Source: Novosphingobium sp. RL4
GTDB lineage: Bacteria; Pseudomonadota; Alphaproteobacteria; Sphingomonadales; Sphingomonadaceae
Direction: 5' to 3'
DNA length: 64,000 nucleotides
Assembly: GCF_035658495.1 (NCBI RefSeq)
Contig: NZ_CP141944.1
Span: forward strand, 2,506,001-2,570,000
Below, piece by piece: positions 1-64,000 of this stretch. The notes below the pieces were generated by a model. That model was given only the letters and a program-made list of their open reading frames with translations. It ran no database searches and had not been told where the DNA came from. Position 1 is the stretch's first letter; each line of letters starts with the position of its first letter. The position numbers and the translations under genes are program-made.

Positions 1-1313
1 TTGGCGGTGCTGGAGATATTGCCCTCGCTACGGGCCAGGGCGTGACGGATCACCTTGCGGTCCGCCTGCTCACGCGCGGTCTTGAGATTGAGCGCGTTGA
101 TGACCTGCTCATCCGGCGCGGCAAGGTCGAGATCGGCGGCACTGACCAGCTTTTCGTCCGCCATGATGACGGCGCGCTTCACCCGGTTTTCCAGTTCGCG
201 CACGTTGCCAGGCCAGCCCCAGGCGTCGATCGCGGCGAGAGCGTCGGAACCGAAGCCCCGCACCCGCGGGTTCATTTCCTTGGCGTAGCGATGAAGAAAC
301 GCCTTCGCCAACAGCGCCGCATCGCCCGGACGCTCGGCAAGGCTGGGGATCTTCACGACGATTTCGGCGAGTCGGTAGAACAGGTCCTCGCGGAAGCGCC
401 CCTCGGCGATCATGGCTTCGAGGTCCTGGTGCGTGGCGCAGACGATGCGGGTGTCCACCGGAATGGATTCGCGCGAGCCGACCCGCTCGATCACCCGCTC
501 CTGAAGGAAGCGCAGCAGCTTGACCTGAAGCTGGAGGGGGATGTCCCCCACTTCGTCAAGGAACAGGGTGCCGCCGCCGGCCATCTCGATCTTGCCGGGC
601 GTGGTCTTCACCGCGCCGGTGAAAGCGCCCTTCTCGTGGCCGAACAGTTCGCTTTCGAGCAGGTTTTCCGGGATCGCCGCGCAGTTGATCGCCACGAACT
701 GGCCCTTGGCCCGCCCGCTCGCCTCATGAAGCCCCCGCGCCAGCAGTTCCTTGCCGGTACCGCTGGCACCCAGCAGCATGACCGAGACATTGGTGCCGGC
801 AACGCGCTCGATGGTCCGGGCGACGCGCACCATTTCCGGCGCGGCGGTGATGAGCCGGCCGAGCACCTTCTCGTCCTTCTCCACCCGGGACGCGAGACGC
901 CGGTTTTCATCCTCGAGCCGGTGAAGCTGCAAGGCCCGGCGCACGATGAGGCCGAGGGCGTCGATGTCGACCGGCTTCTGGTAGAAGTCGTAAGCCCCAT
1001 GCGCGATGGCCTGCAGCGCCGACTCCCGGGCGCCGTGACCGGAGGCGACGATGACCTTGGTGTCCGGCTTCAGCGCCATGATCTCATCAAGCAGCGCGAA
1101 GCCCTCGGTCGTACCATCGGGATCGGGCGGCAGACCGAGATCCAGCGTCACCACATCCGGCGTTTCCGAACGGAGCAAGGCAAGCGCGGTCGGACGGTCC
1201 CCGGCGACGATGACGTCGAAATCCTCGTAGGCCCATTTGAGCTGCGCCTGGAGACCCGCGTCATCCTCCACGATGAGGAGCTTGGGAAGCACCTTGGGTC
1301 GGGTTTCGATCAT
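1..1313 (-). CDS. prsR: PrsR, PEP-CTERM-system sigma-54 response regulator (3' end cut by window edge)
   Basis: Sigma-54 dependent transcription activator of the XrtA/PEP-CTERM system, the cytoplasmic partner of PrsK. Visible in order: an N-terminal receiver domain (LLIVEDD, phospho-acceptor region TLDLGLPP), an AAA+ domain with Walker A GASGTGKE, the sigma-54 contact loop GAFTGA and a Walker B region FLDEVGD, then the beginning of a Fis-type helix-turn-helix ([13 protein letters not shown]) that runs off position 1. About 437 codons are present, so only a short C-terminal piece is missing. The ATG at 1313 lies 1 nt after the prsK stop, so the two are surely cotranscribed. The intact GAFTGA loop means it should still engage sigma-54 RNA polymerase. 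Naming as PrsR rests on its position behind prsK and the family architecture. Confidence 0.93.
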
Positions 1314-1314
1314 C

Positions 1315-3444
1315 TCAGGCTACCTTCTGGTCCTTGTAGGTGCTGTTCAGGTACATCTCTGTCGCCGCGGCCAGCGGAATACGGACGATGAAGCGCGACC
1401 CCAGCCCTTCCCGCGATTCGACGTCGAGCCGCCCTTTCATGCCCTTCACGAGTTCCCGCGCCTCGAAGGCGCCGATGCCGAACCCGCCGCTCTTGGTGGA
1501 GACGAAAGGCTTGAACAGGCGGTTTCGAACGAACTCTGCCGACATGCCCGTACCGGAATCGATCACTTCAAATCGCGCGTTCAGTCCGTCAGCACTAAGT
1601 GCAAGGAAAACAGGAGCTTCCGGCTGACTTGCATCGATGCCGTTCTGGATCAGATGGACAAGCACCTGTTCGAGCGAATGGCGGTTGGCGGTAATGGCAA
1701 GGTCCTGCGTCTCGGCAAGGACGATCTGCGGGTTGCCGTTGAACCGGCCGATCGCCGCCTGCGCGACTTCCGCCGCACGCACGCTCTCGAGCCGGTCCAC
1801 CGCCCCGGTCCCGTAACGCGACAGGCGCGCGAGCAAGGCATTCAGCTTGTCCGACGAATTGCGCAGGGTGACGAGCATATCCGCACGAAACTCGGCCTTG
1901 TCGGCATGAAGCTCGGCATTGCGAGCGAGCAGGCTGAACTGGCTGGCGAGGTTCTTGATGTCGTGCATCACGAAGGCGATGCGGCGGTGGAAATCCTCGA
2001 AATGGCTCGATTCCGCCAGTGCCTCCTGACTGGCATTCTCGGCGAGGTAACTGGCAAGCTGCTGGCCGATCACGCGCAGAAGGTCGAAGTCCTCCCAGTC
2101 GAACTTGCGGGCAACCGGCGGCCGCGCGAGCACAACCATGCCGACGAGCCGTTCGTAGTGGACGAGCGGAACAAGCGCCCACGCGCGCTTTTCCTGAAGC
2201 AGCCACTCAGGCGCGACGACGTCGAAACCCGCAGGAACGCTGCCCTCACGCAAGTCATCGAGATCGGCAATGTAGGAAACCTGCTCGAAGACCGGGAGCC
2301 CGCTCAGCGGATAGGCGCTCGCGGGAACGGCGATATCGGCCCAGTTCCAGCGCGATGCCAGTGTCAGGTCGCCGCCATCATCGGGAGTCAGCAGGAGCCC
2401 TCCCGGACTGTCGGTGATATCGGCAACGGACTGTACAACGCGCTCGCCCAGCGGGAGCGTCTCGTCGTCGTTCTTGCCGATGGTTCGGGTAAAGCGCAGC
2501 CATTCCTCGCGATAATCATAGCGATGCTGGAAGAAGTGTTTGGCCAGTATGACCTTGAGCCAGTTCCGCACCCGGCGCGAGGGCAGCACGACCAGCGCGA
2601 TCGCGCTTGCAAGGGTCAGGAACGCCATCTCGATGAGGCGCGCAAAGTCGCCCCCGGCATAGGAAAGCCACTGCGCCACGACCACCATCGCCACAAGGTA
2701 GGCCCCGATGACGAGCAGCGAGAACGTCTGGAAAGTCACGGCCCGCGAGGGCTTCAGGCGCAATTCGTCGCGGTTTCGCGAAGCCGCGATCGTCAGGCAT
2801 GCAGCGAGCACCAGCGCGGCGATCCCGCGCAGCGCAACGATTTCGCCCGGCCAGGTACGACCGAGATAGGCGATCGTGTAAAGATTGAGGTCGAAGGACC
2901 AGAGAACCGCCAGGCCCACCGCCGGCCAGCGCAAGGCGGGACGCATTTCGCGCGGCGCTCCGGCGTAGAGATTGTGCACCAGCACCAGCCCGCCGATCGT
3001 GACCAGCAGGCGGAGCATGACGTCGATCTCGAACCCTACGTTCGCAAGACCCGCCGCGATCATCAACCGCGCGACAGCAAGGGTCATGCCCAGATGAAGG
3101 AGTTCGACAAAACCCAGAGCAAAGATCACCGGCCGGATCGGAGCAAGACTGGAATGCCGCCCGTCGCTGGCGAAAAGGCGATAGATCACCACGAGCCATG
3201 CAAGGTTACGGGCACTTTCGGCGAAAGAGGCGAAGAACGGCGCCTCGGCCGTCGCCGCAGCGGCCGTCGCCACGCACCATCCGGCCGTCACGAACAGGGC
3301 CACGCAAACCGCAGTACCCGCCCCGGCGAAACGATCCCGTCGCGGCCAAAGCCATAATGCCAGGCTTGCAACCGCGATCGCGCCGGTGAGGTCGAAAATC
3401 ACCCCGACCGTGGTCCACATATCGAAGGAATGGCCTGCGTTCAT
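1315..3444 (-). CDS. prsK: PrsK, XrtA/PEP-CTERM-system sensor histidine kinase
   Basis: Membrane histidine kinase expected to phosphorylate PrsR. The N-terminal third has many hydrophobic segments (from about residue 8 to 270), followed by a GAF-like region and a C-terminal kinase core: H-box VMHDIKNLASQ with the phospho-accepting His, N-box HLIQNGIDAS and G-box DSGTGMS plus GFGIGAFEA. The start chosen is the ATG at 3444, which overlaps the TGA of the upstream sugar transferase (ATGA). An in-frame upstream ATG at 3600 would run deep into that gene and is unlikely. The length of about 709 residues fits the family. The multi-TM plus GAF plus kinase layout and the neighbours support PrsK specifically over a generic kinase; the stimulus is unknown. 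Confidence 0.93.
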   Translation of the reverse strand: MNAGHSFDMWTTVGVIFDLTGAIAVASLALWLWPRRDRFAGAGTAVCVALFVTAGWCVATAAAATAEAPFFASFAESARNLAWLVVIYRLFASDGRHSSLAPIRPVIFALGFVELLHLGMTLAVARLMIAAGLANVGFEIDVMLRLLVTIGGLVLVHNLYAGAPREMRPALRWPAVGLAVLWSFDLNLYTIAYLGRTWPGEIVALRGIAALVLAACLTIAASRNRDELRLKPSRAVTFQTFSLLVIGAYLVAMVVVAQWLSYAGGDFARLIEMAFLTLASAIALVVLPSRRVRNWLKVILAKHFFQHRYDYREEWLRFTRTIGKNDDETLPLGERVVQSVADITDSPGGLLLTPDDGGDLTLASRWNWADIAVPASAYPLSGLPVFEQVSYIADLDDLREGSVPAGFDVVAPEWLLQEKRAWALVPLVHYERLVGMVVLARPPVARKFDWEDFDLLRVIGQQLASYLAENASQEALAESSHFEDFHRRIAFVMHDIKNLASQFSLLARNAELHADKAEFRADMLVTLRNSSDKLNALLARLSRYGTGAVDRLESVRAAEVAQAAIGRFNGNPQIVLAETQDLAITANRHSLEQVLVHLIQNGIDASQPEAPVFLALSADGLNARFEVIDSGTGMSAEFVRNRLFKPFVSTKSGGFGIGAFEARELVKGMKGRLDVESREGLGSRFIVRIPLAAATEMYLNSTYKDQKVA

Positions 3445-4826
3445 CGCGCTCCTTCGCTCCAGAGCACCACACGCAGCGTTTGCAAGATGATCAGAAGGTC
3501 GAGGAAAGGTGTGTAGTTCTTCGCGTAGTAGAGATCGTATTCGAGCTTGTGGCGCGAATCCTCGATCGAGGCGCCGTAGGGATAGTTGATCTGCGCCCAA
3601 CCGGTGATCCCGGGCTTCACCATGTGACGCTCGGCATAATAGGGGAGCTGCTCTTCCAGCTCGAGAACGAACTCGGGGCGTTCAGGACGCGGCCCCACGA
3701 AGCTCATTTCGCCTTTGAGCACGCTCCATGCCTGCGGCAGTTCGTCGATGCGTACCTTGCGAATGAAGCGTCCCACCCGGGTGACGCGGGGATCGTCCTT
3801 TTCGGCCCATTGCACCCCGCCGGCTTCGGCATCGGTCCGCATCGAGCGCAGCTTGATGACGTCGAAGTTCTCCCCGAACAGACCCACCCGCGACTGGCGG
3901 TAAAACGCCGGTCCCCGGCTGTCGATCTTCACCAGCAACGCGAAGATCGCGATGATCGGGGCGGTGAGGCAAAGCAGCAAGGCGCTGACAAGAATGTCGA
4001 ACAAGCGCTTGGCGGCGCTGGAAATCATTCGCCCGGAAGAGAACCCGTCGGAGAAGATCAGCCAGCTCGGATTGACGGTATCGAGATCGACACGGCCGGT
4101 CTCTCGTTCCAGAAAGCTGGAGAACTCGTTGACGTGAACGCCCGTAGTCTTGATCCGCAACAGGTCCTTGAGCGGAAGCGCATTGCGCCGCTCCTCAAGC
4201 GCAAGAACGACCTCGCTGACACCGAGATTGTCGACATGGCGGGTGAGGTTGTGGATGGCCGCGCGGGAAATCGCTTCCTCGACGGCCGGCGCGGCTTCGC
4301 TCATCCCGACGTAGCCGACAATGACGAAGCCGCTTTCCTGACGCTCGGCCAAATCGCGCAGCCGCTGTGCCCGGTGCCCGGCGCCCAGCACGAGGACGCG
4401 GCGACGGAACGCAGATGTGCCGAGGAAGCCGCTCAGGAGGATCCTGTTGGCGATCAACAGCACGATCGCGAAAGCCATCGAATAGGCCAGCGTCGAGCGC
4501 CAGAAATGCTGCCCGGCGAAAAGGAAATCAAAGAAGGCGAGAGCGATGACGCCGAGCGAAACCGCCACCAGCAGCCGCGCCGCCGCGAAGCGCATCGACC
4601 GCAAGGCGTCAGCCCCGTAGACGCCCACTGCGATCATCGACAACGAAATGACGGCGGCGAAGGCGGTGTGAAGCGCGATCCGTTCGCCCAGAGTGCCGAG
4701 TTCGATCCCGATCTGCCCCGCCCGCAGCCGCCATGAAAGCTCATTGGCGCCCGCCAGCAAAATCATGTCCACCAGCCAGAGCAAGGCGACGGCATGGGGG
4801 ATATAATGTTTGAACAGACGAATCAT
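3441..4826 (-). CDS. XrtA-system polyprenyl-phosphate sugar transferase (EpsB/WcaJ type)
   Basis: Undecaprenyl-phosphate hexose-1-phosphate transferase that starts repeat-unit assembly at the cytoplasmic membrane. The 461-residue protein has four N-terminal transmembrane segments, a Rossmann-like central part (VLVLGAGHRAQRL), another membrane segment (RLFDILVSALLL) and the bacterial sugar-transferase domain with YRQSRVGLFG, IKLRSMR, RIDELPQ, VGPRPERPEF and KPGITGWAQI. It is the first gene of a three-gene operon with prsK and prsR, an order typical of XrtA loci. The nearest upstream gene ends about 190 bp away, and a sigma-54-like promoter is seen in that gap. The donor sugar cannot be read from sequence. 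Confidence 0.92.
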   Translation of the reverse strand: MIRLFKHYIPHAVALLWLVDMILLAGANELSWRLRAGQIGIELGTLGERIALHTAFAAVISLSMIAVGVYGADALRSMRFAAARLLVAVSLGVIALAFFDFLFAGQHFWRSTLAYSMAFAIVLLIANRILLSGFLGTSAFRRRVLVLGAGHRAQRLRDLAERQESGFVIVGYVGMSEAAPAVEEAISRAAIHNLTRHVDNLGVSEVVLALEERRNALPLKDLLRIKTTGVHVNEFSSFLERETGRVDLDTVNPSWLIFSDGFSSGRMISSAAKRLFDILVSALLLCLTAPIIAIFALLVKIDSRGPAFYRQSRVGLFGENFDVIKLRSMRTDAEAGGVQWAEKDDPRVTRVGRFIRKVRIDELPQAWSVLKGEMSFVGPRPERPEFVLELEEQLPYYAERHMVKPGITGWAQINYPYGASIEDSRHKLEYDLYYAKNYTPFLDLLIILQTLRVVLWSEGAR

Positions 4827-4932
4827 CGTCGAGAAGCGCCATTCTCCAAGCCGAAACCGGCGGTGAGGTCCTCTTTAGGCCAAAGGCGTAAACTGTCGGT
4901 GAATCTGACAGCATGGGAAATGTCCGCAGTCC

Positions 4933-4947
4933 GCAGGGGTGCCGCCA
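4933..4947 (-). promoter_or_regulatory. Candidate sigma-54 (-24/-12) promoter for the sugar transferase-prsK-prsR operon
   Basis: Read on the minus strand the site is TGGCGGCACCCCTGC, with GG and GC separated by exactly 10 nt as sigma-54 promoters require; the -24 side matches TGGC and the -12 side TGC. It lies about 107 bp before the start codon at 4826. Since the operon encodes its own sigma-54 activator, autoregulation is plausible. The middle of the site departs from consensus, so this is an inference. Confidence 0.4.
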
Positions 4948-4952
4948 ATCAT

Positions 4953-4966
4953 GCGTTGCGCAACGC
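4953..4966. promoter_or_regulatory. Perfect 14-bp palindrome just upstream of the sigma-54-like site
   Basis: GCGTTGCGCAACGC reads identically on both strands and ends 6 bp upstream of the -24 element. It could bind a dimeric regulator such as an enhancer-binding protein, though it is closer to the promoter than most enhancer sites. No function is proven. Confidence 0.3.
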
Positions 4967-5019
4967 TTTTCACCTGGAGCTGTCGGACTGCCTTACAAGC
5001 CTTCCCCGCGAGCAGGGAG

Positions 5020-6339
5020 CTACTTCTTCGCCATCAGCCGCAGAGCCGTGAGCGTCAGGGCCTCGCTGCCCGATGCGATGACCTTGTCGGCCTGCGGAGC
5101 CCAGAACGGACTGTGCAGCGAAGGCAGGGAAGGCCCCCCGGCCTTGGCGGCGGCCAGCTTCTGCGGATCGGCACCACCGACCCAGAAGATCACCGACTTG
5201 ATATGGTCCTCGTCAGCCCGGCGAAACTCACCGAAATCCTCACCGCCCATGACCGACGGCGTGACCACGACATTGGCATCGCCCATCCGGGCCTTGAGAT
5301 CGGCCACGGCCTCCTGCGTGAACTCCGGCGAGTTCCAGGTGGCTCGCGTGTAGATGTCCTTCACCGAAACTTCGGGCATCAGATCATCGGAAAGACCGGA
5401 TGCAATAGCCTCGCCGCGAGCGATGCGCTTGATCCCGTCCAACAGGTGCGCACGCGTCTGGTCCGAATAGCTGCGCACGGTCAGCTCGAGTTTGGCCTGA
5501 TCGGGAATGATGTTGTGCTTGGCGCCCGCATGGAACGATCCGACCGTGACCACCGCCGGATCGAGCGGACTGGTTTCCCGGCTCACGAGCGTTTGCAACT
5601 TCATGACGATCGCGCTGGCGAGCACGATCGGGTCCTTCGTCGTTTGCGGATAGGCCCCGTGGCCGCCCAAGCCCTTCACGAGGATGTCGACGCTATCGAC
5701 ATTGGCGAGCGCCCAGCCCACCGCCGCACCGACCTGCCCGGCGGGAAGATCGGCGGAATCGTGGAAAGCCAGAGTGTAGTCCGGCTTGGGAAAGCGCGTG
5801 TAGAGACCGTCCTTGAGCATTCCCACGGCGCCCGTGCCGACTTCCTCCGCCGGCTGACCGATCATGACCAGCGTGCCAGACCATTCCGATTTGCGCGCCG
5901 CCATCAACCGCGCGGTCTCGATCCAGGCGGTCATGTGGGTATCGTGCCCGCAGGCATGCATCACGCCGCTCTCCACGCCCGCAGTCGAAACGCCGCGCTT
6001 TTTCGAGGCGAAAGCCAGGCCGGTCTGCTCGACGACAGGCAGACCGTCCATGTCCGCACGGATCAGGACCGTGGGCCCGGCGCCGTTCTTGAGAACCGCA
6101 ACCACACCGGTCTGGCCGACCTTCTCGGTAACGGTGAAACCAGCATCCCGCGCGGCCTTGGCCATGATCCCGGCGCTGCGCACCTCCTGATAGCTCAGTT
6201 CGGGATTGGCATGGAGATCGCGGTAGATCGTCATCAACCCGGGAATGTCTGCCGAGATCCTTTCGGCGACAGGCTCCGCAGCGGCGATGTGGGAGCCCGT
6301 GGCGAGACCGAGGGATGCGATGACGGCGAGTGTTTTCAT
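5020..6339 (-). CDS. Exported M20-family amidohydrolase/peptidase
   Basis: Metal-dependent amidohydrolase of the M20/HipO group that would cleave N-acyl amino acids or similar amides outside the cytoplasm. The start at 6339 gives a clean Sec signal peptide (MKTLAVIASLGLATGSHIAAAEP); a longer in-frame start at 6387 would bury it. Metal and catalytic motifs are present: HACGHDTH, GQPAEE, a central HNIIPD in the dimerisation domain and GGEDF near the C-terminus. At about 439 residues it is the usual length. It follows the winged-helix/TPR regulator by about 45 bp on the same strand, so the two may be cotranscribed. Substrate unknown. Confidence 0.88.
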   Translation of the reverse strand: MKTLAVIASLGLATGSHIAAAEPVAERISADIPGLMTIYRDLHANPELSYQEVRSAGIMAKAARDAGFTVTEKVGQTGVVAVLKNGAGPTVLIRADMDGLPVVEQTGLAFASKKRGVSTAGVESGVMHACGHDTHMTAWIETARLMAARKSEWSGTLVMIGQPAEEVGTGAVGMLKDGLYTRFPKPDYTLAFHDSADLPAGQVGAAVGWALANVDSVDILVKGLGGHGAYPQTTKDPIVLASAIVMKLQTLVSRETSPLDPAVVTVGSFHAGAKHNIIPDQAKLELTVRSYSDQTRAHLLDGIKRIARGEAIASGLSDDLMPEVSVKDIYTRATWNSPEFTQEAVADLKARMGDANVVVTPSVMGGEDFGEFRRADEDHIKSVIFWVGGADPQKLAAAKAGGPSLPSLHSPFWAPQADKVIASGSEALTLTALRLMAKK

Positions 6340-6383
6340 AATGGCAACGTATGGCCCTCGCGCAGGGTCGGCAAGAGCCATCC

Positions 6384-8174
6384 TCACTGCGCTGCGGCGC
6401 GCTTCTGCCCGGGCATCAAACCCTTATCGACCAATGGAGCGGTCACGAAATCGGGCAACCGCAGTTCTCGCGCCACGGCCGAGCGGTCCTGCGACACATC
6501 GGGAAAGGCGCGAGCCGCATGGCCGAGCACGTCCGCAGCCTCCCTTCCGCGCCCGTCGAGCGCATAGGCCGAAGCCAGAAGATAACGGGAGAGCAATCCG
6601 CGATCTTCCGCATTGAGCCGGGCGAAGTGCACCGCTTCAGGCCCATCCTTGCGGTGGAGCGCATCGATGGTCAGGCCAGACCAGTACCAGGGCGGATGCC
6701 CCGGATTGAGCCGGATCGCCTTGCGCGCGAGTGCCGGTGCGATCTCGCGTTCACCAAGCGCACTCAGAAGACGTCCCCCGTTTGCCAGAACCTCGGAATT
6801 GTTCGGACTGATCTCTAGAGCCTTGCCGATCGCATCCCGTGCCGCATCGTCCTCGCCGTGCCGATAGTAAGCCAGGGCCAGGTAGGTATACGCAATGGCA
6901 TTCGTGGCATTCGCCGCGACCGCACGCTTTGCGGCCTCCAGTGCCTCGGGGGAATCGCCCTCCCCCCCAGCCTGCGCCTCGAAAAGACGCACCCAGGAAA
7001 GCAGCGCCCAGGCACTGGAGTAGTTCGGCTTGTCGTAAACCGCGCGTTCGAGGCATTCCTTCACGCGATCCAGACCGCCCTCCTCCCTTGCGCGCATGAA
7101 CTGGTAGGCCTGCAATTCGCAGTAGTAATGATCCATGCTGACATCGCGGTGATTTTCCAGATCCTGCCGCATCGTCTCATGGATAACACCGTATGGCTGG
7201 CCGAGCCGCGAAGCCACGCCCAGCGCGATATCGGATTGGACCGAGAGAATCTTGGTGGGAACGAAGTCGATCGGATCGCTGCGCTCGGACCACACGATAA
7301 CCCCTCCCGGCATCCTTGCCAGACGCGAACTGACGCGGAAACTCCCACCCTCCACGGCAATCGAGCCTTGAAGCACGAATGCCGGCGGCAGACCGCGCCT
7401 TGCCTTCGATTTCTCCTGCAAGTCGTGCGGTGCGTTCAACTTGTCATCATCGAAAGCGATCACGGCAAGATTCGGAAGCTGCGACAGATAATTGATGAGG
7501 TCGTTCCGCAACCCTTCGCGAATTGGGGCGATCGATCCCGTTTCCCCGCTCAACGCATAAGGCGCGACATAGACGACCGGCCCGGTCGGCATCTCGCCGG
7601 CCCGGACGAACACCGCATCCCGGTCCTCGCCCGGCCAATAAACGATCAGCACTGCAGCAATGAGTGCAAGGGCCGCCAGAAGGCCCCACGCGCGCCTCCG
7701 CAAGGTCAACGCGCTGGAAGAGCGCACGATATCCTCCTCCGAATCGGCAACGATCTCGGAAGGTTGCGGGGCGACGGACGATGGTTCGGTCTCGGAAGGA
7801 TTCCCTGAGGCCTCCTCACCGCCCGCACCGAGTTGCTGCTCCTTGGGAAGCTCCAGACCCGGAACATAGGAGCCGCGCGGCACGACGATCCTGTAGCGGT
7901 CCTCGATCCCGTCCTTCGCATAGTACTCGGACAGCGCCTTGCGAAGACGGGTCATCTGCACCCTGACGAGCGAATCCGATGAAGCGTCGAAATCCTCGTC
8001 ACGCCCAAAGACATCGAGCGCGATGGGATAGCCTTTCAGCCGATCTCCATTTCCCGCAACCTTCTGTTCCACAAGATAGGACAGAAGTTCCGCCAACCTA
8101 GGCGATGTCTTGAAAGTAGAAGAGGCGATGACGCTGGATACAGCGCTACGATATTGGTCGGCAGTGGGTTCCAT
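6384..8174 (-). CDS. Membrane-anchored winged-helix regulator with C-terminal TPR repeats (CadC/ToxR-like architecture)
   Basis: A protein of about 596 residues with an N-terminal OmpR-type winged helix (LAELLSYLVEQKVAG through DSLVRVQMTRLRKALSEYY and a VVPRGSYVP wing), a single transmembrane segment around residues 170-190 (GLLAALALIAAVLIVYW), a TolB-like middle part and TPR-like helices (YLALAYYRHGEDDAARDA) that should sit in the periplasm. This is the ToxR/CadC plan: a DNA-binding domain inside and a sensing domain outside. The ATG at 8174 has a strong Shine-Dalgarno (GGAGG, 8 nt before) that lies inside a perfect hairpin. An upstream in-frame start at 8291 would translate through the hairpin and is less likely. 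Target genes are unknown; the adjacent amidohydrolase is an obvious candidate. Automated pipelines sometimes mislabel such proteins as adenylate cyclase. Confidence 0.78.
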   Translation of the reverse strand: MEPTADQYRSAVSSVIASSTFKTSPRLAELLSYLVEQKVAGNGDRLKGYPIALDVFGRDEDFDASSDSLVRVQMTRLRKALSEYYAKDGIEDRYRIVVPRGSYVPGLELPKEQQLGAGGEEASGNPSETEPSSVAPQPSEIVADSEEDIVRSSSALTLRRRAWGLLAALALIAAVLIVYWPGEDRDAVFVRAGEMPTGPVVYVAPYALSGETGSIAPIREGLRNDLINYLSQLPNLAVIAFDDDKLNAPHDLQEKSKARRGLPPAFVLQGSIAVEGGSFRVSSRLARMPGGVIVWSERSDPIDFVPTKILSVQSDIALGVASRLGQPYGVIHETMRQDLENHRDVSMDHYYCELQAYQFMRAREEGGLDRVKECLERAVYDKPNYSSAWALLSWVRLFEAQAGGEGDSPEALEAAKRAVAANATNAIAYTYLALAYYRHGEDDAARDAIGKALEISPNNSEVLANGGRLLSALGEREIAPALARKAIRLNPGHPPWYWSGLTIDALHRKDGPEAVHFARLNAEDRGLLSRYLLASAYALDGRGREAADVLGHAARAFPDVSQDRSAVARELRLPDFVTAPLVDKGLMPGQKRAAAQ

Positions 8175-8179
8175 ATCGT

Positions 8180-8210
8180 CCCCCTCCGGAACAAAGTAGT
8201 CCGGAGGGGG
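8180..8210 (-). promoter_or_regulatory. 11-bp perfect hairpin that buries the ribosome binding site of the winged-helix/TPR gene
   Basis: In the minus-strand mRNA, CCCCCTCCGGA, a 9-nt loop (CTACTTTGT) and TCCGGAGGGGG form a perfect stem. The 3' arm holds the GGAGG Shine-Dalgarno and ends 5 nt before the ATG at 8174. Such a stem should block ribosome loading unless opened. It could instead be a DNA operator; there is no U-tract, so it is not an intrinsic terminator. Confidence 0.6.
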
Positions 8211-8636
8211 AGATTTGGCAAACACGCTTCTTAGTTGCGACCCGAAGCGGCTCTCCAAAACCTTGTCCGTCAAGCCGATCCGCCCCACCACGTGCCGGTA
8301 AGGGCGAGAAACGGAGAACTGCTGGAAGCAAGCCGGCGGCGTAGGGGACCACCGGTGTCCCGTGAACCTCGTTTCCTCGGCTCGGAACGAGCTTCCAGCA
8401 GACCTCGACGTCGATCGGACCCCAGTTGGATTCGAAAGACAATGCCACCGCGATCAGGCGGTGGAATTTCAAGGTTGTTACCAATGTAGATGGAAGATGC
8501 CCCGAATCATCCGTGTTTAACCGTTAAATTCCGTCAATTTCCAAGAGATAAGCCTCCAGGACGCCGACATCGCGGTAAGCACGTTCACTATTGAACACAG
8601 CCGACGTCCGACCTGCCCGCTTTGAGCACCCCGGAG
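8211..8636. other. Gene-less stretch between the winged-helix gene and the tRNA terminator
   Basis: No convincing coding region was found on either strand; the short open frames here lack ribosome binding sites and recognisable motifs. It probably holds the promoter and long leader of the winged-helix/TPR gene. No clear repeat or RNA family was recognised. Confidence 0.5.
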
Positions 8637-8677
8637 AAAAGAAAAGAGCCGCGAAACCCCTGAGGGTTTGCGGCTCG
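8637..8677 (-). terminator. Rho-independent terminator downstream of tRNA-Leu
   Basis: On the minus strand a stem of about 13 bp (GAGCCGC-AAACCC paired with GGGTTT-GCGGCTC, one bulged base, loop TCAG) is followed by TTTTCTTTTCTCC. The stem begins about a dozen bases past the CCA end of the tRNA. Confidence 0.88.
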
Positions 8678-8689
8678 AAACTTGCGGTG

Positions 8690-8773
8690 TGGTGCCCCTG
8701 GCCCGACTCGAACGGGCACGCCTTGCGACAAACGATTTTGAGTCGTTCGCGTCTACCATTCCGCCACAGGGGC
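8690..8773 (-). tRNA. tRNA-Leu (anticodon CAA)
   Basis: An 84-nt cloverleaf with CCA encoded. Acceptor GCCCCTG pairs with CAGGGGC, the D-arm region is GGCGGAATGGTAGACGC, the anticodon stem-loop AACGA-CTCAAAA-TCGTT gives anticodon CAA, a long variable arm follows as expected for a type II tRNA, and the T-arm is GCCCG-TTCGAGT-CGGGC. It reads UUG codons and lies downstream of the efp-suhB genes with its own terminator. Confidence 0.97.
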
Positions 8774-8849
8774 ACTTTCGCATGGTGCAGCCGCTTCGCG
8801 CGACGCACCGACGCGGCAGGCTTTAGCCGCGCCTTGGCTTCGGCTCAAG

Positions 8850-9665
8850 TCACTTGAGCGCGTTTGCAAGGATCTTGTGGAGACGCGAGTGCAGCGCGTC
8901 GTTGCCGGCCAGGATTTCCTTGTCGCAATAAGGCTGCGAACGGCCCTTCCAGTCGGAAACGAAGCCACCGGCCTCACGCACGAGCAGGCACCCGGCCGCG
9001 GTATCCCACGGCTTGAGGTCGGCTTCCCAGAAGCCTTCGTAACGGCCCGCAGCAACCCACGCGAGGTCCAGCGCGGCAGAACCAAAGCGACGGATGCCGG
9101 CAACCTGCGGTGCGAGCGCGTGATAGATTCGGGTCCATTCGCCCGCATCGCCATGACCGGCGAAGGGAATGCCGGTCGCGATCACGCTTTCGTCAAGGTG
9201 GCGGCGCGACGAAACGCGCAGGCGCTTGTCCTGAAGCCAGGCGCCCCGGCTCTTCTCCGCCCAGTAGCTTTCGTCGGTCACCGGGTTGTAGATCAGGCCA
9301 GCGGTTACCTCGCCCCAGCCCTTTCCGTCGAGACGCGGCTCCTGCACGGCAATCGAAATCGCGAAGTGCGGAATACCGTGAAGGAAATTGGTCGTGCCGT
9401 CGAGCGGGTCGACGATGAAGCGCGGCTTGTCGGGATCGCCCTCGATCTCGCCGGCCTCCTCGAACAGGAAGCCCCATTCAGGCCGTGCGGCACGCAGTTC
9501 GTCCCAGATCGTGCGCTCCGAAGCCTGGTCAGCCTTCGAAACGAAGTCCGCCGGTCCCTTGCGCGAGACCTGAAGGTGCTCGATTTCGCCAAAGTCGCGG
9601 CGCAGGCGGCTGCCCGCCTTGCGGGCCGCTTTTTCCATGACGCGAATGAGACCGGAGATGGCCAT
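8850..9665 (-). CDS. suhB: Inositol monophosphatase family protein (SuhB)
   Basis: Mg-dependent phosphatase of the IMPase family, 271 residues, the usual length. Metal-site motifs are seen: FEEAGE around residue 70, DPLDGTTNF around residue 87 and WDTAAGCLLVREAGG near the C-terminus. SuhB-type proteins hydrolyse inositol phosphates and in enterobacteria also act in rRNA antitermination; whether the second role holds here is unknown. It is third in a minus-strand cluster efp - small exported protein - suhB. The 45-nt gap before it contains a tight CCGGC-UUCG-GCCGG hairpin (9690-9703) close to the ribosome binding site. The paralogue type (SuhB versus HisN or CysQ) is judged from overall similarity only. 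Confidence 0.88.
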   Translation of the reverse strand: MAISGLIRVMEKAARKAGSRLRRDFGEIEHLQVSRKGPADFVSKADQASERTIWDELRAARPEWGFLFEEAGEIEGDPDKPRFIVDPLDGTTNFLHGIPHFAISIAVQEPRLDGKGWGEVTAGLIYNPVTDESYWAEKSRGAWLQDKRLRVSSRRHLDESVIATGIPFAGHGDAGEWTRIYHALAPQVAGIRRFGSAALDLAWVAAGRYEGFWEADLKPWDTAAGCLLVREAGGFVSDWKGRSQPYCDKEILAGNDALHSRLHKILANALK

Positions 9666-9710
9666 AAAACTTACCTTGTCCTTCGAGTACCGGCCGAAGC
9701 CGGCCTGATT

Positions 9711-10115
9711 TTATCGGCCCTGCGGCGCGGGCTGCGTAGCGGGCTTGTAACCGCACAGTGCCACCATGGCGCTGAGCAGTTCGGTGGGATTGTCGCGATG
9801 GACCTTGCCGGGGTGCTCGGCGATAATCTTGTCCATCGATTCGCTGATCTTCTGAAGCGAATTGTTGTAGATGCAGCCCACCAGAGCGCCCTTGGCAGGC
9901 GCCTCTACCTTCTCGGACTGCAATCCGCTGATCAGCACCTTGAGATAGAGCATCGCGTTTTCCACTTCGGGAGAAGTGCCGGGATGCTCGGTCCCTGCAG
10001 CAGACGCCGCCTTGGCCGGAGCCTTGGCGGCGGCCTTCTTCGGCGCGGCGTAAGTCGGCGCGGCGAGCCCTGAAAACAGGGCCGCCACGGCCACGAAAGA
10101 CGCCAGCCGGCGCAT
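9711..10115 (-). CDS. Small exported protein of unknown function, between efp and suhB
   Basis: A 134-residue protein with a Sec signal peptide ([23 protein letters not shown]) followed by an Ala/Lys/Pro-rich linker (about residues 24-45) and a compact helical part with two cysteines (GCIYNN and ALCGYK) that could form a disulfide. I do not recognise the family. The start codon overlaps the efp stop by one base (TGATG), so translation is coupled to efp. A periplasmic protein coupled to a translation factor is odd; it may simply be co-expressed as a general growth gene. Confidence 0.75.
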   Translation of the reverse strand: MRRLASFVAVAALFSGLAAPTYAAPKKAAAKAPAKAASAAGTEHPGTSPEVENAMLYLKVLISGLQSEKVEAPAKGALVGCIYNNSLQKISESMDKIIAEHPGKVHRDNPTELLSAMVALCGYKPATQPAPQGR

Positions 10116-10678
10116 CAGTCAGCCTTCCTGACGTAGGACTTCTCGTAAACGTCCACAACGATGCGCGTGCCGCTTTCGATGTGCGGCGGCACCATCACGC
10201 GCACACCGTTGTCGAGCACGGCAGGCTTGTAGCTGGAAGAAGCGGTCTGCCCCTTCACCACGGCATCTGCCTCGACGATGACGGCTTCGACCTGTTCGGG
10301 AAGCTGGACCGAGATCGGACGCTCTTCCCAAAGCTCGAGAAGCACCTGCATGCCGTCCTGAAGGAAGGCTGCGGCATCGCCGAGAAGATCTGCGGGGAGC
10401 TGGATCTGCTCATAGGTTTCGATGTCCATGAACACCAGTTGGTCGCCCTCGACGTAAAGGAACTGGAAGTCCTTGGTGTCGAGACGGACCTTCTCGACCG
10501 TGTCGGCGCTGCGGAAGCGGACGTTGGTCTTGCGGCCGTCGATCAGGTTTTTCATCTCGACCTGCATGAACGCGCCGCCCTTGCCCGGCTGGGTGTGCTG
10601 CGTCTTGGCAACTTTCCAGATGCCCTTTTCGTATTCGAGGATATTGCCGGGACGAATGTCGACGCCGCTGATCTTCAT
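10115..10678 (-). CDS. efp: Elongation factor P
   Basis: Translation factor that relieves ribosome stalling at proline runs by binding between the P and E sites. The 187-residue protein has the usual three-domain length: the N-terminal KOW-like domain with the loop PGKGGAF whose Lys33 corresponds to the modified Lys34 of E. coli, and the C-terminal OB domains ending [23 protein letters not shown]. The ATG at 10678 ([16 protein letters not shown]) is the family start; the frame stays open far upstream but without matching sequence. First gene of the cluster with the small exported protein and suhB; the modification enzyme is not in the window. Confidence 0.97.
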
Positions 10679-10783
10679 GGGATGAACCTTAAGATGGGAA
10701 AGAGCCGGTGTACGGAAAGCATGGGCCCTTAGCCGAGGAGACTGCCTGTGGCAATTGGTTCGCGCCGATGCTAGCGGTTGGTC

Positions 10784-11221
10784 ATGACCCGCGCCCTCCG
10801 CAACACGCCTTTTCTCGCCCTCGCCCTGGTATCTGGCGCTCCTGCCATCGCGCCCTTGCAGGCAAAATCGCCGCCCCCGCCGGTTCCGGGGGGACTCATC
10901 GGCACCATGGAACTTGGCCAATACAGCTGCGAGAAGGACGGAACTGCGGGCGGACCGGTCGGCATCCGCCTTCCGCAGTACGACTTCCGCGTGGTGAGCG
11001 CCTCGAACTACAAGACACCGGACGGCGTTCGAGGCAGCTACCTCATGACCGGTGACCGTGTCGTGATGACGGGCGGCGAACTCAAAGGCATGAGGATGCA
11101 CCGCATGTCCAAAGGCTTCCTTCGCCTTACAGGGCCGGATGGCCAGGACAGCGACATGCGCTGTATCCTGACGCGCGGCGGCAGAGGCAATCTCAAGAAC
11201 TCGGGCCAGCCCGACACCTGA
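10784..11221 (+). CDS. Exported protein of unknown function
   Basis: About 145 residues with a signal peptide ([18 protein letters not shown]..., cleavage near the Ala-rich stretch before KSPPPP), a proline-rich linker and a domain with two cysteines (GQYSCEKDG and DMRCILTR) that could pair in the periplasm. The ATG at 10784 is preferred over a TTG two codons upstream. It is divergent from efp, with about 105 bp between starts to hold both promoters. No family recognised; the look is of a conserved small sphingomonad secreted protein. Confidence 0.7.
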
Positions 11222-11294
11222 TCGCCCCTGCGGTTTGCCCGTTCCACGGATCCGACCTAGCTCCCGATATGGAGATGGATGACGGAGCGCTGCA

Positions 11295-12107
11295 ATGGAT
11301 CTCGGGCTTGCCGGAAAACTGGCCATTGTAACAGGCGCAACCGCCAATATCGGCCGCGCCATAGCTCTCGAACTCGCAAGCGAAAGGGCTGATCTCGTCC
11401 TTGTCGGCAGAGACGGGGATGCGGGCGCCAGGCTGGTGGAAGACTGCCTCTCCAGAGGCGCGGGCCGCGCGATCTTCGTCAGCGCGAACCTGCTCGATCC
11501 CGAGGCTCCGGCAAAAATTCTGGAATCCGCCGCAAATCTCGGCAACGTCGAAGTGCTTGTGAACAATGTCGGCGGCAACGTCGATCAGGGCTTCTTCGTC
11601 GATTCCGACCCTGGAAAGTGGATGGCGGACATCGACCTCAATTTCGGCACCGTCCTGCGCATGACCCACGCCGTCCTGCCCGGCATGATCGAACGCAAAT
11701 CAGGTGCGGTGGTCAATGTCGGCTCCACCGCTGCGCTGGTCGGCGATTACATGCTGCCGGTCTATTCGGCAGCCAAGGGCGCGGTTCACAGCTTCACCGT
11801 GGTGCTTGCCAAGGAAGTGGGACAACACGGCATCCGCGTAAATGCCATAGCGCCATACGCGACGATTTCACGCGATCCCGCTGCTTTCAGCAAGGGCAGC
11901 CGGTTCCATCCCGATTCCGGCCTGTTCAGCGGCGGCGGCGCGTCCATCCGCGAGGAAGACAAGGCGCTGCGGCAGCGCCGCACTTTTGTGGGCCGTCCAT
12001 TCGCGATGCCGGAGGAAATGGCCGGAATGGTTGCCTTCCTCGCGGGAAATCGCGCCAGCTTCATTACCGGGCAGGTCTATCCCATCGACGGGGGCGCCCT
12101 GCTCTGA
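11295..12107 (+). CDS. Short-chain dehydrogenase/reductase
   Basis: NAD(P)-dependent SDR of 270 residues, classical type. Cofactor motif [10 protein letters not shown] near the N-terminus, NNVGGNV in the middle, catalytic Ser in VGSTAALVG and YSAAK with Tyr/Lys, and a C-terminal GQVYPIDGG. The GATANIG form of the glycine motif has Asn where Gly/Ser is common. It is followed after 25 bp by the SnoaL-like gene on the same strand, so the two form an operon at the left boundary of the catabolic island. Substrate not readable; a hydroxy-steroid or hydroxyacyl-CoA would suit the neighbours. Confidence 0.88.
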
Positions 12108-12132
12108 ACCATTTCCAGGGGGAGAAACAACG

Positions 12133-12660
12133 ATGGCCATCGACGAGGCCGCACTTCAGGTCGTGATCGACAAGGAAGCCATCCGTGAGCTGGTGCTGCT
12201 CTACTCGCGCGCGATCGACCGGCAGGACATCGAGCTGCTCCGCGATCTCTACACCGAGGACGCAACGGACACGCACGGAGACAGCTTCGACGGCACGGCA
12301 GAGGACTATTGCCAGTTCATCGCACATGCCTTTCCGCACATGCCCTATTCCGGACACCACGTCTGCAACCATCTTATCGCGATCTATGGCGACGAAGCGA
12401 GCGGGGAGGTTTACGCGCTTGCCTGGCACCTTATCCAGGCACGCGACGGCACTCGGGAAGAGGACTTCATGGCCGTCCGCTATATCGACAATTATCACCG
12501 GTGCCCGGATGGAAAATGGCGATTTTCCAAGCGTGTCGTGACTTACGATTTCAAGCTGCGCCGGCCTTTCGACGGCGGCGGTCTGCTCGGTCAGGGACCT
12601 GACGATCCGAGCTACCGGACCTGCCTTCAGCCGCTGTTCGCACGCGGCGCCCGAACCTGA
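12133..12660 (+). CDS. SnoaL_4/NTF2-fold protein (BaiE-like dehydratase or isomerase fold)
   Basis: A 175-residue NTF2-like protein. Near the N-terminus Tyr24 and Asp29 occur in LLYSRAID, the same Tyr-x4-Asp spacing as in bile-acid dehydratase BaiE, and a His-rich stretch SGHHVCNH lies where that family has a catalytic His. These residues suggest a steroid-type dehydratase or isomerase, but many SnoaL_4 proteins share the fold and do other chemistry, so the function is an inference. It directly follows an SDR in the same operon, a common pairing for oxidise-then-eliminate steps. ATG at 12133 has GGGGGAGAAACAACG before it. Confidence 0.75.
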   Translation: MAIDEAALQVVIDKEAIRELVLLYSRAIDRQDIELLRDLYTEDATDTHGDSFDGTAEDYCQFIAHAFPHMPYSGHHVCNHLIAIYGDEASGEVYALAWHLIQARDGTREEDFMAVRYIDNYHRCPDGKWRFSKRVVTYDFKLRRPFDGGGLLGQGPDDPSYRTCLQPLFARGART

Positions 12661-12670
12661 GACGCCCCAA

Positions 12671-12700
12671 GGCCTGCCTGCCCTTGACGGCAGGCAGGCC
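12671..12700. terminator. 12-bp perfect hairpin between convergent genes
   Basis: GGCCTGCCTGCC, loop CTTGAC, GGCAGGCAGGCC. It sits between the ends of the SnoaL-like gene (+) and the next SDR (-). There is no U-tract on either side, so it may act as a U-less bidirectional terminator or protect 3' ends. Confidence 0.5.
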
Positions 12701-12717
12701 CGGAACGCCGTACCTCG

Positions 12718-13521
12718 TTACATCGAAGGCGCGTAACCGCCGTTGAGCGGGTATGTCTGCCCCGTGATCCACTCCGATGCATTCGAGCAAAGGAAAGTGA
12801 CCAGCCCGGCTACATCGCTGGACTTGCCATATCGACGTATCGTGTAACGCGACAGCATAGCCTTGGCGTGATCGGACTGCATGACTTCGGCCAGCTGTTC
12901 CTCCGGCATGTCGGGCATCAGGGCTGACAGGGATACGGCATTGCAAGTGACCCCGTAGCGCCCCAGCTCCTTTGCGATCGACCGAACGAACCCCTGCGCG
13001 CCTGCTTTCGCCGAGGCGTAGACGGCGAGCTTGGGTTCACCGATGCGCCCGGAATCCGAGACTATGGTGACGATCCGTCCCCGCTTTGCCTCGACCATGT
13101 TGGGAACGAATGCAAAGCAGCAGTTGTATACTCCGTAGAGATTGGTGCGCAGGTAACGCTCCCAGTTCGCCGGGTCCTCCTCCCAGAAGTTCTGCGAGGG
13201 ACGGATCGAAGCCGTCGGGCCGGCCATGCCCGCATTGTTCACAAGGATCGTGGCCGGGCCAAGCTTCGCCGTGATCGCGTCATTGGCTGCGCGCACCGCG
13301 TCAAGGTCGCCGACGTCGAACGGCACTGCCAGAGCCGGAACGCCAAGTGCGCGAATTTCCTCCGCAACCGCTTCCGCACGTTCCGGCACGAAGTCGTTCA
13401 CTGCAATGCCGCCGGCATTGTGCCGTGCCAGTTCGAGCGCCGTCGCGCGTCCGGCATTCTGCCCGGCCCCCGTGACGATCGCGACTTGCCCGCCCAGATC
13501 GATCAGATCGCGTGCTTCCAT
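12718..13521 (-). CDS. Short-chain dehydrogenase/reductase
   Basis: A 267-residue classical SDR. Visible: TGAGQNAGRA cofactor loop, NNAGMAG, catalytic region IVSDSGRIG with Ser and YASAKAG with Tyr/Lys, and the C-terminal GQTYPLNGG. The start at 13521 has a good GGGGAAG ribosome site. It lies downstream of the acyl-CoA dehydrogenase pair on the same strand with a gap of about 110 bp, so it may be in the same transcript. It likely oxidises a hydroxyl group on the catabolised substrate; the identity is unknown. Confidence 0.87.
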   Translation of the reverse strand: MEARDLIDLGGQVAIVTGAGQNAGRATALELARHNAGGIAVNDFVPERAEAVAEEIRALGVPALAVPFDVGDLDAVRAANDAITAKLGPATILVNNAGMAGPTASIRPSQNFWEEDPANWERYLRTNLYGVYNCCFAFVPNMVEAKRGRIVTIVSDSGRIGEPKLAVYASAKAGAQGFVRSIAKELGRYGVTCNAVSLSALMPDMPEEQLAEVMQSDHAKAMLSRYTIRRYGKSSDVAGLVTFLCSNASEWITGQTYPLNGGYAPSM

Positions 13522-13630
13522 GGTATCTTCCCCAAGTTTCTGTGTCGGAGCAGATTAGTACATGGCAGCCTTGCGGAAGCGACGGCCGCAACATCGATAT
13601 CGCATCGACGGTTACGCCATCGCTGGCAGG

Positions 13631-14551
13631 CTATGAGCCCCAGAGCGCCTGGGCGGCAGCCATCCCCTGCGCGCCCCGTCCGCCCAGTTCCGCGGTCAGG
13701 AGCTTGAGGCGATAGGTCCACAAGTGCAGCGGATGCTCCAGCGTCATGCCCATGCCGCCAAGGAACTGGTGGTAATCGTAACAGACCCGTTTGGCCGCTT
13801 CCTGCGCGTGATGAAGCGCCATCGCCGCATCGGCCGCATCACCGCTCGCTGCCGCGCGCATCGCCATCCAGTAGGCGCTGTTGGTCAGCACCTGATCCTC
13901 GGCAAGGCGGTGCCGCATCCCCTGGAATGTCGCCAGCGCCCTGCCGAATTGCTTGCGTTCGGACACGTAAGTGACGGTAATCGCCAGCGCTCCGGCCAAC
14001 AGCCCTGCCGCCTCTGCCGCAATGGCCACGCGCCAGGCACGCATCACATCCGAGACATCTGCATCGTGATGGACCATCGTATCCGGCAGCGCTTTAAGGA
14101 ATGCTACCGGGTAAGCATAGAGCGTATCCTCCTGCGCCGCGCCGATCATCGCCTCCTCCGCGGTAAAACTGCGCACGCCTGAAGGCCCGACCATCACGAC
14201 GGTAGCGCCCGGTCGCAGGAAACGCACCGGCCCATGGGTTCGACCTTCCTCGACCATGCAAATCGGACGCGGCAATTCGGGATCGATCAAGGGCCGCACC
14301 AACGCGGATACTGCCGCTTCCACCGCGAAGGGCAGGCGCGCCAGCTTCTCCACCACGAGCGCCGCGGTCACGGGGCCGAGTTCGTCCACCGCCATGACGT
14401 CCAGGAAGCCGTTCTCCGCGAGGGCTTCGTCCAGTTCATCGCTTTCGAGTGCCAGGGACACGTCATGCATCGGCACCGCCTGAAACGGCCGGGCGAGACT
14501 GTCGACAAAGTCGAGTACCTGGGTCTGGTCCTCATTGAGGGCAAGCTGCAT
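13631..14551 (-). CDS. Acyl-CoA dehydrogenase, small (beta-type) subunit
   Basis: A 306-residue acyl-CoA dehydrogenase family protein, shorter than a full ACAD. The C-terminal YHQFLGGMGMTLEHPLHLW holds the Glu expected as catalytic base, while the N-terminal helical domain is reduced. It begins at the TGA of the large subunit (TGATG overlap), a layout known from alpha2-beta2 acyl-CoA dehydrogenases of steroid and other bulky-substrate catabolism, where the small subunit supplies the base and the large one most of the FAD site. The ring or side-chain substrate is unknown. Confidence 0.85.
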   Translation of the reverse strand: MQLALNEDQTQVLDFVDSLARPFQAVPMHDVSLALESDELDEALAENGFLDVMAVDELGPVTAALVVEKLARLPFAVEAAVSALVRPLIDPELPRPICMVEEGRTHGPVRFLRPGATVVMVGPSGVRSFTAEEAMIGAAQEDTLYAYPVAFLKALPDTMVHHDADVSDVMRAWRVAIAAEAAGLLAGALAITVTYVSERKQFGRALATFQGMRHRLAEDQVLTNSAYWMAMRAAASGDAADAAMALHHAQEAAKRVCYDYHQFLGGMGMTLEHPLHLWTYRLKLLTAELGGRGAQGMAAAQALWGS

Positions 14552-15696
14552 CAGCGCGGTTCCCGGGGCAGATCCAGCACTTCGCTGGCAATGATGTTAA
14601 GCTGGATTTCAGCCGATCCGGCGGCAATGCCCGCAACGATTCCGCGCTGGTGGTGCATCTTGAGATAAGACGAGGCTCCCGCCAGCCCTTCTGGCAGGAA
14701 CTCAATCACGAATTCGCAAACCGCCCTTTCGGCCATGACCGTGCCATAGCGCGCGGAACTGGATTCGGCGCCGATCGCGAGGCCATCGACCCGCTTCTGG
14801 ACGACGGCGTAGTTCGCGGTTCCCGCAGCCTCGCAAAGGGCGGCGCAGCGGGCGGCTTCGATGCGGACGTATTCACGCGCAAACTCGCCCCGTTCTTTCA
14901 GCATCGCAACAGCACGGTCGAGCGCGGCACGGGCCAGCGTGAAGCGAGGAATGCCGAGCCGTTCATTGCGCAAGGAATAGGCGATGATTTCCCAGGCCTG
15001 CCCTTCATCTCCGAAACGCGCGGTTTCAGGGACCGTGACATCGTCGAAGAAGACCTCGTGGATATCGCCCTCACCAATCAGCGATGGAATCTGGCGTACC
15101 GTGATACCTGGTGTGTCCATGGGCACGAGGATGATCGTGATGCCCTTCTTCCTGTCGTCACTGGTGCGCGTCAGCAGGAAGCAGGTGTCGGCAAGGCCGG
15201 CATAGGATGTCCAGATCTTCTGGCCATTGATAACGTACCGCCCCTCGGTGCGAACTGCACGCGTCCGCAAGGCGGCGAGATCGGAACCGGCGTCAGGCTC
15301 CGAAAATCCCTGGCACCACAGCGATTCCCCGCGCGTGATGGGCTCGAGATAACGGGCTTTCTGCTCGGCAGTGCCATACTTTTCGAGCGTAGGGCCGATC
15401 CAGTTCACGTTCATGTACTGTCCGCCGCGCGGCTCTCCCGCGATCCACATTTCCTCGGCGAGGATCTGCTGCTCCCACGGACCAAGCCCTTCTCCGCCCA
15501 TTTCGCGGGGCCAGTGCGGGAACAGAATGCCAGCCTCGGCCAGCTTCACGCAGAATTCGCGCGCGAACGCCGTCAGCGCCGGCGATGCGGGGCCATGCTC
15601 GGAGAACTTCTCCCAGTCTTCAGGGAGATTGGCGTGGAGGAAGTCCCGGATCTTGTGCCGGAAGGCGTCCTGTTCCTCGGTCCATTCGAACTGCAT
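14551..15696 (-). CDS. Acyl-CoA dehydrogenase, large (alpha-type) subunit
   Basis: A 381-residue ACAD with the family segments WCQGFSEPDAGSDLA, INGQKIWTSYA, FFDDVTVP and a C-terminal AGSAEIQLNIIASEVLDLP (the FAD-binding G-x-x-EIQ region). The ATG at 15696 (MQFEWTEEQDAFRHKIRDFL) is the normal ACAD start; an open extension further upstream has no family sequence. It should form a heteromer with the small subunit that overlaps its stop codon. The divergent gene starts about 180 bp away, leaving space for a promoter. Confidence 0.88.
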   Translation of the reverse strand: MQFEWTEEQDAFRHKIRDFLHANLPEDWEKFSEHGPASPALTAFAREFCVKLAEAGILFPHWPREMGGEGLGPWEQQILAEEMWIAGEPRGGQYMNVNWIGPTLEKYGTAEQKARYLEPITRGESLWCQGFSEPDAGSDLAALRTRAVRTEGRYVINGQKIWTSYAGLADTCFLLTRTSDDRKKGITIILVPMDTPGITVRQIPSLIGEGDIHEVFFDDVTVPETARFGDEGQAWEIIAYSLRNERLGIPRFTLARAALDRAVAMLKERGEFAREYVRIEAARCAALCEAAGTANYAVVQKRVDGLAIGAESSSARYGTVMAERAVCEFVIEFLPEGLAGASSYLKMHHQRGIVAGIAAGSAEIQLNIIASEVLDLPREPR

Positions 15697-15874
15697 GGCA
15701 TCCTTCCCTGTTCTCCTCCCGGCGTTACCCAGCGTACTTCCCGCCCACAAGGCTGGGCCCAACGCCCCGGCGAAAACCGCAATCCGTCGGTTCCGGTTGA
15801 CCGCGGCGGCATACCGGGAGCAACATGGAGCCACGGGGCAGTTGGGCCAGCAGGGCCGAACAAGGGAAATCGCC

Positions 15875-16402
15875 ATGCCCAGATTACATGCCTTCGCCTT
15901 GCTCACAGCAGCGCTTGCACTCGTCCCTCCAGCAAGCGCGCAGCCCGGGAGCTATCCGACGGACGGGTGGCCGAAGGACGTGAAAGCTACCGCTCTCACC
16001 AGCGCCCAGATCGACCCTCTGATGCGCGCGGCAGGTTATTCGAAGTCCGGCAACGCCTGGCGCGGGTGCGGCGGTTCAACGAGCGTCACCCGCGAAGCGG
16101 TCGAACTGCGCGACCTCAATGGCGACGGCCGCCCCGAGGCGATCGTCGTTGCCGATGGCACGGAATGTTTCGGAGCGGCAGGCACCGGCTTCCAGCTTCT
16201 GCGCCCGGTACCCGGAGGCTGGAAAATCATGACCGACCAGACCGGCGTCGCCACTTTCCTGAACACCCGCGGAGCGGACGGCTATCCCGACCTTGAGATC
16301 GGCGGTCCCGGCTTCTGCTTCCCGGTCACGCGCTGGATCGGCACCGAATATCGCGTGGTACGGTTTGCTTACGAAGGCAAGGCCTGCAAACCTCCTGGCT
16401 GA
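15875..16402 (+). CDS. Exported protein of unknown function
   Basis: A 175-residue protein with a clear signal peptide (MPRLHAFALLTAALALVPPASA, then QPGSYP). The mature part has an FG-GAP/VCBS-like fragment (ELRDLNGDGRPEAIVV) with an acidic D-x-N-x-D-x-R metal-binding-like loop and four cysteines. It is convergent with the following SDR, their stops 5 bp apart. The family is not recognised beyond this; it looks unrelated to the catabolic genes around it. Confidence 0.75.
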   Translation: MPRLHAFALLTAALALVPPASAQPGSYPTDGWPKDVKATALTSAQIDPLMRAAGYSKSGNAWRGCGGSTSVTREAVELRDLNGDGRPEAIVVADGTECFGAAGTGFQLLRPVPGGWKIMTDQTGVATFLNTRGADGYPDLEIGGPGFCFPVTRWIGTEYRVVRFAYEGKACKPPG

Positions 16403-16406
16403 CCCC

Positions 16407-17180
16407 CTATTGCCGTACTGCGCCGATCGCTGCCGGCGAAAGATAGCGCGTAGTCGAGATGCCTCCATCCACGGCAATAGTCTGGCCATTGACGAAACCC
16501 GCCGCGTCGGAGGCAAGGAAGGCGACCATGTTGCCGATGTCGGCAGCAGTACAGTCTCGCTGGAGCGGGGTCAGTTCATGATTGGTGCGCCGGAAGAAAT
16601 CGAGATTCCAGAAGGCATCGGTCATCTCCGTCCGCACCACTGTTGGCGCCACGTAGTTTGAACGAATTCCGCGTGGCCCATATTCGGCCGCCATGGTTTG
16701 CATAAGGCCGATCTGCCCTGCCTTTACCGTGGAATAGGCTCCCCCGCCCGGCGTGCCATACAGCCCCCAGGTGGACCCGATGAAGAGGATGGAGCTTCCC
16801 TCCCCCATGATGGCCAGAGCCTCGCGGCAAAGCCGGAAAGGCGCGCGAAGCGAGATCCCCAGAACTTCATCGAGCATCTCGTCCGTCGTCTTGTCGACCG
16901 GCCCGAAGTTGAACGATCCGGCATTGTTCACCAGCACATCCAGCCGGCCGAACTTCTCCACCGCTGCATCGACGATGAGGCGCGGGGCCTCTCTCGAAGT
17001 GGCATCGATGGCGACGAAATCGAACTCTACCGTGCCTGAGAGCGCATCCTTAAGCGCCTGAAGCTTGCCTGCGTTACGCCCCGTGCCAAGAACGCTCATG
17101 CCCTGTTCTCCGAGCGCGCGCACGATGGCCTCCCCAATGCCGCCTGCCGCCCCGGTGACGATTGCTACCCTGCCTTGCAT
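16407..17180 (-). CDS. Short-chain dehydrogenase/reductase
   Basis: A 257-residue SDR with TGAAGGIGEA, NNAGSFN, the Ser-containing FIGSTWGLYG, YSTVKAG and a C-terminal GQTIAVDGG. It starts 16 bp inside the 3' end of the KstD-like flavoprotein gene upstream, so the two are translationally coupled and probably act on the same pathway intermediate. Coupling of an SDR with a KstD-like enzyme is common in steroid catabolism, where a hydroxysteroid dehydrogenase makes the ketone that KstD then desaturates; the exact substrate here is inferred only. Confidence 0.86.
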   Translation of the reverse strand: MQGRVAIVTGAAGGIGEAIVRALGEQGMSVLGTGRNAGKLQALKDALSGTVEFDFVAIDATSREAPRLIVDAAVEKFGRLDVLVNNAGSFNFGPVDKTTDEMLDEVLGISLRAPFRLCREALAIMGEGSSILFIGSTWGLYGTPGGGAYSTVKAGQIGLMQTMAAEYGPRGIRSNYVAPTVVRTEMTDAFWNLDFFRRTNHELTPLQRDCTAADIGNMVAFLASDAAGFVNGQTIAVDGGISTTRYLSPAAIGAVRQ

Positions 17181-18934
17181 TCCGATCGCTCCCCTTCGCA
17201 AGATGAACCGGATGCCTTGCGCAGATTGTCCGCACGCTCCGCAATGTCGTTCGCGGCGACGTAGCCGAAGGTCATCGCCGGCCCGATGGTCGCTCCTGCC
17301 CCCGGATAGGTATCGCCAAACGGCGTCCCCGAATTGTTGCCGGCGGCGTAGAGCCCTGCGATCGGCAGCCCCGCACCATCCAGAACGCGGGCCCGCGCAT
17401 CGCATCGCAGCCCACCCTTGGTGCCGAGATCACCATTGTTGATAGGCACTGCGTAGAAAGGTGCCTTGTCGATAGGGCCGATGTTGGGATTGGGCTGGGA
17501 CACAGGGTCGCCGAACATCCGGTCGTAGGCGTTCATCCCGCGTCCGAATTCAGGATCGACACCGGTCTTCGCATAAACGTTCATCCGGGCAATCGTGTCC
17601 TGCACCGCGGTTACCGGGAGGCCGATCTTGTGACAGAGCTGCTCGATGGTATCGGCACGGAAGACGTAGTGGTCCCACCAATCCGCCGGAACCTTGTGCT
17701 CGGCCGTGTGGACCGTGGGCATCAGACCGCCCGCGCTGAACTTGCGCCGAAACTTGGAGTCGAAAATCAGCCAGCACGGGCAATTCGCCCCGCTTTCACG
17801 CTGATCGCGCACCATGGCCTGCCCGAACTGGTCGTATCCGCAAGCTTCGTCAACGAAACGGACGCCGTTACGGTTGACGACCACACTCCACGGTCGTCCC
17901 ACGTCGAAGGCCGCCTGATGGATTTCGTGGAAGTTGGAAGCCCCCTTCATCGGCAGGGTCATGGTCGGTATCCACCAGCCCTGTTCGGTATGCTCCGTCG
18001 AAGCGCCGACAGCTTCGGCGGCGATCAGTGCTTCGCCGCGATTGCCGTCTTCCGGGGTGGACGAATGACGCGTCAGCCCGGGGACCGGATAGAAACGGTC
18101 TCGCAGAGTCTGGTTCCATTCGAATCCGCCGGCCGCCAGCACCACTCCGTATCGTGCCTGGACCGGATAGCGCCGCCCGAAACAGGAAAGCTCAACGCCC
18201 GTCACCCCGCCGCTTTTATCGATGATGAGGCTTTCAAGGCTCGTTTCGAGGCGCAATTCCACACCGCGCGCGAAGACCTGCTCGTAAGTCGCCCCCATCA
18301 GCGCCGCACCCTGAGTGAACCGGCGGTCCCTGTGCGAAACCTTGCGGGTGCCCCGGTCCAGCCAATAGCGCCCGATCATCTTGCCAGCGACCCGGCGCCA
18401 GCCCTTCGACTGCATCATGAGTGCGAAAGTCTCGGTAAGGTCCATCGCATATCGACCGAACAGCTTGAAGCGGTTGTACTGCTCCCTCATCAATGCGTAG
18501 CGACCGTCGCCGAGCCGCCGTCCATCGAAAGTCGGCACGATCACGGAACGATCCGCGCGTGCGCCGGGCCTGTCCGGAAAATAATCCGGCCAGGCCGCGG
18601 CCATCAGGTCGACGCCTGTACTCCTGAGATATCGGAGCATCTCCGGCGCCTCTTCCACGTAGGCTTCCAGCCGTTCGCGATTGACCGGCACCCCGATCGT
18701 CGCCCCCAGATATTCCAGGGCTGCCTCGCGGCTGTCGCCATGCGCACCGTCAAGCCCATGATTGGGTATCCACATGACACCGCCGGATGCGGCCGACGTG
18801 CCGCCGAACTTGTGCGCCTTTTCGACGATCAGCACCTTCATGCCGTTGTCGGCACTGCGCAGCGCAGCCATAGCTCCCGCCGCTCCCGATCCGACCACTA
18901 CGACATCGAAGCTTTCACCCCACGACACCTGCAT
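17165..18934 (-). CDS. FAD-dependent 3-ketosteroid delta-1-dehydrogenase-like protein
   Basis: A 589-residue flavoprotein of the KstD/fumarate reductase type. N-terminal FAD site VVVVGSGAAGAMAA and EKAHKFGGTSAASGGVMWIP, and a C-terminal APFYAVPINNGDLGTKGG that matches the KstD active-site segment with its conserved Tyr and the GDLGTKGG loop, then PGAGATIGPAMTFG. It would introduce a double bond next to a ring ketone using FAD. The overlap with the downstream SDR and the nearby acyl-CoA dehydrogenases support a catabolic role. Without substrate data, 3-oxosteroid versus another alicyclic ketone cannot be told apart. Confidence 0.83.
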   Translation of the reverse strand: MQVSWGESFDVVVVGSGAAGAMAALRSADNGMKVLIVEKAHKFGGTSAASGGVMWIPNHGLDGAHGDSREAALEYLGATIGVPVNRERLEAYVEEAPEMLRYLRSTGVDLMAAAWPDYFPDRPGARADRSVIVPTFDGRRLGDGRYALMREQYNRFKLFGRYAMDLTETFALMMQSKGWRRVAGKMIGRYWLDRGTRKVSHRDRRFTQGAALMGATYEQVFARGVELRLETSLESLIIDKSGGVTGVELSCFGRRYPVQARYGVVLAAGGFEWNQTLRDRFYPVPGLTRHSSTPEDGNRGEALIAAEAVGASTEHTEQGWWIPTMTLPMKGASNFHEIHQAAFDVGRPWSVVVNRNGVRFVDEACGYDQFGQAMVRDQRESGANCPCWLIFDSKFRRKFSAGGLMPTVHTAEHKVPADWWDHYVFRADTIEQLCHKIGLPVTAVQDTIARMNVYAKTGVDPEFGRGMNAYDRMFGDPVSQPNPNIGPIDKAPFYAVPINNGDLGTKGGLRCDARARVLDGAGLPIAGLYAAGNNSGTPFGDTYPGAGATIGPAMTFGYVAANDIAERADNLRKASGSSCEGERSECKAG

Positions 18935-19137
18935 TTCTCCCGCCGCTTTCTGTTCCTATCGCCCGAACGCGATCAAGGCCCTGCCCCCCGCCTTATCGCG
19001 TCGGCGGCTTGCCCGAGAAATGACCGCCAAGGTACAGCGAGTTGCTTGGCCCTGCTGTGCCTGCCCGTGCCCTTGCCTCGCATCGGCAGGACAAGCAGGT
19101 GGCGAACTGAAAAACGATACCAGACACTGGGAAAACG

Positions 19138-19452
19138 ATGACCGAAAAGAGCTTTGTCGCCGTGGCGAAAGTCGAAGACGTACCTCCCGGCGGAAAGCTG
19201 GTGGTCGAAGTGAACGGCGTCAGTGTGATCCTGTGCAACACGCTCGATCGGGTGTTCGCGGTCCGGAACCTGTGCAGCCATGCCTACGAGACGCTCGAAT
19301 GCGGCCGACTGCGCAATGGCTGGATCTCCTGCCCGGTTCACGGTGCGCGCTTCGATCTCGAAACCGGCGACCCGATCAATCCACCCGCGACGATGCCGAT
19401 CCAGACTTACGAGGTCCGCATCGTGGGCGATACGATAGAAGTGCTTGCCTGA
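19138..19452 (+). CDS. Rieske [2Fe-2S] ferredoxin
   Basis: A 104-residue Rieske-type ferredoxin with the cluster ligands in C-x-H-x16-C-x2-H (CSHAYETLEC...SCPVH). Proteins of this size carry electrons to Rieske non-haem oxygenases, whose oxygenase and reductase parts are not in this window. It heads a plus-strand operon with two acyl-CoA dehydrogenases and is divergent from the KstD-like gene with about 200 bp between them, a likely bidirectional promoter region. Its presence suggests a hydroxylation step elsewhere in the same pathway. Confidence 0.92.
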   Translation: MTEKSFVAVAKVEDVPPGGKLVVEVNGVSVILCNTLDRVFAVRNLCSHAYETLECGRLRNGWISCPVHGARFDLETGDPINPPATMPIQTYEVRIVGDTIEVLA

Positions 19453-19513
19453 TATCGCACGAGCGGGATGCCCCCGTCTGGACGCCCGGCGGCACGCTGG
19501 GCAAGGAACGGAC

Positions 19514-20710
19514 ATGAGCGAAACACCCGATCTCGACCAACTCGACCTCGAAGGACTCCGGGCCGAAGTCCGCGCCTTCCTCGCTGCCGACGCGCCATCC
19601 GGTTGGCGAGAGGCCAGCGCCACGCAGGAAGATTTCGTCCGCACCCAGCGTGACTGGTTCGGGAAACTGGTAAAGGCCGGCTATGCGATCCCGCATTGGC
19701 CCGCCGCGTTTCCGGGCGGCGGGCGCTCGCTTTCGGAACAGAAGGTCATTTACGAGGAACTGGCTCGCGCGGATTGTCCGCGCCTGCTGCTTTCCTTCGT
19801 ATCGACGTACCACGCTTTCGCCACTCTGCACGAATGCGGCAGCGCCGAGCAGCAGGCCAGGTATCTTCCACGAATCCTGGAAGGCGAGACATGGTGTCAG
19901 GGCTTCTCCGAGCCCGGAGCCGGATCGGATCTCGCCGCGATCAAGACACGCGCCGAACGCAAGGGCGACGTCTACGTGGTCAATGGCCAGAAAGTCTGGT
20001 CGACGATGGCCCAGTTCGCTGACAAGTGCCTGCTGCTTGTCCGTACCTCGTCGGATGGTCCCAAGCAGGCTGGCATCACATACCTGCTGATGGACATGAA
20101 AATGCCCGGCGTCTCGGTTCGGCCGATCCACCAGATCCAAGGCGACGAGGAATTTGCCGAGATCTTCCTCGACAACGTGGAAATTCCCGTATCGGAACGC
20201 GTGGGTGAAGAAGGCAAGGGTTGGGCCGTGGCGCAGGCCACGCTGGCTTCCGAACGGGGCCTTACGCTGATGGAACTGTCCTACCGGATGCGCGGTGCGC
20301 TTTCGCGCGTTGCCCGCCTCATCCGCGATCACAGCCACGAAGACGATCGCGGCATCCTGCGCGATTTCGGCGCGCTGGTGACGCAAGTGGATGCCGTCTG
20401 CGCCTTAGCGGACCAGTTTCTCGACAACCGCATCAACGGGATCGAGCGCATGGGCGACGCATCCATCGTCAAAAACGCCTACTCGCGGGCTCTGAGGGCC
20501 TATTCGCTGCTGGGCCTGCGCCTTGGCGGTATCGAGGAACAGTACATCGCGCCGATCACCTTCGGAGATCTCAACACCGGCAACTGGATGGCGGATTACA
20601 TGAACTCGTTCGCCTGGACCATCGCCGGCGGCAGCGAGGAAGTGCAGCGCAACATCATCGCCGAACGCATGCTCGACATGCCGCGTGAACCCAAAGGATG
20701 GGTGGCCTGA
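19514..20710 (+). CDS. Acyl-CoA dehydrogenase, large (alpha-type) subunit, second pair
   Basis: A 398-residue ACAD with WCQGFSEPGAGSDLA, VNGQKVWSTMA, IFLDNVEIP and the FAD region AGGSEEVQRNIIAERML near the C-terminus. The ATG at 19514 (MSETPDLDQLDLEGL) is close to the usual start and has GGAACGGAC ahead of it. It follows the ferredoxin by about 60 bp and is followed 1 bp after its stop by a smaller ACAD, the same large/small arrangement as at 13631-15696. The two pairs probably handle successive steps or different side chains. Confidence 0.88.
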   Translation: MSETPDLDQLDLEGLRAEVRAFLAADAPSGWREASATQEDFVRTQRDWFGKLVKAGYAIPHWPAAFPGGGRSLSEQKVIYEELARADCPRLLLSFVSTYHAFATLHECGSAEQQARYLPRILEGETWCQGFSEPGAGSDLAAIKTRAERKGDVYVVNGQKVWSTMAQFADKCLLLVRTSSDGPKQAGITYLLMDMKMPGVSVRPIHQIQGDEEFAEIFLDNVEIPVSERVGEEGKGWAVAQATLASERGLTLMELSYRMRGALSRVARLIRDHSHEDDRGILRDFGALVTQVDAVCALADQFLDNRINGIERMGDASIVKNAYSRALRAYSLLGLRLGGIEEQYIAPITFGDLNTGNWMADYMNSFAWTIAGGSEEVQRNIIAERMLDMPREPKGWVA

Positions 20711-20711
20711 C

Positions 20712-21728
20712 ATGATCGAACTGAACGAACTGACCGACGCCGCCCAGAAGGCGTTCCCGGCGGACAAGCTCTCTCCCGAACGTGACGAGAGCTGGAATCT
20801 GGCAGCCGAAATGGGCTGGCTCATGGTGCGCCTGCCCGAGGATGACGGCGGGCTTGGTCTCGGCCGTGAAGCTTCGACGGCGCTCCACCTCGAAATGGGC
20901 CGCATTCTGGCTGCCATGCCGCTCATTCCCGCTCAACTGGGCCTTCAGGCCGTGGCTGCGAGTGAGAGCTTCGAAGATCGTACCGAATGGCTAGAGCGGT
21001 TGTCCTCCGGGGATTATGCCCCCCTGAACATGCTTCCCGCACGCCTCGTGCAAAACCCCGACGGCACCGTATCCGGCACGATCAGCGGGGTCTTCGAGGC
21101 CGACATGGCAGTGGCCGTGGTGGTACGACTGCCAAATGGCTATGCGCTGGTCCCGCTCGACGCGCAGGGGGTCAGCCGGGTCGAACGCCCGATCTGGGAT
21201 CCCGGCAGGCGGATTTTCGATGTGGTACTGGAAAGCTATTCGCCAGCATCCTCGCTCATGCTCACCGATGCCGATACGGCCAGTTCGCTGCATGACCTGC
21301 TTTCCGCCGAAGCGCAGATCGCACTCGCGGCGGATTGCCTCGGAGGCGCCAATGCCGTGCTCGACATGACTGTCGAGTACATGAAGATGCGGCGCCAGTT
21401 CGACCGACCGATCGCCATGTTCCAGGCCCTCAAGCACCGTGCCGCCGACATGAAGACCAGGATCGTCCTTGCCGAAGCACTGCTTCGCAGCCGGGTGCGC
21501 GATGAACATGCCAGCGTAACCGACCTTGCTTCGGCGAAATCTCTGGCGGTCGAGGCCTATCGTTTCGTGACCGAGGAATCGATCCAGCTCCACGGCGGAA
21601 TTGGCCTCACAGAGGAGCATCAGTGCCATCTCTTCATGAAGCGCGCTATGCTCAACGCGCAGCTTTGCGGTTCCACGGACTTGTGGAACGAGCGGCGCGG
21701 CAGGACTGCTTTCGCCCAGCTGTCCTGA
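20712..21728 (+). CDS. Acyl-CoA dehydrogenase, small (beta-type) subunit, second pair
   Basis: A 338-residue ACAD whose C-terminal QLHGGIGLTEEHQCHLF carries the catalytic-base Glu region, while the FAD-binding G-x-x-EVQ element is missing, as expected for the small subunit of a heteromeric enzyme. Its start is 1 bp after the stop of the large subunit, so they are coupled. Last gene of the ferredoxin operon; a hairpin follows within 45 bp. Confidence 0.85.
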   Translation: MIELNELTDAAQKAFPADKLSPERDESWNLAAEMGWLMVRLPEDDGGLGLGREASTALHLEMGRILAAMPLIPAQLGLQAVAASESFEDRTEWLERLSSGDYAPLNMLPARLVQNPDGTVSGTISGVFEADMAVAVVVRLPNGYALVPLDAQGVSRVERPIWDPGRRIFDVVLESYSPASSLMLTDADTASSLHDLLSAEAQIALAADCLGGANAVLDMTVEYMKMRRQFDRPIAMFQALKHRAADMKTRIVLAEALLRSRVRDEHASVTDLASAKSLAVEAYRFVTEESIQLHGGIGLTEEHQCHLFMKRAMLNAQLCGSTDLWNERRGRTAFAQLS

Positions 21729-21769
21729 AAACGCCCAGCCGGGGGAAACGTTCGCAGGCGTGAACCGTT

Positions 21770-21795
21770 GGTCCTTCTGGAATTCCCGAAGGACC
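21770..21795 (+). promoter_or_regulatory. 8-bp hairpin covering the likely ribosome site of the CDF transporter
   Basis: GGTCCTTC, a 10-nt loop and GAAGGACC. The 3' arm includes GAAGGA, about a dozen bases before the ATG at 21806. It has no U-tract. It could restrain translation of the transporter, or end the upstream operon's transcript. Confidence 0.35.
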
Positions 21796-21805
21796 CAGCC
21801 CCACG

Positions 21806-22750
21806 ATGACCGAGCCGCATGGCGTCGCCGCCCACATCAAGCAGAACGTGGTGCTTTACGGCGCATTGGCCGCAAATCTCGGGATCGCTGTCGCCAAGTT
21901 CGCGGCGGCGGCGATCAGTGGCTCGTCTTCGATGCTTACCGAGGGCGTCCATTCGTTGGTGGACAGCGGCAACCAGGTCCTGCTTCTCTATGGCCAGAAG
22001 CGCGCCAGCCGCAAAGCCGATGCATCGCACCCCTTCGGTTACGGGCGAGAGCTCTATTTCTGGGCGTTCGTGGTCGCCATCCTGATCTTCGCGGTCGGCG
22101 CAGGTGTCTCGATCTACGAGGGCCTGCTGCATATTCAGACCCCGAACCCTATCGAAGACCCCAGCCTCAATTACCTCGTTCTCGGCATAGCGTTCGCAAT
22201 GGAAGGGGCGTCATGGGCGATTGCCGTTCGCGAATTCAACCGCAGCCGCGGTGAGCAGACATGGTGGCAGGCGATCCACCGCAGCAAGGATCCTCCGGGA
22301 TTCATCGTATTGTTCGAGGACAGCGCCGCACTGATAGGCCTCATCATCGCAGCGCTGGGCGTCTGGGCCAGCGTCCATTTCCAGGATGCGCGGATCGACG
22401 GCATTGCCTCGGTCATGATCGGTTTGGTTCTGGCCGGGGTCGCCGTGCTGCTTGCCCGCGAATCCAAGGGCCTGCTGATCGGCGAAGCAGCGGACCCGCA
22501 TCTGATCGGCAGACTACGGGCAGTGCTGGACGGGCACGACCGGATCGACGCCGTGAACCACATCCGCACCATCCACACGAGCCCTCAGGCAATCTTCGTC
22601 GCCATCAGCGCAGACTTCGCCGACGATCTGCGAATGGGCGAAGCGGAAACCCTGATCGAGGAACTGGAGTGCCAGATGAAGGCCCTCTCCCCCTGGATCA
22701 CTTCGATCTACATCCGCCCCGAAAAGCGTGCGGATGCCATGGTCTGGTAA
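21806..22750 (+). CDS. Cation diffusion facilitator transporter
   Basis: Inner-membrane metal efflux protein of the CDF family, 314 residues with about six membrane segments. The first metal site reads HSLVDSGNQ (His-x3-Asp); the second, in the segment VLFEDSAALIGLI, has Glu-Asp where Zn exporters have His-x3-Asp. That pattern is shared by a distinct CDF branch related to eukaryotic ZnT9, so the metal and even transport direction are less certain than for FieF or CzcD. The C-terminal cytoplasmic domain is present. It is not obviously part of the catabolic operon. Confidence 0.85.
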   Translation: MTEPHGVAAHIKQNVVLYGALAANLGIAVAKFAAAAISGSSSMLTEGVHSLVDSGNQVLLLYGQKRASRKADASHPFGYGRELYFWAFVVAILIFAVGAGVSIYEGLLHIQTPNPIEDPSLNYLVLGIAFAMEGASWAIAVREFNRSRGEQTWWQAIHRSKDPPGFIVLFEDSAALIGLIIAALGVWASVHFQDARIDGIASVMIGLVLAGVAVLLARESKGLLIGEAADPHLIGRLRAVLDGHDRIDAVNHIRTIHTSPQAIFVAISADFADDLRMGEAETLIEELECQMKALSPWITSIYIRPEKRADAMVW

Positions 22751-22880
22751 ACCGGATCGGCGCGGGATTCCGAATAGGGATGATGTCGGCGCCCTTCTGC
22801 AGCGGCTTAAAGCACGCTGATCCGCGCTGCCGAGCAGCAGGCTCCATTCCCTGCGGCGCGCCAAATGGCATCCGTTCCCG

Positions 22881-23270
22881 CTACTTCAGCGTGACCAGAT
22901 ACTCGATCACCTGTTTGCGCTTGGCGGGGTCAGGAATGCGTGCGAACGACATTTTCGTGCCGGGAACCATCTTCTGCGGCGAGGCAAGCCAGCTGTCGAG
23001 AGTGGTGCGATCCCAGGTCAGACGCGAGCCCCTTAGTGAGGCACTGAAGGCGTAATCGGACTGGCTCGCCGCCTTGCGACCCGCCACGCCGTGCAGGTTC
23101 GGGCCATAGGAGGTCTTGCCCGCTTCGGTCGCGTGGCAGACCGCGCAATTGGCAAAGGCCGCCGGGCGCGGCGCGGCGTTTTCGGCAGAGCCGGGAACGG
23201 CCATCACGGCAGCGGCCAGAACCGCGATCCCCACCGCGGACAGGGACAACATCTTCACGAAAAAAATCAA
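22881..23270 (-). CDS. Exported class I cytochrome c
   Basis: A 129-residue cytochrome c2-like protein: signal peptide in the first 29 residues, haem motif CAVCH, and the axial Met in the VPGTKMSF segment, then a C-terminal helix YLVTLK. It acts in the periplasm as a one-electron carrier. It lies about 90 bp downstream of the exported catalase-peroxidase on the same strand, so it might receive or donate electrons for that enzyme, but two hairpins separate the genes and they may be transcribed apart. Confidence 0.88.
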   Translation of the reverse strand: MIFFVKMLSLSAVGIAVLAAAVMAVPGSAENAAPRPAAFANCAVCHATEAGKTSYGPNLHGVAGRKAASQSDYAFSASLRGSRLTWDRTTLDSWLASPQKMVPGTKMSFARIPDPAKRKQVIEYLVTLK

Positions 23271-23327
23271 TCCAATTCATAGGACTGGCGCCCCTTATCT
23301 GCGGATAAGGCGGCAAGCCAGGACAAA

Positions 23328-23353
23328 GGCGGCGCCGTATCACCGGCGCCGCC
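23328..23353 (-). terminator. Strong GC hairpin after katG
   Basis: GGCGGCGCCG, loop of 6 and CGGCGCCGCC, a perfect 10-bp stem 9 nt past the katG stop. On the minus strand it is followed by TTTGTCC, a weak U-run, so it may terminate or attenuate read-through into the cytochrome gene. A second 7-bp hairpin (CCTTATC/GATAAGG) lies at about 23293-23310. Confidence 0.6.
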
Positions 23354-23361
23354 TCAAGGCA

Positions 23362-25620
23362 TCAGAACCTGTCCAGGTTCATTACCTTGCCCCAAGCCGT
23401 CACGAAGTCGTTCACGAACATCTGCTGTGCGTCGTCGGAAGCGTAAGCCTCGGACACGGCGCGCAGTTCGGAATTCGATCCGAACACAAGATCGACGGGG
23501 CTGGCCGTCCACCGCAGCTTGCCGCTGGTCCTGTCATAGCCCTCGTAGACGCCCGAAGCCTTGGCGGACTTCTGCCACTTCGTGCCCATGTCGAGCAGGT
23601 TGACGAAGAAATCGTTGGACAGCGTACCCGGCTTCGCCGTCAATACACCATTCGGCGAATGGCCGGCGTTCGCATCCAGCGCGCGCATGCCTCCTACCAG
23701 AACGGCCATCTGCGGCACCGTCAACTCAAGCTGGTTGGCCTTGTCGACAAGCATCTCTGCCGGTGAATGTTCGCTGTCCACTCCATAGTAGTTGCGGAAA
23801 CCGTCGGCGCGAGGACGCAGGTAACCATAGGACTTCACGTCGGTCTGCGTCTGTGACGCATCGACACGCCCCGGCGTGAACGGCACCGCCACGGTGTATC
23901 CCGCCTTCGCTGCAGCCTGTTCGACTGCGGCATTACCGCCCAGCACGATCAGGTCTGCCATCGAGACCTGCCTGCCCTCCTTGGCCGAGGCGTTGAATTC
24001 GTTTCGGACGCGTTCAAGCCTGGCCAGCACTTTCGCCAACTCGGCCGGATCGTTGACCGCCCATCCCTTCGCGGGATCGAGGCGCAAGCGCCCTCCGTTA
24101 GGCCCTCCGCGCATGTCGGTAGCGCGGAACGTCGCCGCCGAAGCCCAGGCCGCCTTGACCAGTTCACGCGGAGCGATACCGGAAGCAAGGATCTTGGCCT
24201 TGAGAGCAGCAACATCCGTTGAATCGATCGCGGTATAGCCAGCCTTTGGCAGCGGGTCCTGCCATGCAAAGCTTTCCTGCGGAGCTTCAGCCCCCAGATA
24301 ACGTGCCGACGGCCCCATATCGCGGTGTGTCAGCTTGAACCATGCGCGGGCGAAAGCCTGTGCGAACAGTTCAGGATTTTCGCGCCAACGCGTGGTGATT
24401 GCGCGAAAACCCGGATCTTCCTTCATCGCAATGTCGGTCGTGAACATGATCGGCGCATGGCGAACGTCCGGCCGGTGCGCATCAGGTACGAGCTGACCGG
24501 CGCTTGCATCGCTCGGTATCCATTGCGTGGCGCCTGCCGGGCTCTTGGTCTTCACCCAATCGAATCCGTAGAGATTGTCGAGATACTGGGTCGTGAACTT
24601 CACGGGATCGACGGACCAGGCACCTTCAAGCCCGCTGGTGACGGTATCTTCGGCATTGCCCTTGCCGCATTTGTTGGCCCAGCCAAGTCCTTGCTGCTCG
24701 ACCGGGGCGCCTGACGGATCGGCGCCCACGCATTCCTGCGGATTGTGTGCGCCATGTGCCTTGCCGAAGGTATGCCCGCCTGCAATCAGCGCTGCGGTTT
24801 CCTCGTCATCCATGGCCATGCGGCCAAAGGCGAGCCGAATGTCAGCCGCCGCCGCAAGCGGATCGGGATTGCCGTTAGGCCCTTCGGGATTGACATAGAT
24901 GAGCCCCATCTGCGTCGCGGCGAGTGGCCCCTTCAGCCCTCCCTTGCCGTCCCTGCGCTCATCGCCGAGCCATTTGCGCTCGGGGCCCCAGAACACGATG
25001 TCGGGCTCCCAACTGTCCACCCGGCCGCCGGCGAAACCCAGGGTCTTGAAGCCCATGTCTTCAAGAGCAACGTTACCTGTCAGGACCATGAGATCGCCCC
25101 AGGAAATCTTGCGCCCGTACTTCTGCTTGATGGGCCAGATGAGGCGCCGGGCCTTGTCGAGGCTGACATTGTCGGGCCAGGCATTGAGCGGATCGAAACG
25201 CTGCTCGCCGCCTGCACCACCTCCGCGACCGTCGCCAACACGATAAGTGCCCGCACTGTGCCAAGCCATGCGGATGAAGAAGGGGCCGTAATGGCCATAA
25301 TCGGCCGGCCACCAGGCCTGCGAGGTCGTCAGCGTCTTGCGGATGTCTGCCTTGACGGCATCAAGGTCCAACGATGCGAATTCCCGGGCATAGTCGAAAT
25401 CGGAACCATAAGGGTTCGAAGCCGGGTCATGCTGGCGGAGCGGTGAAAGATCGAGCCGATCCGGCCACCAGTCCTTGTTGGACATTGGCCTCGCTCCCTC
25501 AGCGGTCACGGTGGGGGAAGAAGATGCCTTGGCTGTTTCCTCTGCATGCACCGTTCCACAAGTCAGAGGAAATGCAGCCATGGCGAGCAATGCGCTTAGC
25601 CTAGTCGGTATTCTGGTCAT
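23362..25620 (-). CDS. katG: Catalase-peroxidase KatG with a signal peptide
   Basis: Bifunctional haem catalase-peroxidase, about 752 residues. Active-site segments are intact: distal [11 protein letters not shown] with catalytic Arg/Trp/His, the Tyr of [11 protein letters not shown] and a Met in RMAMDDEE (the other two members of the Met-Tyr-Trp cofactor), and proximal [10 protein letters not shown]. The C-terminal duplicated domain is present. Unlike most KatG it begins with a Sec signal ([17 protein letters not shown]..., cleavage after VHA), placing it in the periplasm like E. coli O157 KatP. The ATG at 25620 is used; an in-frame start at 25746 lies in the AT-rich promoter region and is unlikely. 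Confidence 0.96.
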
Positions 25621-25715
25621 GGGTTTCTCCACCTGCTTGATCGAACGCTGTTGGAGACCCCGGATAGTGGCGTGGCCGATTTCGAAAAAACCGGACAATT
25701 CAATTATTGTGATCG

Positions 25716-25736
25716 CTATTGACGATGAAAAAATAG
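25716..25736. promoter_or_regulatory. Candidate OxyR/LysR-type site upstream of katG
   Basis: CTATT-N11-AATAG is an interrupted palindrome of the T-N11-A type, with CTAT/ATAG half-sites like those of OxyR. It lies about 100 bp before the katG start in unusually AT-rich sequence. No oxyR gene is in the window. Weak evidence. Confidence 0.35.
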
Positions 25737-25818
25737 TTAAACGCAAACGCGAAACAAAGCAGCGACCGTTTTATGCCGCATTTTTCACAATGCGGCAGAT
25801 CTCGAGCCGCAGCGCAGC

Positions 25819-25850
25819 AAAAAAAGGCCCCCGCATTTCTGCAGAGGCCC
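25819..25850 (-). terminator. Rho-independent terminator after the E1 beta gene
   Basis: On the minus strand GGCCTCTGC, loop AGAAAT, GCGGGGGCC (9 bp with two G-U pairs) is followed by seven T. It starts about 30 bp after the stop at 25880. Confidence 0.9.
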
Positions 25851-25879
25851 TTCCGTTTCAGTCAATTCTATTTGCGCGC

Positions 25880-26902
25880 TCAGCTCATCGCAATGAGGCG
25901 CTGAGCCTCGGCAACGATTTCCGGCGGCTGTACGAGGAAGGCGTCTTCCAGCTTCTTGGCGAAAGGCACCGAACAATAGGGCGCACCAAGTCGGCCGACT
26001 GGAGCCTTCAGTTTGCCGAACAGGGTTTCCTGCACGGTCGCGGCAATTTCCGCACCGGGACCGAAGTTGCGGCCAGCTTCGTGAACCACGAGCAGGCGGC
26101 CGGTCTTCTCGGCTGAGGCCAGCACGGTTTCCTTGTCCCACGGCGAAATCGTGCGCAAGTCGATCACTTCGACAGACACGCCCGCCTTGGTCAGCTCCTC
26201 ATAGGCCTGCATGACGGTGAACATCATCTGGCCATAGGACACGATGGTGATATCACTGCCCGGCGCAACGACGTTAGCCTTGCCCAGCGGGATCGGGCCC
26301 TGATTGACCGGCACGTCCATCGGCACGAACAGCGTCTTGCCGCTTTCGACGATGATGACCGGGTCCGGATCCTGGATGGCCGAAAGGTAGAGGCCCTTGA
26401 AGTCTGCCGGGGTCCAGGGGATCACCACCTTGATGCCGGCAGTGTGGCAGAACCAAGCCTCGTAGAAGTCGGCGTGCTGGCCCGCGGTCTGGTTGCCCGC
26501 GCCGGTCAGCGTGCGGATCACCATCGGCACCTGGCTCTGCCCGCCCGACATGAAACGCAGCTTGGCCGCATGGTTCACGATCATGTCCATGGCCACGGTC
26601 GTGAAATTCATCAGCATGATTTCGGCAACGGGCTTGTAGCCGCCCATGGCCGCACCGATGGCCGCACCGATGATCGCCTGTTCCGAGATCGGCGTGGAGC
26701 GCACGCGCATCGTGCCGAACTTCGTCGAAAGACCGCGCGTGACGCCGACAACGCCGCCGCCTTCGTTGTCCGCAATGTCCTCGCCCAGCACGAGAACCTT
26801 GGGATCGGCCTCCATCGCTTCCATCAGCGCGGCATTGATCGCCTGAAGGCCGTTCATCTTCACCGTTTCCACGGCAGGGGCTTCGAGAGTTTCAGTGCTC
26901 AT
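25880..26902 (-). CDS. Thiamine-diphosphate-dependent dehydrogenase E1, beta subunit (acetoin/pyruvate type)
   Basis: A 340-residue E1 beta subunit of the 2-oxo acid or acetoin dehydrogenase family (LGEDIADNEGGGVVGVTRGLS near the N-terminus, AEIMLMNF in the middle, DLRTISPWD toward the C-terminus). It overlaps the alpha-subunit gene by 4 bp (ATGA). The heterotetramer would decarboxylate a 2-oxo acid or cleave acetoin with ThDP. No E2 or E3 gene is nearby, so the complex must borrow them or the pair does another reaction. It ends in a good terminator. Acetoin versus pyruvate versus branched-chain type is not decided by sequence reading. Confidence 0.86.
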   Translation of the reverse strand: MSTETLEAPAVETVKMNGLQAINAALMEAMEADPKVLVLGEDIADNEGGGVVGVTRGLSTKFGTMRVRSTPISEQAIIGAAIGAAMGGYKPVAEIMLMNFTTVAMDMIVNHAAKLRFMSGGQSQVPMVIRTLTGAGNQTAGQHADFYEAWFCHTAGIKVVIPWTPADFKGLYLSAIQDPDPVIIVESGKTLFVPMDVPVNQGPIPLGKANVVAPGSDITIVSYGQMMFTVMQAYEELTKAGVSVEVIDLRTISPWDKETVLASAEKTGRLLVVHEAGRNFGPGAEIAATVQETLFGKLKAPVGRLGAPYCSVPFAKKLEDAFLVQPPEIVAEAQRLIAMS

Positions 26903-27897
26903 GCCGGAATCTCCTCGGCAAAGACGTCGCGGCGCAGTTCATCGTCGGACGGGTATTCGCAGGCCATCGCGAATTCGATGGCGTCGTTCACTTCGGCCTC
27001 GATCTTCGCGGTGAGCGCGTCGAGTTCCTCGGCCGTCGCCACGCCGTCGTCGATCAGCTTCTGGCGGTAGATCGGCAGCGGGTCCCTGGCAATCGCCTCG
27101 GCCTTCTCTTCCTTGGTCATGTAGCCGTCGGCATCGCCGAAGACGTGGCCCATGAAGCGGAAGGTCTTGCATTCAAGAAGCGTCGGCCCCTCGCCCGCGC
27201 GGGCACGCTCGATCGCGGCATGGGCGTGAGCGTAGACGTCGACCGGGTCGTTGCCGTCCACGGTGTAGCCCGGCATGCCGTAACCGATCGCGCGCTTCGA
27301 GATCAGATCGACGGAAGTGCCGTTCTCATAGCGAGTATGCTCGGCAAAGCCGTTGTTCTGGCAGACGAAGATAACCGGCAGCTTCCAAACGGATGCCAGG
27401 TTCAACGCTTCGTGGAACGCGCCGATGTTGCTGGCGCCGTCACCGAAGTAGGCGACCGTGACTTGCTTGGTCCCATCCAGCAGTGCCGCCCAGCCAAAGC
27501 CATTGGCGATCGGCATGGACGAACCGACGATGCCGGTAGTGACCATCACACCTGTTTCCGGGTGAGTGAGATGCATCGGGCCGCCCTTGCCCTTGCAGGT
27601 ACCGTCGACACGGCCGCAGATCTCGGCCCAGAGCGGGCGGAGCGGCATGTCCTTGGCGACCATGTCGTGGATGCCGCGATAGATCGTGCAGATCTTGTCG
27701 TCGTCGTTCAGCAGCACCGAGATGGCCGAAGGAATGCATTCCTGCCCGCGCGCCGAATAGTACGGCGCAGTGATGCGGCCGCGACGGATCTGGGTGCGGG
27801 TGGCGTCGTCGTTACGCTCGATCCGGATCATCCGGCGATAGATGTCGAGCTGGGTCTTGGCGTCGGGCTTGGCCCGGTTCTCCAGTGTCTGGCTCAT
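26899..27897 (-). CDS. Thiamine-diphosphate-dependent dehydrogenase E1, alpha subunit
   Basis: A 332-residue E1 alpha subunit with the ThDP motif AYFGDGASNIGAFHEALNLA...CQNN (GDG-x-about 27-NN) and GIVGSSMPIANGFGWA and the phosphorylation-loop-like segment before it. It lies 85 bp downstream of the acyl-CoA synthetase gene and overlaps the beta subunit, so it is probably in the same transcript as both. In the setting of the island it may process a 2-oxo acid or diketone released late in degradation; this is inference. Confidence 0.87.
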   Translation of the reverse strand: MSQTLENRAKPDAKTQLDIYRRMIRIERNDDATRTQIRRGRITAPYYSARGQECIPSAISVLLNDDDKICTIYRGIHDMVAKDMPLRPLWAEICGRVDGTCKGKGGPMHLTHPETGVMVTTGIVGSSMPIANGFGWAALLDGTKQVTVAYFGDGASNIGAFHEALNLASVWKLPVIFVCQNNGFAEHTRYENGTSVDLISKRAIGYGMPGYTVDGNDPVDVYAHAHAAIERARAGEGPTLLECKTFRFMGHVFGDADGYMTKEEKAEAIARDPLPIYRQKLIDDGVATAEELDALTAKIEAEVNDAIEFAMACEYPSDDELRRDVFAEEIPA

Positions 27898-27982
27898 GGG
27901 TCCTCTCTAGGTCAGCCCCTCTTCCTTGAGGGTGCGCCCCGCTGGGCGGGCTGAACCAGAGTTCAGTACGCCACGGACGGCA

Positions 27983-29713
27983 TCACGCAAGAGTAGGCCG
28001 GACCGCCTCGGCGTTATCCGCGTCCAGCCGGGCAACCGCCATCGCGCGAACTTCGCTTGACTTCACTTTTTCACTGCCGGTGATGGCGTAATCCTCGTCC
28101 CGAAAGAACAACACCCGGCGCGGCACCTTGAAGCTGGCGATCTCTTCCTTGCACGAGGCGATAACGGTCTGCTCATCCAGCAGCGCCCCGTCTAGCGGGA
28201 CGATGCAGGCGACCACCATTTCGCCCAGCAGGTCGTCAGGCACCCCAACCGTCTGGGTGCGTTTCACCCCCGGAATCCGGGCGATCACCTCGTCCACCTC
28301 GATCGGGGCGACATTTGCGCCTCCCGTCTTTATCATCTCGGTCATGCGCCCCTCCCAGAAGAAGCGGCCTGCCTCGTCGACCCGACCTGCGTCTCCCGTG
28401 CAGAAGAAACCCTCGGCATCGAAGCACTCTTCAGGCGCCTTGCCGAGGTAGCCGGACATCAGCGTCGGCCCCTTGATGCACATCTCCCCGACCGTTCCCA
28501 CGGGGACTGAACGGCCCGATATCGGCTCTACGATTTTTAGGAAATTGCCCGGCAAAGGCGTCCCGAACGATCCCTCCACCCGGCCTTCAGGAGCGTCGGC
28601 AACGAACGAGGTGCAGATCGTCATAGTCTCGGTACAGCCGAACGACATCGGCACTTCCCATTGGGTCGAAACGGTCGGGTGCTGCCAGATCAGCTCTCCG
28701 CGCGGCACATACTTCACGCTGGAAAGGTCTGCCCTGGCCCACTTCGGAGATGCCTTAAGCCGTGCCCACTGGTGCGGGCGGCCATTGAGAAACGTCACCC
28801 GCTCCCGCTCCGCCAGATCCAGCGCCTCGTCCGCATCGAACATCCGCTGGAGAACTATCGTCCCTCCGGTCGAGAACGCCGTCCCCACCACCATGGAAAC
28901 ATTGCCCGACCAGAAGAAGCCGTTCCCCGTCCAACTGCGCACGGGCTCATGCATCGCGAAGAGCCGCGGCCAGCGCCACCACTGCACGGCGAAGGCGCGC
29001 TGCGAATGGACAACGCCCTTGGGCAGGCTGGTGGTACCGGAGGAAAAGAAGATGCCGCCGGGATCGGTAGGGTGAACACTGTCCGCCCGCTCCAGCACGA
29101 GCGCCTTTTCGATCCGCGCTCCATGGGAAAGAAACTCGTCCCATGTCTCGACCGCGCCCCCGGCAGCAACCGCCATCGGCTCGGCTTCGCCCTGAACCCC
29201 GCCGAGCGAAACGAGGCGCCTCAGATAGGGAAAGTGAACCGAAGCCAGCACCCCTGGACGCGATTTCGCAATCTCAGGGTCAAGCTCGTGCAACATGGTC
29301 CCGAAGTGCTTCCTGATGACCTGTTGCTCGAAAAGCAGCAACGAGACCTGCGATGCGCGGACGAGATGGTCCAGTTCCTGCGCCGTCGAAAAGGTGCTCA
29401 GCGCCACCGGCACTCCGCCCGCCAGCGCGGTGCCGAACAGGCTGGAAAGAAACTCGGGCCGGTTGGTCATCAGGATGCCGACACGCTCACCCTTGCCGAT
29501 CCCGCAACCCACCAATGCACGGGCCACTTCCACCGCGCGCGTCAGCAGGTCGTCGTAGGTCCATGCAGTACGGTGATCGCCCTTGCGCAGCACCACGGCC
29601 TCTCGAGGGCCATAGCGCGCGGCGACCTCTCGCAAGTAGCCGGCGATCGTGTGAGCCCCCTGCCCCGGTTCTTCGGCAAGCGGCGGTCCGGCGACGACTG
29701 AAGGGCTGCTCAT
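27983..29713 (-). CDS. AMP-forming acyl-CoA synthetase (ANL family)
   Basis: A 576-residue acyl-adenylate/CoA ligase: phosphate loop FFSSGTTSLPKGVVHS, adenylate region FGCTETMTI, TGD in FFCTGDAGRVDE, the hinge EGRMTEMIKTGGANVAPIEVDE and a late catalytic-Lys segment TGSEKVKSSEV. It activates a carboxylic acid with ATP and CoA as the entry step into beta-oxidation. It lies between a KstD-like gene and the E1 alpha/beta genes on the same strand. Substrate class (fatty, aryl or steroid side-chain acid) is not evident. Confidence 0.88.
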   Translation of the reverse strand: MSSPSVVAGPPLAEEPGQGAHTIAGYLREVAARYGPREAVVLRKGDHRTAWTYDDLLTRAVEVARALVGCGIGKGERVGILMTNRPEFLSSLFGTALAGGVPVALSTFSTAQELDHLVRASQVSLLLFEQQVIRKHFGTMLHELDPEIAKSRPGVLASVHFPYLRRLVSLGGVQGEAEPMAVAAGGAVETWDEFLSHGARIEKALVLERADSVHPTDPGGIFFSSGTTSLPKGVVHSQRAFAVQWWRWPRLFAMHEPVRSWTGNGFFWSGNVSMVVGTAFSTGGTIVLQRMFDADEALDLAERERVTFLNGRPHQWARLKASPKWARADLSSVKYVPRGELIWQHPTVSTQWEVPMSFGCTETMTICTSFVADAPEGRVEGSFGTPLPGNFLKIVEPISGRSVPVGTVGEMCIKGPTLMSGYLGKAPEECFDAEGFFCTGDAGRVDEAGRFFWEGRMTEMIKTGGANVAPIEVDEVIARIPGVKRTQTVGVPDDLLGEMVVACIVPLDGALLDEQTVIASCKEEIASFKVPRRVLFFRDEDYAITGSEKVKSSEVRAMAVARLDADNAEAVRPTLA

Positions 29714-29993
29714 AGGTAAGGTTTCTCCCCGGACAGCACATTGCGTGCCTGACTTTCGCCATGCCTAGCAGGCCCTCCGGGAGGCTGGAACGTGCGGCTA
29801 GCCGGTTTGGTGCGGCAGTCACGCCCTTTCGCCGCTGGAGGCAATGCCATCGCCCAGGTGAACCGCAAGTGCGAAGTCACCGGCAGGAAATCCTGACGGA
29901 AAGACCAGGCACGCAGCGCTCCCATTGGAACGCCGCGCGATGGGAACACAAAAAGGCAGCGCCTGCTATGAACCGGCCTTTCCGGGGCCCAGC

Positions 29994-31682
29994 TTAAACC
30001 TGATTCCCCAATCCAGCGGCGTGCTTCGCCGCGATCCAGCCGAACGTCATCGACGGACCGACACTGGCACCGGCACCCGGATATACCCGGCCCATAGGCG
30101 AGGCCGTGGCGACCCCGCAGGCATAAAGCCCCTCGATCGGAGTGCCATCCGCCTTGAGAACCCTGGAATCGCTATCGCACACGACGCCGCCATAAGTGCC
30201 GACATCGCCCGGAACGACCGGGATTGCATAGAATGGGCCCTTCTCGATGGTGCCCATGCAGGCGTTAGGGCCATCCTTGAAGAATGGATCACCGAGCCAG
30301 TTGTCATAGGCGCGAACGCCGCGGTGGAAGTCCTCGTCCCGCCCGCCGCGCACGAAGCCGTTCCAGCGCTCGACCGTGGCCTTGAGAGCGTCCTGCGGTA
30401 CGCCGATCTCGGAGGCGAGCGCTTCCACACTGTCCGCTCTGCGCATCCAGCCGGATGAGAGCCAGTTCGCCATGTTCTTTTTCGCGGTCCCCTTACCGGC
30501 GACGGCATATTCATCCATGTATTGCTGGTCCATGATCGCCCAGCTCGGAATTGCCGGAACGGAGCGGTTGCGAACCAACATGTTCTCGCAGAACTCCTCG
30601 TAGGAACCGCCTTCGTTCATGTAGCGCACGCCGGTCTGGTCGACCTGGATGGCATGGGGCTTGCCGGTCGTGCTCTGGGTGCCGGGTTTCACATAATCCG
30701 TATCCCAACCCGGGGCTTCCGACATCTGGAAGCCGACCATCTGGTCCATTTGCGCAAGAACGGCCCCATGGCGTTCCAGTTCGGCGTGCATGTCGCCGGT
30801 ATCGCTCTCGATGCCGTTCGACCATTCCTTGCGGGTCCCGGGCATGTACTTGTCGCGCATGGCCTGGTTCTGAGAGAAACCTCCCGCGTTCATGAGCACG
30901 CCGAGCCGCGCGCCCACGCGCCAGGGCTTGCCGTCCTTCCGCGTAAGCACGCCAACGGCGCGCCCGCCCTCCACGATCGTTTCATCTACAGGGCTGTCCG
31001 TGCGGATTTCAGCCGCATTCCTGTCCAGCACTGCCTTGAGCATACGGCCCTGCAGCGCCGCACCGGCAGTCACCCAATGCTTCCCGGTCAGTTTCCCGAT
31101 CACGACCTTCACCGCGATCTTGAGGAGGATTTTCTTGATCGCCCACGAGTGCTTCGCGAAAGGCAGCTTCATGCCGTCATCGAGCTTCACAGGCACTTCC
31201 GCAAAGCCCTGCCGAAGTTTTCCTGCCCACTCCTTGCCCAGCACGTTCTTGTCGAAGGGCAAAGCCGTGACGGTACGGCTCGTCTTCATGCCACCGGGAA
31301 GTTCGTCGTAATAATCAGGCCAGAACCGCGAACCCCGCTCCATGGCGACGCCTTGCCCGACGATGAAATCGAGCATCCGGGTCGCCTCGCGGGCATAGGT
31401 GCGGCGCCGCTCGGAGCTTGTGCCGGGGCTGTCTTCACCATCGGGCACGACCGCGTCGAGGTAGGTGCAGGCCTGCTCGAAGCTGTCCTCGCCCGGGTCC
31501 ATGAAGCGGTTGTTGGGAATCCACATCACGCCGCCGGACTTGGCGGTGGTCCCGCCGACCCAAGGCGCCTTTTCGAGGATCAGAACCGACTTTCCCGCCT
31601 GCTTCATCAGCAGCGCCGAAGCCATGGAACCCGCACCGCTGCCCACGACCACCCAGTCGAAGCTCTCGTCGAACTGCGCCAT
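29994..31682 (-). CDS. FAD-dependent KstD-like dehydrogenase, second copy
   Basis: A 562-residue flavoprotein with VVVGSGAGSMASALL and EKAPWVGGTTAKSGGVMWIPNN at the N-terminus and PFYAIPVVPGDVGTYGG near the C-terminus. In the last segment the KstD loop reads GDVGTYGG instead of GDLGTKGG, so this copy may differ in substrate from the one at 17165. The order is KstD-like, then acyl-CoA synthetase about 280 bp downstream. Divergent crotonase gene 220 bp away. The alternative call is a general FAD-binding fumarate-reductase-like protein. Confidence 0.8.
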   Translation of the reverse strand: MAQFDESFDWVVVGSGAGSMASALLMKQAGKSVLILEKAPWVGGTTAKSGGVMWIPNNRFMDPGEDSFEQACTYLDAVVPDGEDSPGTSSERRRTYAREATRMLDFIVGQGVAMERGSRFWPDYYDELPGGMKTSRTVTALPFDKNVLGKEWAGKLRQGFAEVPVKLDDGMKLPFAKHSWAIKKILLKIAVKVVIGKLTGKHWVTAGAALQGRMLKAVLDRNAAEIRTDSPVDETIVEGGRAVGVLTRKDGKPWRVGARLGVLMNAGGFSQNQAMRDKYMPGTRKEWSNGIESDTGDMHAELERHGAVLAQMDQMVGFQMSEAPGWDTDYVKPGTQSTTGKPHAIQVDQTGVRYMNEGGSYEEFCENMLVRNRSVPAIPSWAIMDQQYMDEYAVAGKGTAKKNMANWLSSGWMRRADSVEALASEIGVPQDALKATVERWNGFVRGGRDEDFHRGVRAYDNWLGDPFFKDGPNACMGTIEKGPFYAIPVVPGDVGTYGGVVCDSDSRVLKADGTPIEGLYACGVATASPMGRVYPGAGASVGPSMTFGWIAAKHAAGLGNQV

Positions 31683-31901
31683 CTTCGTTCTTTTCCTCTT
31701 CCCCGGCCCGCAGTCATGCTGCGCAAGCGTTCAGCGAGGTAGACCGGACTTGTAGCGCCTTGGCAAGGCGCGCAGGCCGGCCAGGCAGTTCGTGACCAAA
31801 GGTTTCGCCCCGGCGAAGGCTGCCCCTTCCGCGAAGTTCGAAGCTGCCTTGCCTGCCGCAAAGTCCTATGAGCGGAACAGAGAGAGGGAGACTGACCGAA
31901 T

Positions 31902-32708
31902 ATGAGCGAAAAGCCGCCGCTGCCCCATCTGGGCACTATCGCCTTGGCACGCGAAGGCCGCCTGCTGCGCATCACGCTTAACCGCCCCGAGGCGATGAAC
32001 GCAGTGAACCTTCAGCTCCATGACGATCTGGCCGAAGCCATGTGGTTCGCCCAGGCCGATACGGGTTCCGACGTGATCCTGCTCACAGGAGCCGGCCGCG
32101 CCTTCTCCGCCGGGGGCGATCTCGACCATATCGAGCACAATGCCCGCAACCCCCATCTGTTCGATCACGAAGCCCGCGTCGCCAAGCGCATCGTTTCGAC
32201 GCTGCTCGATATCGACAAGCCGGTGGTGTGCCGGATGAACGGCCATGCGGTCGGTCTCGGCGCGACGCTGGCGCTCCTCTGCGACGTGATCTTCGCCGCG
32301 GAAGGCGCGAAGATCGGCGATCCTCATGTCGGGCTCGGGCTGGTGGCGGGAGACGGCGGCGCGGTGATCTGGGCTCAACGCATCGGGCTGACGCGCGCCA
32401 AGGAATACCTGCTGACCGGCGACCTGCTGACCGCAAGCCGCGCGGCGGAGATCGGCCTGGTGAATTACTGCGTTCCGGCCGACGAACTGGATGCACGTGT
32501 CGATGCGTTCTGCGCAAAACTGCTCGGCGGCGCGATGGTCGCGATCCGTGCAACCAAGGTTCTTACCAATCTGGAATTGAAGCGGCTTGCCACCGCACTC
32601 ATGGATGCCGGTATCGCCTACGAATCCGTGTCCGTCCGAAGTGCGGACCACCTCGAAGGCATACAGGCGCTGAAGGAAAAACGCGCGCCTCGTTTCATTG
32701 GACGTTAG
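31902..32708 (+). CDS. Crotonase/enoyl-CoA hydratase family protein, atypical catalytic residues
   Basis: A 268-residue crotonase with the oxyanion-hole and fold motifs TGAGRAFSAGGDLDHIE and GHAVGLGATLALLCD. The segment IGDPHVGLGLVAGDGGAV has His where hydratases carry one catalytic Glu, and the other Glu in the helix after GHAVGLG is also not evident; Asp in AGDGG may serve instead. It therefore belongs to the crotonase superfamily but hydration of a trans-2-enoyl-CoA is not certain; hydrolase, isomerase or another CoA reaction is possible. It ends at a long near-perfect hairpin. Confidence 0.82.
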   Translation: MSEKPPLPHLGTIALAREGRLLRITLNRPEAMNAVNLQLHDDLAEAMWFAQADTGSDVILLTGAGRAFSAGGDLDHIEHNARNPHLFDHEARVAKRIVSTLLDIDKPVVCRMNGHAVGLGATLALLCDVIFAAEGAKIGDPHVGLGLVAGDGGAVIWAQRIGLTRAKEYLLTGDLLTASRAAEIGLVNYCVPADELDARVDAFCAKLLGGAMVAIRATKVLTNLELKRLATALMDAGIAYESVSVRSADHLEGIQALKEKRAPRFIGR

Positions 32709-32775
32709 CGTTCCCCCAAGGCTGCGATGTGAGACGGTACAGCCGGTCCCATCGCAGCCTTGGGGAACGCGCTAA
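32705..32775. terminator. Long inverted repeat (about 19 bp plus flanks) between convergent genes
   Basis: Left arm 32709-32729 and right arm 32750-32770 pair over 19 bp with one bulged C (GTTCCCC-AAGGCTGCGATG with CATCGCAGCCTTGGGGAAC), loop of 20 nt, extended by TTAGC/GCTAA. The crotonase stop codon lies inside the left flank. No U-tract. It is larger than usual terminators and could be a mobile palindromic element. Confidence 0.6.
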
Positions 32776-32794
32776 GGGATAGCGGATCTGACGG

Positions 32795-33139
32795 TCACTC
32801 GGCCGGCACCACCCGGTCCCCCATTTCCGTGAACAGTGCCGTGTAGCATGTTCCGAAATCCTGCGCGTCGCTCTGAGTGAGTTCGCCGGCCGCGGTTGCC
32901 TTCCCGATCGCCCCGAGCAGTGCCATCGGATCGTCAGTCTCGATATCGTAGATCGCGAGATAGGGATTGCTGTCATTTCCGATCAGCCTGGCGACCAGTT
33001 CGTAGCGCTGGGCTCCGTGCATGCCGAACTTGTTGACCAGCTCAGGCAAGTGATTGTTATTGTACCAATCATGGTATTCGGCGTCTCGGCCAGCCTGCGG
33101 CGTGGTGAGTGCGATCAGTTTGTACTTGGGCACGGGCAT
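32795..33139 (-). CDS. EthD/Dabb-like small protein
   Basis: A 114-residue protein with the ferredoxin-like alpha/beta-barrel signature of EthD-type proteins: YHDWYNNNHLPELV followed by a hydrophobic pattern and AIYDIETDDPMALL. Such proteins bind or process hydrophobic catabolic intermediates. The ATG at 33139 (MPVPKYKLIALT) fits the domain; longer reading is unconvincing. Convergent with the crotonase, and downstream of an AraC-type regulator by about 120 bp, on the same strand. Confidence 0.78.
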   Translation of the reverse strand: MPVPKYKLIALTTPQAGRDAEYHDWYNNNHLPELVNKFGMHGAQRYELVARLIGNDSNPYLAIYDIETDDPMALLGAIGKATAAGELTQSDAQDFGTCYTALFTEMGDRVVPAE

Positions 33140-33257
33140 CCTCCAGGAGTTTTCTCGGCCGCGAGCTTCCTTCACGGCGCACTGACGGCGCAAGGTTCTC
33201 CACACAGCACAGTACAGGCATCGCCTCGGCGTGAACCACGCCCCGAACGGCTACGAT

Positions 33258-34310
33258 CTACTGGAGGAGCTGGCTTCCGCTCACGAGTTCGACGAAAGGT
33301 TCCTTGTCCGCCACGGCCGCGACACGATGCTGGCAGACCGCGAGTTCGGCTCCGCATTCCCCGCGATATTCGCGCGGATTGGCGCCGAATACGCGCTTGA
33401 ACATACGGCTGAAATGAGCCGGGCTCTTGAAGCCCACGCCATAAGCAATCTCGCTGATCGAGATGTCTCGCGGATCGGACCTGCCGAGCCAGTCCCTCGC
33501 CTTAGTCAGGCGCTGCTCCCAGACCAGCTCAGAAAACGAGGTATCGCGCAGGCGCAGCAGAAACGAGAGATAGCGCGGCGAGATACCGCAACCTTTCGCA
33601 ACCATGGCCGTCGAAAGCTGGGGATCGGAGAGATGCACCTCGATAAAACGCAGCACTTCCTCCAGCCTGCGATCGGCTATCGACTGACGCGCGGGCTGGA
33701 GTTGATCGAGCAGCCGCACGGCATTGGCCACGAGTGCTATCGCGGTCTCTACAAGAAGCCTCGCCGAGGATTCGCCCAGTTTCCCATCATCGGCAAAGAC
33801 CTCGCCTAGCATGCGCTCGGCCATTGCCAGTTCGGGTGCACCGGCCACCAGAACCAGGCCTGCGCCGAGATCCTGCGCGATATGGGAACGCAGCAGATGG
33901 GTCGGCACGGTGACATGCAGGACTTCGTGCGCGCCGTCACTGTCAGTGCGGCATTCGATGAGGAACGGCGACATCGAACGCGTTATCATCAGGTCGCCCG
34001 GGCGTGCCAGTTTGCTTCCGCACTGGTCCGAAAATCCGAGTTCTCCTTTGCGAACGAACCAGAGGATCGACAGGTCGGTGGCGTCCTCCCGGATATGTTG
34101 CCGGGACCGGCGGAACGAGAGGTTGCTGGCAGAACGCTGGCGGATGATCGACATCGCCCCCACCGCCTTACGTTCCGAACGCACCTCCACATTTGGCGCA
34201 TCCTCGACCCAGAAGTCTCCGCGATAATATTCCTGATCCCGGCTGCCACGGAACATGCGCTGGCCATCGCGGTAATTGCGTTTGTCTAGCGCGAACAAGG
34301 TTTCTGCCAT
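33258..34310 (-). CDS. AraC-family transcriptional regulator
   Basis: A 350-residue regulator with an N-terminal AraC-binding-like sensor domain (LFALDKRNYRDGQRMFRG...) and a C-terminal double helix-turn-helix from about residue 235: STAMVAKGCGISPRYLSFLLR and ISEIAYGVGFKSPAHFSRMFKRVFGANPREYR. The start at 34310 has GGAGAGGGTC before the ATG; an in-frame ATG 25 codons upstream is weaker. It may control the adjacent crotonase, EthD-like or KstD genes. Repeated TTGCATGC elements lie upstream. Confidence 0.88.
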   Translation of the reverse strand: MAETLFALDKRNYRDGQRMFRGSRDQEYYRGDFWVEDAPNVEVRSERKAVGAMSIIRQRSASNLSFRRSRQHIREDATDLSILWFVRKGELGFSDQCGSKLARPGDLMITRSMSPFLIECRTDSDGAHEVLHVTVPTHLLRSHIAQDLGAGLVLVAGAPELAMAERMLGEVFADDGKLGESSARLLVETAIALVANAVRLLDQLQPARQSIADRRLEEVLRFIEVHLSDPQLSTAMVAKGCGISPRYLSFLLRLRDTSFSELVWEQRLTKARDWLGRSDPRDISISEIAYGVGFKSPAHFSRMFKRVFGANPREYRGECGAELAVCQHRVAAVADKEPFVELVSGSQLLQ

Positions 34311-34426
34311 GACCCTCTCCCTGGGTACGGAAACCGCGTGGTTCCCGGCTTGCGCCCCGGCCGATTCCCGTCGGTCTCGCGGCACGAGTCGAAAGTATCA
34401 CGACCACGCGGCATAACTCTACATTC

Positions 34427-34471
34427 GATGCGGAAGCATCTGCATTGCATGCATCCATTGACCTTGCATGC
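34427..34471. promoter_or_regulatory. Candidate operator: repeated TTGCATGC sites and a GATGC/GCATC hairpin
   Basis: Two direct TTGCATGC repeats start at 34445 and 34464, a 19-bp spacing near two helical turns, preceded by GATGC-GGAA-GCATC at 34427-34440. They lie about 120-160 bp upstream of the AraC-type regulator's start. AraC proteins often bind such direct repeats, so autoregulation is possible. Confidence 0.35.
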
Positions 34472-34487
34472 GGATCGAACCGCCAGA

Positions 34488-35459
34488 TCAGCCCTCCCGG
34501 CCCTTCTTCGATAGCCGCCACTCAGGGGGATAATTGGTGTCGTGGCCCTTCACGACCTTGCCGATGCCCTGCTTGAACGTGCTGCCCTTGCCGAGATTGA
34601 CGTCGTTCTCGCCATCGTCCTTCATCAGCGGCAACATGCCCTCGAGCCATCCCGTGAGCAGGCTTCCCATGTATTCGCCGCGGTACTGCTTGTAGGCTTC
34701 GATGAAGGTCTTTTGCGCAACGACCACGTCGGTAGGTCGGGTGATCGAGCAGGCATGGGCGTACTTGGCGGTCTCCGCTTCCAGCTTGTCGCGGGTAACC
34801 ACGGAATTCACGAAGTTGCAGTGGTGCATTTCGTCAGCCGTGAAGGGCCGGCCGGTGAAGAGCATCTCCGAGAACCGCCGCAAACCCACCATCTCCAGCC
34901 ATTGCCACATGCGGGGGCCCCAGCCTGCGTAACGGAACGAAGGATGGCCAAACAGCGCGTCATCCGCGGAAACGATGATATCGGCATCTGCGCACTGGTA
35001 GAAATGCCAGCCATAGCAGTAGCCCTTCGCCTCGATGATCGAGATCTTCTTGAACTCCTGGAGCGGGCGGTTCCCCGATCGCGCCTTGGCATAATAATCC
35101 GTGAGTCCATGGAGATAACGGAAGGACCCGGGCGGTGGGTACTTCACGTCTGGGGCCTCGATCTCGAGATCGGTCAGGAAACCGTCGCCCGGCCTGGGGT
35201 TCAGATAGAGATCGCCGTGTTCGTCAAGGTCGCCGCCGCTGCCCAGGTTATCGCCCGCCCCCCGGATAACCAGCACCTTGACGTCATCGTCGATGTTGGC
35301 CTGAAAGACCAGTTCACCGAACCGCGCGCGCATACCGATCGTTGCCGTGTTGTGCTTGTCGATCCGGTTGAAAGTGATCGTCGCGATCTTGGTAGCCTTG
35401 TCCTTCTGGTAACGAACGTGCTGCTCCGCGACCTTCTTGTGGTCGACTATCGTTTTCAT
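34488..35459 (-). CDS. Crotonase/enoyl-CoA hydratase family protein
   Basis: A 323-residue crotonase superfamily member, longer than the usual 260. The oxyanion region reads RGAGDNLGSGGDLDEHG, the central helix IEAKGYCYGWHFYQCADADIIVSADDALFGHPSF, and the substrate part AGWGPRMWQWLEMVG. Catalytic glutamates of classical hydratases are not at the expected places (GYCYGWHF, GHPSFRYAGWG), so the reaction is uncertain. The start at 35459 (MKTIVDHKKVAEQHV) is well supported by an upstream GGGAGAGAGGC. Divergent from the second AraC-type gene with about 180 bp between, holding a TATTGGCAATA palindrome at 35542-35552. Confidence 0.8.
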   Translation of the reverse strand: MKTIVDHKKVAEQHVRYQKDKATKIATITFNRIDKHNTATIGMRARFGELVFQANIDDDVKVLVIRGAGDNLGSGGDLDEHGDLYLNPRPGDGFLTDLEIEAPDVKYPPPGSFRYLHGLTDYYAKARSGNRPLQEFKKISIIEAKGYCYGWHFYQCADADIIVSADDALFGHPSFRYAGWGPRMWQWLEMVGLRRFSEMLFTGRPFTADEMHHCNFVNSVVTRDKLEAETAKYAHACSITRPTDVVVAQKTFIEAYKQYRGEYMGSLLTGWLEGMLPLMKDDGENDVNLGKGSTFKQGIGKVVKGHDTNYPPEWRLSKKGREG

Positions 35460-35637
35460 GCCTCTCTCCCGCGCCTCTTCCCGCGCCGCCTTGTCTGCGA
35501 TCCACGGCTTTCCCGAGTGCTGCCACAGGCAAGCCGGGGGGTATTGGCAATAGGCGCGGGTTTCTCGATATTGGGTGCCGCCGCCCAGCGGCCCATCAGC
35601 GGCGAACACGCCCGGTGCGAGAGGAAGCGACCAAAGG

Positions 35638-36693
35638 ATGGAACCGGAACATAACAGCTTCTTCAGCCTGGACGGCCCGCTGGACGTGGCGCCGGGTGGA
35701 GGCCAGGTTCGCGCGGCCAACTTCGCGGGACTGGCCAATCTCGCCCGCAGCCACGGCCGCGACGCGCGCGGCATCGTCGAACGGCACGGCATGGAAGCGC
35801 GCGTCCTGATCGACCCGGAGAGCCTGGTGGCGCCGCAACAGGTGGCCGACACTTTCGAATATTGCAGCGCGATCTTCGACGATCCGCTGTTCGGCCTTCA
35901 TTTCGCCTCCATGCAGGATCCCGAAGTCTTCGGTTGCGTGACCGCCCTGTGCCGTTCAGCCCCCACCGTTCGTGCCGGTATCCGCTGCCTCATCGATTTC
36001 CTTCCCGTGGTTCACGCGCCCGACTGTGAGGTGGTCTTGATCGAAGGGCGCGAGACCGCCGAACTGACATGGCTGGTCAATGCCGACATCGGCGTGAACG
36101 ATCAGGCCAATTATCAGGCGGCGATGCTGAACCTGAAACTGCTCCAGGCGATCGGCGGTCCCGCATTCAAACCCAGTTGGGTCAGCCTCTCCGCCGATCC
36201 GCGCCAGAGCGACCTTCCTGAAATCGAGAAACTGCTCGGCTGCAAGGTCATGGGACAATCGAGCCGCAATTCCGTGGCCTTCCCGGTAAGGGCACTGGAG
36301 CAACCCGTGCCGAGCGCCAACCGGCTGCTCTACAAACTGCTCGGCTCCTATCTGCAGCGCGTGAAATCGGCCCACAGCCCTTCCATCGTCGACAAGGTGA
36401 ACAGCTATATCCGCGGATCGCTGGCATCCGGTGCCTGTTCGATCGAACGCTGCGCCGAAAAGACGGGAATGTCCGTCCGCACCCTGCAATCGCGGCTATC
36501 CGCCGAGAGCGTCCGATTCTCCGAACTGGTGGAGAAACAGCGCGAAAGCCTTGCGCGCGTGCATTTGTCCGACCGCCGGCTCTCGCTTGACGAAATCGCC
36601 GACCGGCTCGGCTACGGCGAACAGACGAGCTTCGGCCGCGCCTTCAAGCGGTGGACGGGGATGACACCGCAGCAGTTCCGCGCCGGCTGCTGA
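35638..36693 (+). CDS. AraC-family transcriptional regulator (OruR/ArgR-like)
   Basis: A 351-residue regulator with an N-terminal arabinose-operon-like binding domain (FANLARSHGRDARGIVERHG-type segment from about residue 30, DPLFGLHFASM) and a C-terminal AraC HTH (SIERCAEKTGMSVRTLQSRL and DEIADRLGYGEQTSFGRAFKRWTGMTPQQFR). It is divergent from a crotonase gene and is a likely regulator of it. The ATG at 35638 is preceded by GAGGAAGCGACCAAAGG. Effector unknown. Confidence 0.87.
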   Translation: MEPEHNSFFSLDGPLDVAPGGGQVRAANFAGLANLARSHGRDARGIVERHGMEARVLIDPESLVAPQQVADTFEYCSAIFDDPLFGLHFASMQDPEVFGCVTALCRSAPTVRAGIRCLIDFLPVVHAPDCEVVLIEGRETAELTWLVNADIGVNDQANYQAAMLNLKLLQAIGGPAFKPSWVSLSADPRQSDLPEIEKLLGCKVMGQSSRNSVAFPVRALEQPVPSANRLLYKLLGSYLQRVKSAHSPSIVDKVNSYIRGSLASGACSIERCAEKTGMSVRTLQSRLSAESVRFSELVEKQRESLARVHLSDRRLSLDEIADRLGYGEQTSFGRAFKRWTGMTPQQFRAGC

Positions 36694-36706
36694 AAGACTG
36701 CCTGCA

Positions 36707-36731
36707 GCGCCCTGCCCGACGGACAGGGCGC
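36707..36731. terminator. 8-bp hairpin between convergent genes
   Basis: GCGCCCTG, loop of 9, CAGGGCGC, in the 47-bp gap between the AraC-type gene (+) and the esterase (-). No U-tract; a plausible shared terminator. Confidence 0.45.
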
Positions 36732-36740
36732 CCGGTGAAA

Positions 36741-37817
36741 CTACTTCCGTTCGGCCTCGATCTCGTCAAGCGTCGTCCTGGCGAGTTTCAGGAACTTCAG
36801 GGTATCGACCTGCGCCGAAGGAATGTCCTTACGGAAAGTGGCGAAGCCGTGGACGAGGCCCTTTCCTTCGTAGTAAGTCGTTGGAACGCCTGCCGCGATA
36901 AGCTTCGCCGCATAGGCGCGCCCCTGATCCCGCAACGGATCGAGACCGGCCGTCACCAGCACGGTCGGCGGCAATCCGGCCAGATCGCCAAGCAATGGCG
37001 ACGTCCGCAAGCTTTTCGGATCGGCGGCATAGTGCTGGCGGAAATAGACCGTAACGCTGTCATCAAGACCATAGCCCGTGCCGAACTGGCGAAGTGACGG
37101 ATACTCGTTCACGAAATCCGCAGCAGGGTAGATCGGCAACTGCATGATGACCGGAACTGCCGCCGGCTTGTCGCGCAGCGCCGCCGCAACGATCAGGGTC
37201 AGGTTCCCGCCGGCGCTGTCTCCGCTCAGGACCAGGCCGGTGACACCGAGACCAAGCGCCTTGCCGTTACCCGCGATCCAGCGCGCAGCCGCCTCGCCAT
37301 CGTCCGGTGCCGCGGGCCAGGGATGTTCGGGAGCGAGCCTGTACTCCACCGAAACAACGGGCAGATCCAGTTGGCGCGAGATTTCGGCTGCCAGAGCCGC
37401 ATGAGTCTCCACGCTGCCCAATACGAAGCCGCCGCCGTGATAGAACACCACGACCGGTCCGGGCCCGCGATCGGCGCGAACGTCAAACACCCGTAGCGCC
37501 ATCGCACCGCCCGGCCCCGGCATCTCGAATTTTCGATCAACCGCAAGATTGCCGACCGGAAGATCGCGAGACGGCATTGCCGAGGGCGGCAACTTGCGAA
37601 TTTGGGCGATTGTTTCGGCGGTCAAAGGAGGCAGCGGCTGTGCACTGGAAGCCCTGAGATAAGCCTCCACATCGGGTCGGACATAAGGCGCCGCCTGCGT
37701 CACGCCGACTGCAGCATCCTTCGCCGCGAGGTGGGCCGGTGCGGCCAGTGTCATGAAAACAGAAAGCAACAGCCCCGATCGGCAGGCACGATTCTTCGAA
37801 TCGGTCATGAAATGCAT
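36741..37817 (-). CDS. Exported alpha/beta-hydrolase esterase (HSL family)
   Basis: A carboxylesterase of about 358 residues in the hormone-sensitive-lipase family: oxyanion-hole HGGGFVLGS, nucleophile GDSAGGN, acid Asp in TAGLDPLRDQG and catalytic His in GKGLVHGFATF. A signal peptide follows the start (CRSGLLLSVFMTLAAPAHLAA), so it acts outside the cytoplasm. The ATG at 37817 is used; another ATG at 37808 is 3 codons later. Both lie at the end of a nested inverted repeat. Probably hydrolyses esters of the island's substrate; direct evidence is lacking. Confidence 0.88.
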   Translation of the reverse strand: MHFMTDSKNRACRSGLLLSVFMTLAAPAHLAAKDAAVGVTQAAPYVRPDVEAYLRASSAQPLPPLTAETIAQIRKLPPSAMPSRDLPVGNLAVDRKFEMPGPGGAMALRVFDVRADRGPGPVVVFYHGGGFVLGSVETHAALAAEISRQLDLPVVSVEYRLAPEHPWPAAPDDGEAAARWIAGNGKALGLGVTGLVLSGDSAGGNLTLIVAAALRDKPAAVPVIMQLPIYPAADFVNEYPSLRQFGTGYGLDDSVTVYFRQHYAADPKSLRTSPLLGDLAGLPPTVLVTAGLDPLRDQGRAYAAKLIAAGVPTTYYEGKGLVHGFATFRKDIPSAQVDTLKFLKLARTTLDEIEAERK

Positions 37818-37861
37818 CCTCTCCTCCCCTGTAGGGAGGGCTGTTTTACGTATGCATTTCA
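37808..37861 (-). promoter_or_regulatory. Nested inverted repeat over the esterase start codon and ribosome site
   Basis: Outer arms TGAAATGCAT (37852-37861 read on minus) and ATGCATTTCA (37808-37817) are perfect; the esterase ATG forms the start of the 3' arm. An inner stem CCTCCC/GGGAGG (37823-37839) covers the Shine-Dalgarno. In the mRNA both start signals would be paired. It may instead be a DNA operator. Confidence 0.5.
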
Positions 37862-37902
37862 CGCTTGGCGAGCGGGAGACTACTGCATCCCCCGCTCCTG
37901 CA

Positions 37903-40449
37903 TCAATAAACGCCGCCCTGTTGCTCGGCAAAGTCCTGCGCCTCGCCGGCGGCGGCGGCGGCCGAGGCCTGCCGTGCTTCCTGGGCACCGCGAATTTCGG
38001 AAACCAGCGCATCGCGGCGACGGGCGAACTCGTCTTCCGGCGTGTACTGCCGCGGCTCCGTATCGGGCTTGAAAGCTTCCCAGATGACCGCGGCCTTGGG
38101 ATCGTTGCCAGGCTCGACACCCATGACCTGCTTGCCGGTCACCCGATCGATGCGCACCATCCTGATCCCCGCCGGAGCGACGAAAGGCTGCACGCCCCAC
38201 CTTGCCCTCGTGGCCTGGACGACCTGCTTGAAGATCGGCGCCGCAATCCGTCCGCCTTGCGCGTATCCGCCAAGCGAACGCGGGGAATCGTAGCCGAGAT
38301 AGACGCCGCCGACATAGTCCTGCGTCCCGCCCACGAACCACACGTCCGTCGGGCCGTTGGTCGTACCGGTCTTGCCGAACATCGGCATGTTGAGATCGCG
38401 CAGGGTAACGGCCGTGCCGCGGGTAACGACACCTTCGAGCATGTGGACCACCTGATAGGCAGTGCCCGCATCGATCACCTGCTTGCCCTTGCGGTCTATG
38501 CGCGGCATCGGTTTGCCGTCCCACTCGGCCATATTGCAGGTATCGCAGCGCCGGTTGTCGGCCTTCCAGATCACCTTGCCGTTGCGATCCTGCACATAGT
38601 CGACCACCGAGGAACCGAACTGGACACCGTTGTTGGCGAGCGCCGAATAAGCGTTGACCATGCGTGACACAGTTGTCTCGCCAGCGCCCAGCGCGAACGA
38701 AAGGTACGGCTTGTATTCGCCGATACCCACCGTCTTGAAAGTCTTGACCACGCGCGACATCCCGGTGTCGTTGGCAATGCGTACCGTCATCAGGTTTCGC
38801 GACTGCTCAAGGCCCCAGCGCATCGTGTGGCTGCCGCTTCCGCCTGCTCCGCCAAAGTTGCGGAAGCATTTGTCACCCAGTCCCGCACCCTGATAGACAC
38901 AGAATGTTCCATCAAGGACCTGCGTGGCGGGCGTCATCCCGTATTGGAGACCGGTCGCATAGACGAAAGGCTTGATCGTCGAACCCGGCTGGCGCTCGGC
39001 CTGGATGGCGCGGTTGAAGGCATCGAGCCCCGAATCGAAACCGCCCTGCATCGCCATCACGCGGCCGGTCGCCGGCTGTTCGATAACCATCCCGCCGGAC
39101 ACTTCAGGAATAGTGCGAACCGCATAAGTGCCTGCAGAAACAGGTGCAGCCGCCACGAGATCCCCTGTCTTGGCAAGGTCCGGCACATTGGTGAGCGCGG
39201 CGATGTTACCGTCCGAGAACCCGATGCGCCCGGTCGAACCGCTGCGATCGAGGATCACGCCGATGCGCCAATCCTTGTAGTCGATCGTCTTGTTGGAGAC
39301 GATCAGCTGGGTCTGCCACGAGTCCAGGTCGTTGATATGGGCAATCGGGTGCGCCCAGGCGCGGTTGCCCTGATAGCGCAGGAGACCGGCACGAAGGCCG
39401 TCCCGCACCGCGTCCTGCATCTGCGTATCAAGGGAGGTGCGAACCCAGAGCCCGCCCGCATAGACGCTGTTCGGCCCATCCTCGGCCTTTTCGCCATACT
39501 GGTCGATCAGACGGCGGCGGACTTCCTCGATGAAGTAGCCATTGCCGGTCGGATAGGTTTCCGCGCGCCGAGGAATGAGGCCGAGCGGCTGAGACTTGGC
39601 GGCTTCGGCATCGGCGCGGCTGGCCCAGCCATTCTCGACCATCTGGCCGAGCACCCAGTTGCGGCGCTCGATCGCCATGCCTTCATATTGCTTGCGACCG
39701 TAGCGCTCCGGCGCCTTGGGCAGGATCGCCAGGAATGCCACTTCGTGAAGCTGGAGCTGATCTACGTCCTTGCCGAAGTAGGCGCGTGCCGCAGCCTGAA
39801 CGCCGAAGCTCTGCCGCCCGAGGGGAATCTCGTTAAGGTAGAGTTCGAGGATCTGCTGCTTGGTCAACACGCCTTCGATGCGGCGGGCGACGACCATTTC
39901 CTTGAGCTTGCGGGTGACCGAATATTCGTCACCGATCAGGATGTTCTTGGCGACCTGCTGGGTGATCGTCGAACCGCCCCGGGCCCGTCCGCCGGTGCCG
40001 AGCTTGGAGGCATAGTCCACCACCGCCCCAGCCAGACCGGTCACATCGACACCGCCGTGCGTCCAGAAGGTCTTGTCCTCGGCCGAGAGGAAAGCATCCA
40101 CCAGCGGCCTGGGAAAATCGACATATCGCAGCTGAACGCGCCGCTCACGGGCATAACTGTAGACGATCTCGCCATCGATCCCGCGAACCATGGTCGGCAG
40201 CGGCGGCTGGTATTCGAGCAGCTTGTTGGCGTCGGGAAGGTCGTGCGTGAAACTTACCCAAAGGCCACCTAGAACGACCAGACCGGCACCTGCGACGTAG
40301 CTTAGGCGCCGCAGCCCCTTGCGTTCGCGCCAAGCCCTGCCCAAGCCTGAAAAACGGCCTGCAAATCGCCCGCCAGCTCCACGACGGATGCGGTAATGGG
40401 CGTCCTCGGGCGGCTGTTCGGAGCCGTTCTCGATGATCTCGTCGGTCAT
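37903..40449 (-). CDS. mrcA: Penicillin-binding protein 1A (class A, bifunctional)
   Basis: Cell-wall synthase with glycosyltransferase and transpeptidase activities, 848 residues. A cytoplasmic tail and membrane anchor (GAGLVVLGGLWVSF) are followed by the GT51 domain (AFLSAEDKTFWTHGGVD with the catalytic Glu, then RGGSTITQQVAKN) and the penicillin-binding domain (PGSTIKPFVYA with the active Ser, SRN-like segment, KTGTTNGPTDVWF). The C-terminal tail is Ala/Gln rich. It lies downstream of a cell-wall amidase gene on the same strand, about 90 bp apart. mrcA/ponA naming follows the overall domain order. Confidence 0.96.
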   Translation of the reverse strand: MTDEIIENGSEQPPEDAHYRIRRGAGGRFAGRFSGLGRAWRERKGLRRLSYVAGAGLVVLGGLWVSFTHDLPDANKLLEYQPPLPTMVRGIDGEIVYSYARERRVQLRYVDFPRPLVDAFLSAEDKTFWTHGGVDVTGLAGAVVDYASKLGTGGRARGGSTITQQVAKNILIGDEYSVTRKLKEMVVARRIEGVLTKQQILELYLNEIPLGRQSFGVQAAARAYFGKDVDQLQLHEVAFLAILPKAPERYGRKQYEGMAIERRNWVLGQMVENGWASRADAEAAKSQPLGLIPRRAETYPTGNGYFIEEVRRRLIDQYGEKAEDGPNSVYAGGLWVRTSLDTQMQDAVRDGLRAGLLRYQGNRAWAHPIAHINDLDSWQTQLIVSNKTIDYKDWRIGVILDRSGSTGRIGFSDGNIAALTNVPDLAKTGDLVAAAPVSAGTYAVRTIPEVSGGMVIEQPATGRVMAMQGGFDSGLDAFNRAIQAERQPGSTIKPFVYATGLQYGMTPATQVLDGTFCVYQGAGLGDKCFRNFGGAGGSGSHTMRWGLEQSRNLMTVRIANDTGMSRVVKTFKTVGIGEYKPYLSFALGAGETTVSRMVNAYSALANNGVQFGSSVVDYVQDRNGKVIWKADNRRCDTCNMAEWDGKPMPRIDRKGKQVIDAGTAYQVVHMLEGVVTRGTAVTLRDLNMPMFGKTGTTNGPTDVWFVGGTQDYVGGVYLGYDSPRSLGGYAQGGRIAAPIFKQVVQATRARWGVQPFVAPAGIRMVRIDRVTGKQVMGVEPGNDPKAAVIWEAFKPDTEPRQYTPEDEFARRRDALVSEIRGAQEARQASAAAAAGEAQDFAEQQGGVY

Positions 40450-40539
40450 TGCGAGTGCCCTCTAGCACGCCCCTTTCGCGCAAGGCCAGACGCGCCGCGC
40501 TCTTTTCGTCGCAGTGCCCGTCCTGCCTGCGCCCGCGGC

Positions 40540-41409
40540 TCAGCCACCACCGTTCCTTGCGAAGTACGCGCGGATCGCGCGGGCAGCGGCATCGGCGAGC
40601 GCCTGTTGACCGGCCCGCGAAGTCAGAACCTGAGCATCCCCCTGATTGTTGATGTATCCCGTTTCGAACAGGATCGAGGGGATGTCCGGCGCCTTGAGCA
40701 CGGCCAGAGCCGCCGTCTCCACCTGTTCCCGGTGGAGCCCGAGACCTGCCGCGCGCAGTTCGCGCAGCACCAGTTCGCCCGCCTGCGTGGACCCCGCCTG
40801 GGTTCCGCGCTGCGACAGGTCGAGCAGGATCGCGCCGACGCTCTGGCTGGTCTGCGAAAGAGCGACGCCGTTCACTCGTCCGGCCTCGTTCTCCCGCGCG
40901 GCAAAACGCTCGGCCGCCTCGCTCGACCCTTTTTCCGACAATACATAGATGCTCGCGCCGCGCGCCGAATCGCTGTCCGCGCTATCCGCATGGATCGAAA
41001 CGAAAAGATCCGCTCCAAGTCGGCGCGCCATATCGGGCCGGTCCGGCAGGGAAATGAAGCGGTCGGTATCGCGCGTCAGCGCTACCCTCACCCCGCCGCC
41101 CTCGACCAAACGATTGCGCAGCATCAGCGCGATCCGCAGCGCAACCGCCTTTTCCTTGACCTCGCCCTGCCCGGCTCCGGGATCGAAGCCGCCGTGCCCT
41201 GCATCGATAACGACCAGCGGCCGGCTCGAATCCGCAGGACCGTCGACGCGCGGCAGGTCGACCGGCGTGCCTGCCGCGGGCATGTCGAAACGAACGACGT
41301 AATCGAGATCGCGCGGAGAAACGAAGAAACGCGGTCCCACAACCGCCAAAGCGATCGCCAGCGCCAGGGGCGCGGAAAGGATCATGACCAGCTGGATGCT
41401 GCGCGACAT
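40540..41409 (-). CDS. N-acetylmuramoyl-L-alanine amidase (AmiC-like, Amidase_3)
   Basis: Zn-dependent amidase of about 289 residues that cleaves the muramoyl-alanine bond in peptidoglycan. The N-terminus has a membrane segment (IQLVMILSAPLALAIALAVV), then the catalytic domain with VVIDAGHGGFDPGA (first Zn His), the Glu in GQGEVKEKAV, SIHADSA (second Zn His) and ILFETGYINNQGDA with the catalytic Glu. The ATG at 41409 (MSRSIQLVM) is preferred over an upstream one that adds a charged, non-family tail. Precedes the PBP1A gene; a joint transcript is plausible. Divergent from rne across a 656-bp gap. Confidence 0.92.
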   Translation of the reverse strand: MSRSIQLVMILSAPLALAIALAVVGPRFFVSPRDLDYVVRFDMPAAGTPVDLPRVDGPADSSRPLVVIDAGHGGFDPGAGQGEVKEKAVALRIALMLRNRLVEGGGVRVALTRDTDRFISLPDRPDMARRLGADLFVSIHADSADSDSARGASIYVLSEKGSSEAAERFAARENEAGRVNGVALSQTSQSVGAILLDLSQRGTQAGSTQAGELVLRELRAAGLGLHREQVETAALAVLKAPDIPSILFETGYINNQGDAQVLTSRAGQQALADAAARAIRAYFARNGGG

Positions 41410-42065
41410 GGAGTTTTGACTAGGATCGCATGATCGCCCCCGCAATACTGCCGATCTGCCCTTTTCCCCCATTTTTACGCCTCGCACCGCAATCCCGGCA
41501 GTGATCCTGCATGGCGTTCGGCAATGAACTTGCCCTGCGGGACCATGGGAACTTGCCGTGCCGGGCCATGGATGCTAGGCCAATTCGACCCGGGGCTCGG
41601 AAGCTTTCGGTCCTCACATGCCGGACAGACACCACACTGGATGGTGCCGGACAGGATCGGTCAAGCCAGAACCCGGCCGTCAAAGCCGGAAAATCCGTTC
41701 CGGAACCAACAGGTTGACGCGAGAGATGAGAAGCCAATTGCCGCTATGCCAGCCAGTCCCCGAAAGGGCGTGGGCGGTATCGCAGCAATTTTCCGCGTGT
41801 CCGAATTCGCCACGCGCACTTCCGCTCGCAGACACGCCGGCCATCCGCAAGGTTGCCGGCCCCTCCGCCGCCCTGACGGCGGCAGACACGAAAACAGTCG
41901 CACTCGGAGCGCTGGATTGCTCCGTTTCCACACTTACCCCCGCCCGCGTCGAGACGCGTCCTGCCGCATCCGGCAGACCCAAGGCTTTCGCAGCGGGCAT
42001 CATCGAACAAACTCGCGCCACTTCGGCTGATCCGGCCGGAGCAGAGCGCGTCTGGAGAATACACA
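41410..42065. other. Long divergent gap / putative rne 5' leader
   Basis: 656 bp with no credible gene; open frames on both strands here lack family sequence. It contains a 23-bp tandem repeat and several GC hairpins, such as GCCGCC-CTGAC-GGCGGC near 41866-41882 and CTGCCG-CATC-CGGCAG at 41961-41976. In E. coli the rne mRNA has a long, structured leader used for RNase E autoregulation; a similar role here is a guess. Confidence 0.5.
41528..41573. repeat. 23-bp tandem repeat, two copies, upstream of rne
   Basis: Copies at 41528-41550 and 41551-41573 match at 18 of 23 positions (both contain ACTTGCC and CCATGG). The role is unknown; possible protein-binding sites or an RNA-structure duplication. 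Confidence 0.6.
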
Positions 42066-44963
42066 ATGGCAACGCGCATGCTCATCGATGCGCGCCACCC
42101 GGAAGAAACGCGGGTGGCGGTACTCAAGGGAAATCGCATTGAAGAGTTCGATTTCGAATCAGCCGACAAGAAGCAGATAAAGGGCAACATCTACCTGGCG
42201 AAGGTCACCCGCGTGGAACCTTCGCTTCAGGCGGCCTTCGTCGATTTCGGCGGCAATCGTCACGGATTCCTCGCCTTCAGCGAAATTCATCCCGACTATT
42301 ACCAGATCCCCAAGGAGGACCGCGAGGCCCTGCTGGCGGAAGAAGCCGCCCATGCCGAGGAAGAAGCCGCCCTGCGCGCTTCCGAAGGCGATGACGAGGA
42401 CGAGGAAGGCGGCGAAGGCTACGACGACGGCGGCCTGACCGAGGTAGACACGTCCGAGAAGGACCATGTCGCCACGATCGAGGACGGCAACGTCGAGAAC
42501 GGCTTCGACAATGCCGAGGACGGCGAGGAAGAATCCGCCGACGAAAGCAACGGTGAGGCATCGGGCCGTGGTCGCCGCGGCCGTGGTCGCCGCCAGGGCG
42601 GCCGCAACTCGGGCCGTTCGAAGGAAGCCGATGACCTGCGTGCCCGCCGCATGGCGCTGCGTCGCCGCTACAAGATCCAGGACGTCATCCACCGCCGCCA
42701 GGTGCTGCTGGTGCAGGTCGTCAAGGAGGAGCGCGGCAACAAGGGCGCGGCCCTCACCACTTACCTCAGCCTCGCGGGCCGCTACTGCGTGCTCATGCCG
42801 AATTCGAGCCATGGCGGCGGCATCAGCCGCAAGATCAGCTCGGCCTCGGACCGCAAGCGCCTGAAGTCGATCATCGCCGAGCTCGACCTGCCGCGCTCGA
42901 TGGGCTGCATCGTCCGCACCGCCGGGCTCCAGCGCACCAAGACCGAAATCAAGCGTGACTTCGACTATCTCGCCCGCCTCTGGGACGAGCTGCGCGAAAT
43001 GACGATGCGCTCCGCCGCGCCGGCGCTGATCCACTCGGACAGCGATCTCATCAAGCGCGCGATCCGCGACATCTACAACCGCGACATCGAGGAAGTGATC
43101 GTCGAGGGCGAGGAAGGCTATCGCGCGGCGAAGGACTTCATGAAGCTCCTGATGCCGAGCCATGGCCGCAAGGTTAAGCCCTATGCCGATCCGGTGCCGC
43201 TGTTCCAGCGCTTCGGCGCCGAGGACCAGCTGACCGCGATGTACGATCCGGTCGTGCAGCTTCGCTCGGGCGGCTACATCGTCATCAACCCGACCGAAGC
43301 TCTGGTTTCGATCGACATCAACTCGGGCCGCGCCACCAAGGAGCACGGCATCGAGCAGACGGCGGTCGCCACCAACCTCGAAGCCGCGCAGGAAATCGCG
43401 CGCCAGCTTCGCCTGCGCGACATGGCCGGCCTCGTCGTCATCGACTTCATCGACATGGAGTACGGCTCCAACGTCCGCAAGGTCGAGAAGGCGGTCAAGG
43501 AAGCGCTCAAGAACGATCGCGCTCGCATCCAGGTCGGCCGCATTTCCAGCTTCGGCCTGATGGAAATGAGCCGCCAGCGCCTGCGTACCGGCGTTCTGGA
43601 AGCGACCACCCGCTCCTGCCCCCACTGCGACGGCACCGGTCTCGTCCGCACCGCCAGCTCGGCAGGCCTCTCGGCGCTGCGCCTCATCGAGGACGAAGCC
43701 GCCAAGGGCAAGGGCATCGTGGTTTCGCTCTTCGCGTCGACCGAAGCGGCCATCTACCTGCTCAACGCCAAGCGCACCGACCTGGCCGACATCGAGGACC
43801 GCTACGGCGTCAACGTCGAAGTGATCCCCGAGGGCGAGAACGAAGGTGCGAAGATGCGCGTCATCTCGTCGGGTCCGCGCAACGAGTTCGTGCCCCGCTT
43901 CGATCCGATCGCCGAAGACGTCGAGGATGATTTCATCGACGAGGAAGAGGAAGAGCTCGAGGAAGAGAACGAGCGCGAGGAAGCGCGCGAGCGTGGTGAC
44001 GACGGTGAAGGCGGTTCGCGCCGCAAGCGCCGCAAGCGCCGCCGTGGCCGTGGCCGCGATCGCCGCGACGAGCAGGGTTCGGACGAAACCTCCGAGGACG
44101 ATGCCGAGGCAGAGACCGAAGAAGGCGAAGCCGAGAGCGACGCCGATGCCGACGCAACCGAGGAAGGCGCTGCGCCGGCAGCCGAGGGTGACGAATCGGA
44201 TGCGCCGCGCAAGCGTCGCCGCCGTGGTGGCCGCCGCCGGCGTGGACGTCGTGGTGACGAAAACGGCGAGAACGGTTTCGCATCCGAAGCCGGTGACGAA
44301 GGCACCGAAGAAGGCACCGAAGCGGAAGCTCCTGCCGAAGTGGTCGCCGAAGTCGTCGTAGCGGCAGAGCCTGTCGTGACCGCCGAGGAAGCTCCCGCCA
44401 AGCCGAAGCGCAGCCGCCGCAAGAAGGCCGACACTGCAGAGGCAGTTGCCGAGGCTCCGGCCGAAGCCGCAGTCGAGCCGGTTGCCGCCGAAGCCGAGGA
44501 AGCTCCCGCCAAGCCGAAGCGCACTCGTCGCAAGAAGGCCGACACCGCAGAGGCAGTTGCCGAGGCTCCGGCCGAAGCCGCAGTCGAGCCGGTTGCCGCC
44601 GAAGCGGAGGAAGCTCCCGCCAAGCCAAAGCGCACCCGTCGCAAGAAGGCCGACACCGCAGAAGCGGAAGAGGCTCCGGCAGCAGCACCTGCCAAGACGG
44701 CGACCAAGGCGGCAAAGGCTCCGGCCAGGTCCCGTTCGGCTACCAAGCCCGCCGAGGGCGAGGAAGCTGCTGAAAAGCCGAAGCGCACCCGTCGCAAGAA
44801 GGCCGAGCCGGCAACCGAAGTCGCGGCCGCGGCAGAGGAACCGGCAGTAACCGCCCCGGCGAACGATGAGTTCGCCGCTGAAGCCTCGAACGGCGAAGAT
44901 GGCGACTCGGCCGAACAGGGCGGTCCGCGTCGCGGCTGGTGGCAGCGCACCTTCGGCAACTGA
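42066..44963 (+). CDS. rne: Ribonuclease E
   Basis: Endoribonuclease central to mRNA decay and rRNA processing, 965 residues. Visible in order: the S1 domain starting near residue 35 (NIYLAKVTRVEPSLQAAFVDFG), which is interrupted by a highly acidic insertion (about residues 100-165); the catalytic domain with the metal-binding Asp residues in SIDINSGRAT and VVIDFIDM; the zinc-link CPHCDGTG; and a disordered tail with an acidic stretch, an Arg-rich stretch (RRKRRKRRRGRGRDRR) and tandem AKPKRTRRKKADTAEA repeats. The tail is the likely RNA-binding and degradosome platform. The ATG at 42066 has GGAGAATACACA before it. The acidic S1 insertion is also known in other alphaproteobacteria. Confidence 0.96.
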   Translation: MATRMLIDARHPEETRVAVLKGNRIEEFDFESADKKQIKGNIYLAKVTRVEPSLQAAFVDFGGNRHGFLAFSEIHPDYYQIPKEDREALLAEEAAHAEEEAALRASEGDDEDEEGGEGYDDGGLTEVDTSEKDHVATIEDGNVENGFDNAEDGEEESADESNGEASGRGRRGRGRRQGGRNSGRSKEADDLRARRMALRRRYKIQDVIHRRQVLLVQVVKEERGNKGAALTTYLSLAGRYCVLMPNSSHGGGISRKISSASDRKRLKSIIAELDLPRSMGCIVRTAGLQRTKTEIKRDFDYLARLWDELREMTMRSAAPALIHSDSDLIKRAIRDIYNRDIEEVIVEGEEGYRAAKDFMKLLMPSHGRKVKPYADPVPLFQRFGAEDQLTAMYDPVVQLRSGGYIVINPTEALVSIDINSGRATKEHGIEQTAVATNLEAAQEIARQLRLRDMAGLVVIDFIDMEYGSNVRKVEKAVKEALKNDRARIQVGRISSFGLMEMSRQRLRTGVLEATTRSCPHCDGTGLVRTASSAGLSALRLIEDEAAKGKGIVVSLFASTEAAIYLLNAKRTDLADIEDRYGVNVEVIPEGENEGAKMRVISSGPRNEFVPRFDPIAEDVEDDFIDEEEEELEEENEREEARERGDDGEGGSRRKRRKRRRGRGRDRRDEQGSDETSEDDAEAETEEGEAESDADADATEEGAAPAAEGDESDAPRKRRRRGGRRRRGRRGDENGENGFASEAGDEGTEEGTEAEAPAEVVAEVVVAAEPVVTAEEAPAKPKRSRRKKADTAEAVAEAPAEAAVEPVAAEAEEAPAKPKRTRRKKADTAEAVAEAPAEAAVEPVAAEAEEAPAKPKRTRRKKADTAEAEEAPAAAPAKTATKAAKAPARSRSATKPAEGEEAAEKPKRTRRKKAEPATEVAAAAEEPAVTAPANDEFAAEASNGEDGDSAEQGGPRRGWWQRTFGN
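44385..44666 (+). repeat. In-frame 111-bp tandem repeat in the rne tail
   Basis: Units start at 44385, 44496 and 44607, a constant 111-bp period (37 residues); the third unit is cut after about 20 residues, and a fourth, degenerate copy of the basic core follows near 44770. Each encodes a basic KPKRTRRKK block and an Ala/Glu-rich spacer. Near-identical units suggest recent duplication and likely length variation between strains. Confidence 0.9.
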
Positions 44964-45018
44964 CGAAGGCGTGCCGCGGGAAAGAACCTGAAAAGGTCTT
45001 TCCCAGGCCCAGGATCAA

Positions 45019-45050
45019 AGGCCTCGCACGGAAACGTGCGGGGCCTTTTT
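45019..45050 (+). terminator. Rho-independent terminator after rne
   Basis: AGGCCTCGCACG, a GAAA tetraloop and CGTGCGGGGCCT (12 bp, one G-U pair) are followed by TTTT, about 55 bp past the rne stop. Confidence 0.93.
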
Positions 45051-45238
45051 CCTGTGTTCGATGCAGCGGGAAGTCGGCCAGGATGCATTTCCGGCACGCC
45101 ATCCGACCGACGATGCAAGCCATCGAAGGGCCGAAACCGCAATTCCACTGACACTGGCCCTTGCCCCGCGCGACTGAATCGCTAAGGGGACTTTCAGTCG
45201 CGGTTCATGCCGCAGTGCAAGATCACGGGGATTTCTTC

Positions 45239-46018
45239 ATGGCGACCTTCACCCTCCCGGCCAACAGCAAGATCAAGAAGCAGGGCAACGTCCACAAGGC
45301 CGAGGGCGCCGCGCGCGTGAAGAAGTTCACCGTCTACCGCTACGACCCGGACTCGGGGCAGAACCCGCGCTACGACACGTTCGAGATCGATCTCGACAAT
45401 TGCGGCCCGATGGTTCTCGACGCGCTCATCAAGATGAAGAGCGAACAGGACCCCAGCCTGACGTTCCGCCGTTCGTGCCGCGAAGGCATCTGCGGTTCCT
45501 GCGCGATGAACCTCAACGGCAAGAACGGCCTCGCCTGCACCACCGCGATCGAGGATCTCAAGGGCGATATCCGCATCACCCCGCTGCCGCACATGGAAGT
45601 CATCAAGGACCTCGTCCCCGACTTCACGCATTTCTACGCGCAGTACGCCTCGATCCGCCCCTGGCTGCAAACGGTTTCGACCACGCCCGGCAAGGAGCGC
45701 CTGCAGAGCCCCGAACAGCGCGAAAAGCTGGACGGCCTCTACGAATGCATCCTGTGCGCCTGCTGCTCGACCTCCTGCCCGAGCTACTGGTGGAACTCCG
45801 ACAAGTTCCTCGGCCCGGCGATCCTGCTCCAGGCCTATCGCTGGCTGGCCGACAGCCGCGACGAGATGACCGGCGAGCGCCTTGACGAGCTGGAAGATCC
45901 CTTCCGTCTCTATCGCTGCCACACCATCATGAACTGCGCCAACGTCTGCCCCAAGGGCCTGTCGCCGGCGCGCGCCATCGCCGAAATCAAGAAGATGCAG
46001 GCCGAGCGCCAGGTCTGA
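45239..46018 (+). CDS. sdhB: Succinate dehydrogenase iron-sulfur subunit
   Basis: SdhB carries electrons from the flavoprotein to quinone in complex II on the inner face of the membrane. All three clusters' Cys are seen: CREGICGSC...LAC ([2Fe-2S]), [16 protein letters not shown] ([4Fe-4S]) and [15 protein letters not shown] ([3Fe-4S]). About 259 residues from the ATG at 45239 ([16 protein letters not shown]). The partners sdhC, sdhD and sdhA are not adjacent; upstream is rne with its terminator and downstream a thioesterase. So this subunit has been separated from the other genes or they lie elsewhere. Confidence 0.96.
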
Positions 46019-46053
46019 GCCTCCCGGCTCGATCACCGGCAAGCGAATCCCAC

Positions 46054-46512
46054 GTGTCGTCCGATACAGCATTCATCCATGAGCCGGCTCCGGGGAACCC
46101 GGGCTGGCTTACCTGGAACCTTGAAGACGACACCCGCTTCAATGCGGTGGGCCTCGGCCCGATGATCATCAGGCGCGAAGGCGAGCGTAGTGCCCGCGTC
46201 CGCCTGATCGATCTCGAAACGCGCCACAGCAACATGCACGGCAACGTGCATGGCGGCGTCACCCTTGCCTTCATCGACGTTGCCATGTTCGCGACGATGT
46301 TCTGCGTCCTGGGCGCCGAAGTCACGGGCTCCGTTACGCTGGACCTCCACAACCAGTTTATCGGTGCCGGCCGCATCGGCGCGCCGCTGGACGTGGTATG
46401 CGAGGTCATGCGCGAAACCGGCCGCCTCGTGTTCCTTCGCGGAACCGCCGAACAGGGTGACAACCTCGTGTCGAGCTTCGTCGGCACCCTGCGCAAGCCG
46501 AGCCAGCGATGA
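46054..46512 (+). CDS. PaaI-like hotdog-fold thioesterase
   Basis: A 152-residue hotdog protein that likely hydrolyses acyl-CoA. The core HSNMHGNVHGGVTLAFIDVAMF matches the PaaI pattern (N-x-x-G-x-x-H-G-G then D near the helix), followed by the strand VTLDLHNQFIGAG. It starts with GTG at 46054, 35 bp after sdhB, and its stop overlaps the zapE start (ATGA), so sdhB, this gene and zapE form an operon. Substrate unknown. Confidence 0.85.
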   Translation: MSSDTAFIHEPAPGNPGWLTWNLEDDTRFNAVGLGPMIIRREGERSARVRLIDLETRHSNMHGNVHGGVTLAFIDVAMFATMFCVLGAEVTGSVTLDLHNQFIGAGRIGAPLDVVCEVMRETGRLVFLRGTAEQGDNLVSSFVGTLRKPSQR

Positions 46513-47624
46513 CCGCGATGCTCGAACGCTACGAAGCTCTTGTAGCCACCGGCGAACTGCGCTCCGACCCCGAGCAGGCGGCCGCGGCGGAACGGCTCAA
46601 CCAGCTTCAGCGCGAAGTCTACAAGGCGCAGACATCCACCGGCTTCCTCGGCAAGCTGCTCGGCAAGAAGGCCCCTCCCCCGCGCGGTCTCTACATGTGG
46701 GGCGGTGTGGGGCGCGGCAAGTCGATGCTGATGGACCTGTTCCACCAAACCCTCGACATCGAGGAAAAGCGCAGAATCCACTTCCATGCCTTCATGCTGG
46801 AAGTCCATGCGCTGCTACGCGAGGAACGCCGCAAGGAAAGCGGCGATCCGATCCCGCCGGTGGCGACCACCATCGCGCGCAACGTCAAGGTCTTGGCCTT
46901 CGACGAAATGGTCGTGAACAATTCCGCCGACGCCATGATCATGAGCCGGCTGTTCACCCATCTCATCCTCGACGAGGGCGTGACGATCGTCACCACGTCG
47001 AACCGCGCGCCCAAGGACCTCTACAAGAACGGCCTCAACCGCGAGCACTTCCTGCCCTTCATTGCGCTGATCGAGAAGGAACTGGACGTTCTGACGCTCA
47101 ATGGCCCGACGGACTACCGCCTGCACCGCCTCGGCGGCATGGCGACCTGGCACTACCCGCTAGGAGAGCCGGCGACCGAGCAGGTTCGAGAGGCATTCTA
47201 CCGCCTGACCGACTATCCTCCAGAGGACAGCGACCACGTTCCGTCGGCCGAGCTCGACGTCGGCGGCGGGCGTATGCTGCACGTACCCAAGAGCCTCAAG
47301 GGCGTTGGCGTGTTCAGCTTCAAGCGCCTGTGCGGCGAAGCGCGCGGCGCGGCGGACTATCTTGCAATCGCACGCGCCTATCACACCGTCATTCTGGTGG
47401 GCATACCCCGGATGGGGCCGGATCGCCGGAACGAGGCCGCGCGCTTCGTGACTCTGATCGATGCGCTTTACGAGAACAAGGTGAAGCTGATCGCGGCGGC
47501 GGATGCCTCGCCTGAGGAACTTTACGAAGCGGGCGATGGCCACTTCGAATTCGAGCGCACGGTAAGCCGTCTCAACGAGATGCAGAGCGCCGATTACCTC
47601 GCCATGGGCCACGGCGAAGACTGA
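46509..47624 (+). CDS. zapE: Cell division protein ZapE (AFG1-like ATPase)
   Basis: A 371-residue AAA+ ATPase with a Walker A GGVGRGKSMLMD and Walker B LAFDEMVVNN, and the family end segment PRMGPDRRNEAARFVTLIDALYENKVKL. ZapE affects Z-ring stability in E. coli; in eukaryotes the homologue AFG1 acts in mitochondrial protein quality control. Start ATGA overlaps the thioesterase stop. The function in this organism is inferred from the family. Confidence 0.92.
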   Translation: MTAMLERYEALVATGELRSDPEQAAAAERLNQLQREVYKAQTSTGFLGKLLGKKAPPPRGLYMWGGVGRGKSMLMDLFHQTLDIEEKRRIHFHAFMLEVHALLREERRKESGDPIPPVATTIARNVKVLAFDEMVVNNSADAMIMSRLFTHLILDEGVTIVTTSNRAPKDLYKNGLNREHFLPFIALIEKELDVLTLNGPTDYRLHRLGGMATWHYPLGEPATEQVREAFYRLTDYPPEDSDHVPSAELDVGGGRMLHVPKSLKGVGVFSFKRLCGEARGAADYLAIARAYHTVILVGIPRMGPDRRNEAARFVTLIDALYENKVKLIAAADASPEELYEAGDGHFEFERTVSRLNEMQSADYLAMGHGED

Positions 47625-47648
47625 AAAGTTAACGATTTGCGAATCAGT

Positions 47649-47688
47649 CGTTAATGGAAATGCGCTTGAGGGCGCGCTTCCGTTAACG
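47649..47688 (+). terminator. Large hairpin downstream of zapE (U-less)
   Basis: CGTTAATGGAAATGCGC, loop TTGAGG, GCGCGCTTCCGTTAACG: 17 positions with one mismatch and two G-U pairs. A second GTTAACG/CGTTAA arm begins at 47628, so an alternative smaller stem sharing CGTTAA is possible. No U-tract. Confidence 0.5.
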
Positions 47689-47744
47689 GATTTGCACGCC
47701 TGCGCTTCAGCACCCAGCCCCAGACCCAGCCCTCGCAAGGCAAT

Positions 47745-47779
47745 AAAAAACGCCCGATTTCCAATAGTGGAAAGGGCGT
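47745..47779 (-). terminator. Rho-independent terminator on the minus strand
   Basis: On the minus strand ACGCCC-TTTCCA, loop CTAT, TGGAAA-TC-GGGCGT followed by a T-run (TTTTTT). It lies about 250 bp past the CHASE2-EAL stop, so it ends either that gene's long 3' UTR or a separate small RNA. Confidence 0.85.
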
Positions 47780-47910
47780 GGCTGGCGGCCGCATCAGTGG
47801 CCTTATCTATCAATTTTTAGCGGATTTCCGCCAATTTTTCTTGAATTCGGAAAGAGTATATGCGGCGTTTCGAAGAAGAGTTCCACGAAACGCCGCATAC
47901 GATTTGGTGA

Positions 47911-47946
47911 TTAGCGGCCGTAGCTGCCCCAGTACCAGCTGTACAT
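47911..47946 (-). CDS. Micro-ORF, 11 codons, Tyr/Trp-rich (leader-peptide-like)
   Basis: ATG TAC AGC TGG TAC TGG GGC AGC TAC GGC CGC TAA gives MYSWYWGSYGR, with three Tyr and two Trp in 11 residues. A GGGG-rich Shine-Dalgarno-like stretch (ATGGGGTAATGAT) precedes it with about 7 nt spacing. A 14-bp hairpin begins about 10 nt after the stop, as in ribosome-controlled attenuators, but no gene follows before the terminator. It could be a regulatory peptide on a small RNA. Whether it is translated is unknown. Confidence 0.35.
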   Translation of the reverse strand: MYSWYWGSYGR

Positions 47947-47990
47947 ATCATTACCCCATGTGAACCGCCGCTATTTTGCGGCTGCCGACA

Positions 47991-48019
47991 TGGATAACAA
48001 CAGGTTAAGAAGTCATCAA
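47991..48019 (-). promoter_or_regulatory. Candidate sigma-70 type promoter for the putative small RNA
   Basis: TTGATG, 17-bp spacer, TATCCA on the minus strand, directly after the CHASE2-EAL stop. The -10 box is a poor match. A GGTTAAGAAGTC/GACTTTTTTAACC stem (48003-48032) overlaps the -35 box and could also be the end of the EAL transcript. Confidence 0.3.
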
Positions 48020-48026
48020 GACTTTT

Positions 48027-50327
48027 TTAACCAGTTCGTCTGGGCTCCCTCCCCACGATTTGCGTGAGCAAATCCCGGAATGGTACGGGCCGGCTGACAT
48101 AGTACCCCTGAATGGCGTCGCACCGCATGGTCCGCAGGATGTCGAGTGCGGCCTGAGTCTCCACACCCTCGGCCACGACGACCCGGTCCTGTGAATGCGC
48201 CATCTCGATGATCGACTGGACGAGCAGGAGGTCTTCCTTGTTTCCTTCCATCGCCTGGATGAACACCTTGTCGATCTTGACCTCGGTGGCAGGCAGATAA
48301 CGCAGGTAGTCGATCGTCGCGTTCCCGGTGCCGAAATCGTCAATCGACAGCTGGACGCCGGACTGCACGAGCTTCTGGAGCATCTGGAACGTGCGCGAGC
48401 TGCGGTCGAGACGATCCGTCTCGGTGATCTCCAGGATCAGCTTGTCCGCAGGCAGGCCGTACGTTTCCAGGATTTCGGCGATCAGGCCGGGCAGGCCGGG
48501 ATTACGAAGCAACTGAGCCGAAATGTTGACCGACATGGTCATGTCGAAACCGTTGCGCCGCAGTTCGACGGCGGAACGCACGGCATCGTCGATGACAAAG
48601 CGCGTGATGCGCTCGATCCGGTGGAACTCCTCGGCGATGCGGATGAACTTGTCCGGACTGATCGGACCGCGCTCCGGGTGAGTCCAGCGCACCAGCGCCT
48701 CGGCCCCGGTCACGCGGTTGCTCGCCACGTCGAGCTTGGGCTGATAGGCCACCCAGACCTCGCCATTGTCGATGGCGCGATCGAGCTGGGTCAGCAGCGA
48801 GATTTCCCACTGCGCCTCATGCTTGCGGCTGTCGAACTTGTAGACCAGTTCGTCGTTTCGCACGGCCTCCTCGGCTGACTGCATCGCACTGGCGACGCGG
48901 CTGGATACCGGGCGATCGAATTCCGAATCGATACCGCAGTTGAACGAGAGATCGATGTCGAGCCCGCCCACCTGGATCCCGTTCTGCACGATCCGGTGGA
49001 GGCCTTCGAGGTTCTCGAACAGATCGAAAGTGCTGCGGATCGTGGAGAGCCACATGAACATCCCGCCCTCGTGGTAAACCACGACTTCGCTGTCGCTGAT
49101 GCGGATGCGACGGACGATCTCGTTCGCGACTTGCGCCTCCACGTGTTCGGCGAAGCTGCCGATGATCGCGCCGTAATTGCGGATCTGAAGCGCCACGAGG
49201 ATCCGGCTCGAAACCGCGTCGTATTTGCGCAGCACCTGCACGCTGGGAAGGCCCGAGCCCGAGTTTGTCTCTCCGGCGACTTCGACACGGTCGAGGTTGC
49301 GCATGCGGAACACGGCTACGGTGGCCATCGCGATGGCCGGGAATACATCCACCTGGACGCGGAAATGATCCAGCATCAGCGGGAACAGGATAAGCACGAC
49401 AACGAGGCCGCTGAAGCGATAGATGTCCAGCACGCGCCCGCGCCCAACACCCGTCACGATGACGACCAGCGCCAGCAGGAACGGGGGAATCCATCCCAGG
49501 ACGAACGGCACCCCGTCCTTCAGGGTCTCTGCCGCGATGGCATGGAAGTAGCCGCCGGGAACATAACCCTGCATCGGCAGCGTATGGACGTCGTGGAACA
49601 CCTCGGCGCTCGGCGCGATGATGATGTCCCTGCCGCGCACCGATTTCGGATCGAAGCGGCCCATCAGCACATCCACATAGCTGGCTGTCGGGATCGTCTT
49701 GTAATCGATCGAATAGTCCGGCTTGTAGACCGAGGACGTGCCTTCCTGCACGTCGGCGATCTTCGCCGAAAGGCTCGGGATGACACCGATCGGACTGTCG
49801 GACGCGAACGGGAAGCTCGTGCTGAGATTGAACGGATGGTCCAGGGCCAGCAGCGAAACCGCGCCGGCATCCTTTCTCAATCCCCGCGAAGGAATGACCG
49901 AGGCGTAATTGCCCATCGCGCCGTCCTTGCTGGGCATCGCGCCCAGGAAAACTCGTCCGCGATATTTGGCGAAAGTCGCAAGAAGTTCGTCGCGGCCGAC
50001 GGTTTTCTCGTGATCGTTCAGGAAGCGGTCGAAGAAGACCCGCTTCGCGCCGGCATCCATCAGATTGCGGATTACCTGGGCATCGTTCGCACGCGAAACG
50101 TCGAGGACCTCGAGTTCCTCAAGCGTCTTTCCGTCCTGCAGGACCATGACGATCTCGCCCTTGGACGGGTGCATGCGAAGCCATGTCCGGCCATTGACCA
50201 GAATGTCCTCCAGAGGGAGGCCTGCGCCGGTAACGCCCAGAAACACGCCGGTCAGCACCGCCCAGAAGACGATCCTGAATCTGGCGCTCTTCCAGACTTT
50301 GGCAGCCCGCGCGCCGAGGTCAGACAT
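48027..50327 (-). CDS. CHASE2 - degenerate GGDEF - EAL cyclic-di-GMP phosphodiesterase
   Basis: A 766-residue signalling protein. An N-terminal membrane segment (IVFWAVLTGVFLGVTGAGL) precedes a CHASE2-like periplasmic sensor to about residue 280, then two or three membrane helices (LLALVVIVTGV, LVVVLILFPLML), a GGDEF-like domain without its active site (YHEGGMFMW at the GGDEF position) and an EAL domain with EALVRWTHP, ITETD, DDFGTG and the terminal KIDKVFI and EGVETQ segments. The EAL motif is intact, so phosphodiesterase activity is plausible. It lies just downstream of the exopolysaccharide operon on the same strand, with a gap of about 240 bp. Confidence 0.88.
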   Translation of the reverse strand: MSDLGARAAKVWKSARFRIVFWAVLTGVFLGVTGAGLPLEDILVNGRTWLRMHPSKGEIVMVLQDGKTLEELEVLDVSRANDAQVIRNLMDAGAKRVFFDRFLNDHEKTVGRDELLATFAKYRGRVFLGAMPSKDGAMGNYASVIPSRGLRKDAGAVSLLALDHPFNLSTSFPFASDSPIGVIPSLSAKIADVQEGTSSVYKPDYSIDYKTIPTASYVDVLMGRFDPKSVRGRDIIIAPSAEVFHDVHTLPMQGYVPGGYFHAIAAETLKDGVPFVLGWIPPFLLALVVIVTGVGRGRVLDIYRFSGLVVVLILFPLMLDHFRVQVDVFPAIAMATVAVFRMRNLDRVEVAGETNSGSGLPSVQVLRKYDAVSSRILVALQIRNYGAIIGSFAEHVEAQVANEIVRRIRISDSEVVVYHEGGMFMWLSTIRSTFDLFENLEGLHRIVQNGIQVGGLDIDLSFNCGIDSEFDRPVSSRVASAMQSAEEAVRNDELVYKFDSRKHEAQWEISLLTQLDRAIDNGEVWVAYQPKLDVASNRVTGAEALVRWTHPERGPISPDKFIRIAEEFHRIERITRFVIDDAVRSAVELRRNGFDMTMSVNISAQLLRNPGLPGLIAEILETYGLPADKLILEITETDRLDRSSRTFQMLQKLVQSGVQLSIDDFGTGNATIDYLRYLPATEVKIDKVFIQAMEGNKEDLLLVQSIIEMAHSQDRVVVAEGVETQAALDILRTMRCDAIQGYYVSRPVPFRDLLTQIVGREPRRTG

Positions 50328-50565
50328 GATGGCCTCGCAAACTCATCCCCTCTTCGTCCCTTCGCAGGATACGGCCTCCCTTCACGGAAAGCGTCCGCAT
50401 TTCAATCATGTACTGGCGACCTGCTATGTTCATGCACGTCCTGCGAATGACGTTTCGATGCCGGGTTAGAGCAAAGGTCCTAAGAATAGGTTAGGTTAAC
50501 AAGGCTTCACGATCGAATTCGCGTAACCCTGCTAGCCCGCATTCAAGCCGGGCGCAGCGGCGAAA

Positions 50566-52461
50566 TCAGGCGATACCCAGACGGGTGAGCGACTTGTCGA
50601 GCATGAGCAATTGCCAAAGGAGGCGGGAATGATCCGCCCTCCCGGCGATATGTTCCTCCACCACGCCCGTCAGCCGCGCTCCATCCAGCCACCCGGTGCG
50701 GGCCAGCGCCGCACCCGAGGCGATCTCCCGCGCGGATTGTGCAAGCGGTCCCCGGAACCACTGGGCGATCGGCGTGACGAAACCCTGCTTGGGGCGGTAG
50801 AGAATCTGGTCGGGCAGGAACCGCCGCATCGTGCGCTTCATCAGCCACTTGCCCTGCCCCCCGCGCACGCGCATCGATTCGGGCAGGCTTGCCGCGAATT
50901 CGATCAACCGGTGATCGAGCAGCGGCTCTCGCGCTTCAAGGCTCACCGCCATGCTGGTGCGGTCCACCTTGGTGAGGATGTCGCCCGGTAGCCAGTGCTT
51001 GAGATCGGCGTACTGCGCACGGTCCAGCCCCGAACGGGCGGGTGCACCGCGCATCAGTTCCAGCAGGCCGTGTTCCGCACGGTAATCGCCGCGCAGTTTT
51101 CGAAAATCGCCGGAGTAGAGCCCATCCCTCAGTTCGGGCGGGGTGAAGCCGATGGAACGGGCGTATCCCTCGGCGCTGTCCCCCACGAGGGAGAGTAGCG
51201 TGGACCTGGCGCGCAACGGACGCGGCGCCCAATCCGCCTTGGGATAAATCGCCCCCAGTGCACCGAACACCGGCCTGCGGATCGCCTGCGGCAAGAGGCT
51301 GCGAACGCGGTCCTCGCCATGCTGGAACACGTGACGCCGATAGCCCGCGAACGCCTCGTCCGCACCATCGCCCGACAAGGCCACCGTCACCGATTCGCGG
51401 GCGAGCTGGCACACTCGCAAGGTCGGCAGTGCGGAAGCATCGGCAAAGGGCTCGTCGAACATCGCCGCAAGCTGGTCGATCGCCTCGAAATCGTCGGGAG
51501 ACACCTGCCGCGCCCGGTGGTCGGTCGCGAACTGCCGCGCGATCTGCGTGGCGTAACCGGTCTCGTCGAGTGCGGCGACGTCGAAGCCGATCGAGCAGGT
51601 CTTCACCGGCTGCGTGCTCTTTTCCGCCATCAGCGCGACGACACTGGAACTATCCACCCCACCCGACAGGAACGCGCCGAGCGGCACGTCCGCCACCATG
51701 CGAGAGGATACGGCCTCGCGCATGAGGTGGAGCAGTTCCGCTTCGAGATCGTCGACCTTGCCCTTGCGCCTTTCGGCGAAAGACACGTTCCACCACTGCG
51801 CGGGCCGGGGCATCGGCGCGCCATGCCGCAGCAGCAGCGAATGACCCGCCGGAAGCTTCGTCACGCCCTTGAGAATGGAACGGGTGTCGGGGACATAACC
51901 CCACGCCAGATAGTCCTCGATCGCGAGCGGATCGATATCGCGGCGCAGCAGCGGGTGAGCGAGCAATGCCTTGAGTTCGGACCCGAAAGCGAGGCTCCCG
52001 TCGCTCAGCGGCGCAAGGAACAGCGGCTTCACGCCCAGGCGGTCCCGTGCGAGGAACAAGGTGCGGGCTTCGAGATCGTAGATCGCGAAAGCGAACATGC
52101 CGTGTAGCCGCGAGACGCAATCGGGGCCCCAGCGCTGCCATGCGGCAAGGATCACCTCGCTGTCGCCGTCGGTGCGGAATTCCGCCCCGCTCTCCCGCAG
52201 TTCACGGCGCAGTTCGCGATAGTTGTAGATTTCGCCGTTGAACACCAGCATCGCGCGGCCGTCGGGCGAGGGCATCGGCTGCGGCGATCCGGCAAGGTCG
52301 ATGATCGAAAGCCGCCGGTGCCCCAGCGCCACGCCGGGCGCGGTCCAGACACCCTGCCCGTCCGGCCCGCGATGGATCATGGCATCGCACATGGCCGCCA
52401 CCCGCTGGGGATCGACGGGCTTCGGCGTCTCGAGATGGTAAATACCGGCGATGCCACACAT
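50566..52461 (-). CDS. XrtA-system asparagine synthase-like amidotransferase
   Basis: Glutamine-dependent amidotransferase/asparagine synthase of 631 residues. The N-terminal Cys2 (MCGIAGIYHLE) is the glutamine amidohydrolase nucleophile; the synthase domain has the PP-loop LSGGVDSSSVVAL. Proteins of this type in exosortase A loci are thought to modify the polysaccharide or a sugar precursor with an amino group, though the reaction is not established. The ATG at 52461 is required to expose Cys2. It is 10 bp downstream of the exosortase-EpsI gene and is the last gene of the operon block. Confidence 0.9.
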   Translation of the reverse strand: MCGIAGIYHLETPKPVDPQRVAAMCDAMIHRGPDGQGVWTAPGVALGHRRLSIIDLAGSPQPMPSPDGRAMLVFNGEIYNYRELRRELRESGAEFRTDGDSEVILAAWQRWGPDCVSRLHGMFAFAIYDLEARTLFLARDRLGVKPLFLAPLSDGSLAFGSELKALLAHPLLRRDIDPLAIEDYLAWGYVPDTRSILKGVTKLPAGHSLLLRHGAPMPRPAQWWNVSFAERRKGKVDDLEAELLHLMREAVSSRMVADVPLGAFLSGGVDSSSVVALMAEKSTQPVKTCSIGFDVAALDETGYATQIARQFATDHRARQVSPDDFEAIDQLAAMFDEPFADASALPTLRVCQLARESVTVALSGDGADEAFAGYRRHVFQHGEDRVRSLLPQAIRRPVFGALGAIYPKADWAPRPLRARSTLLSLVGDSAEGYARSIGFTPPELRDGLYSGDFRKLRGDYRAEHGLLELMRGAPARSGLDRAQYADLKHWLPGDILTKVDRTSMAVSLEAREPLLDHRLIEFAASLPESMRVRGGQGKWLMKRTMRRFLPDQILYRPKQGFVTPIAQWFRGPLAQSAREIASGAALARTGWLDGARLTGVVEEHIAGRADHSRLLWQLLMLDKSLTRLGIA

Positions 52462-52471
52462 ATCTGATGGC

Positions 52472-54040
52472 CTAGCGGAGCGCGGTGACGCGGTCCATCC
52501 ACGAGTCCACCGGGCCGGTCGCTGCGATGAAACGCGCAATGGATTGCGCTGCGCGGTGGCCGGGATAGTCCTCGGATGAAAGGATCAGCATCGTCGTAGG
52601 CCTTGCGCGCAATACGAGGTGATCGCCGATGATCGCCAGCTTCAGCCGGGCATTGCTGCCGGTGAGCAGGTCCCCCGTATGGAACCAGGTTACCGCCAGA
52701 CGCTCTACCTTCCCCTGTCCAAGCAGGCGCTCACTGCGGGCGTCGCGGAAAGCGGGGCCGGGAGCCTGCCAGGACCACGGGCTCGACGGGGTCAGCGCCC
52801 CCTGCCCGAAACCGCCGGCCTCCCGCCCCTCTCCCTGCCCCGCGTAAAGCGCGATGAACACGTCCACGCTATGGCCTTCGCCGTCGGCATAGCGGCCAAG
52901 CAGCCGGTGATCGGCACCTTCGGCGCGCGGCTCCCACCAGATCGCCGGAGCGTAATCGACCCGGTGCCAGCCTGCCACCTGCGGCATTTCGATGGCCTGC
53001 GGCAGCGGCGCATTTAAAGTCTCGGCCGCGAAGGCCCAGCTTTGCGCCGCGACGACCACGACAGCGAAGCCCACGATCGCGGCGATGCCGCTGATGCGCC
53101 CCTTATCCAGCCATGCCAGCACGCGCGACCGGGTGATCGCATCGGTATCGATCATCGGTCCGTCGAGCGGGCGGTCGAAGAAGCGCCATGCCCCCGCGAT
53201 CACGAGCGCGAGCACGATGGCGAAGAAGAACCAGCCGTAGACGATATGATCGAAGCCCGCAGCCTTCTCCACGCCGACGATCTGCGCGGCGTAGATCGTG
53301 CCCCAGGCACGCACGCCATTGGCGAGAATGGGCACGACGAGGCATGCCGCCATCATCGCTGACCGCCGCTTCCAGCTGACGAAGCAGACGTTGGTCGCAA
53401 GCGTACCGAACGCGATCATCGCGATCAGGAACTTCACCCCGGAACAGGCCTCGGCCACTTCGAACAGACCGGCAGGCGTATCGATAAAGACCCCGTCCAC
53501 CGTCGCGGGAATGCCGCTCAGGTGCGTGAGAGCGATGGTGATCTCGGCCGTGATCGTCTGGAGCGCCTCGACCAGTTCTTCCCCGAAGGGTACGAGAAAG
53601 GCCATGTAACAGAGCGGAAAGAACAGGCCTGCCGTTACGCGCGGGCCGAGCAACAGCGGCACGGCAGATCCGAGCATGGCCACCGCCCCCGCCTGACGGG
53701 CAAGGTCGAGCCCTGAAAATGCGCCGAGCACCCAGAGGAACGCGGCACCGCTCATCGGGATCAGCCCGGGCCACCAGGCCTCCGGCATGAGCCGGACCAG
53801 TTCCGCGCGGCGCTGCCAGACAAGCCAGCCCAGAATCGGCGGGATCAGGATGATGTGATTGTACGTGGAAATGTCCCACCACTGGCGCCCCATCGCGGCC
53901 CAATCGTCATGGAACACCGCAATCAACGCCAGCATGACCGCACCGACGCGGATCAGCGCCGCACGCCAATGGGCTGGCAGCGAGCGCCAACGTCCCGCAG
54001 GCACGCCGGCAGTCTCCAGAGTGGCGGTTTCAGGCGGCAT
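52472..54040 (-). CDS. xrtA: Exosortase A fused to an EpsI domain (XrtA-EpsI)
   Basis: A 522-residue protein combining the membrane peptidase exosortase A, which cleaves PEP-CTERM proteins for export, and an EpsI domain. The first 300 or so residues have many transmembrane helices with the catalytic Cys in FEVAEACSGVKFLIAM, the conserved Arg in ILANGVRAWGTI and the His in FDHIVYGWFFF. A further membrane segment (GIAAIVGFAVVVVAAQSWAF) links to the C-terminal EpsI-like domain (AIEMPQVAGWHR ... VDVFIALYAGQ). Its start overlaps the glycosyltransferase gene upstream by 11 bp. Fused XrtA-EpsI is known in some alphaproteobacteria. Confidence 0.92.
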   Translation of the reverse strand: MPPETATLETAGVPAGRWRSLPAHWRAALIRVGAVMLALIAVFHDDWAAMGRQWWDISTYNHIILIPPILGWLVWQRRAELVRLMPEAWWPGLIPMSGAAFLWVLGAFSGLDLARQAGAVAMLGSAVPLLLGPRVTAGLFFPLCYMAFLVPFGEELVEALQTITAEITIALTHLSGIPATVDGVFIDTPAGLFEVAEACSGVKFLIAMIAFGTLATNVCFVSWKRRSAMMAACLVVPILANGVRAWGTIYAAQIVGVEKAAGFDHIVYGWFFFAIVLALVIAGAWRFFDRPLDGPMIDTDAITRSRVLAWLDKGRISGIAAIVGFAVVVVAAQSWAFAAETLNAPLPQAIEMPQVAGWHRVDYAPAIWWEPRAEGADHRLLGRYADGEGHSVDVFIALYAGQGEGREAGGFGQGALTPSSPWSWQAPGPAFRDARSERLLGQGKVERLAVTWFHTGDLLTGSNARLKLAIIGDHLVLRARPTTMLILSSEDYPGHRAAQSIARFIAATGPVDSWMDRVTALR

Positions 54041-55256
54041 CGCTCATGCTCCCCGACTTCAGGGCAATCAGGCGTGGAAGGTCTGCCAGCGCTGCCCCCC
54101 AACTTGCGTGAGCGCCGATCCATTCCCGCGCGTCTTGGCCCATGGCCCGCGCCCGCGCGCTATCCCCGGCGAGTGCGATGACAGCCTCCGCCAGGGCCGC
54201 GTCGCTTTCCGCTACGAGAAAATCGCGGCCATCTTCAGCCTCGATCCCCGTGGCGGCGCCCGGAGACAGCACCGTGGGCAGGCCCATCGCCATGGCTTCA
54301 AGCACCTTGTTCTGCACCCCGCGCGCGATTTCGAGCGGGACCAACGCCATGTCGGCAGCCGCGATCCAGGGGCGGATATTCTCCACCCGGCCCCATATGT
54401 GCACGCCGCCGTGCCCGTGGTGCGCCATGAGCGAGGCTGGCGGATTGCGCCCGACGACATGCAGACTGGCAGCCGGCAGGCGGCGGCGCACCAGCGGCAG
54501 GATTCGCGCGATCGCGCGTTCGACTGCCGCCACATTCGGCGCATAGTCCATCTGACCGGTGAAGATCAGGCGCGGGCGGTCGATAGCCACCATGCGTGGC
54601 TCTGGCACCGCCTTCGTCGGATCGAAAAGCGCGCTATCCAATCCGTTGCCCATCGGCTCCACCGCGCAGGCGGGATCGCCCAGCCGTGCGGCGAACAACG
54701 CCGCTTCGGCCTTGCTCACCAGCAGGGTCACGTCGGCCCGGCGCGCGATCCGGGCTTCCTCGGCCCTCAGCAACCGCCCTTCGCGCCGTTCCATCCAGCT
54801 TCGAAAACCGCGCCCCGCCGCGCCATAAGCCTCGAACTTGGCGGAATCTACATCAACCAGATCGACGATCAGGCGGCCACGGAAGCTCTGCGGAACATAC
54901 TGCGCCACTTGGCCTGAAAAGACGAAGATGGTGTCGATCGGCCGGACGCGGAGCACTTGCTCCACCCAGTTCGCCATGCGCCGGTCGTGAAACGCGGTCA
55001 GACTGAGCGGACGTCCGGTTGCCAGAGATTCCAGCCCTGCAACCGGCAGCGATTTCGTACGGGCAAGCAGCAAGTGACTGGCGGATAACGCTGCAAGCTC
55101 TGCCTCGCAGCCATGATCGGCCGCATCGTCGGCAAAGCAGCCGACGTGAACGGGAGCCAGCCGGGCCAGCGCCTTGAGCACGTTGTGCGAACGGATCTTG
55201 TCTCCGCGATCCGGCGGAAACGGGATGCGGTGAGCCAGGAACAGGATTTCGCCCAT
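54030..55256 (-). CDS. XrtA-system family 1 glycosyltransferase
   Basis: A GT4-type glycosyltransferase of 408 residues found in PEP-CTERM loci (TIGR03087-like). N-terminal region FLAHRIPFPPDRGDKIRSHN binds the acceptor side; the C-terminal Rossmann half has LIFTGQMDYAPN, LHVVGRNPP, VPLEIARGVQNKVLEAMAMGLPTVLSP with the donor-binding E-x-x-x-x-G region. It adds one sugar of the repeat unit; which one is unknown. Overlaps XrtA at its 3' end and abuts the FemAB-like gene at 55256. Confidence 0.88.
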   Translation of the reverse strand: MGEILFLAHRIPFPPDRGDKIRSHNVLKALARLAPVHVGCFADDAADHGCEAELAALSASHLLLARTKSLPVAGLESLATGRPLSLTAFHDRRMANWVEQVLRVRPIDTIFVFSGQVAQYVPQSFRGRLIVDLVDVDSAKFEAYGAAGRGFRSWMERREGRLLRAEEARIARRADVTLLVSKAEAALFAARLGDPACAVEPMGNGLDSALFDPTKAVPEPRMVAIDRPRLIFTGQMDYAPNVAAVERAIARILPLVRRRLPAASLHVVGRNPPASLMAHHGHGGVHIWGRVENIRPWIAAADMALVPLEIARGVQNKVLEAMAMGLPTVLSPGAATGIEAEDGRDFLVAESDAALAEAVIALAGDSARARAMGQDAREWIGAHASWGAALADLPRLIALKSGSMSDAA

Positions 55257-56332
55257 CAGCCGATACCGCGCGCGATCAGCGGGCCCAGCCTATTGGCCAC
55301 GGCAAGCGGCAGGCGTTGCCAGAGCTTGATCTGAAGCGAGAGCTTGCTGCTCGTCGGATCGGCTTCCCGCTTCGCGGCACCCGGCGCGGTCCAGATGGCA
55401 TATGTCAGCGGTTCCGGTTCGAAACCCCAGTTACGCTTGAAGTGATAGGCGCCGCTGTCCGTCTTGGAGCGGCCGAAATCGAACGTCGTGCAGCCCCGCC
55501 GCCGGGCATGGAGCATCAGTTCGAAATACATCCGGTCATTGGCGCGCAGCTGGCGTGCTTCCCGGGTGCCGCCCCCCCAATAAGGCATTGCCGCGCCTCG
55601 ATGGTAAAGCGTGATAACGCTCGCCACAGCCTGCCCCCGATGCCGCACGGTAAGGATGTCCGCATCGTCCCCGAAGGCATCAAGCACGGCATCGAGCAAC
55701 TTGCGCGGAAAAACCGGTGTACCGAGATTGCGATAGCTCTCGGCAAAGACGCTGTAATGCGCGGCGCGATCGCGCTCGCTGCTGCCGATCTCCACGTGCA
55801 GGTCGTTCGCCAGTGCCTTGCGGACTTCGGCGCGCTGCTTGCGCGGTACGTCGAGCAATTGTGCCTCGTCGTCCGTGGCCAGGGCGCGGGCAAAGTTGCA
55901 GTGGCTTTCGGTCTTGATAGCCCAACCGCCATGCGGATCGGGCAGCTCGCCCCCTCGCAGTTCGATCGACGGGCAGGAGTGGCGCAGCGCAAGCTCCTCC
56001 AGCGCCGCGAACAGTGCCGCCGTATCGGTCCGCGCACCCGTGAGAAGCCCCCCGCCGACCGCAAAACCGGTGGAGGCCAGCAGCCGGCCGAAAACAGGTG
56101 AGTGTATCGCGTCAAGCGGCAGAAAGGCCGAGATCTCCCCGCAACGCTCCTCGACCAGCGCGAGCGCGCGATTCCCGGTTGCGCGGGCGACAGAGAGGAA
56201 CCAGGCCGGACGGTGGAACGGGGTCGCCTGCGGATGACGGGCGGCGAACAGCTCCAGCCGCGCCACTTCGCCCGGATCGGCAAGATCGACCAGCCTGATC
56301 GTCCCCTGTTCCGGGGCGAACGGGGCGTTCAT
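55256..56332 (-). CDS. XrtA-system FemAB-like protein
   Basis: A FemAB/GNAT-fold protein of about 358 residues that in this family is linked to exosortase A (TIGR03019-like). The fold segments ATPFHRPAWFLSV, the pair of GNAT-like halves and the terminal DFGRSKTDSGAYHFKRNWGF are visible. FemAB proteins transfer aminoacyl groups from tRNA or acyl groups; here the acceptor is unknown, perhaps the polysaccharide. The ATG at 56332 overlaps the stop of the deacetylase gene by 4 bp, and its own stop overlaps the next start by one base. Confidence 0.85.
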   Translation of the reverse strand: MNAPFAPEQGTIRLVDLADPGEVARLELFAARHPQATPFHRPAWFLSVARATGNRALALVEERCGEISAFLPLDAIHSPVFGRLLASTGFAVGGGLLTGARTDTAALFAALEELALRHSCPSIELRGGELPDPHGGWAIKTESHCNFARALATDDEAQLLDVPRKQRAEVRKALANDLHVEIGSSERDRAAHYSVFAESYRNLGTPVFPRKLLDAVLDAFGDDADILTVRHRGQAVASVITLYHRGAAMPYWGGGTREARQLRANDRMYFELMLHARRRGCTTFDFGRSKTDSGAYHFKRNWGFEPEPLTYAIWTAPGAAKREADPTSSKLSLQIKLWQRLPLAVANRLGPLIARGIG

Positions 56333-57198
56333 GCCGCCAGTGCCGCCGCGTGCTGCGCCTCGCGCGCGGCAAGTTCGTCCATCCGCCCCCAGCGGAAGTC
56401 CTCGATCAGGTGCCGCAACTTGCCCGCCATGGCACCCAGGTTGGTGTAATGCCGCAGCCGCGATCGCAGCGGCGCGTTGCCGACGCGCGGCTGGCCGGGA
56501 TCTATTTCCCACGGGTGGAAATAGAACACTGCCGGGCGCCCCTGTGCATTCACCTGCCGGATCGCCCAACGCGAAAAACCGTATGGCAAAACGCGGAAGA
56601 AGCCGCCGCCACCGGCCGCCAGCCTGCGTCCGGCAAACGTTGCGGTCGTCACCGGGATTTCGACGAAATCGCTACCCGCCAGGGGATGGAAGGCGAAGCG
56701 AGGGGCCTCGCGCCAGCCGTAATGGTCGTGAGCGATGGGCGCGACGCTGGAGCTATAGGCGTAGCCCCGCCCGGCGAGCACTTCGAAGGCCCAGGGCGTG
56801 CGCGCATCTATCGAGAAGCTGGGCGCGCGGTATCCGGTCACCTTGACCCCGGCGGCGTCCTCGATGGCGTTGCGGCTCATGTCGAGATCGCGGCCGAATG
56901 TCTCGGCATTCATGCGAAACACCCGCTCGTGGTCCCAGCCGTGGCTGGCCAGCTCGTGCCCCGCCTCGGCGATACGGCGCAGCAATGCGGGATGACGCAC
57001 CGCGACCCAGCCCAGCGTGAAGAAAGTACCCTTCACGCCCGCAGCGTCGAACAGTGCGAGAATTTCGTCGCAGTTGCGCTCGACACGCGTTCGTATCGCA
57101 GGCCAGTCCGCCCGGTCGATCACCGTCTCGAAAGCGCCGACCTGGAACCAGTCCTCCACATCGACGGACAGCCCGTTGACCGGTCTTGTGTCATTCAT
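56329..57198 (-). CDS. XrtA-system polysaccharide deacetylase
   Basis: A NodB-domain deacetylase of about 290 residues (TIGR03006-like). The metal/catalytic Asp pair is in LSVDVEDWFQ, the His-x3-His site in HELASHGWDH, and the RAPSFSID segment follows. It removes acetyl groups from the polymer or an intermediate. Two ATG codons are close (57207 and 57198); the second has a better-placed GAGG 9 nt upstream and is chosen. It is upstream-coupled to FemAB by a 4-bp overlap. Confidence 0.88.
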   Translation of the reverse strand: MNDTRPVNGLSVDVEDWFQVGAFETVIDRADWPAIRTRVERNCDEILALFDAAGVKGTFFTLGWVAVRHPALLRRIAEAGHELASHGWDHERVFRMNAETFGRDLDMSRNAIEDAAGVKVTGYRAPSFSIDARTPWAFEVLAGRGYAYSSSVAPIAHDHYGWREAPRFAFHPLAGSDFVEIPVTTATFAGRRLAAGGGGFFRVLPYGFSRWAIRQVNAQGRPAVFYFHPWEIDPGQPRVGNAPLRSRLRHYTNLGAMAGKLRHLIEDFRWGRMDELAAREAQHAAALAA

Positions 57199-57229
57199 GG
57201 GATCCATCCTCGTGAAGGCGGGGGACCAG

Positions 57230-58444
57230 TCAGGCTGCCTGGCGCTGGCCTTCGCCGCCCTCGAACCATTCGATCAACATGGTAAGCGTGTGCCGCAAGG
57301 TACGCTCCTGCTCGTCGAGACGGGCTTCCAGACGGGCCGCATGCGCGGCCGACTGCTCAAGCTGTTCCTGAAGCGCGGCGATGAGGGGATCATTGCCCGA
57401 ACCTGCCGCAACCTCCTTCTCCCGCTCGGCGCGGGCGGCAAGTTCCAGCACGGCATGCTGAAGCTCGTCGATCTGCGAATCGCGTTCCGCCAAGGCTGTC
57501 TCGATAAGGGCGATGGCCGCCTTGGCATCGAGGGCTTCGGAATGGTGCACCGGCGCTGCCGCCACTTGCGCCGCGGGCACGCCAGGCGCTGCTTCCGCCG
57601 CCGTCTCTCGCGGGCTGACGAGCGCGCGGGCGCCATCCTCATCGAATTCGGCCAGCACTTCGGCCAGCATCTGGAGATCGATCAACGAACGCTTCTCAAC
57701 CGCACCAAGCAGCAGCAGGCGGTTGACGATCTGGTTGATCCGGCGCGGGATACCGCCGGTCGCCTCGTGGATTTCCGCGAAGACGCGATGATCGAAGCCC
57801 GGATTGCCCTTCCAGCCGACGCAGTTCAGGCGATGCTCGATATAGGGCTGCACTTCGCGCACCTGCATCGCGGTGAGGTGATGGGTGGCGATCACGCGCT
57901 GGCGAAGCTGTTCGAGCTGATCGCTTTCAAGCAGGGTCGTGCGGAACTCCGGCTGGCCCAGCAGGAGCGTCTGCAGCAACGGATGCGAGCCGAGCTGGAA
58001 GTTCGACAGCATGCGCAGTTCCTCGATCGCGTCGACCGAGAGGTTCTGGGCCTCATCCACGATCAGCAGGCAGCGGCGACCGGCGCGCGCCTCGGCATGG
58101 AGAAAGCCCTCGATCGCCCCCAGCGCCGAAGCCTTGTCGTGCCCGGCGACCGGAAGGCCGAACGCTTGAGCGACGACGTGAACGATCTCCTCACCGTCAA
58201 GCGCGCTGGTGACGACGCAGGCAGCCGTGAGGCGCGCCGGGTCTATCGTCGCCATGAGGTGCGAGACCAGCGTCGATTTGCCTGCACCGACTTCACCGGT
58301 GATGACCACGAACCCTTCACCCTGGGCCAGCCCATAGCCGAGATAGGACAGCGCCTTTCGGTGCGTCACGCTCTCGAAATAGAAGGCCGGATCGGGCGTA
58401 AGCTGGAAGGGCCGGCCCTCGAACCCGTAGAATTGGTCGAACAT
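57230..58444 (-). CDS. XrtA-system AAA ATPase (ExeA-like)
   Basis: A 404-residue cytoplasmic ATPase with an N-terminal AAA module (FVVITGEVGAGKSTLVSHLM Walker A, CLLIVDEAQNLS Walker B, GGIPRRINQIVNRLLLLGA arginine-finger region), followed by a basic/acidic tail and a C-terminal coiled coil (ALIETALAERDSQIDELQHAV). This family is found in PEP-CTERM loci and resembles the secretion ATPase ExeA. Its partner could be the peptidoglycan or the export machinery. 18 bp downstream of the outer-membrane protein gene. Confidence 0.88.
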   Translation of the reverse strand: MFDQFYGFEGRPFQLTPDPAFYFESVTHRKALSYLGYGLAQGEGFVVITGEVGAGKSTLVSHLMATIDPARLTAACVVTSALDGEEIVHVVAQAFGLPVAGHDKASALGAIEGFLHAEARAGRRCLLIVDEAQNLSVDAIEELRMLSNFQLGSHPLLQTLLLGQPEFRTTLLESDQLEQLRQRVIATHHLTAMQVREVQPYIEHRLNCVGWKGNPGFDHRVFAEIHEATGGIPRRINQIVNRLLLLGAVEKRSLIDLQMLAEVLAEFDEDGARALVSPRETAAEAAPGVPAAQVAAAPVHHSEALDAKAAIALIETALAERDSQIDELQHAVLELAARAEREKEVAAGSGNDPLIAALQEQLEQSAAHAARLEARLDEQERTLRHTLTMLIEWFEGGEGQRQAA

Positions 58445-58462
58445 CCCTGCTCTCCTTCGAAA

Positions 58463-60184
58463 TCAGAAGCTGTAGCGCACGCCGGCGAGGGCGGACGCGG
58501 TCCAGTAGTCTTCATACAAGGCATCGTCACGGCTCACGCCGTCGAGCCCGAGTGCCACCGTCGCCCTGAGGCGGCGGGCCAGCATACGGTAATAGCCGAG
58601 TGTGGCACCATAACCGTTAACATTGCCGACCAGCGGATCGTTGCTGGAAAGCCAGTTCGCATAGACGCTCGCCGACCATCCGGCTTCTCTGCCGAGTTGG
58701 CCGCTGAGATAGGCCGAGAGCCACCAGTTCTGGTCGATCACCCCGTCAGCCGCAGCCAACACGGTGTTCTGCGGAGCGATGAAATCGCGGCGGTCGTACC
58801 CGCCACCGATCCCCGCATCGAGGCGGCCGACCCTGCGCGAATAGCTCGCCGCCACGCCGCGCCCGCGGAACACCGCCGATCGCACAGAGCCCAGCGCGCC
58901 CGAAAAGCAGTTGCTGCCGTCAAGCGAACTGACGCAGCCGCGCAGTTCGCCTGTCACGGGATCGCGCACGGCCACGAAGTCATCCGGCAACTGATCGAGC
59001 GCGCGGTTGAGCTGGCCGCCGAACCCACTGACATTGTCATAGACCGTGACGCTGAGCTGGCTGCGATCATCCGGCGCATAGGCGAGGTTGCCGCCGAAGC
59101 TGGTCGATCCATAACGACGGCCGAAGTGCGCCGAAAGCGAGGTGCGGCGGCTCGGCCGCCACATCACGGCCACGTCCCAGGTCAGGCCGCTGACGTCGTA
59201 GGCAAGTTCGCGCGGGACGCTCTTGTCGGTCTTGTAGCGACCGTCGCTGCCGATCACAGGGTTGCCATCGGCATCGCGCAGGGCATCGCGGCTGGACACT
59301 TCCACGTCCTCGTAACCGATGGCGCCCACCACCTGCACCGTGCGGCTTACCGGCACCGTCACCAGGGCCCGCGCCTGCATGTCCCGCACGCGCTGGTCGA
59401 GGTTGGAGATATCTTCCTGATAGAAGCTGCCCGCAGCGCCCAGCCCCACCGGTGCGATAACGTAAGGCGCCACGCCCGCCTCGATGTCGGCGATCTGCGT
59501 CACGCTCTTGTCGAAGACGTCGGCCGCCGCGCCGCCGGGTGTCGCGACGAAGGCGTCCGACTGTTCGACCTTGGTGAAACCGGCCCGGTAATTGGCCGCG
59601 AAATCGACATCGCCCGCGCGCGTCCTGAACGAAGGTCCACCGTATACCGAGTAGACGTTGGTTGCCCCCCCGTCGTTCGCCAGACCGGGCGAAAGCGCAG
59701 AGCCGCCGTTCTGAACCCGCGCCTGGGTTGCAAGCGCGCCTGCTTCCAGCGTCAGGCCCGGCGTGATCGTGGTATAGCCGCGCACGATGCCGCTGATGGC
59801 ATCGCCATCGGCTGCGCGCTTGCTCCAGCCGATGTAGCGTTCATAGCGGACGGACGCCGACAACGCATTGTTGCGCCCGGATATCCCCGCATCGACGCCC
59901 GCCGCGAGCTGAGTATAGGTGAGCACGTCGTTGCCCGGAGAAAGCTGGGCATCGACGATCTGATCGATCTCGATATAGGGCGTCACCTCGATCCGGCGGG
60001 AGCCCTTGCCTCCGCGCTTTCCGGAACGATCCTGCCGCCCCGACGACGGAGCGGAGGCGGCGACTTCATCGGAACCCGAGCCGACCTGGTCATAGCCGAT
60101 CGTCTGGGCCTCCACCGGCGCTGCCGCTGCCAGCGCAGCAGCCAGAGCGCCCAGGCCCAGCGGGGGCGAAAACACCGACTTCAT
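58463..60184 (-). CDS. XrtA-system outer-membrane beta-barrel protein
   Basis: A 573-residue exported protein (TIGR03016-like): signal peptide LGLGALAAALAAAAPVEA, a low-complexity Ser/Arg-rich stretch, then many amphipathic beta strands ending in the aromatic C-terminal signature LAGVRYSF, typical of outer-membrane barrels. It likely forms the outer-membrane step or anchor for polysaccharide export. The start overlaps the kinase gene stop by 4 bp (ATGA). Confidence 0.86.
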   Translation of the reverse strand: MKSVFSPPLGLGALAAALAAAAPVEAQTIGYDQVGSGSDEVAASAPSSGRQDRSGKRGGKGSRRIEVTPYIEIDQIVDAQLSPGNDVLTYTQLAAGVDAGISGRNNALSASVRYERYIGWSKRAADGDAISGIVRGYTTITPGLTLEAGALATQARVQNGGSALSPGLANDGGATNVYSVYGGPSFRTRAGDVDFAANYRAGFTKVEQSDAFVATPGGAAADVFDKSVTQIADIEAGVAPYVIAPVGLGAAGSFYQEDISNLDQRVRDMQARALVTVPVSRTVQVVGAIGYEDVEVSSRDALRDADGNPVIGSDGRYKTDKSVPRELAYDVSGLTWDVAVMWRPSRRTSLSAHFGRRYGSTSFGGNLAYAPDDRSQLSVTVYDNVSGFGGQLNRALDQLPDDFVAVRDPVTGELRGCVSSLDGSNCFSGALGSVRSAVFRGRGVAASYSRRVGRLDAGIGGGYDRRDFIAPQNTVLAAADGVIDQNWWLSAYLSGQLGREAGWSASVYANWLSSNDPLVGNVNGYGATLGYYRMLARRLRATVALGLDGVSRDDALYEDYWTASALAGVRYSF

Positions 60185-61218
60185 CCCTTGTATCCGTAAT
60201 AAGAGCCGAAGCGGCGGCCGCTCGGGCTGAAATGCGTACCATTGAGCAGCAGCTGGACGTTGGGACAGGCCCCCAGCAAAGAGATCGCATCTTCCAGCGC
60301 GCCCTGCCCGGTCCGGTCCGCGCGCACGATGACCACGGTCTGGCCGACGTATTTCGCCAGTTCGGCCGCGGGCGATGCCGCAAGGGCGGGCGGCGAATCG
60401 AAAATCACGATGCGATGCGGCGCGTTCTCGGTCAGCCTGTCGAGTATCCGCGCGGTTCGGGATGAGGCGATATATTCGCTGTCATTGATGGTCGCATCGC
60501 CCGCCGGCATGACCCAAAGCCCGGGAATATCGGTGCCGAGCACACATTCGGCGGGATCGATCGTCTCGTCCATCAATGCGTCCATCAACCCCGGACCGCC
60601 GGGAAGCCCCAGCGCGGAAAGGATCGAAGGCTTGGCGAAATCGGCATCGACGAGGAGAACCTCGCTTTCCTTCTCAGCCGCGATCGACAGCGCGAGATTG
60701 AGCGCGCAGTACGTCTTGCCCTCGCCCGGATGCGGCGAACTGATCAGCACGCGCTGTGCGGCGGCGCCTGCTTTCTGACGCCGCAAATCGGCCGCCTGCA
60801 CCAGCAACTGCCGTTTGACGATGCGGAATTCTTCCAGAAGCGCGGTCACGGTGCCCTCCGGCACGATCAGCCCTTGCTCGCGCAGCAGTTCGCGATCGAT
60901 CGGATGATGCTCACCGGCGAAGGCCGTGGGGGCCGGGTAAGCGGCTGCAACCGGCTCGGCTACATCGCGCGCTGGCGCTGGAGGGGGCGTTGGCGCGGCG
61001 AACGGCGGTGAAGCAGGCGAAGACATAGCGGGTGTTTCGGCAGCGGACGCTGCATCGTCAGCGGGCCTTGCGGAGACAACAGGCTCGGCCGGAAGCGGAA
61101 CCGGCCGAGCGATCATGCTGTTGAAATCGAAATGTCCGGCAGCGCGTTCGATCAGCGATTCGCCGGGGCCGCGCTTTCTGGTCTGTCCGGGCGCGGGAAT
61201 TTTGCTGTGTTCGGTCAT
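60181..61218 (-). CDS. XrtA-system tyrosine kinase (CpsD/CapB family)
   Basis: A 345-residue bacterial tyrosine kinase domain protein. Walker A SSPHPGEGKTYCALNLALS, Walker A' VLLVDADFAKPS and Walker B IVIFDSPPALAASPAAEL are seen, with an N-terminal Pro/Ala-rich linker and a tail SGRRFGSYYGYKG with three Tyr that may be autophosphorylated. It pairs with the chain-length protein directly upstream (9 bp) to control polymer length, as in other Wzz-Wzc split systems. Confidence 0.9.
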   Translation of the reverse strand: MTEHSKIPAPGQTRKRGPGESLIERAAGHFDFNSMIARPVPLPAEPVVSARPADDAASAAETPAMSSPASPPFAAPTPPPAPARDVAEPVAAAYPAPTAFAGEHHPIDRELLREQGLIVPEGTVTALLEEFRIVKRQLLVQAADLRRQKAGAAAQRVLISSPHPGEGKTYCALNLALSIAAEKESEVLLVDADFAKPSILSALGLPGGPGLMDALMDETIDPAECVLGTDIPGLWVMPAGDATINDSEYIASSRTARILDRLTENAPHRIVIFDSPPALAASPAAELAKYVGQTVVIVRADRTGQGALEDAISLLGACPNVQLLLNGTHFSPSGRRFGSYYGYKG

Positions 61219-61227
61219 TACCGTTCC

Positions 61228-62748
61228 TCAGGCCACCATGCCGCGCTGGATAAACTCAACCGCAAGCAACACCACGAACAGGCCGCACAAAGCCGCGCCG
61301 GCGCCGATGAAGTACTTGAGGCGGCGCTTGCGAAGCTGGCGCACGCCATCCGTGAGATTTTGCGAGATTGCGCCGAGCACCGGCAGCCCCGTCGCCCGTT
61401 CGAGACTCGCGGTCGTCGCGAAGACCGAACGGACCTTGCTGAGCGCAAAAGCACCTGCGCAGCCGCCCACGACGCCGGCGATCAGCACGCCGAACAGCAG
61501 CAAGGGCCGATTGGGGGCCACCGGCTTGCGCGGCGTCGTCGGCGGATCGACCACCTGGAACTTCACCGCCTCGCGGCCGGTCTTCACTTCGCCGCGCAGG
61601 CGCAGTTCCTCCCGGTCCTGGAGAAGCTTGTCGTATTGCTGGCGCAGGACGTCGTAGTCCCGATTGATGCGCTGGGCCTCGGTCGCAAGTTCGGGGTCCT
61701 GGATCGCGGAGGCCGTGAGCGAGGCTACGTCCGATTGCAGCGCCGCCTTTCGCGACGTCAGCGCCTGGACGTTGGCCTGCCGCTCGGCACGGATCGACTG
61801 GAGCGAGCTATAGGCGGGGTTCGGCGTACCCGTGCCGCTGGCCGCTTCCTGCGCTGCAGGACCGCGAAGCGCTGCAATCTGGTTTCGCGCCGCGATCACG
61901 TCTGGATGGCTGTCGGTCAGGCCGCGCGCGCGCATTCCGGCCAGTTCCGACTGGGCCTGCGCCAATGCGCCCGAAGCCCCGCCGGCAGTTCCTCCGGCGA
62001 TCGTGCGGGGCGTACCGGCAAGCTGACCGTCGATCGCGGCAAGCGCGCTCTGGGCAGCGGAGAGATCCGCGTCGAGATCGCGAAGCTGCGTGCGCGAGCT
62101 TTCCAGCCGCTGCGCCACTGCTGCCCCGCCCAGCGCCATTTCGGGGTGCTGGGCCTCGAAAGTGGTGCGGCGCTGTTCCGCCGATTCAAGTTCCTTTTCG
62201 CGCTGGCGCAGCTGCTGGTTCACGAACTCCAGCGTCTCGACCATGTCACCGCGATCGCCCGACAGGTTCTCCTCGCGAAAAATGTCGATCAGCTTCTGCG
62301 CCACTTCACGGGCAAGCTGGGCATTCTCGGCATCGGAGAAAGAGGAATAGTTCGCGGTCGCAGTGATCTCGAACAGGTTGTCCTGCTGGCTGACCACGGA
62401 CACGTTCTTGCCAAGGCCGAGAACCGTGGATTCCATCTGCTTGGGAGACTGGATCGTATCGCCCAGCCGCGTCCCGCGCACGACCTTCTCGAGGTTCACG
62501 GCGCTGGTCAGGGTTTGCCGGATGCGCTCGATATCGCGCTTCTTGTCGGCCACGCCGATACCCACCTGCTCGGCCAAGGCGTCATCGAGCTGGATGAAGA
62601 TGCGGGCTTTGGATTCGTAGGAATTGGGGATCAGGGCCACCACCAGCCAGCCCAGCAGGCAGATCGCCCAGGCCGCCGCAAGCGCGATCCAGCGCCGGTG
62701 CCAGACGCTGTGGAGGGCGGCGAGCAGTTCTTCGTAAAGGCCGTTCAT
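61228..62748 (-). CDS. XrtA-system chain-length determinant (Wzz-like)
   Basis: A 506-residue polysaccharide co-polymerase (TIGR03007-like): N-terminal membrane segment (WIALAAAWAICLLGWLVVALIP), a large periplasmic coiled-coil domain (VETLEFVNQQLRQREKELESAEQRRTTFE...), the proline-rich VVDPPTTPRKPVAP motif before a second membrane helix (LLLFGVLIAGVVGGCAGAFAL), and a third hydrophobic segment. It sets polymer length with the kinase next to it. The start at 62748 (MNGLYEELLAALHSVWHRRW) fits. Confidence 0.9.
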   Translation of the reverse strand: MNGLYEELLAALHSVWHRRWIALAAAWAICLLGWLVVALIPNSYESKARIFIQLDDALAEQVGIGVADKKRDIERIRQTLTSAVNLEKVVRGTRLGDTIQSPKQMESTVLGLGKNVSVVSQQDNLFEITATANYSSFSDAENAQLAREVAQKLIDIFREENLSGDRGDMVETLEFVNQQLRQREKELESAEQRRTTFEAQHPEMALGGAAVAQRLESSRTQLRDLDADLSAAQSALAAIDGQLAGTPRTIAGGTAGGASGALAQAQSELAGMRARGLTDSHPDVIAARNQIAALRGPAAQEAASGTGTPNPAYSSLQSIRAERQANVQALTSRKAALQSDVASLTASAIQDPELATEAQRINRDYDVLRQQYDKLLQDREELRLRGEVKTGREAVKFQVVDPPTTPRKPVAPNRPLLLFGVLIAGVVGGCAGAFALSKVRSVFATTASLERATGLPVLGAISQNLTDGVRQLRKRRLKYFIGAGAALCGLFVVLLAVEFIQRGMVA

Positions 62749-62776
62749 CGCGCCAATCCCATCTCGCGCCCGATCC

Positions 62777-63421
62777 TCAGAACATGCTTTCAGGGATGAT
62801 AATGACATCGCCGGGGTTCAGCATGACGTTTGCCTTGCTGTCGCCCTTCTTGAGCAGATCGCCCAGACGCAGGGCATATTCCGTCTGCTTGCCTGCCGTC
62901 TTGTCGAAGCGGATCAGACGTGCGCGATTGCCCGCAGCATATTCCGACAGACCGCCCACCGCGATCATCGCATCCAGCACGGTCATGTTGGCGCGATAGG
63001 GAATGGAAGCCGGTTTCTCGGTCGCGCCGACGACGCGGACCTGCTGGCTGTACGTGCCGGCAAACCCGTCCACGATGACCGAAACCAGAGGGTCCTCGAT
63101 ATATTGGGAGAGCTGCAGGCGGATATCCTCCGCCAGCATGGCCGGGGTCTTGCCCACCGCAGGCATGTCCGCGATCAGCGGCGTGGTGATGCGGCCATCG
63201 GGCCGAACCTGAACCTTCGCGCCGAGTTCGGGGTTGCGCCAGACGAACACGGTGAGCTGGTCCAGCGGACCGATGATGTACTCCTCGCTCGGCCCCTCCT
63301 GCATCGCAACGAACTGCGCGGGCGGAAGCTGGGGGCCGGACGCAGGCCCCGCACAGCCGGTCAGGACGACGCTGGCAAGCGCAGAGGCAGCCAGGAGTCG
63401 GGTCGGACGGCGGTGCGGCAT
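62777..63421 (-). CDS. XrtA-system polysaccharide export lipoprotein (Wza-like)
   Basis: A 214-residue export protein (TIGR03027-like): lipobox SVVLTGCAGP, then the Poly_export domain IIGPLDQLTVFVWRNPELGAKVQVRPDGRITTPLIADMPAVGKTP and a SLBB domain (VRVVGATEKPASIPYRANMTVLDAMIAVGG). It should be a lipidated outer-membrane or periplasmic component that opens the exit path with the barrel protein. It is the first gene of the tightly packed block; about 170 bp separate it from the decarboxylase gene. Confidence 0.92.
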   Translation of the reverse strand: MPHRRPTRLLAASALASVVLTGCAGPASGPQLPPAQFVAMQEGPSEEYIIGPLDQLTVFVWRNPELGAKVQVRPDGRITTPLIADMPAVGKTPAMLAEDIRLQLSQYIEDPLVSVIVDGFAGTYSQQVRVVGATEKPASIPYRANMTVLDAMIAVGGLSEYAAGNRARLIRFDKTAGKQTEYALRLGDLLKKGDSKANVMLNPGDVIIIPESMF

Positions 63422-63592
63422 AAGCTCTTCCCTTCAGGCGCCGGCCTGCCGATCGCTGTTACGATGCGGCAAACGTGGCAAAATCCAGCCTGCGCTATCG
63501 CCTAAAAGGGTGAACATTGCGTTAGCCTTCACCAACCGATTGGCACCCGGTCCCGCATTGGGACAACATGCCTGTCGAATGCTAACCGTGCT

Positions 63593-64000
63593 TCAGACCA
63601 GCATTTCCAGTGCCGCCCCCTGCCCGAGGAACTGCGCCGGGCTCGCCGAGGCGCCGTAAGCGCCGGCACAGAACACCGCGACCAGATCGCCGACTTCGGC
63701 CCGCGGAAAGCCTCCCTTGTCCGCCAGCTTGTCCAGCGGAGTGCAGAGGCAGCCGACAATTGACGCTTCCTCCTCGACCGGCGCATCGAAGCGCGTGGCG
63801 ATGGCCGAAGGGTAGTTGCGCCGCACCACCGTTCCGAAGTTTCCGGACGCGGCCAACTGATGGTGAAGGCCGCCATCGGTAACGAGGAAAACTTCGCCGT
63901 GGCTTTCCTTCCGGTCAATCACGCGAGCAATATAAACACCTGATTCGCCAACGAGATAACGGCCGAGTTCGATGCAGAACGCGGTCTCGCGCAGAACATC
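63593..64000 (-). CDS. XrtA-system PLP-dependent decarboxylase, C-terminal part (cut by window edge)
   Basis: C-terminal portion of a lysine/ornithine/diaminopimelate decarboxylase-fold enzyme of the exosortase A type (TIGR03099-like). The visible residues run from VLRETAFCIELGRYLVG, through VYIARVIDRKES, TDGGLHHQLAASGNFG and GCLCTPLDKLADK to GDLVAVFCAGAYGASASP, the conserved order near the PLP site. At least 136 residues are inside the window; the N-terminal TIM-barrel is beyond position 64000. Upstream neighbours in such loci usually encode acyl carrier and ligase proteins. Confidence 0.88.
   Translation of the reverse strand, partial: DVLRETAFCIELGRYLVGESGVYIARVIDRKESHGEVFLVTDGGLHHQLAASGNFGTVVRRNYPSAIATRFDAPVEEEASIVGCLCTPLDKLADKGGFPRAEVGDLVAVFCAGAYGASASPAQFLGQGAALEMLV

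Follow-up and report, generated by a model that had tools for sequence, protein, structure and literature searches.

Behind the gene for a CHASE2-EAL protein of Novosphingobium, we found what appears to be a translated, stand-alone gene for an 11-residue peptide, the product of which probably partners the phosphodiesterase encoded next to it. Judging from sequence comparisons, we assign this reading a probability of roughly 0.6. Within it, we regard the gene as very likely real and coding, and consider the odds about even that the peptide is a partner of the phosphodiesterase. The window, by which we mean the whole stretch of 64,000 nucleotides analyzed, was assigned to Novosphingobium by a scan of named genomes, and strain ST904 represents the same species.

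The CHASE2-EAL gene (48027..50327, minus strand; 766 amino acids, Pfam EAL at 2.3e-69 and CHASE2 at 8.8e-17) was identified by synteny as the constant upstream neighbor of the micro-ORF, and all parts of the element lie behind it on the same strand. The first-pass annotation had described an ordered set of promoter-like boxes, a small stem, a GGGG, a micro-ORF, a 14-bp hairpin, and a terminator, each of which we recovered in its place. The putative promoter, recognized from the window sequence and its conservation, spans 47991..48019, with TTGATG (48019-48014) and TATCCA (47996-47991) separated by 17 nucleotides. On the same grounds, inverted GGTTAA and TTAACC boxes were placed around the -35 (48003..48032), and the EAL stop codon (48029-48027) lies within the GGTTAA box. 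The 5' hairpin with the arms GCCGC/GCGGC (47967..47982; fold and covariation in 14 sequences) is followed by a Shine-Dalgarno (SD)-like GGGG (47954..47957), which sits inside the near-invariant TTCACATGGGG (47964-47954) and is spaced 7 nucleotides from the ATG. The micro-ORF, MYSWYWGSYGR (47911..47946), comprises 11 codons and a stop, running in the window sequence from the ATG at 47946 to the stop at 47913-47911, and the relatives read have an ORF at the corresponding site. Starting 11 nucleotides past the stop, a perfect 14-bp hairpin (47859..47899; window sequence and fold) combines arms at 47899-47886/47872-47859 with a 13-nucleotide loop and a weak U tract. A weak second hairpin separates it from the intrinsic terminator read in the window sequence (47745..47778), a stem with a 2-nucleotide bulge and TTTTTT. 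The 246-nucleotide RNA folds at z = -5.1, and none of 200 shuffles was equally stable. A generic scan listed neither a promoter nor a terminator for the micro-ORF, with no promoter at all in 46500-49500, where 0.8 would be expected by chance.

The element is conserved at the DNA level well beyond a single strain. The block up to the ATG showed a mean column identity of 81% among 14 sequences, and blastn matches, some of them short and chance-like, were found in 17 of 99 genomes of the genus. A DNA pattern of the 5' region (TTAWCCAT...CACATGGG...ATG), which requires nothing of the micro-ORF beyond its ATG, matched 30 of 195 Novosphingobium genomes, so the absence of conservation named by the first-pass annotation as a ground for rejection does not hold; the reversed control pattern had no match among the matches listed. 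In the scan of named genomes, the pattern gave 20 matches, including one in a Microgenomates MAG that resembles a chance hit. The conserved order runs from the promoter-like boxes through the 5' hairpin, TTCACATGGGG, the ATG, and the Trp-rich micro-ORF to the hairpin/terminator. Lack of conserved codons had been named as another ground for rejection, and this too fell away; in all 37 distinct ORF sequences compared, the block leads into an ORF of 9-16 codons without interruption. Compensatory changes anticipated for the 14-bp stem were seen at two pairs, altered on both sides with pairing kept, among eight loci of the window's clade (window included); in the 5' hairpin, two of the five pairs each had one of the 14 sequences changed on both sides. 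The terminator was expected to be conserved as well, and an intrinsic terminator was detected within 250 nucleotides at 38 of the 43 loci from Novosphingobium (shuffles, 16%), as well as in 12 of 14 and 19 of 20 loci of two further sets (shuffles, 10-16% across sets). In the 38 distinct places found with peptide profiles, 35 had a terminator within 140 nucleotides (4% in shuffles). A GTTAACC/GGTTAA-type box, a motif chosen after seeing the loci, occurred upstream of the micro-ORF in 41 of 43, 14 of 14, and 15 of 20 loci of the three sets (5-9% in shuffles). A covariance model of the upstream block (R1), which models the window-type form and scored 11 candidates per genome, matched 3 of 397 family genomes.

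Several individual loci deserve separate mention. In the clade with WGGGWWG peptides, the terminator hairpin around GAAGCGCTTTCCAGAAGAACTCCTGTCTTTTGGAAAGCGC, 3' of the micro-ORF, is near-identical between species with its surroundings diverged, and its loop holds CTCCT (L012, L013, L017, L031, L033, L040, L045, and L110). A Novosphingobium-like copy in a MAG labelled Porphyrobacter (L071, the same as L023; genus g80, contamination 6) is possibly a misassigned contig. In two viral contigs (L021 and L022), the degenerate ORF pattern ATGTAYWSNTGGTAYTGGGG is matched exactly. The window carries TTAA-N7-TTAT, and the CtrA box motif is TTAA-N7-TTAAC; genome counts give no support to a CtrA-regulated reading, TTAA-N7-TTAACC occurring twice in the genome versus three times for the reversed control.

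The conserved unit is tied to one enzyme gene. An EAL protein at E<=1e-150 was found in 54 of the 195 Novosphingobium genomes, and these 54 include all 30 genomes with the DNA pattern. Of these 30 genomes, 29 have an EAL match that extends to the element, the exception being ST904 (L070; G057:C56). In this strain, the micro-ORF is identical to that of the window and the EAL match is in pieces (residues 1-376, plus 331-592 at lower identity), which suggests a frameshift or an assembly error. From the 24 EAL genomes outside the DNA pattern, we fetched 20 (leaving out G519, G543, G544, and G570), and by eye a Trp-containing, SD-led micro-ORF lay behind the EAL gene in all 20, the shortest forms being MFWGWQNF and MWKIFNPWS. 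At E<=1e-130, 34 of 298 family genomes had the EAL protein; besides the window and G384 there were 32, of which 20 were fetched (19 of other genera, and G351 of Novosphingobium), and five of the 12 left unfetched surfaced in the profile searches. A Trp micro-ORF was again seen by eye behind the EAL gene at all 20 of these more distant loci, where the peptides are often longer and are mutually alike (MAKRTKQPVRGFWDWLLGGGWSN, MRKVNRPARGFWDWLFGDGNAGGRN, and MSIWKFWNDVFGGR). Under a fixed rule (an ATG, an SD-like sequence, a length of 7-41 codons, one Trp or more, and a position within 320 nucleotides), the micro-ORF was recovered at 18 of the 20 genus loci and 19 of the 20 distant loci, versus means of 2.1 (maximum 6) and 1.6 (maximum 5) in 200 shuffles. 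Among the upstream proteins scanned, EAL was present in 20 of 20, and the CHASE2 cut-off was passed by 11 of 20.

The linkage was also approached from the zapE/AFG1-like ATPase gene (46509..47624, plus strand), the convergent downstream neighbor in Novosphingobium; the ZapE match is absent from the other-genus loci L166-L195. A close EAL ortholog is absent from 141 Novosphingobium genomes, and we inspected the zapE locus in the 20 that came first in the list. A diverged EAL gene stood beside zapE in 14 of them, and a Trp micro-ORF of 7-17 codons (e.g., MWKWLFF and MRRWDFWSWALK) followed it in 14 of 14. The other six had no EAL gene there, and no micro-ORF was accepted in any of them. A looser rule (GTG allowed, 1.5 kb) yielded Trp ORFs at four of these six loci, which we did not accept since each lies within the long frame of another gene and no GTTAACC box was found near zapE at any of the six. 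At all six, a long frame extends to within 64 nucleotides of the zapE stop, and this scarcity of intergenic room indicates the joint absence of the whole EAL-plus-micro-ORF unit rather than of the micro-ORF alone. A search of the genome that contains the window recovered 14 EAL genes at E<=1e-20, and only the one described here is followed by a Trp micro-ORF or the box; one other is followed by a Trp-less SD-led ORF. We define EAL-linked Trp micropeptides of Sphingomonadaceae as SD-led ORFs of 7-41 codons behind a CHASE2-EAL-type gene with the box upstream and a terminator downstream, and the window locus belongs to them. Linkage to the EAL gene does not by itself prove interaction.

The substitution patterns argue for translation. 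In 11 ORF pairs, hand-picked by equal length and similarity and thus a biased selection, we counted 21 synonymous changes in 107.7 sites versus 17 nonsynonymous changes in 399.3 (Fisher, 1.7e-6), an N/S ratio of about 0.22. The peptide profiles found 46 loci, which include eight places fetched twice and therefore amount to 38 distinct places. Their 37 distinct cores differed pairwise by 0.324, 0.176, and 0.451 on average at the first, second, and third codon positions, and none of 2000 column shuffles reached their codon score, a test biased by the selection of these cores for translated similarity. Less selected column-shuffle tests were weaker: 208 of 2000 shuffles reached the score for the window's clade, and 74 and 19 of 2000 did so for two further clades of Novosphingobium. 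With 16 cores found by synteny, some of them misaligned, the figure was 359 of 5000.

The window peptide would be a shortened local form of a larger peptide family. The short ORFs behind the ATG of the DNA pattern have 11-16 codons (e.g., MYSWNWGSLGR, MTKGLYSWYWGGLGGR, MNKDIWGGGWWGGGL, MRKDFWGGHWGTAGV, and MKKWPWGGWYF), and the distant members, often longer, share the consensus RGFWDWLFGGG. Overall, the peptides range from 7 to 41 residues and diverge fast; they are aromatic, and the longer ones are often basic at the N-terminus, so that the fuller form appears to consist of a basic N-terminus plus RGFWDWLFGGG. Trp was present in 42 of 43, 14 of 14, and 20 of 20 members of the three sets, the last two having been accepted partly for having Trp, unlike the DNA-pattern members; the sole exception among the 43 Novosphingobium members is MLGNIGGRPKGG (L029 and L067; N. 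colocasiae). Profile A3 (14 peptides), searched against 149 family genomes, gave 16 matches at E<=1e-3, six of them seeds, and each lay behind an EAL gene; for its weaker matches (E 0.001-0.14), 14 loci were fetched, five lying behind an EAL gene and nine elsewhere. With profile A4 (24 peptides) and 246 genomes of the order, 23 of 24 matches at E<=1e-3 were behind an EAL gene, 10 of them seeds; with the seeds removed, this held for 13 of 14, the exception lying inside a 462-aa open frame. All 39 order genomes matching A4 at E<=0.05 belong to the same family, a count that comes without the share of the sample lying outside the family, and 240 genomes of the class gave three matches at E<=0.01 (best 0.0011). 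In the sampled genomes, the family looks confined to Sphingomonadaceae. The window ORF (G000) was not matched by A4, and the FWDWLFG core is not recognizable in it; its place in the family rests on its position and on intermediate forms.

The first-pass annotation had recognized no known family, and database searches agree. Pfam and NCBIfam returned no family for five members at E<=10. PHROGs gave only weak matches for four members (best E 0.063); two fuller members weakly matched phrog_29326, a phage family of 36 positions with unknown function (E 0.063 and 0.087). At its gathering threshold, Rfam (release 15) found in the whole window only a tRNA elsewhere, and by E-value its one match at the locus was at 0.24, scoring 19.6 bits where the cut-off is 100. 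The plasmid search gave no match, and the single PDB match was at chance level. In the parts of the open-licence literature covered, nothing relevant was found on Sphingomonadaceae micropeptides, small RNAs, or CHASE2-EAL genes, or on the CtrA binding motif in Novosphingobium.

Other accounts of the locus have to be weighed against a peptide gene. The functional product could be an RNA: a small RNA linked to the 3' UTR would base-pair with its targets through the hairpin loops, and the ORF would be secondary or part of a dual function. The hairpins conserved with compensatory pairs and the near-identical CTCCT-containing terminator loop kept by one Novosphingobium clade are in keeping with such an RNA. 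However, the ORF persists while loops and terminators differ in sequence between clades, their presence being largely kept, and in the cores found by profile, variation is greatest at third codon positions. The conserved product therefore looks like a peptide rather than an RNA, and we consider the latter unlikely. A chance micro-ORF in a conserved promoter region is hardly credible: very short ORFs are common, but the fixed rule recovered nearly all loci against about 2 of 20 in shuffles, and the recurrence of Trp points the same way, most directly in the DNA-pattern finds, where Trp played no part in acceptance. If the peptide itself were a membrane-active toxin of the type I toxin-antitoxin style placed beside the EAL gene, the short, cationic, Trp-rich sequences of several members (e.g., MRRWDFWSWALK and MKKWPWGGWYF) would be accounted for, yet others are near-neutral and Gly-rich or end in Asp/Glu, and linkage to one enzyme gene is, to our knowledge, unusual for such pairs; we give a toxin little weight. 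Another candidate is a cis element, with the 3' end and the stability of the EAL mRNA set by translation of the micro-ORF. In its favor, the generic scan of the window listed no terminator in the gap from the EAL stop to the micro-ORF, and termination comes after the ORF. Conservation of the residues F-W-D-W-L-F-G would not be needed for an effect in cis, and this account likewise seems improbable to us.

The first-pass annotation had suggested a free-standing RNA or peptide derived from a leader. A free-standing unit with a real micro-ORF is borne out, as far as conservation can tell, and a leader or attenuator origin is not. Trp codons followed by a hairpin and a U tract do recall an orphan tryptophan attenuator (trpL-like), and adjacent Trp codons occur in 16 of 37 distinct Novosphingobium ORFs; the window has none in succession (W-x-W). 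A trp leader precedes a trp biosynthesis gene under its control; in the window, no structural gene lies behind the micro-ORF, and zapE is convergent. At the 38 other places, the downstream genes fall into many unrelated groups (a count given as 42 distinct holds four of the places twice); the longest-frame rule placed three on the same strand and 21 on the opposite strand, with 14 undecided. The constant neighbor is the EAL gene upstream. With no fixed gene downstream, and with residues other than Trp conserved too, a leader function is disfavored, and we rate it as very improbable. Downstream synteny is genus-specific: in genus g78 (L168, L177, L220-L225, L228, L232, L236, L238, and L240), the same gene family, which we take to resemble pntA-type transhydrogenase, follows the micro-ORF, mostly convergently.

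Small proteins modulating a membrane enzyme or sensor, some encoded beside their partner, are exemplified by MgrB-PhoQ, CydX, and AcrZ, which have roughly 30-50 residues with a transmembrane helix. The Sphingomonadaceae peptides would resemble them as tiny proteins beside a larger partner that they may modulate, and differ in having 7-41 residues and no transmembrane helix obvious to the eye. In the literature as far as it was covered, the closest analogue found is peTrpL of rhizobia. The peTrpL/rnTrpL system of Sinorhizobium meliloti and other rhizobia comprises a Trp peptide of 14-19 residues from a short attenuated transcript; the peptide, of 14 residues in one case, acts in trans and has little conserved besides its Trp residues (PMC7298713). 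As in that system, a short Trp peptide appears to be encoded here. The rhizobial peTrpL lies ahead of trpE(G) and originates from the attenuator of that gene, and its RNA is leaderless (PMC7298713). Our micro-ORF, in contrast, leads no gene, has the constant EAL gene upstream, and carries an SD-like GGGG and a 5' hairpin. Ribo-seq of S. meliloti reports unannotated translated sORFs below the smallest annotated protein of 30 aa; these are, like ours, alphaproteobacterial, though of a different order, and the portion consulted mentions no connection with an EAL gene (PMC10117765).

As a working model for the stand-alone micropeptide gene, we propose that a short mRNA of about 130-240 nucleotides would start just behind the CHASE2-EAL gene and end at the hairpin or the terminator; the micro-ORF may additionally be transcribed by read-through from the EAL gene. 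The ATG behind GGGG would be translated into the 11-residue Trp/Tyr/Gly peptide. The CHASE2-EAL product probably breaks down c-di-GMP and is presumably membrane-bound, as CHASE2 proteins are. The aromatic peptide would lie at the inner membrane surface or in a hydrophobic groove and may modulate the adjacent phosphodiesterase; an action at the membrane is suggested by the aromatic character of the peptides and the often basic N-termini of the longer ones, and such modulation would explain why gene and peptide are retained or lost as a pair. More broadly, one c-di-GMP phosphodiesterase of the Sphingomonadaceae may have obligate partners in dedicated micropeptides as short as 7-11 residues; we hold this tentatively, at somewhat less than even odds.

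How each of many c-di-GMP enzymes is controlled is a long-standing question, and here one phosphodiesterase gene has its own micro-gene across a bacterial family. Looking beside conserved genes can uncover coding genes of 7-16 codons that are missed by sequence search, as was the window ORF by the profile of its own family. If the proposal is true, a signaling enzyme would have its own tiny regulator, encoded by micropeptide genes too short for usual annotation and among the smallest conserved protein genes of bacteria. The finding suggests that a family of very small proteins associated with a c-di-GMP phosphodiesterase has been overlooked.
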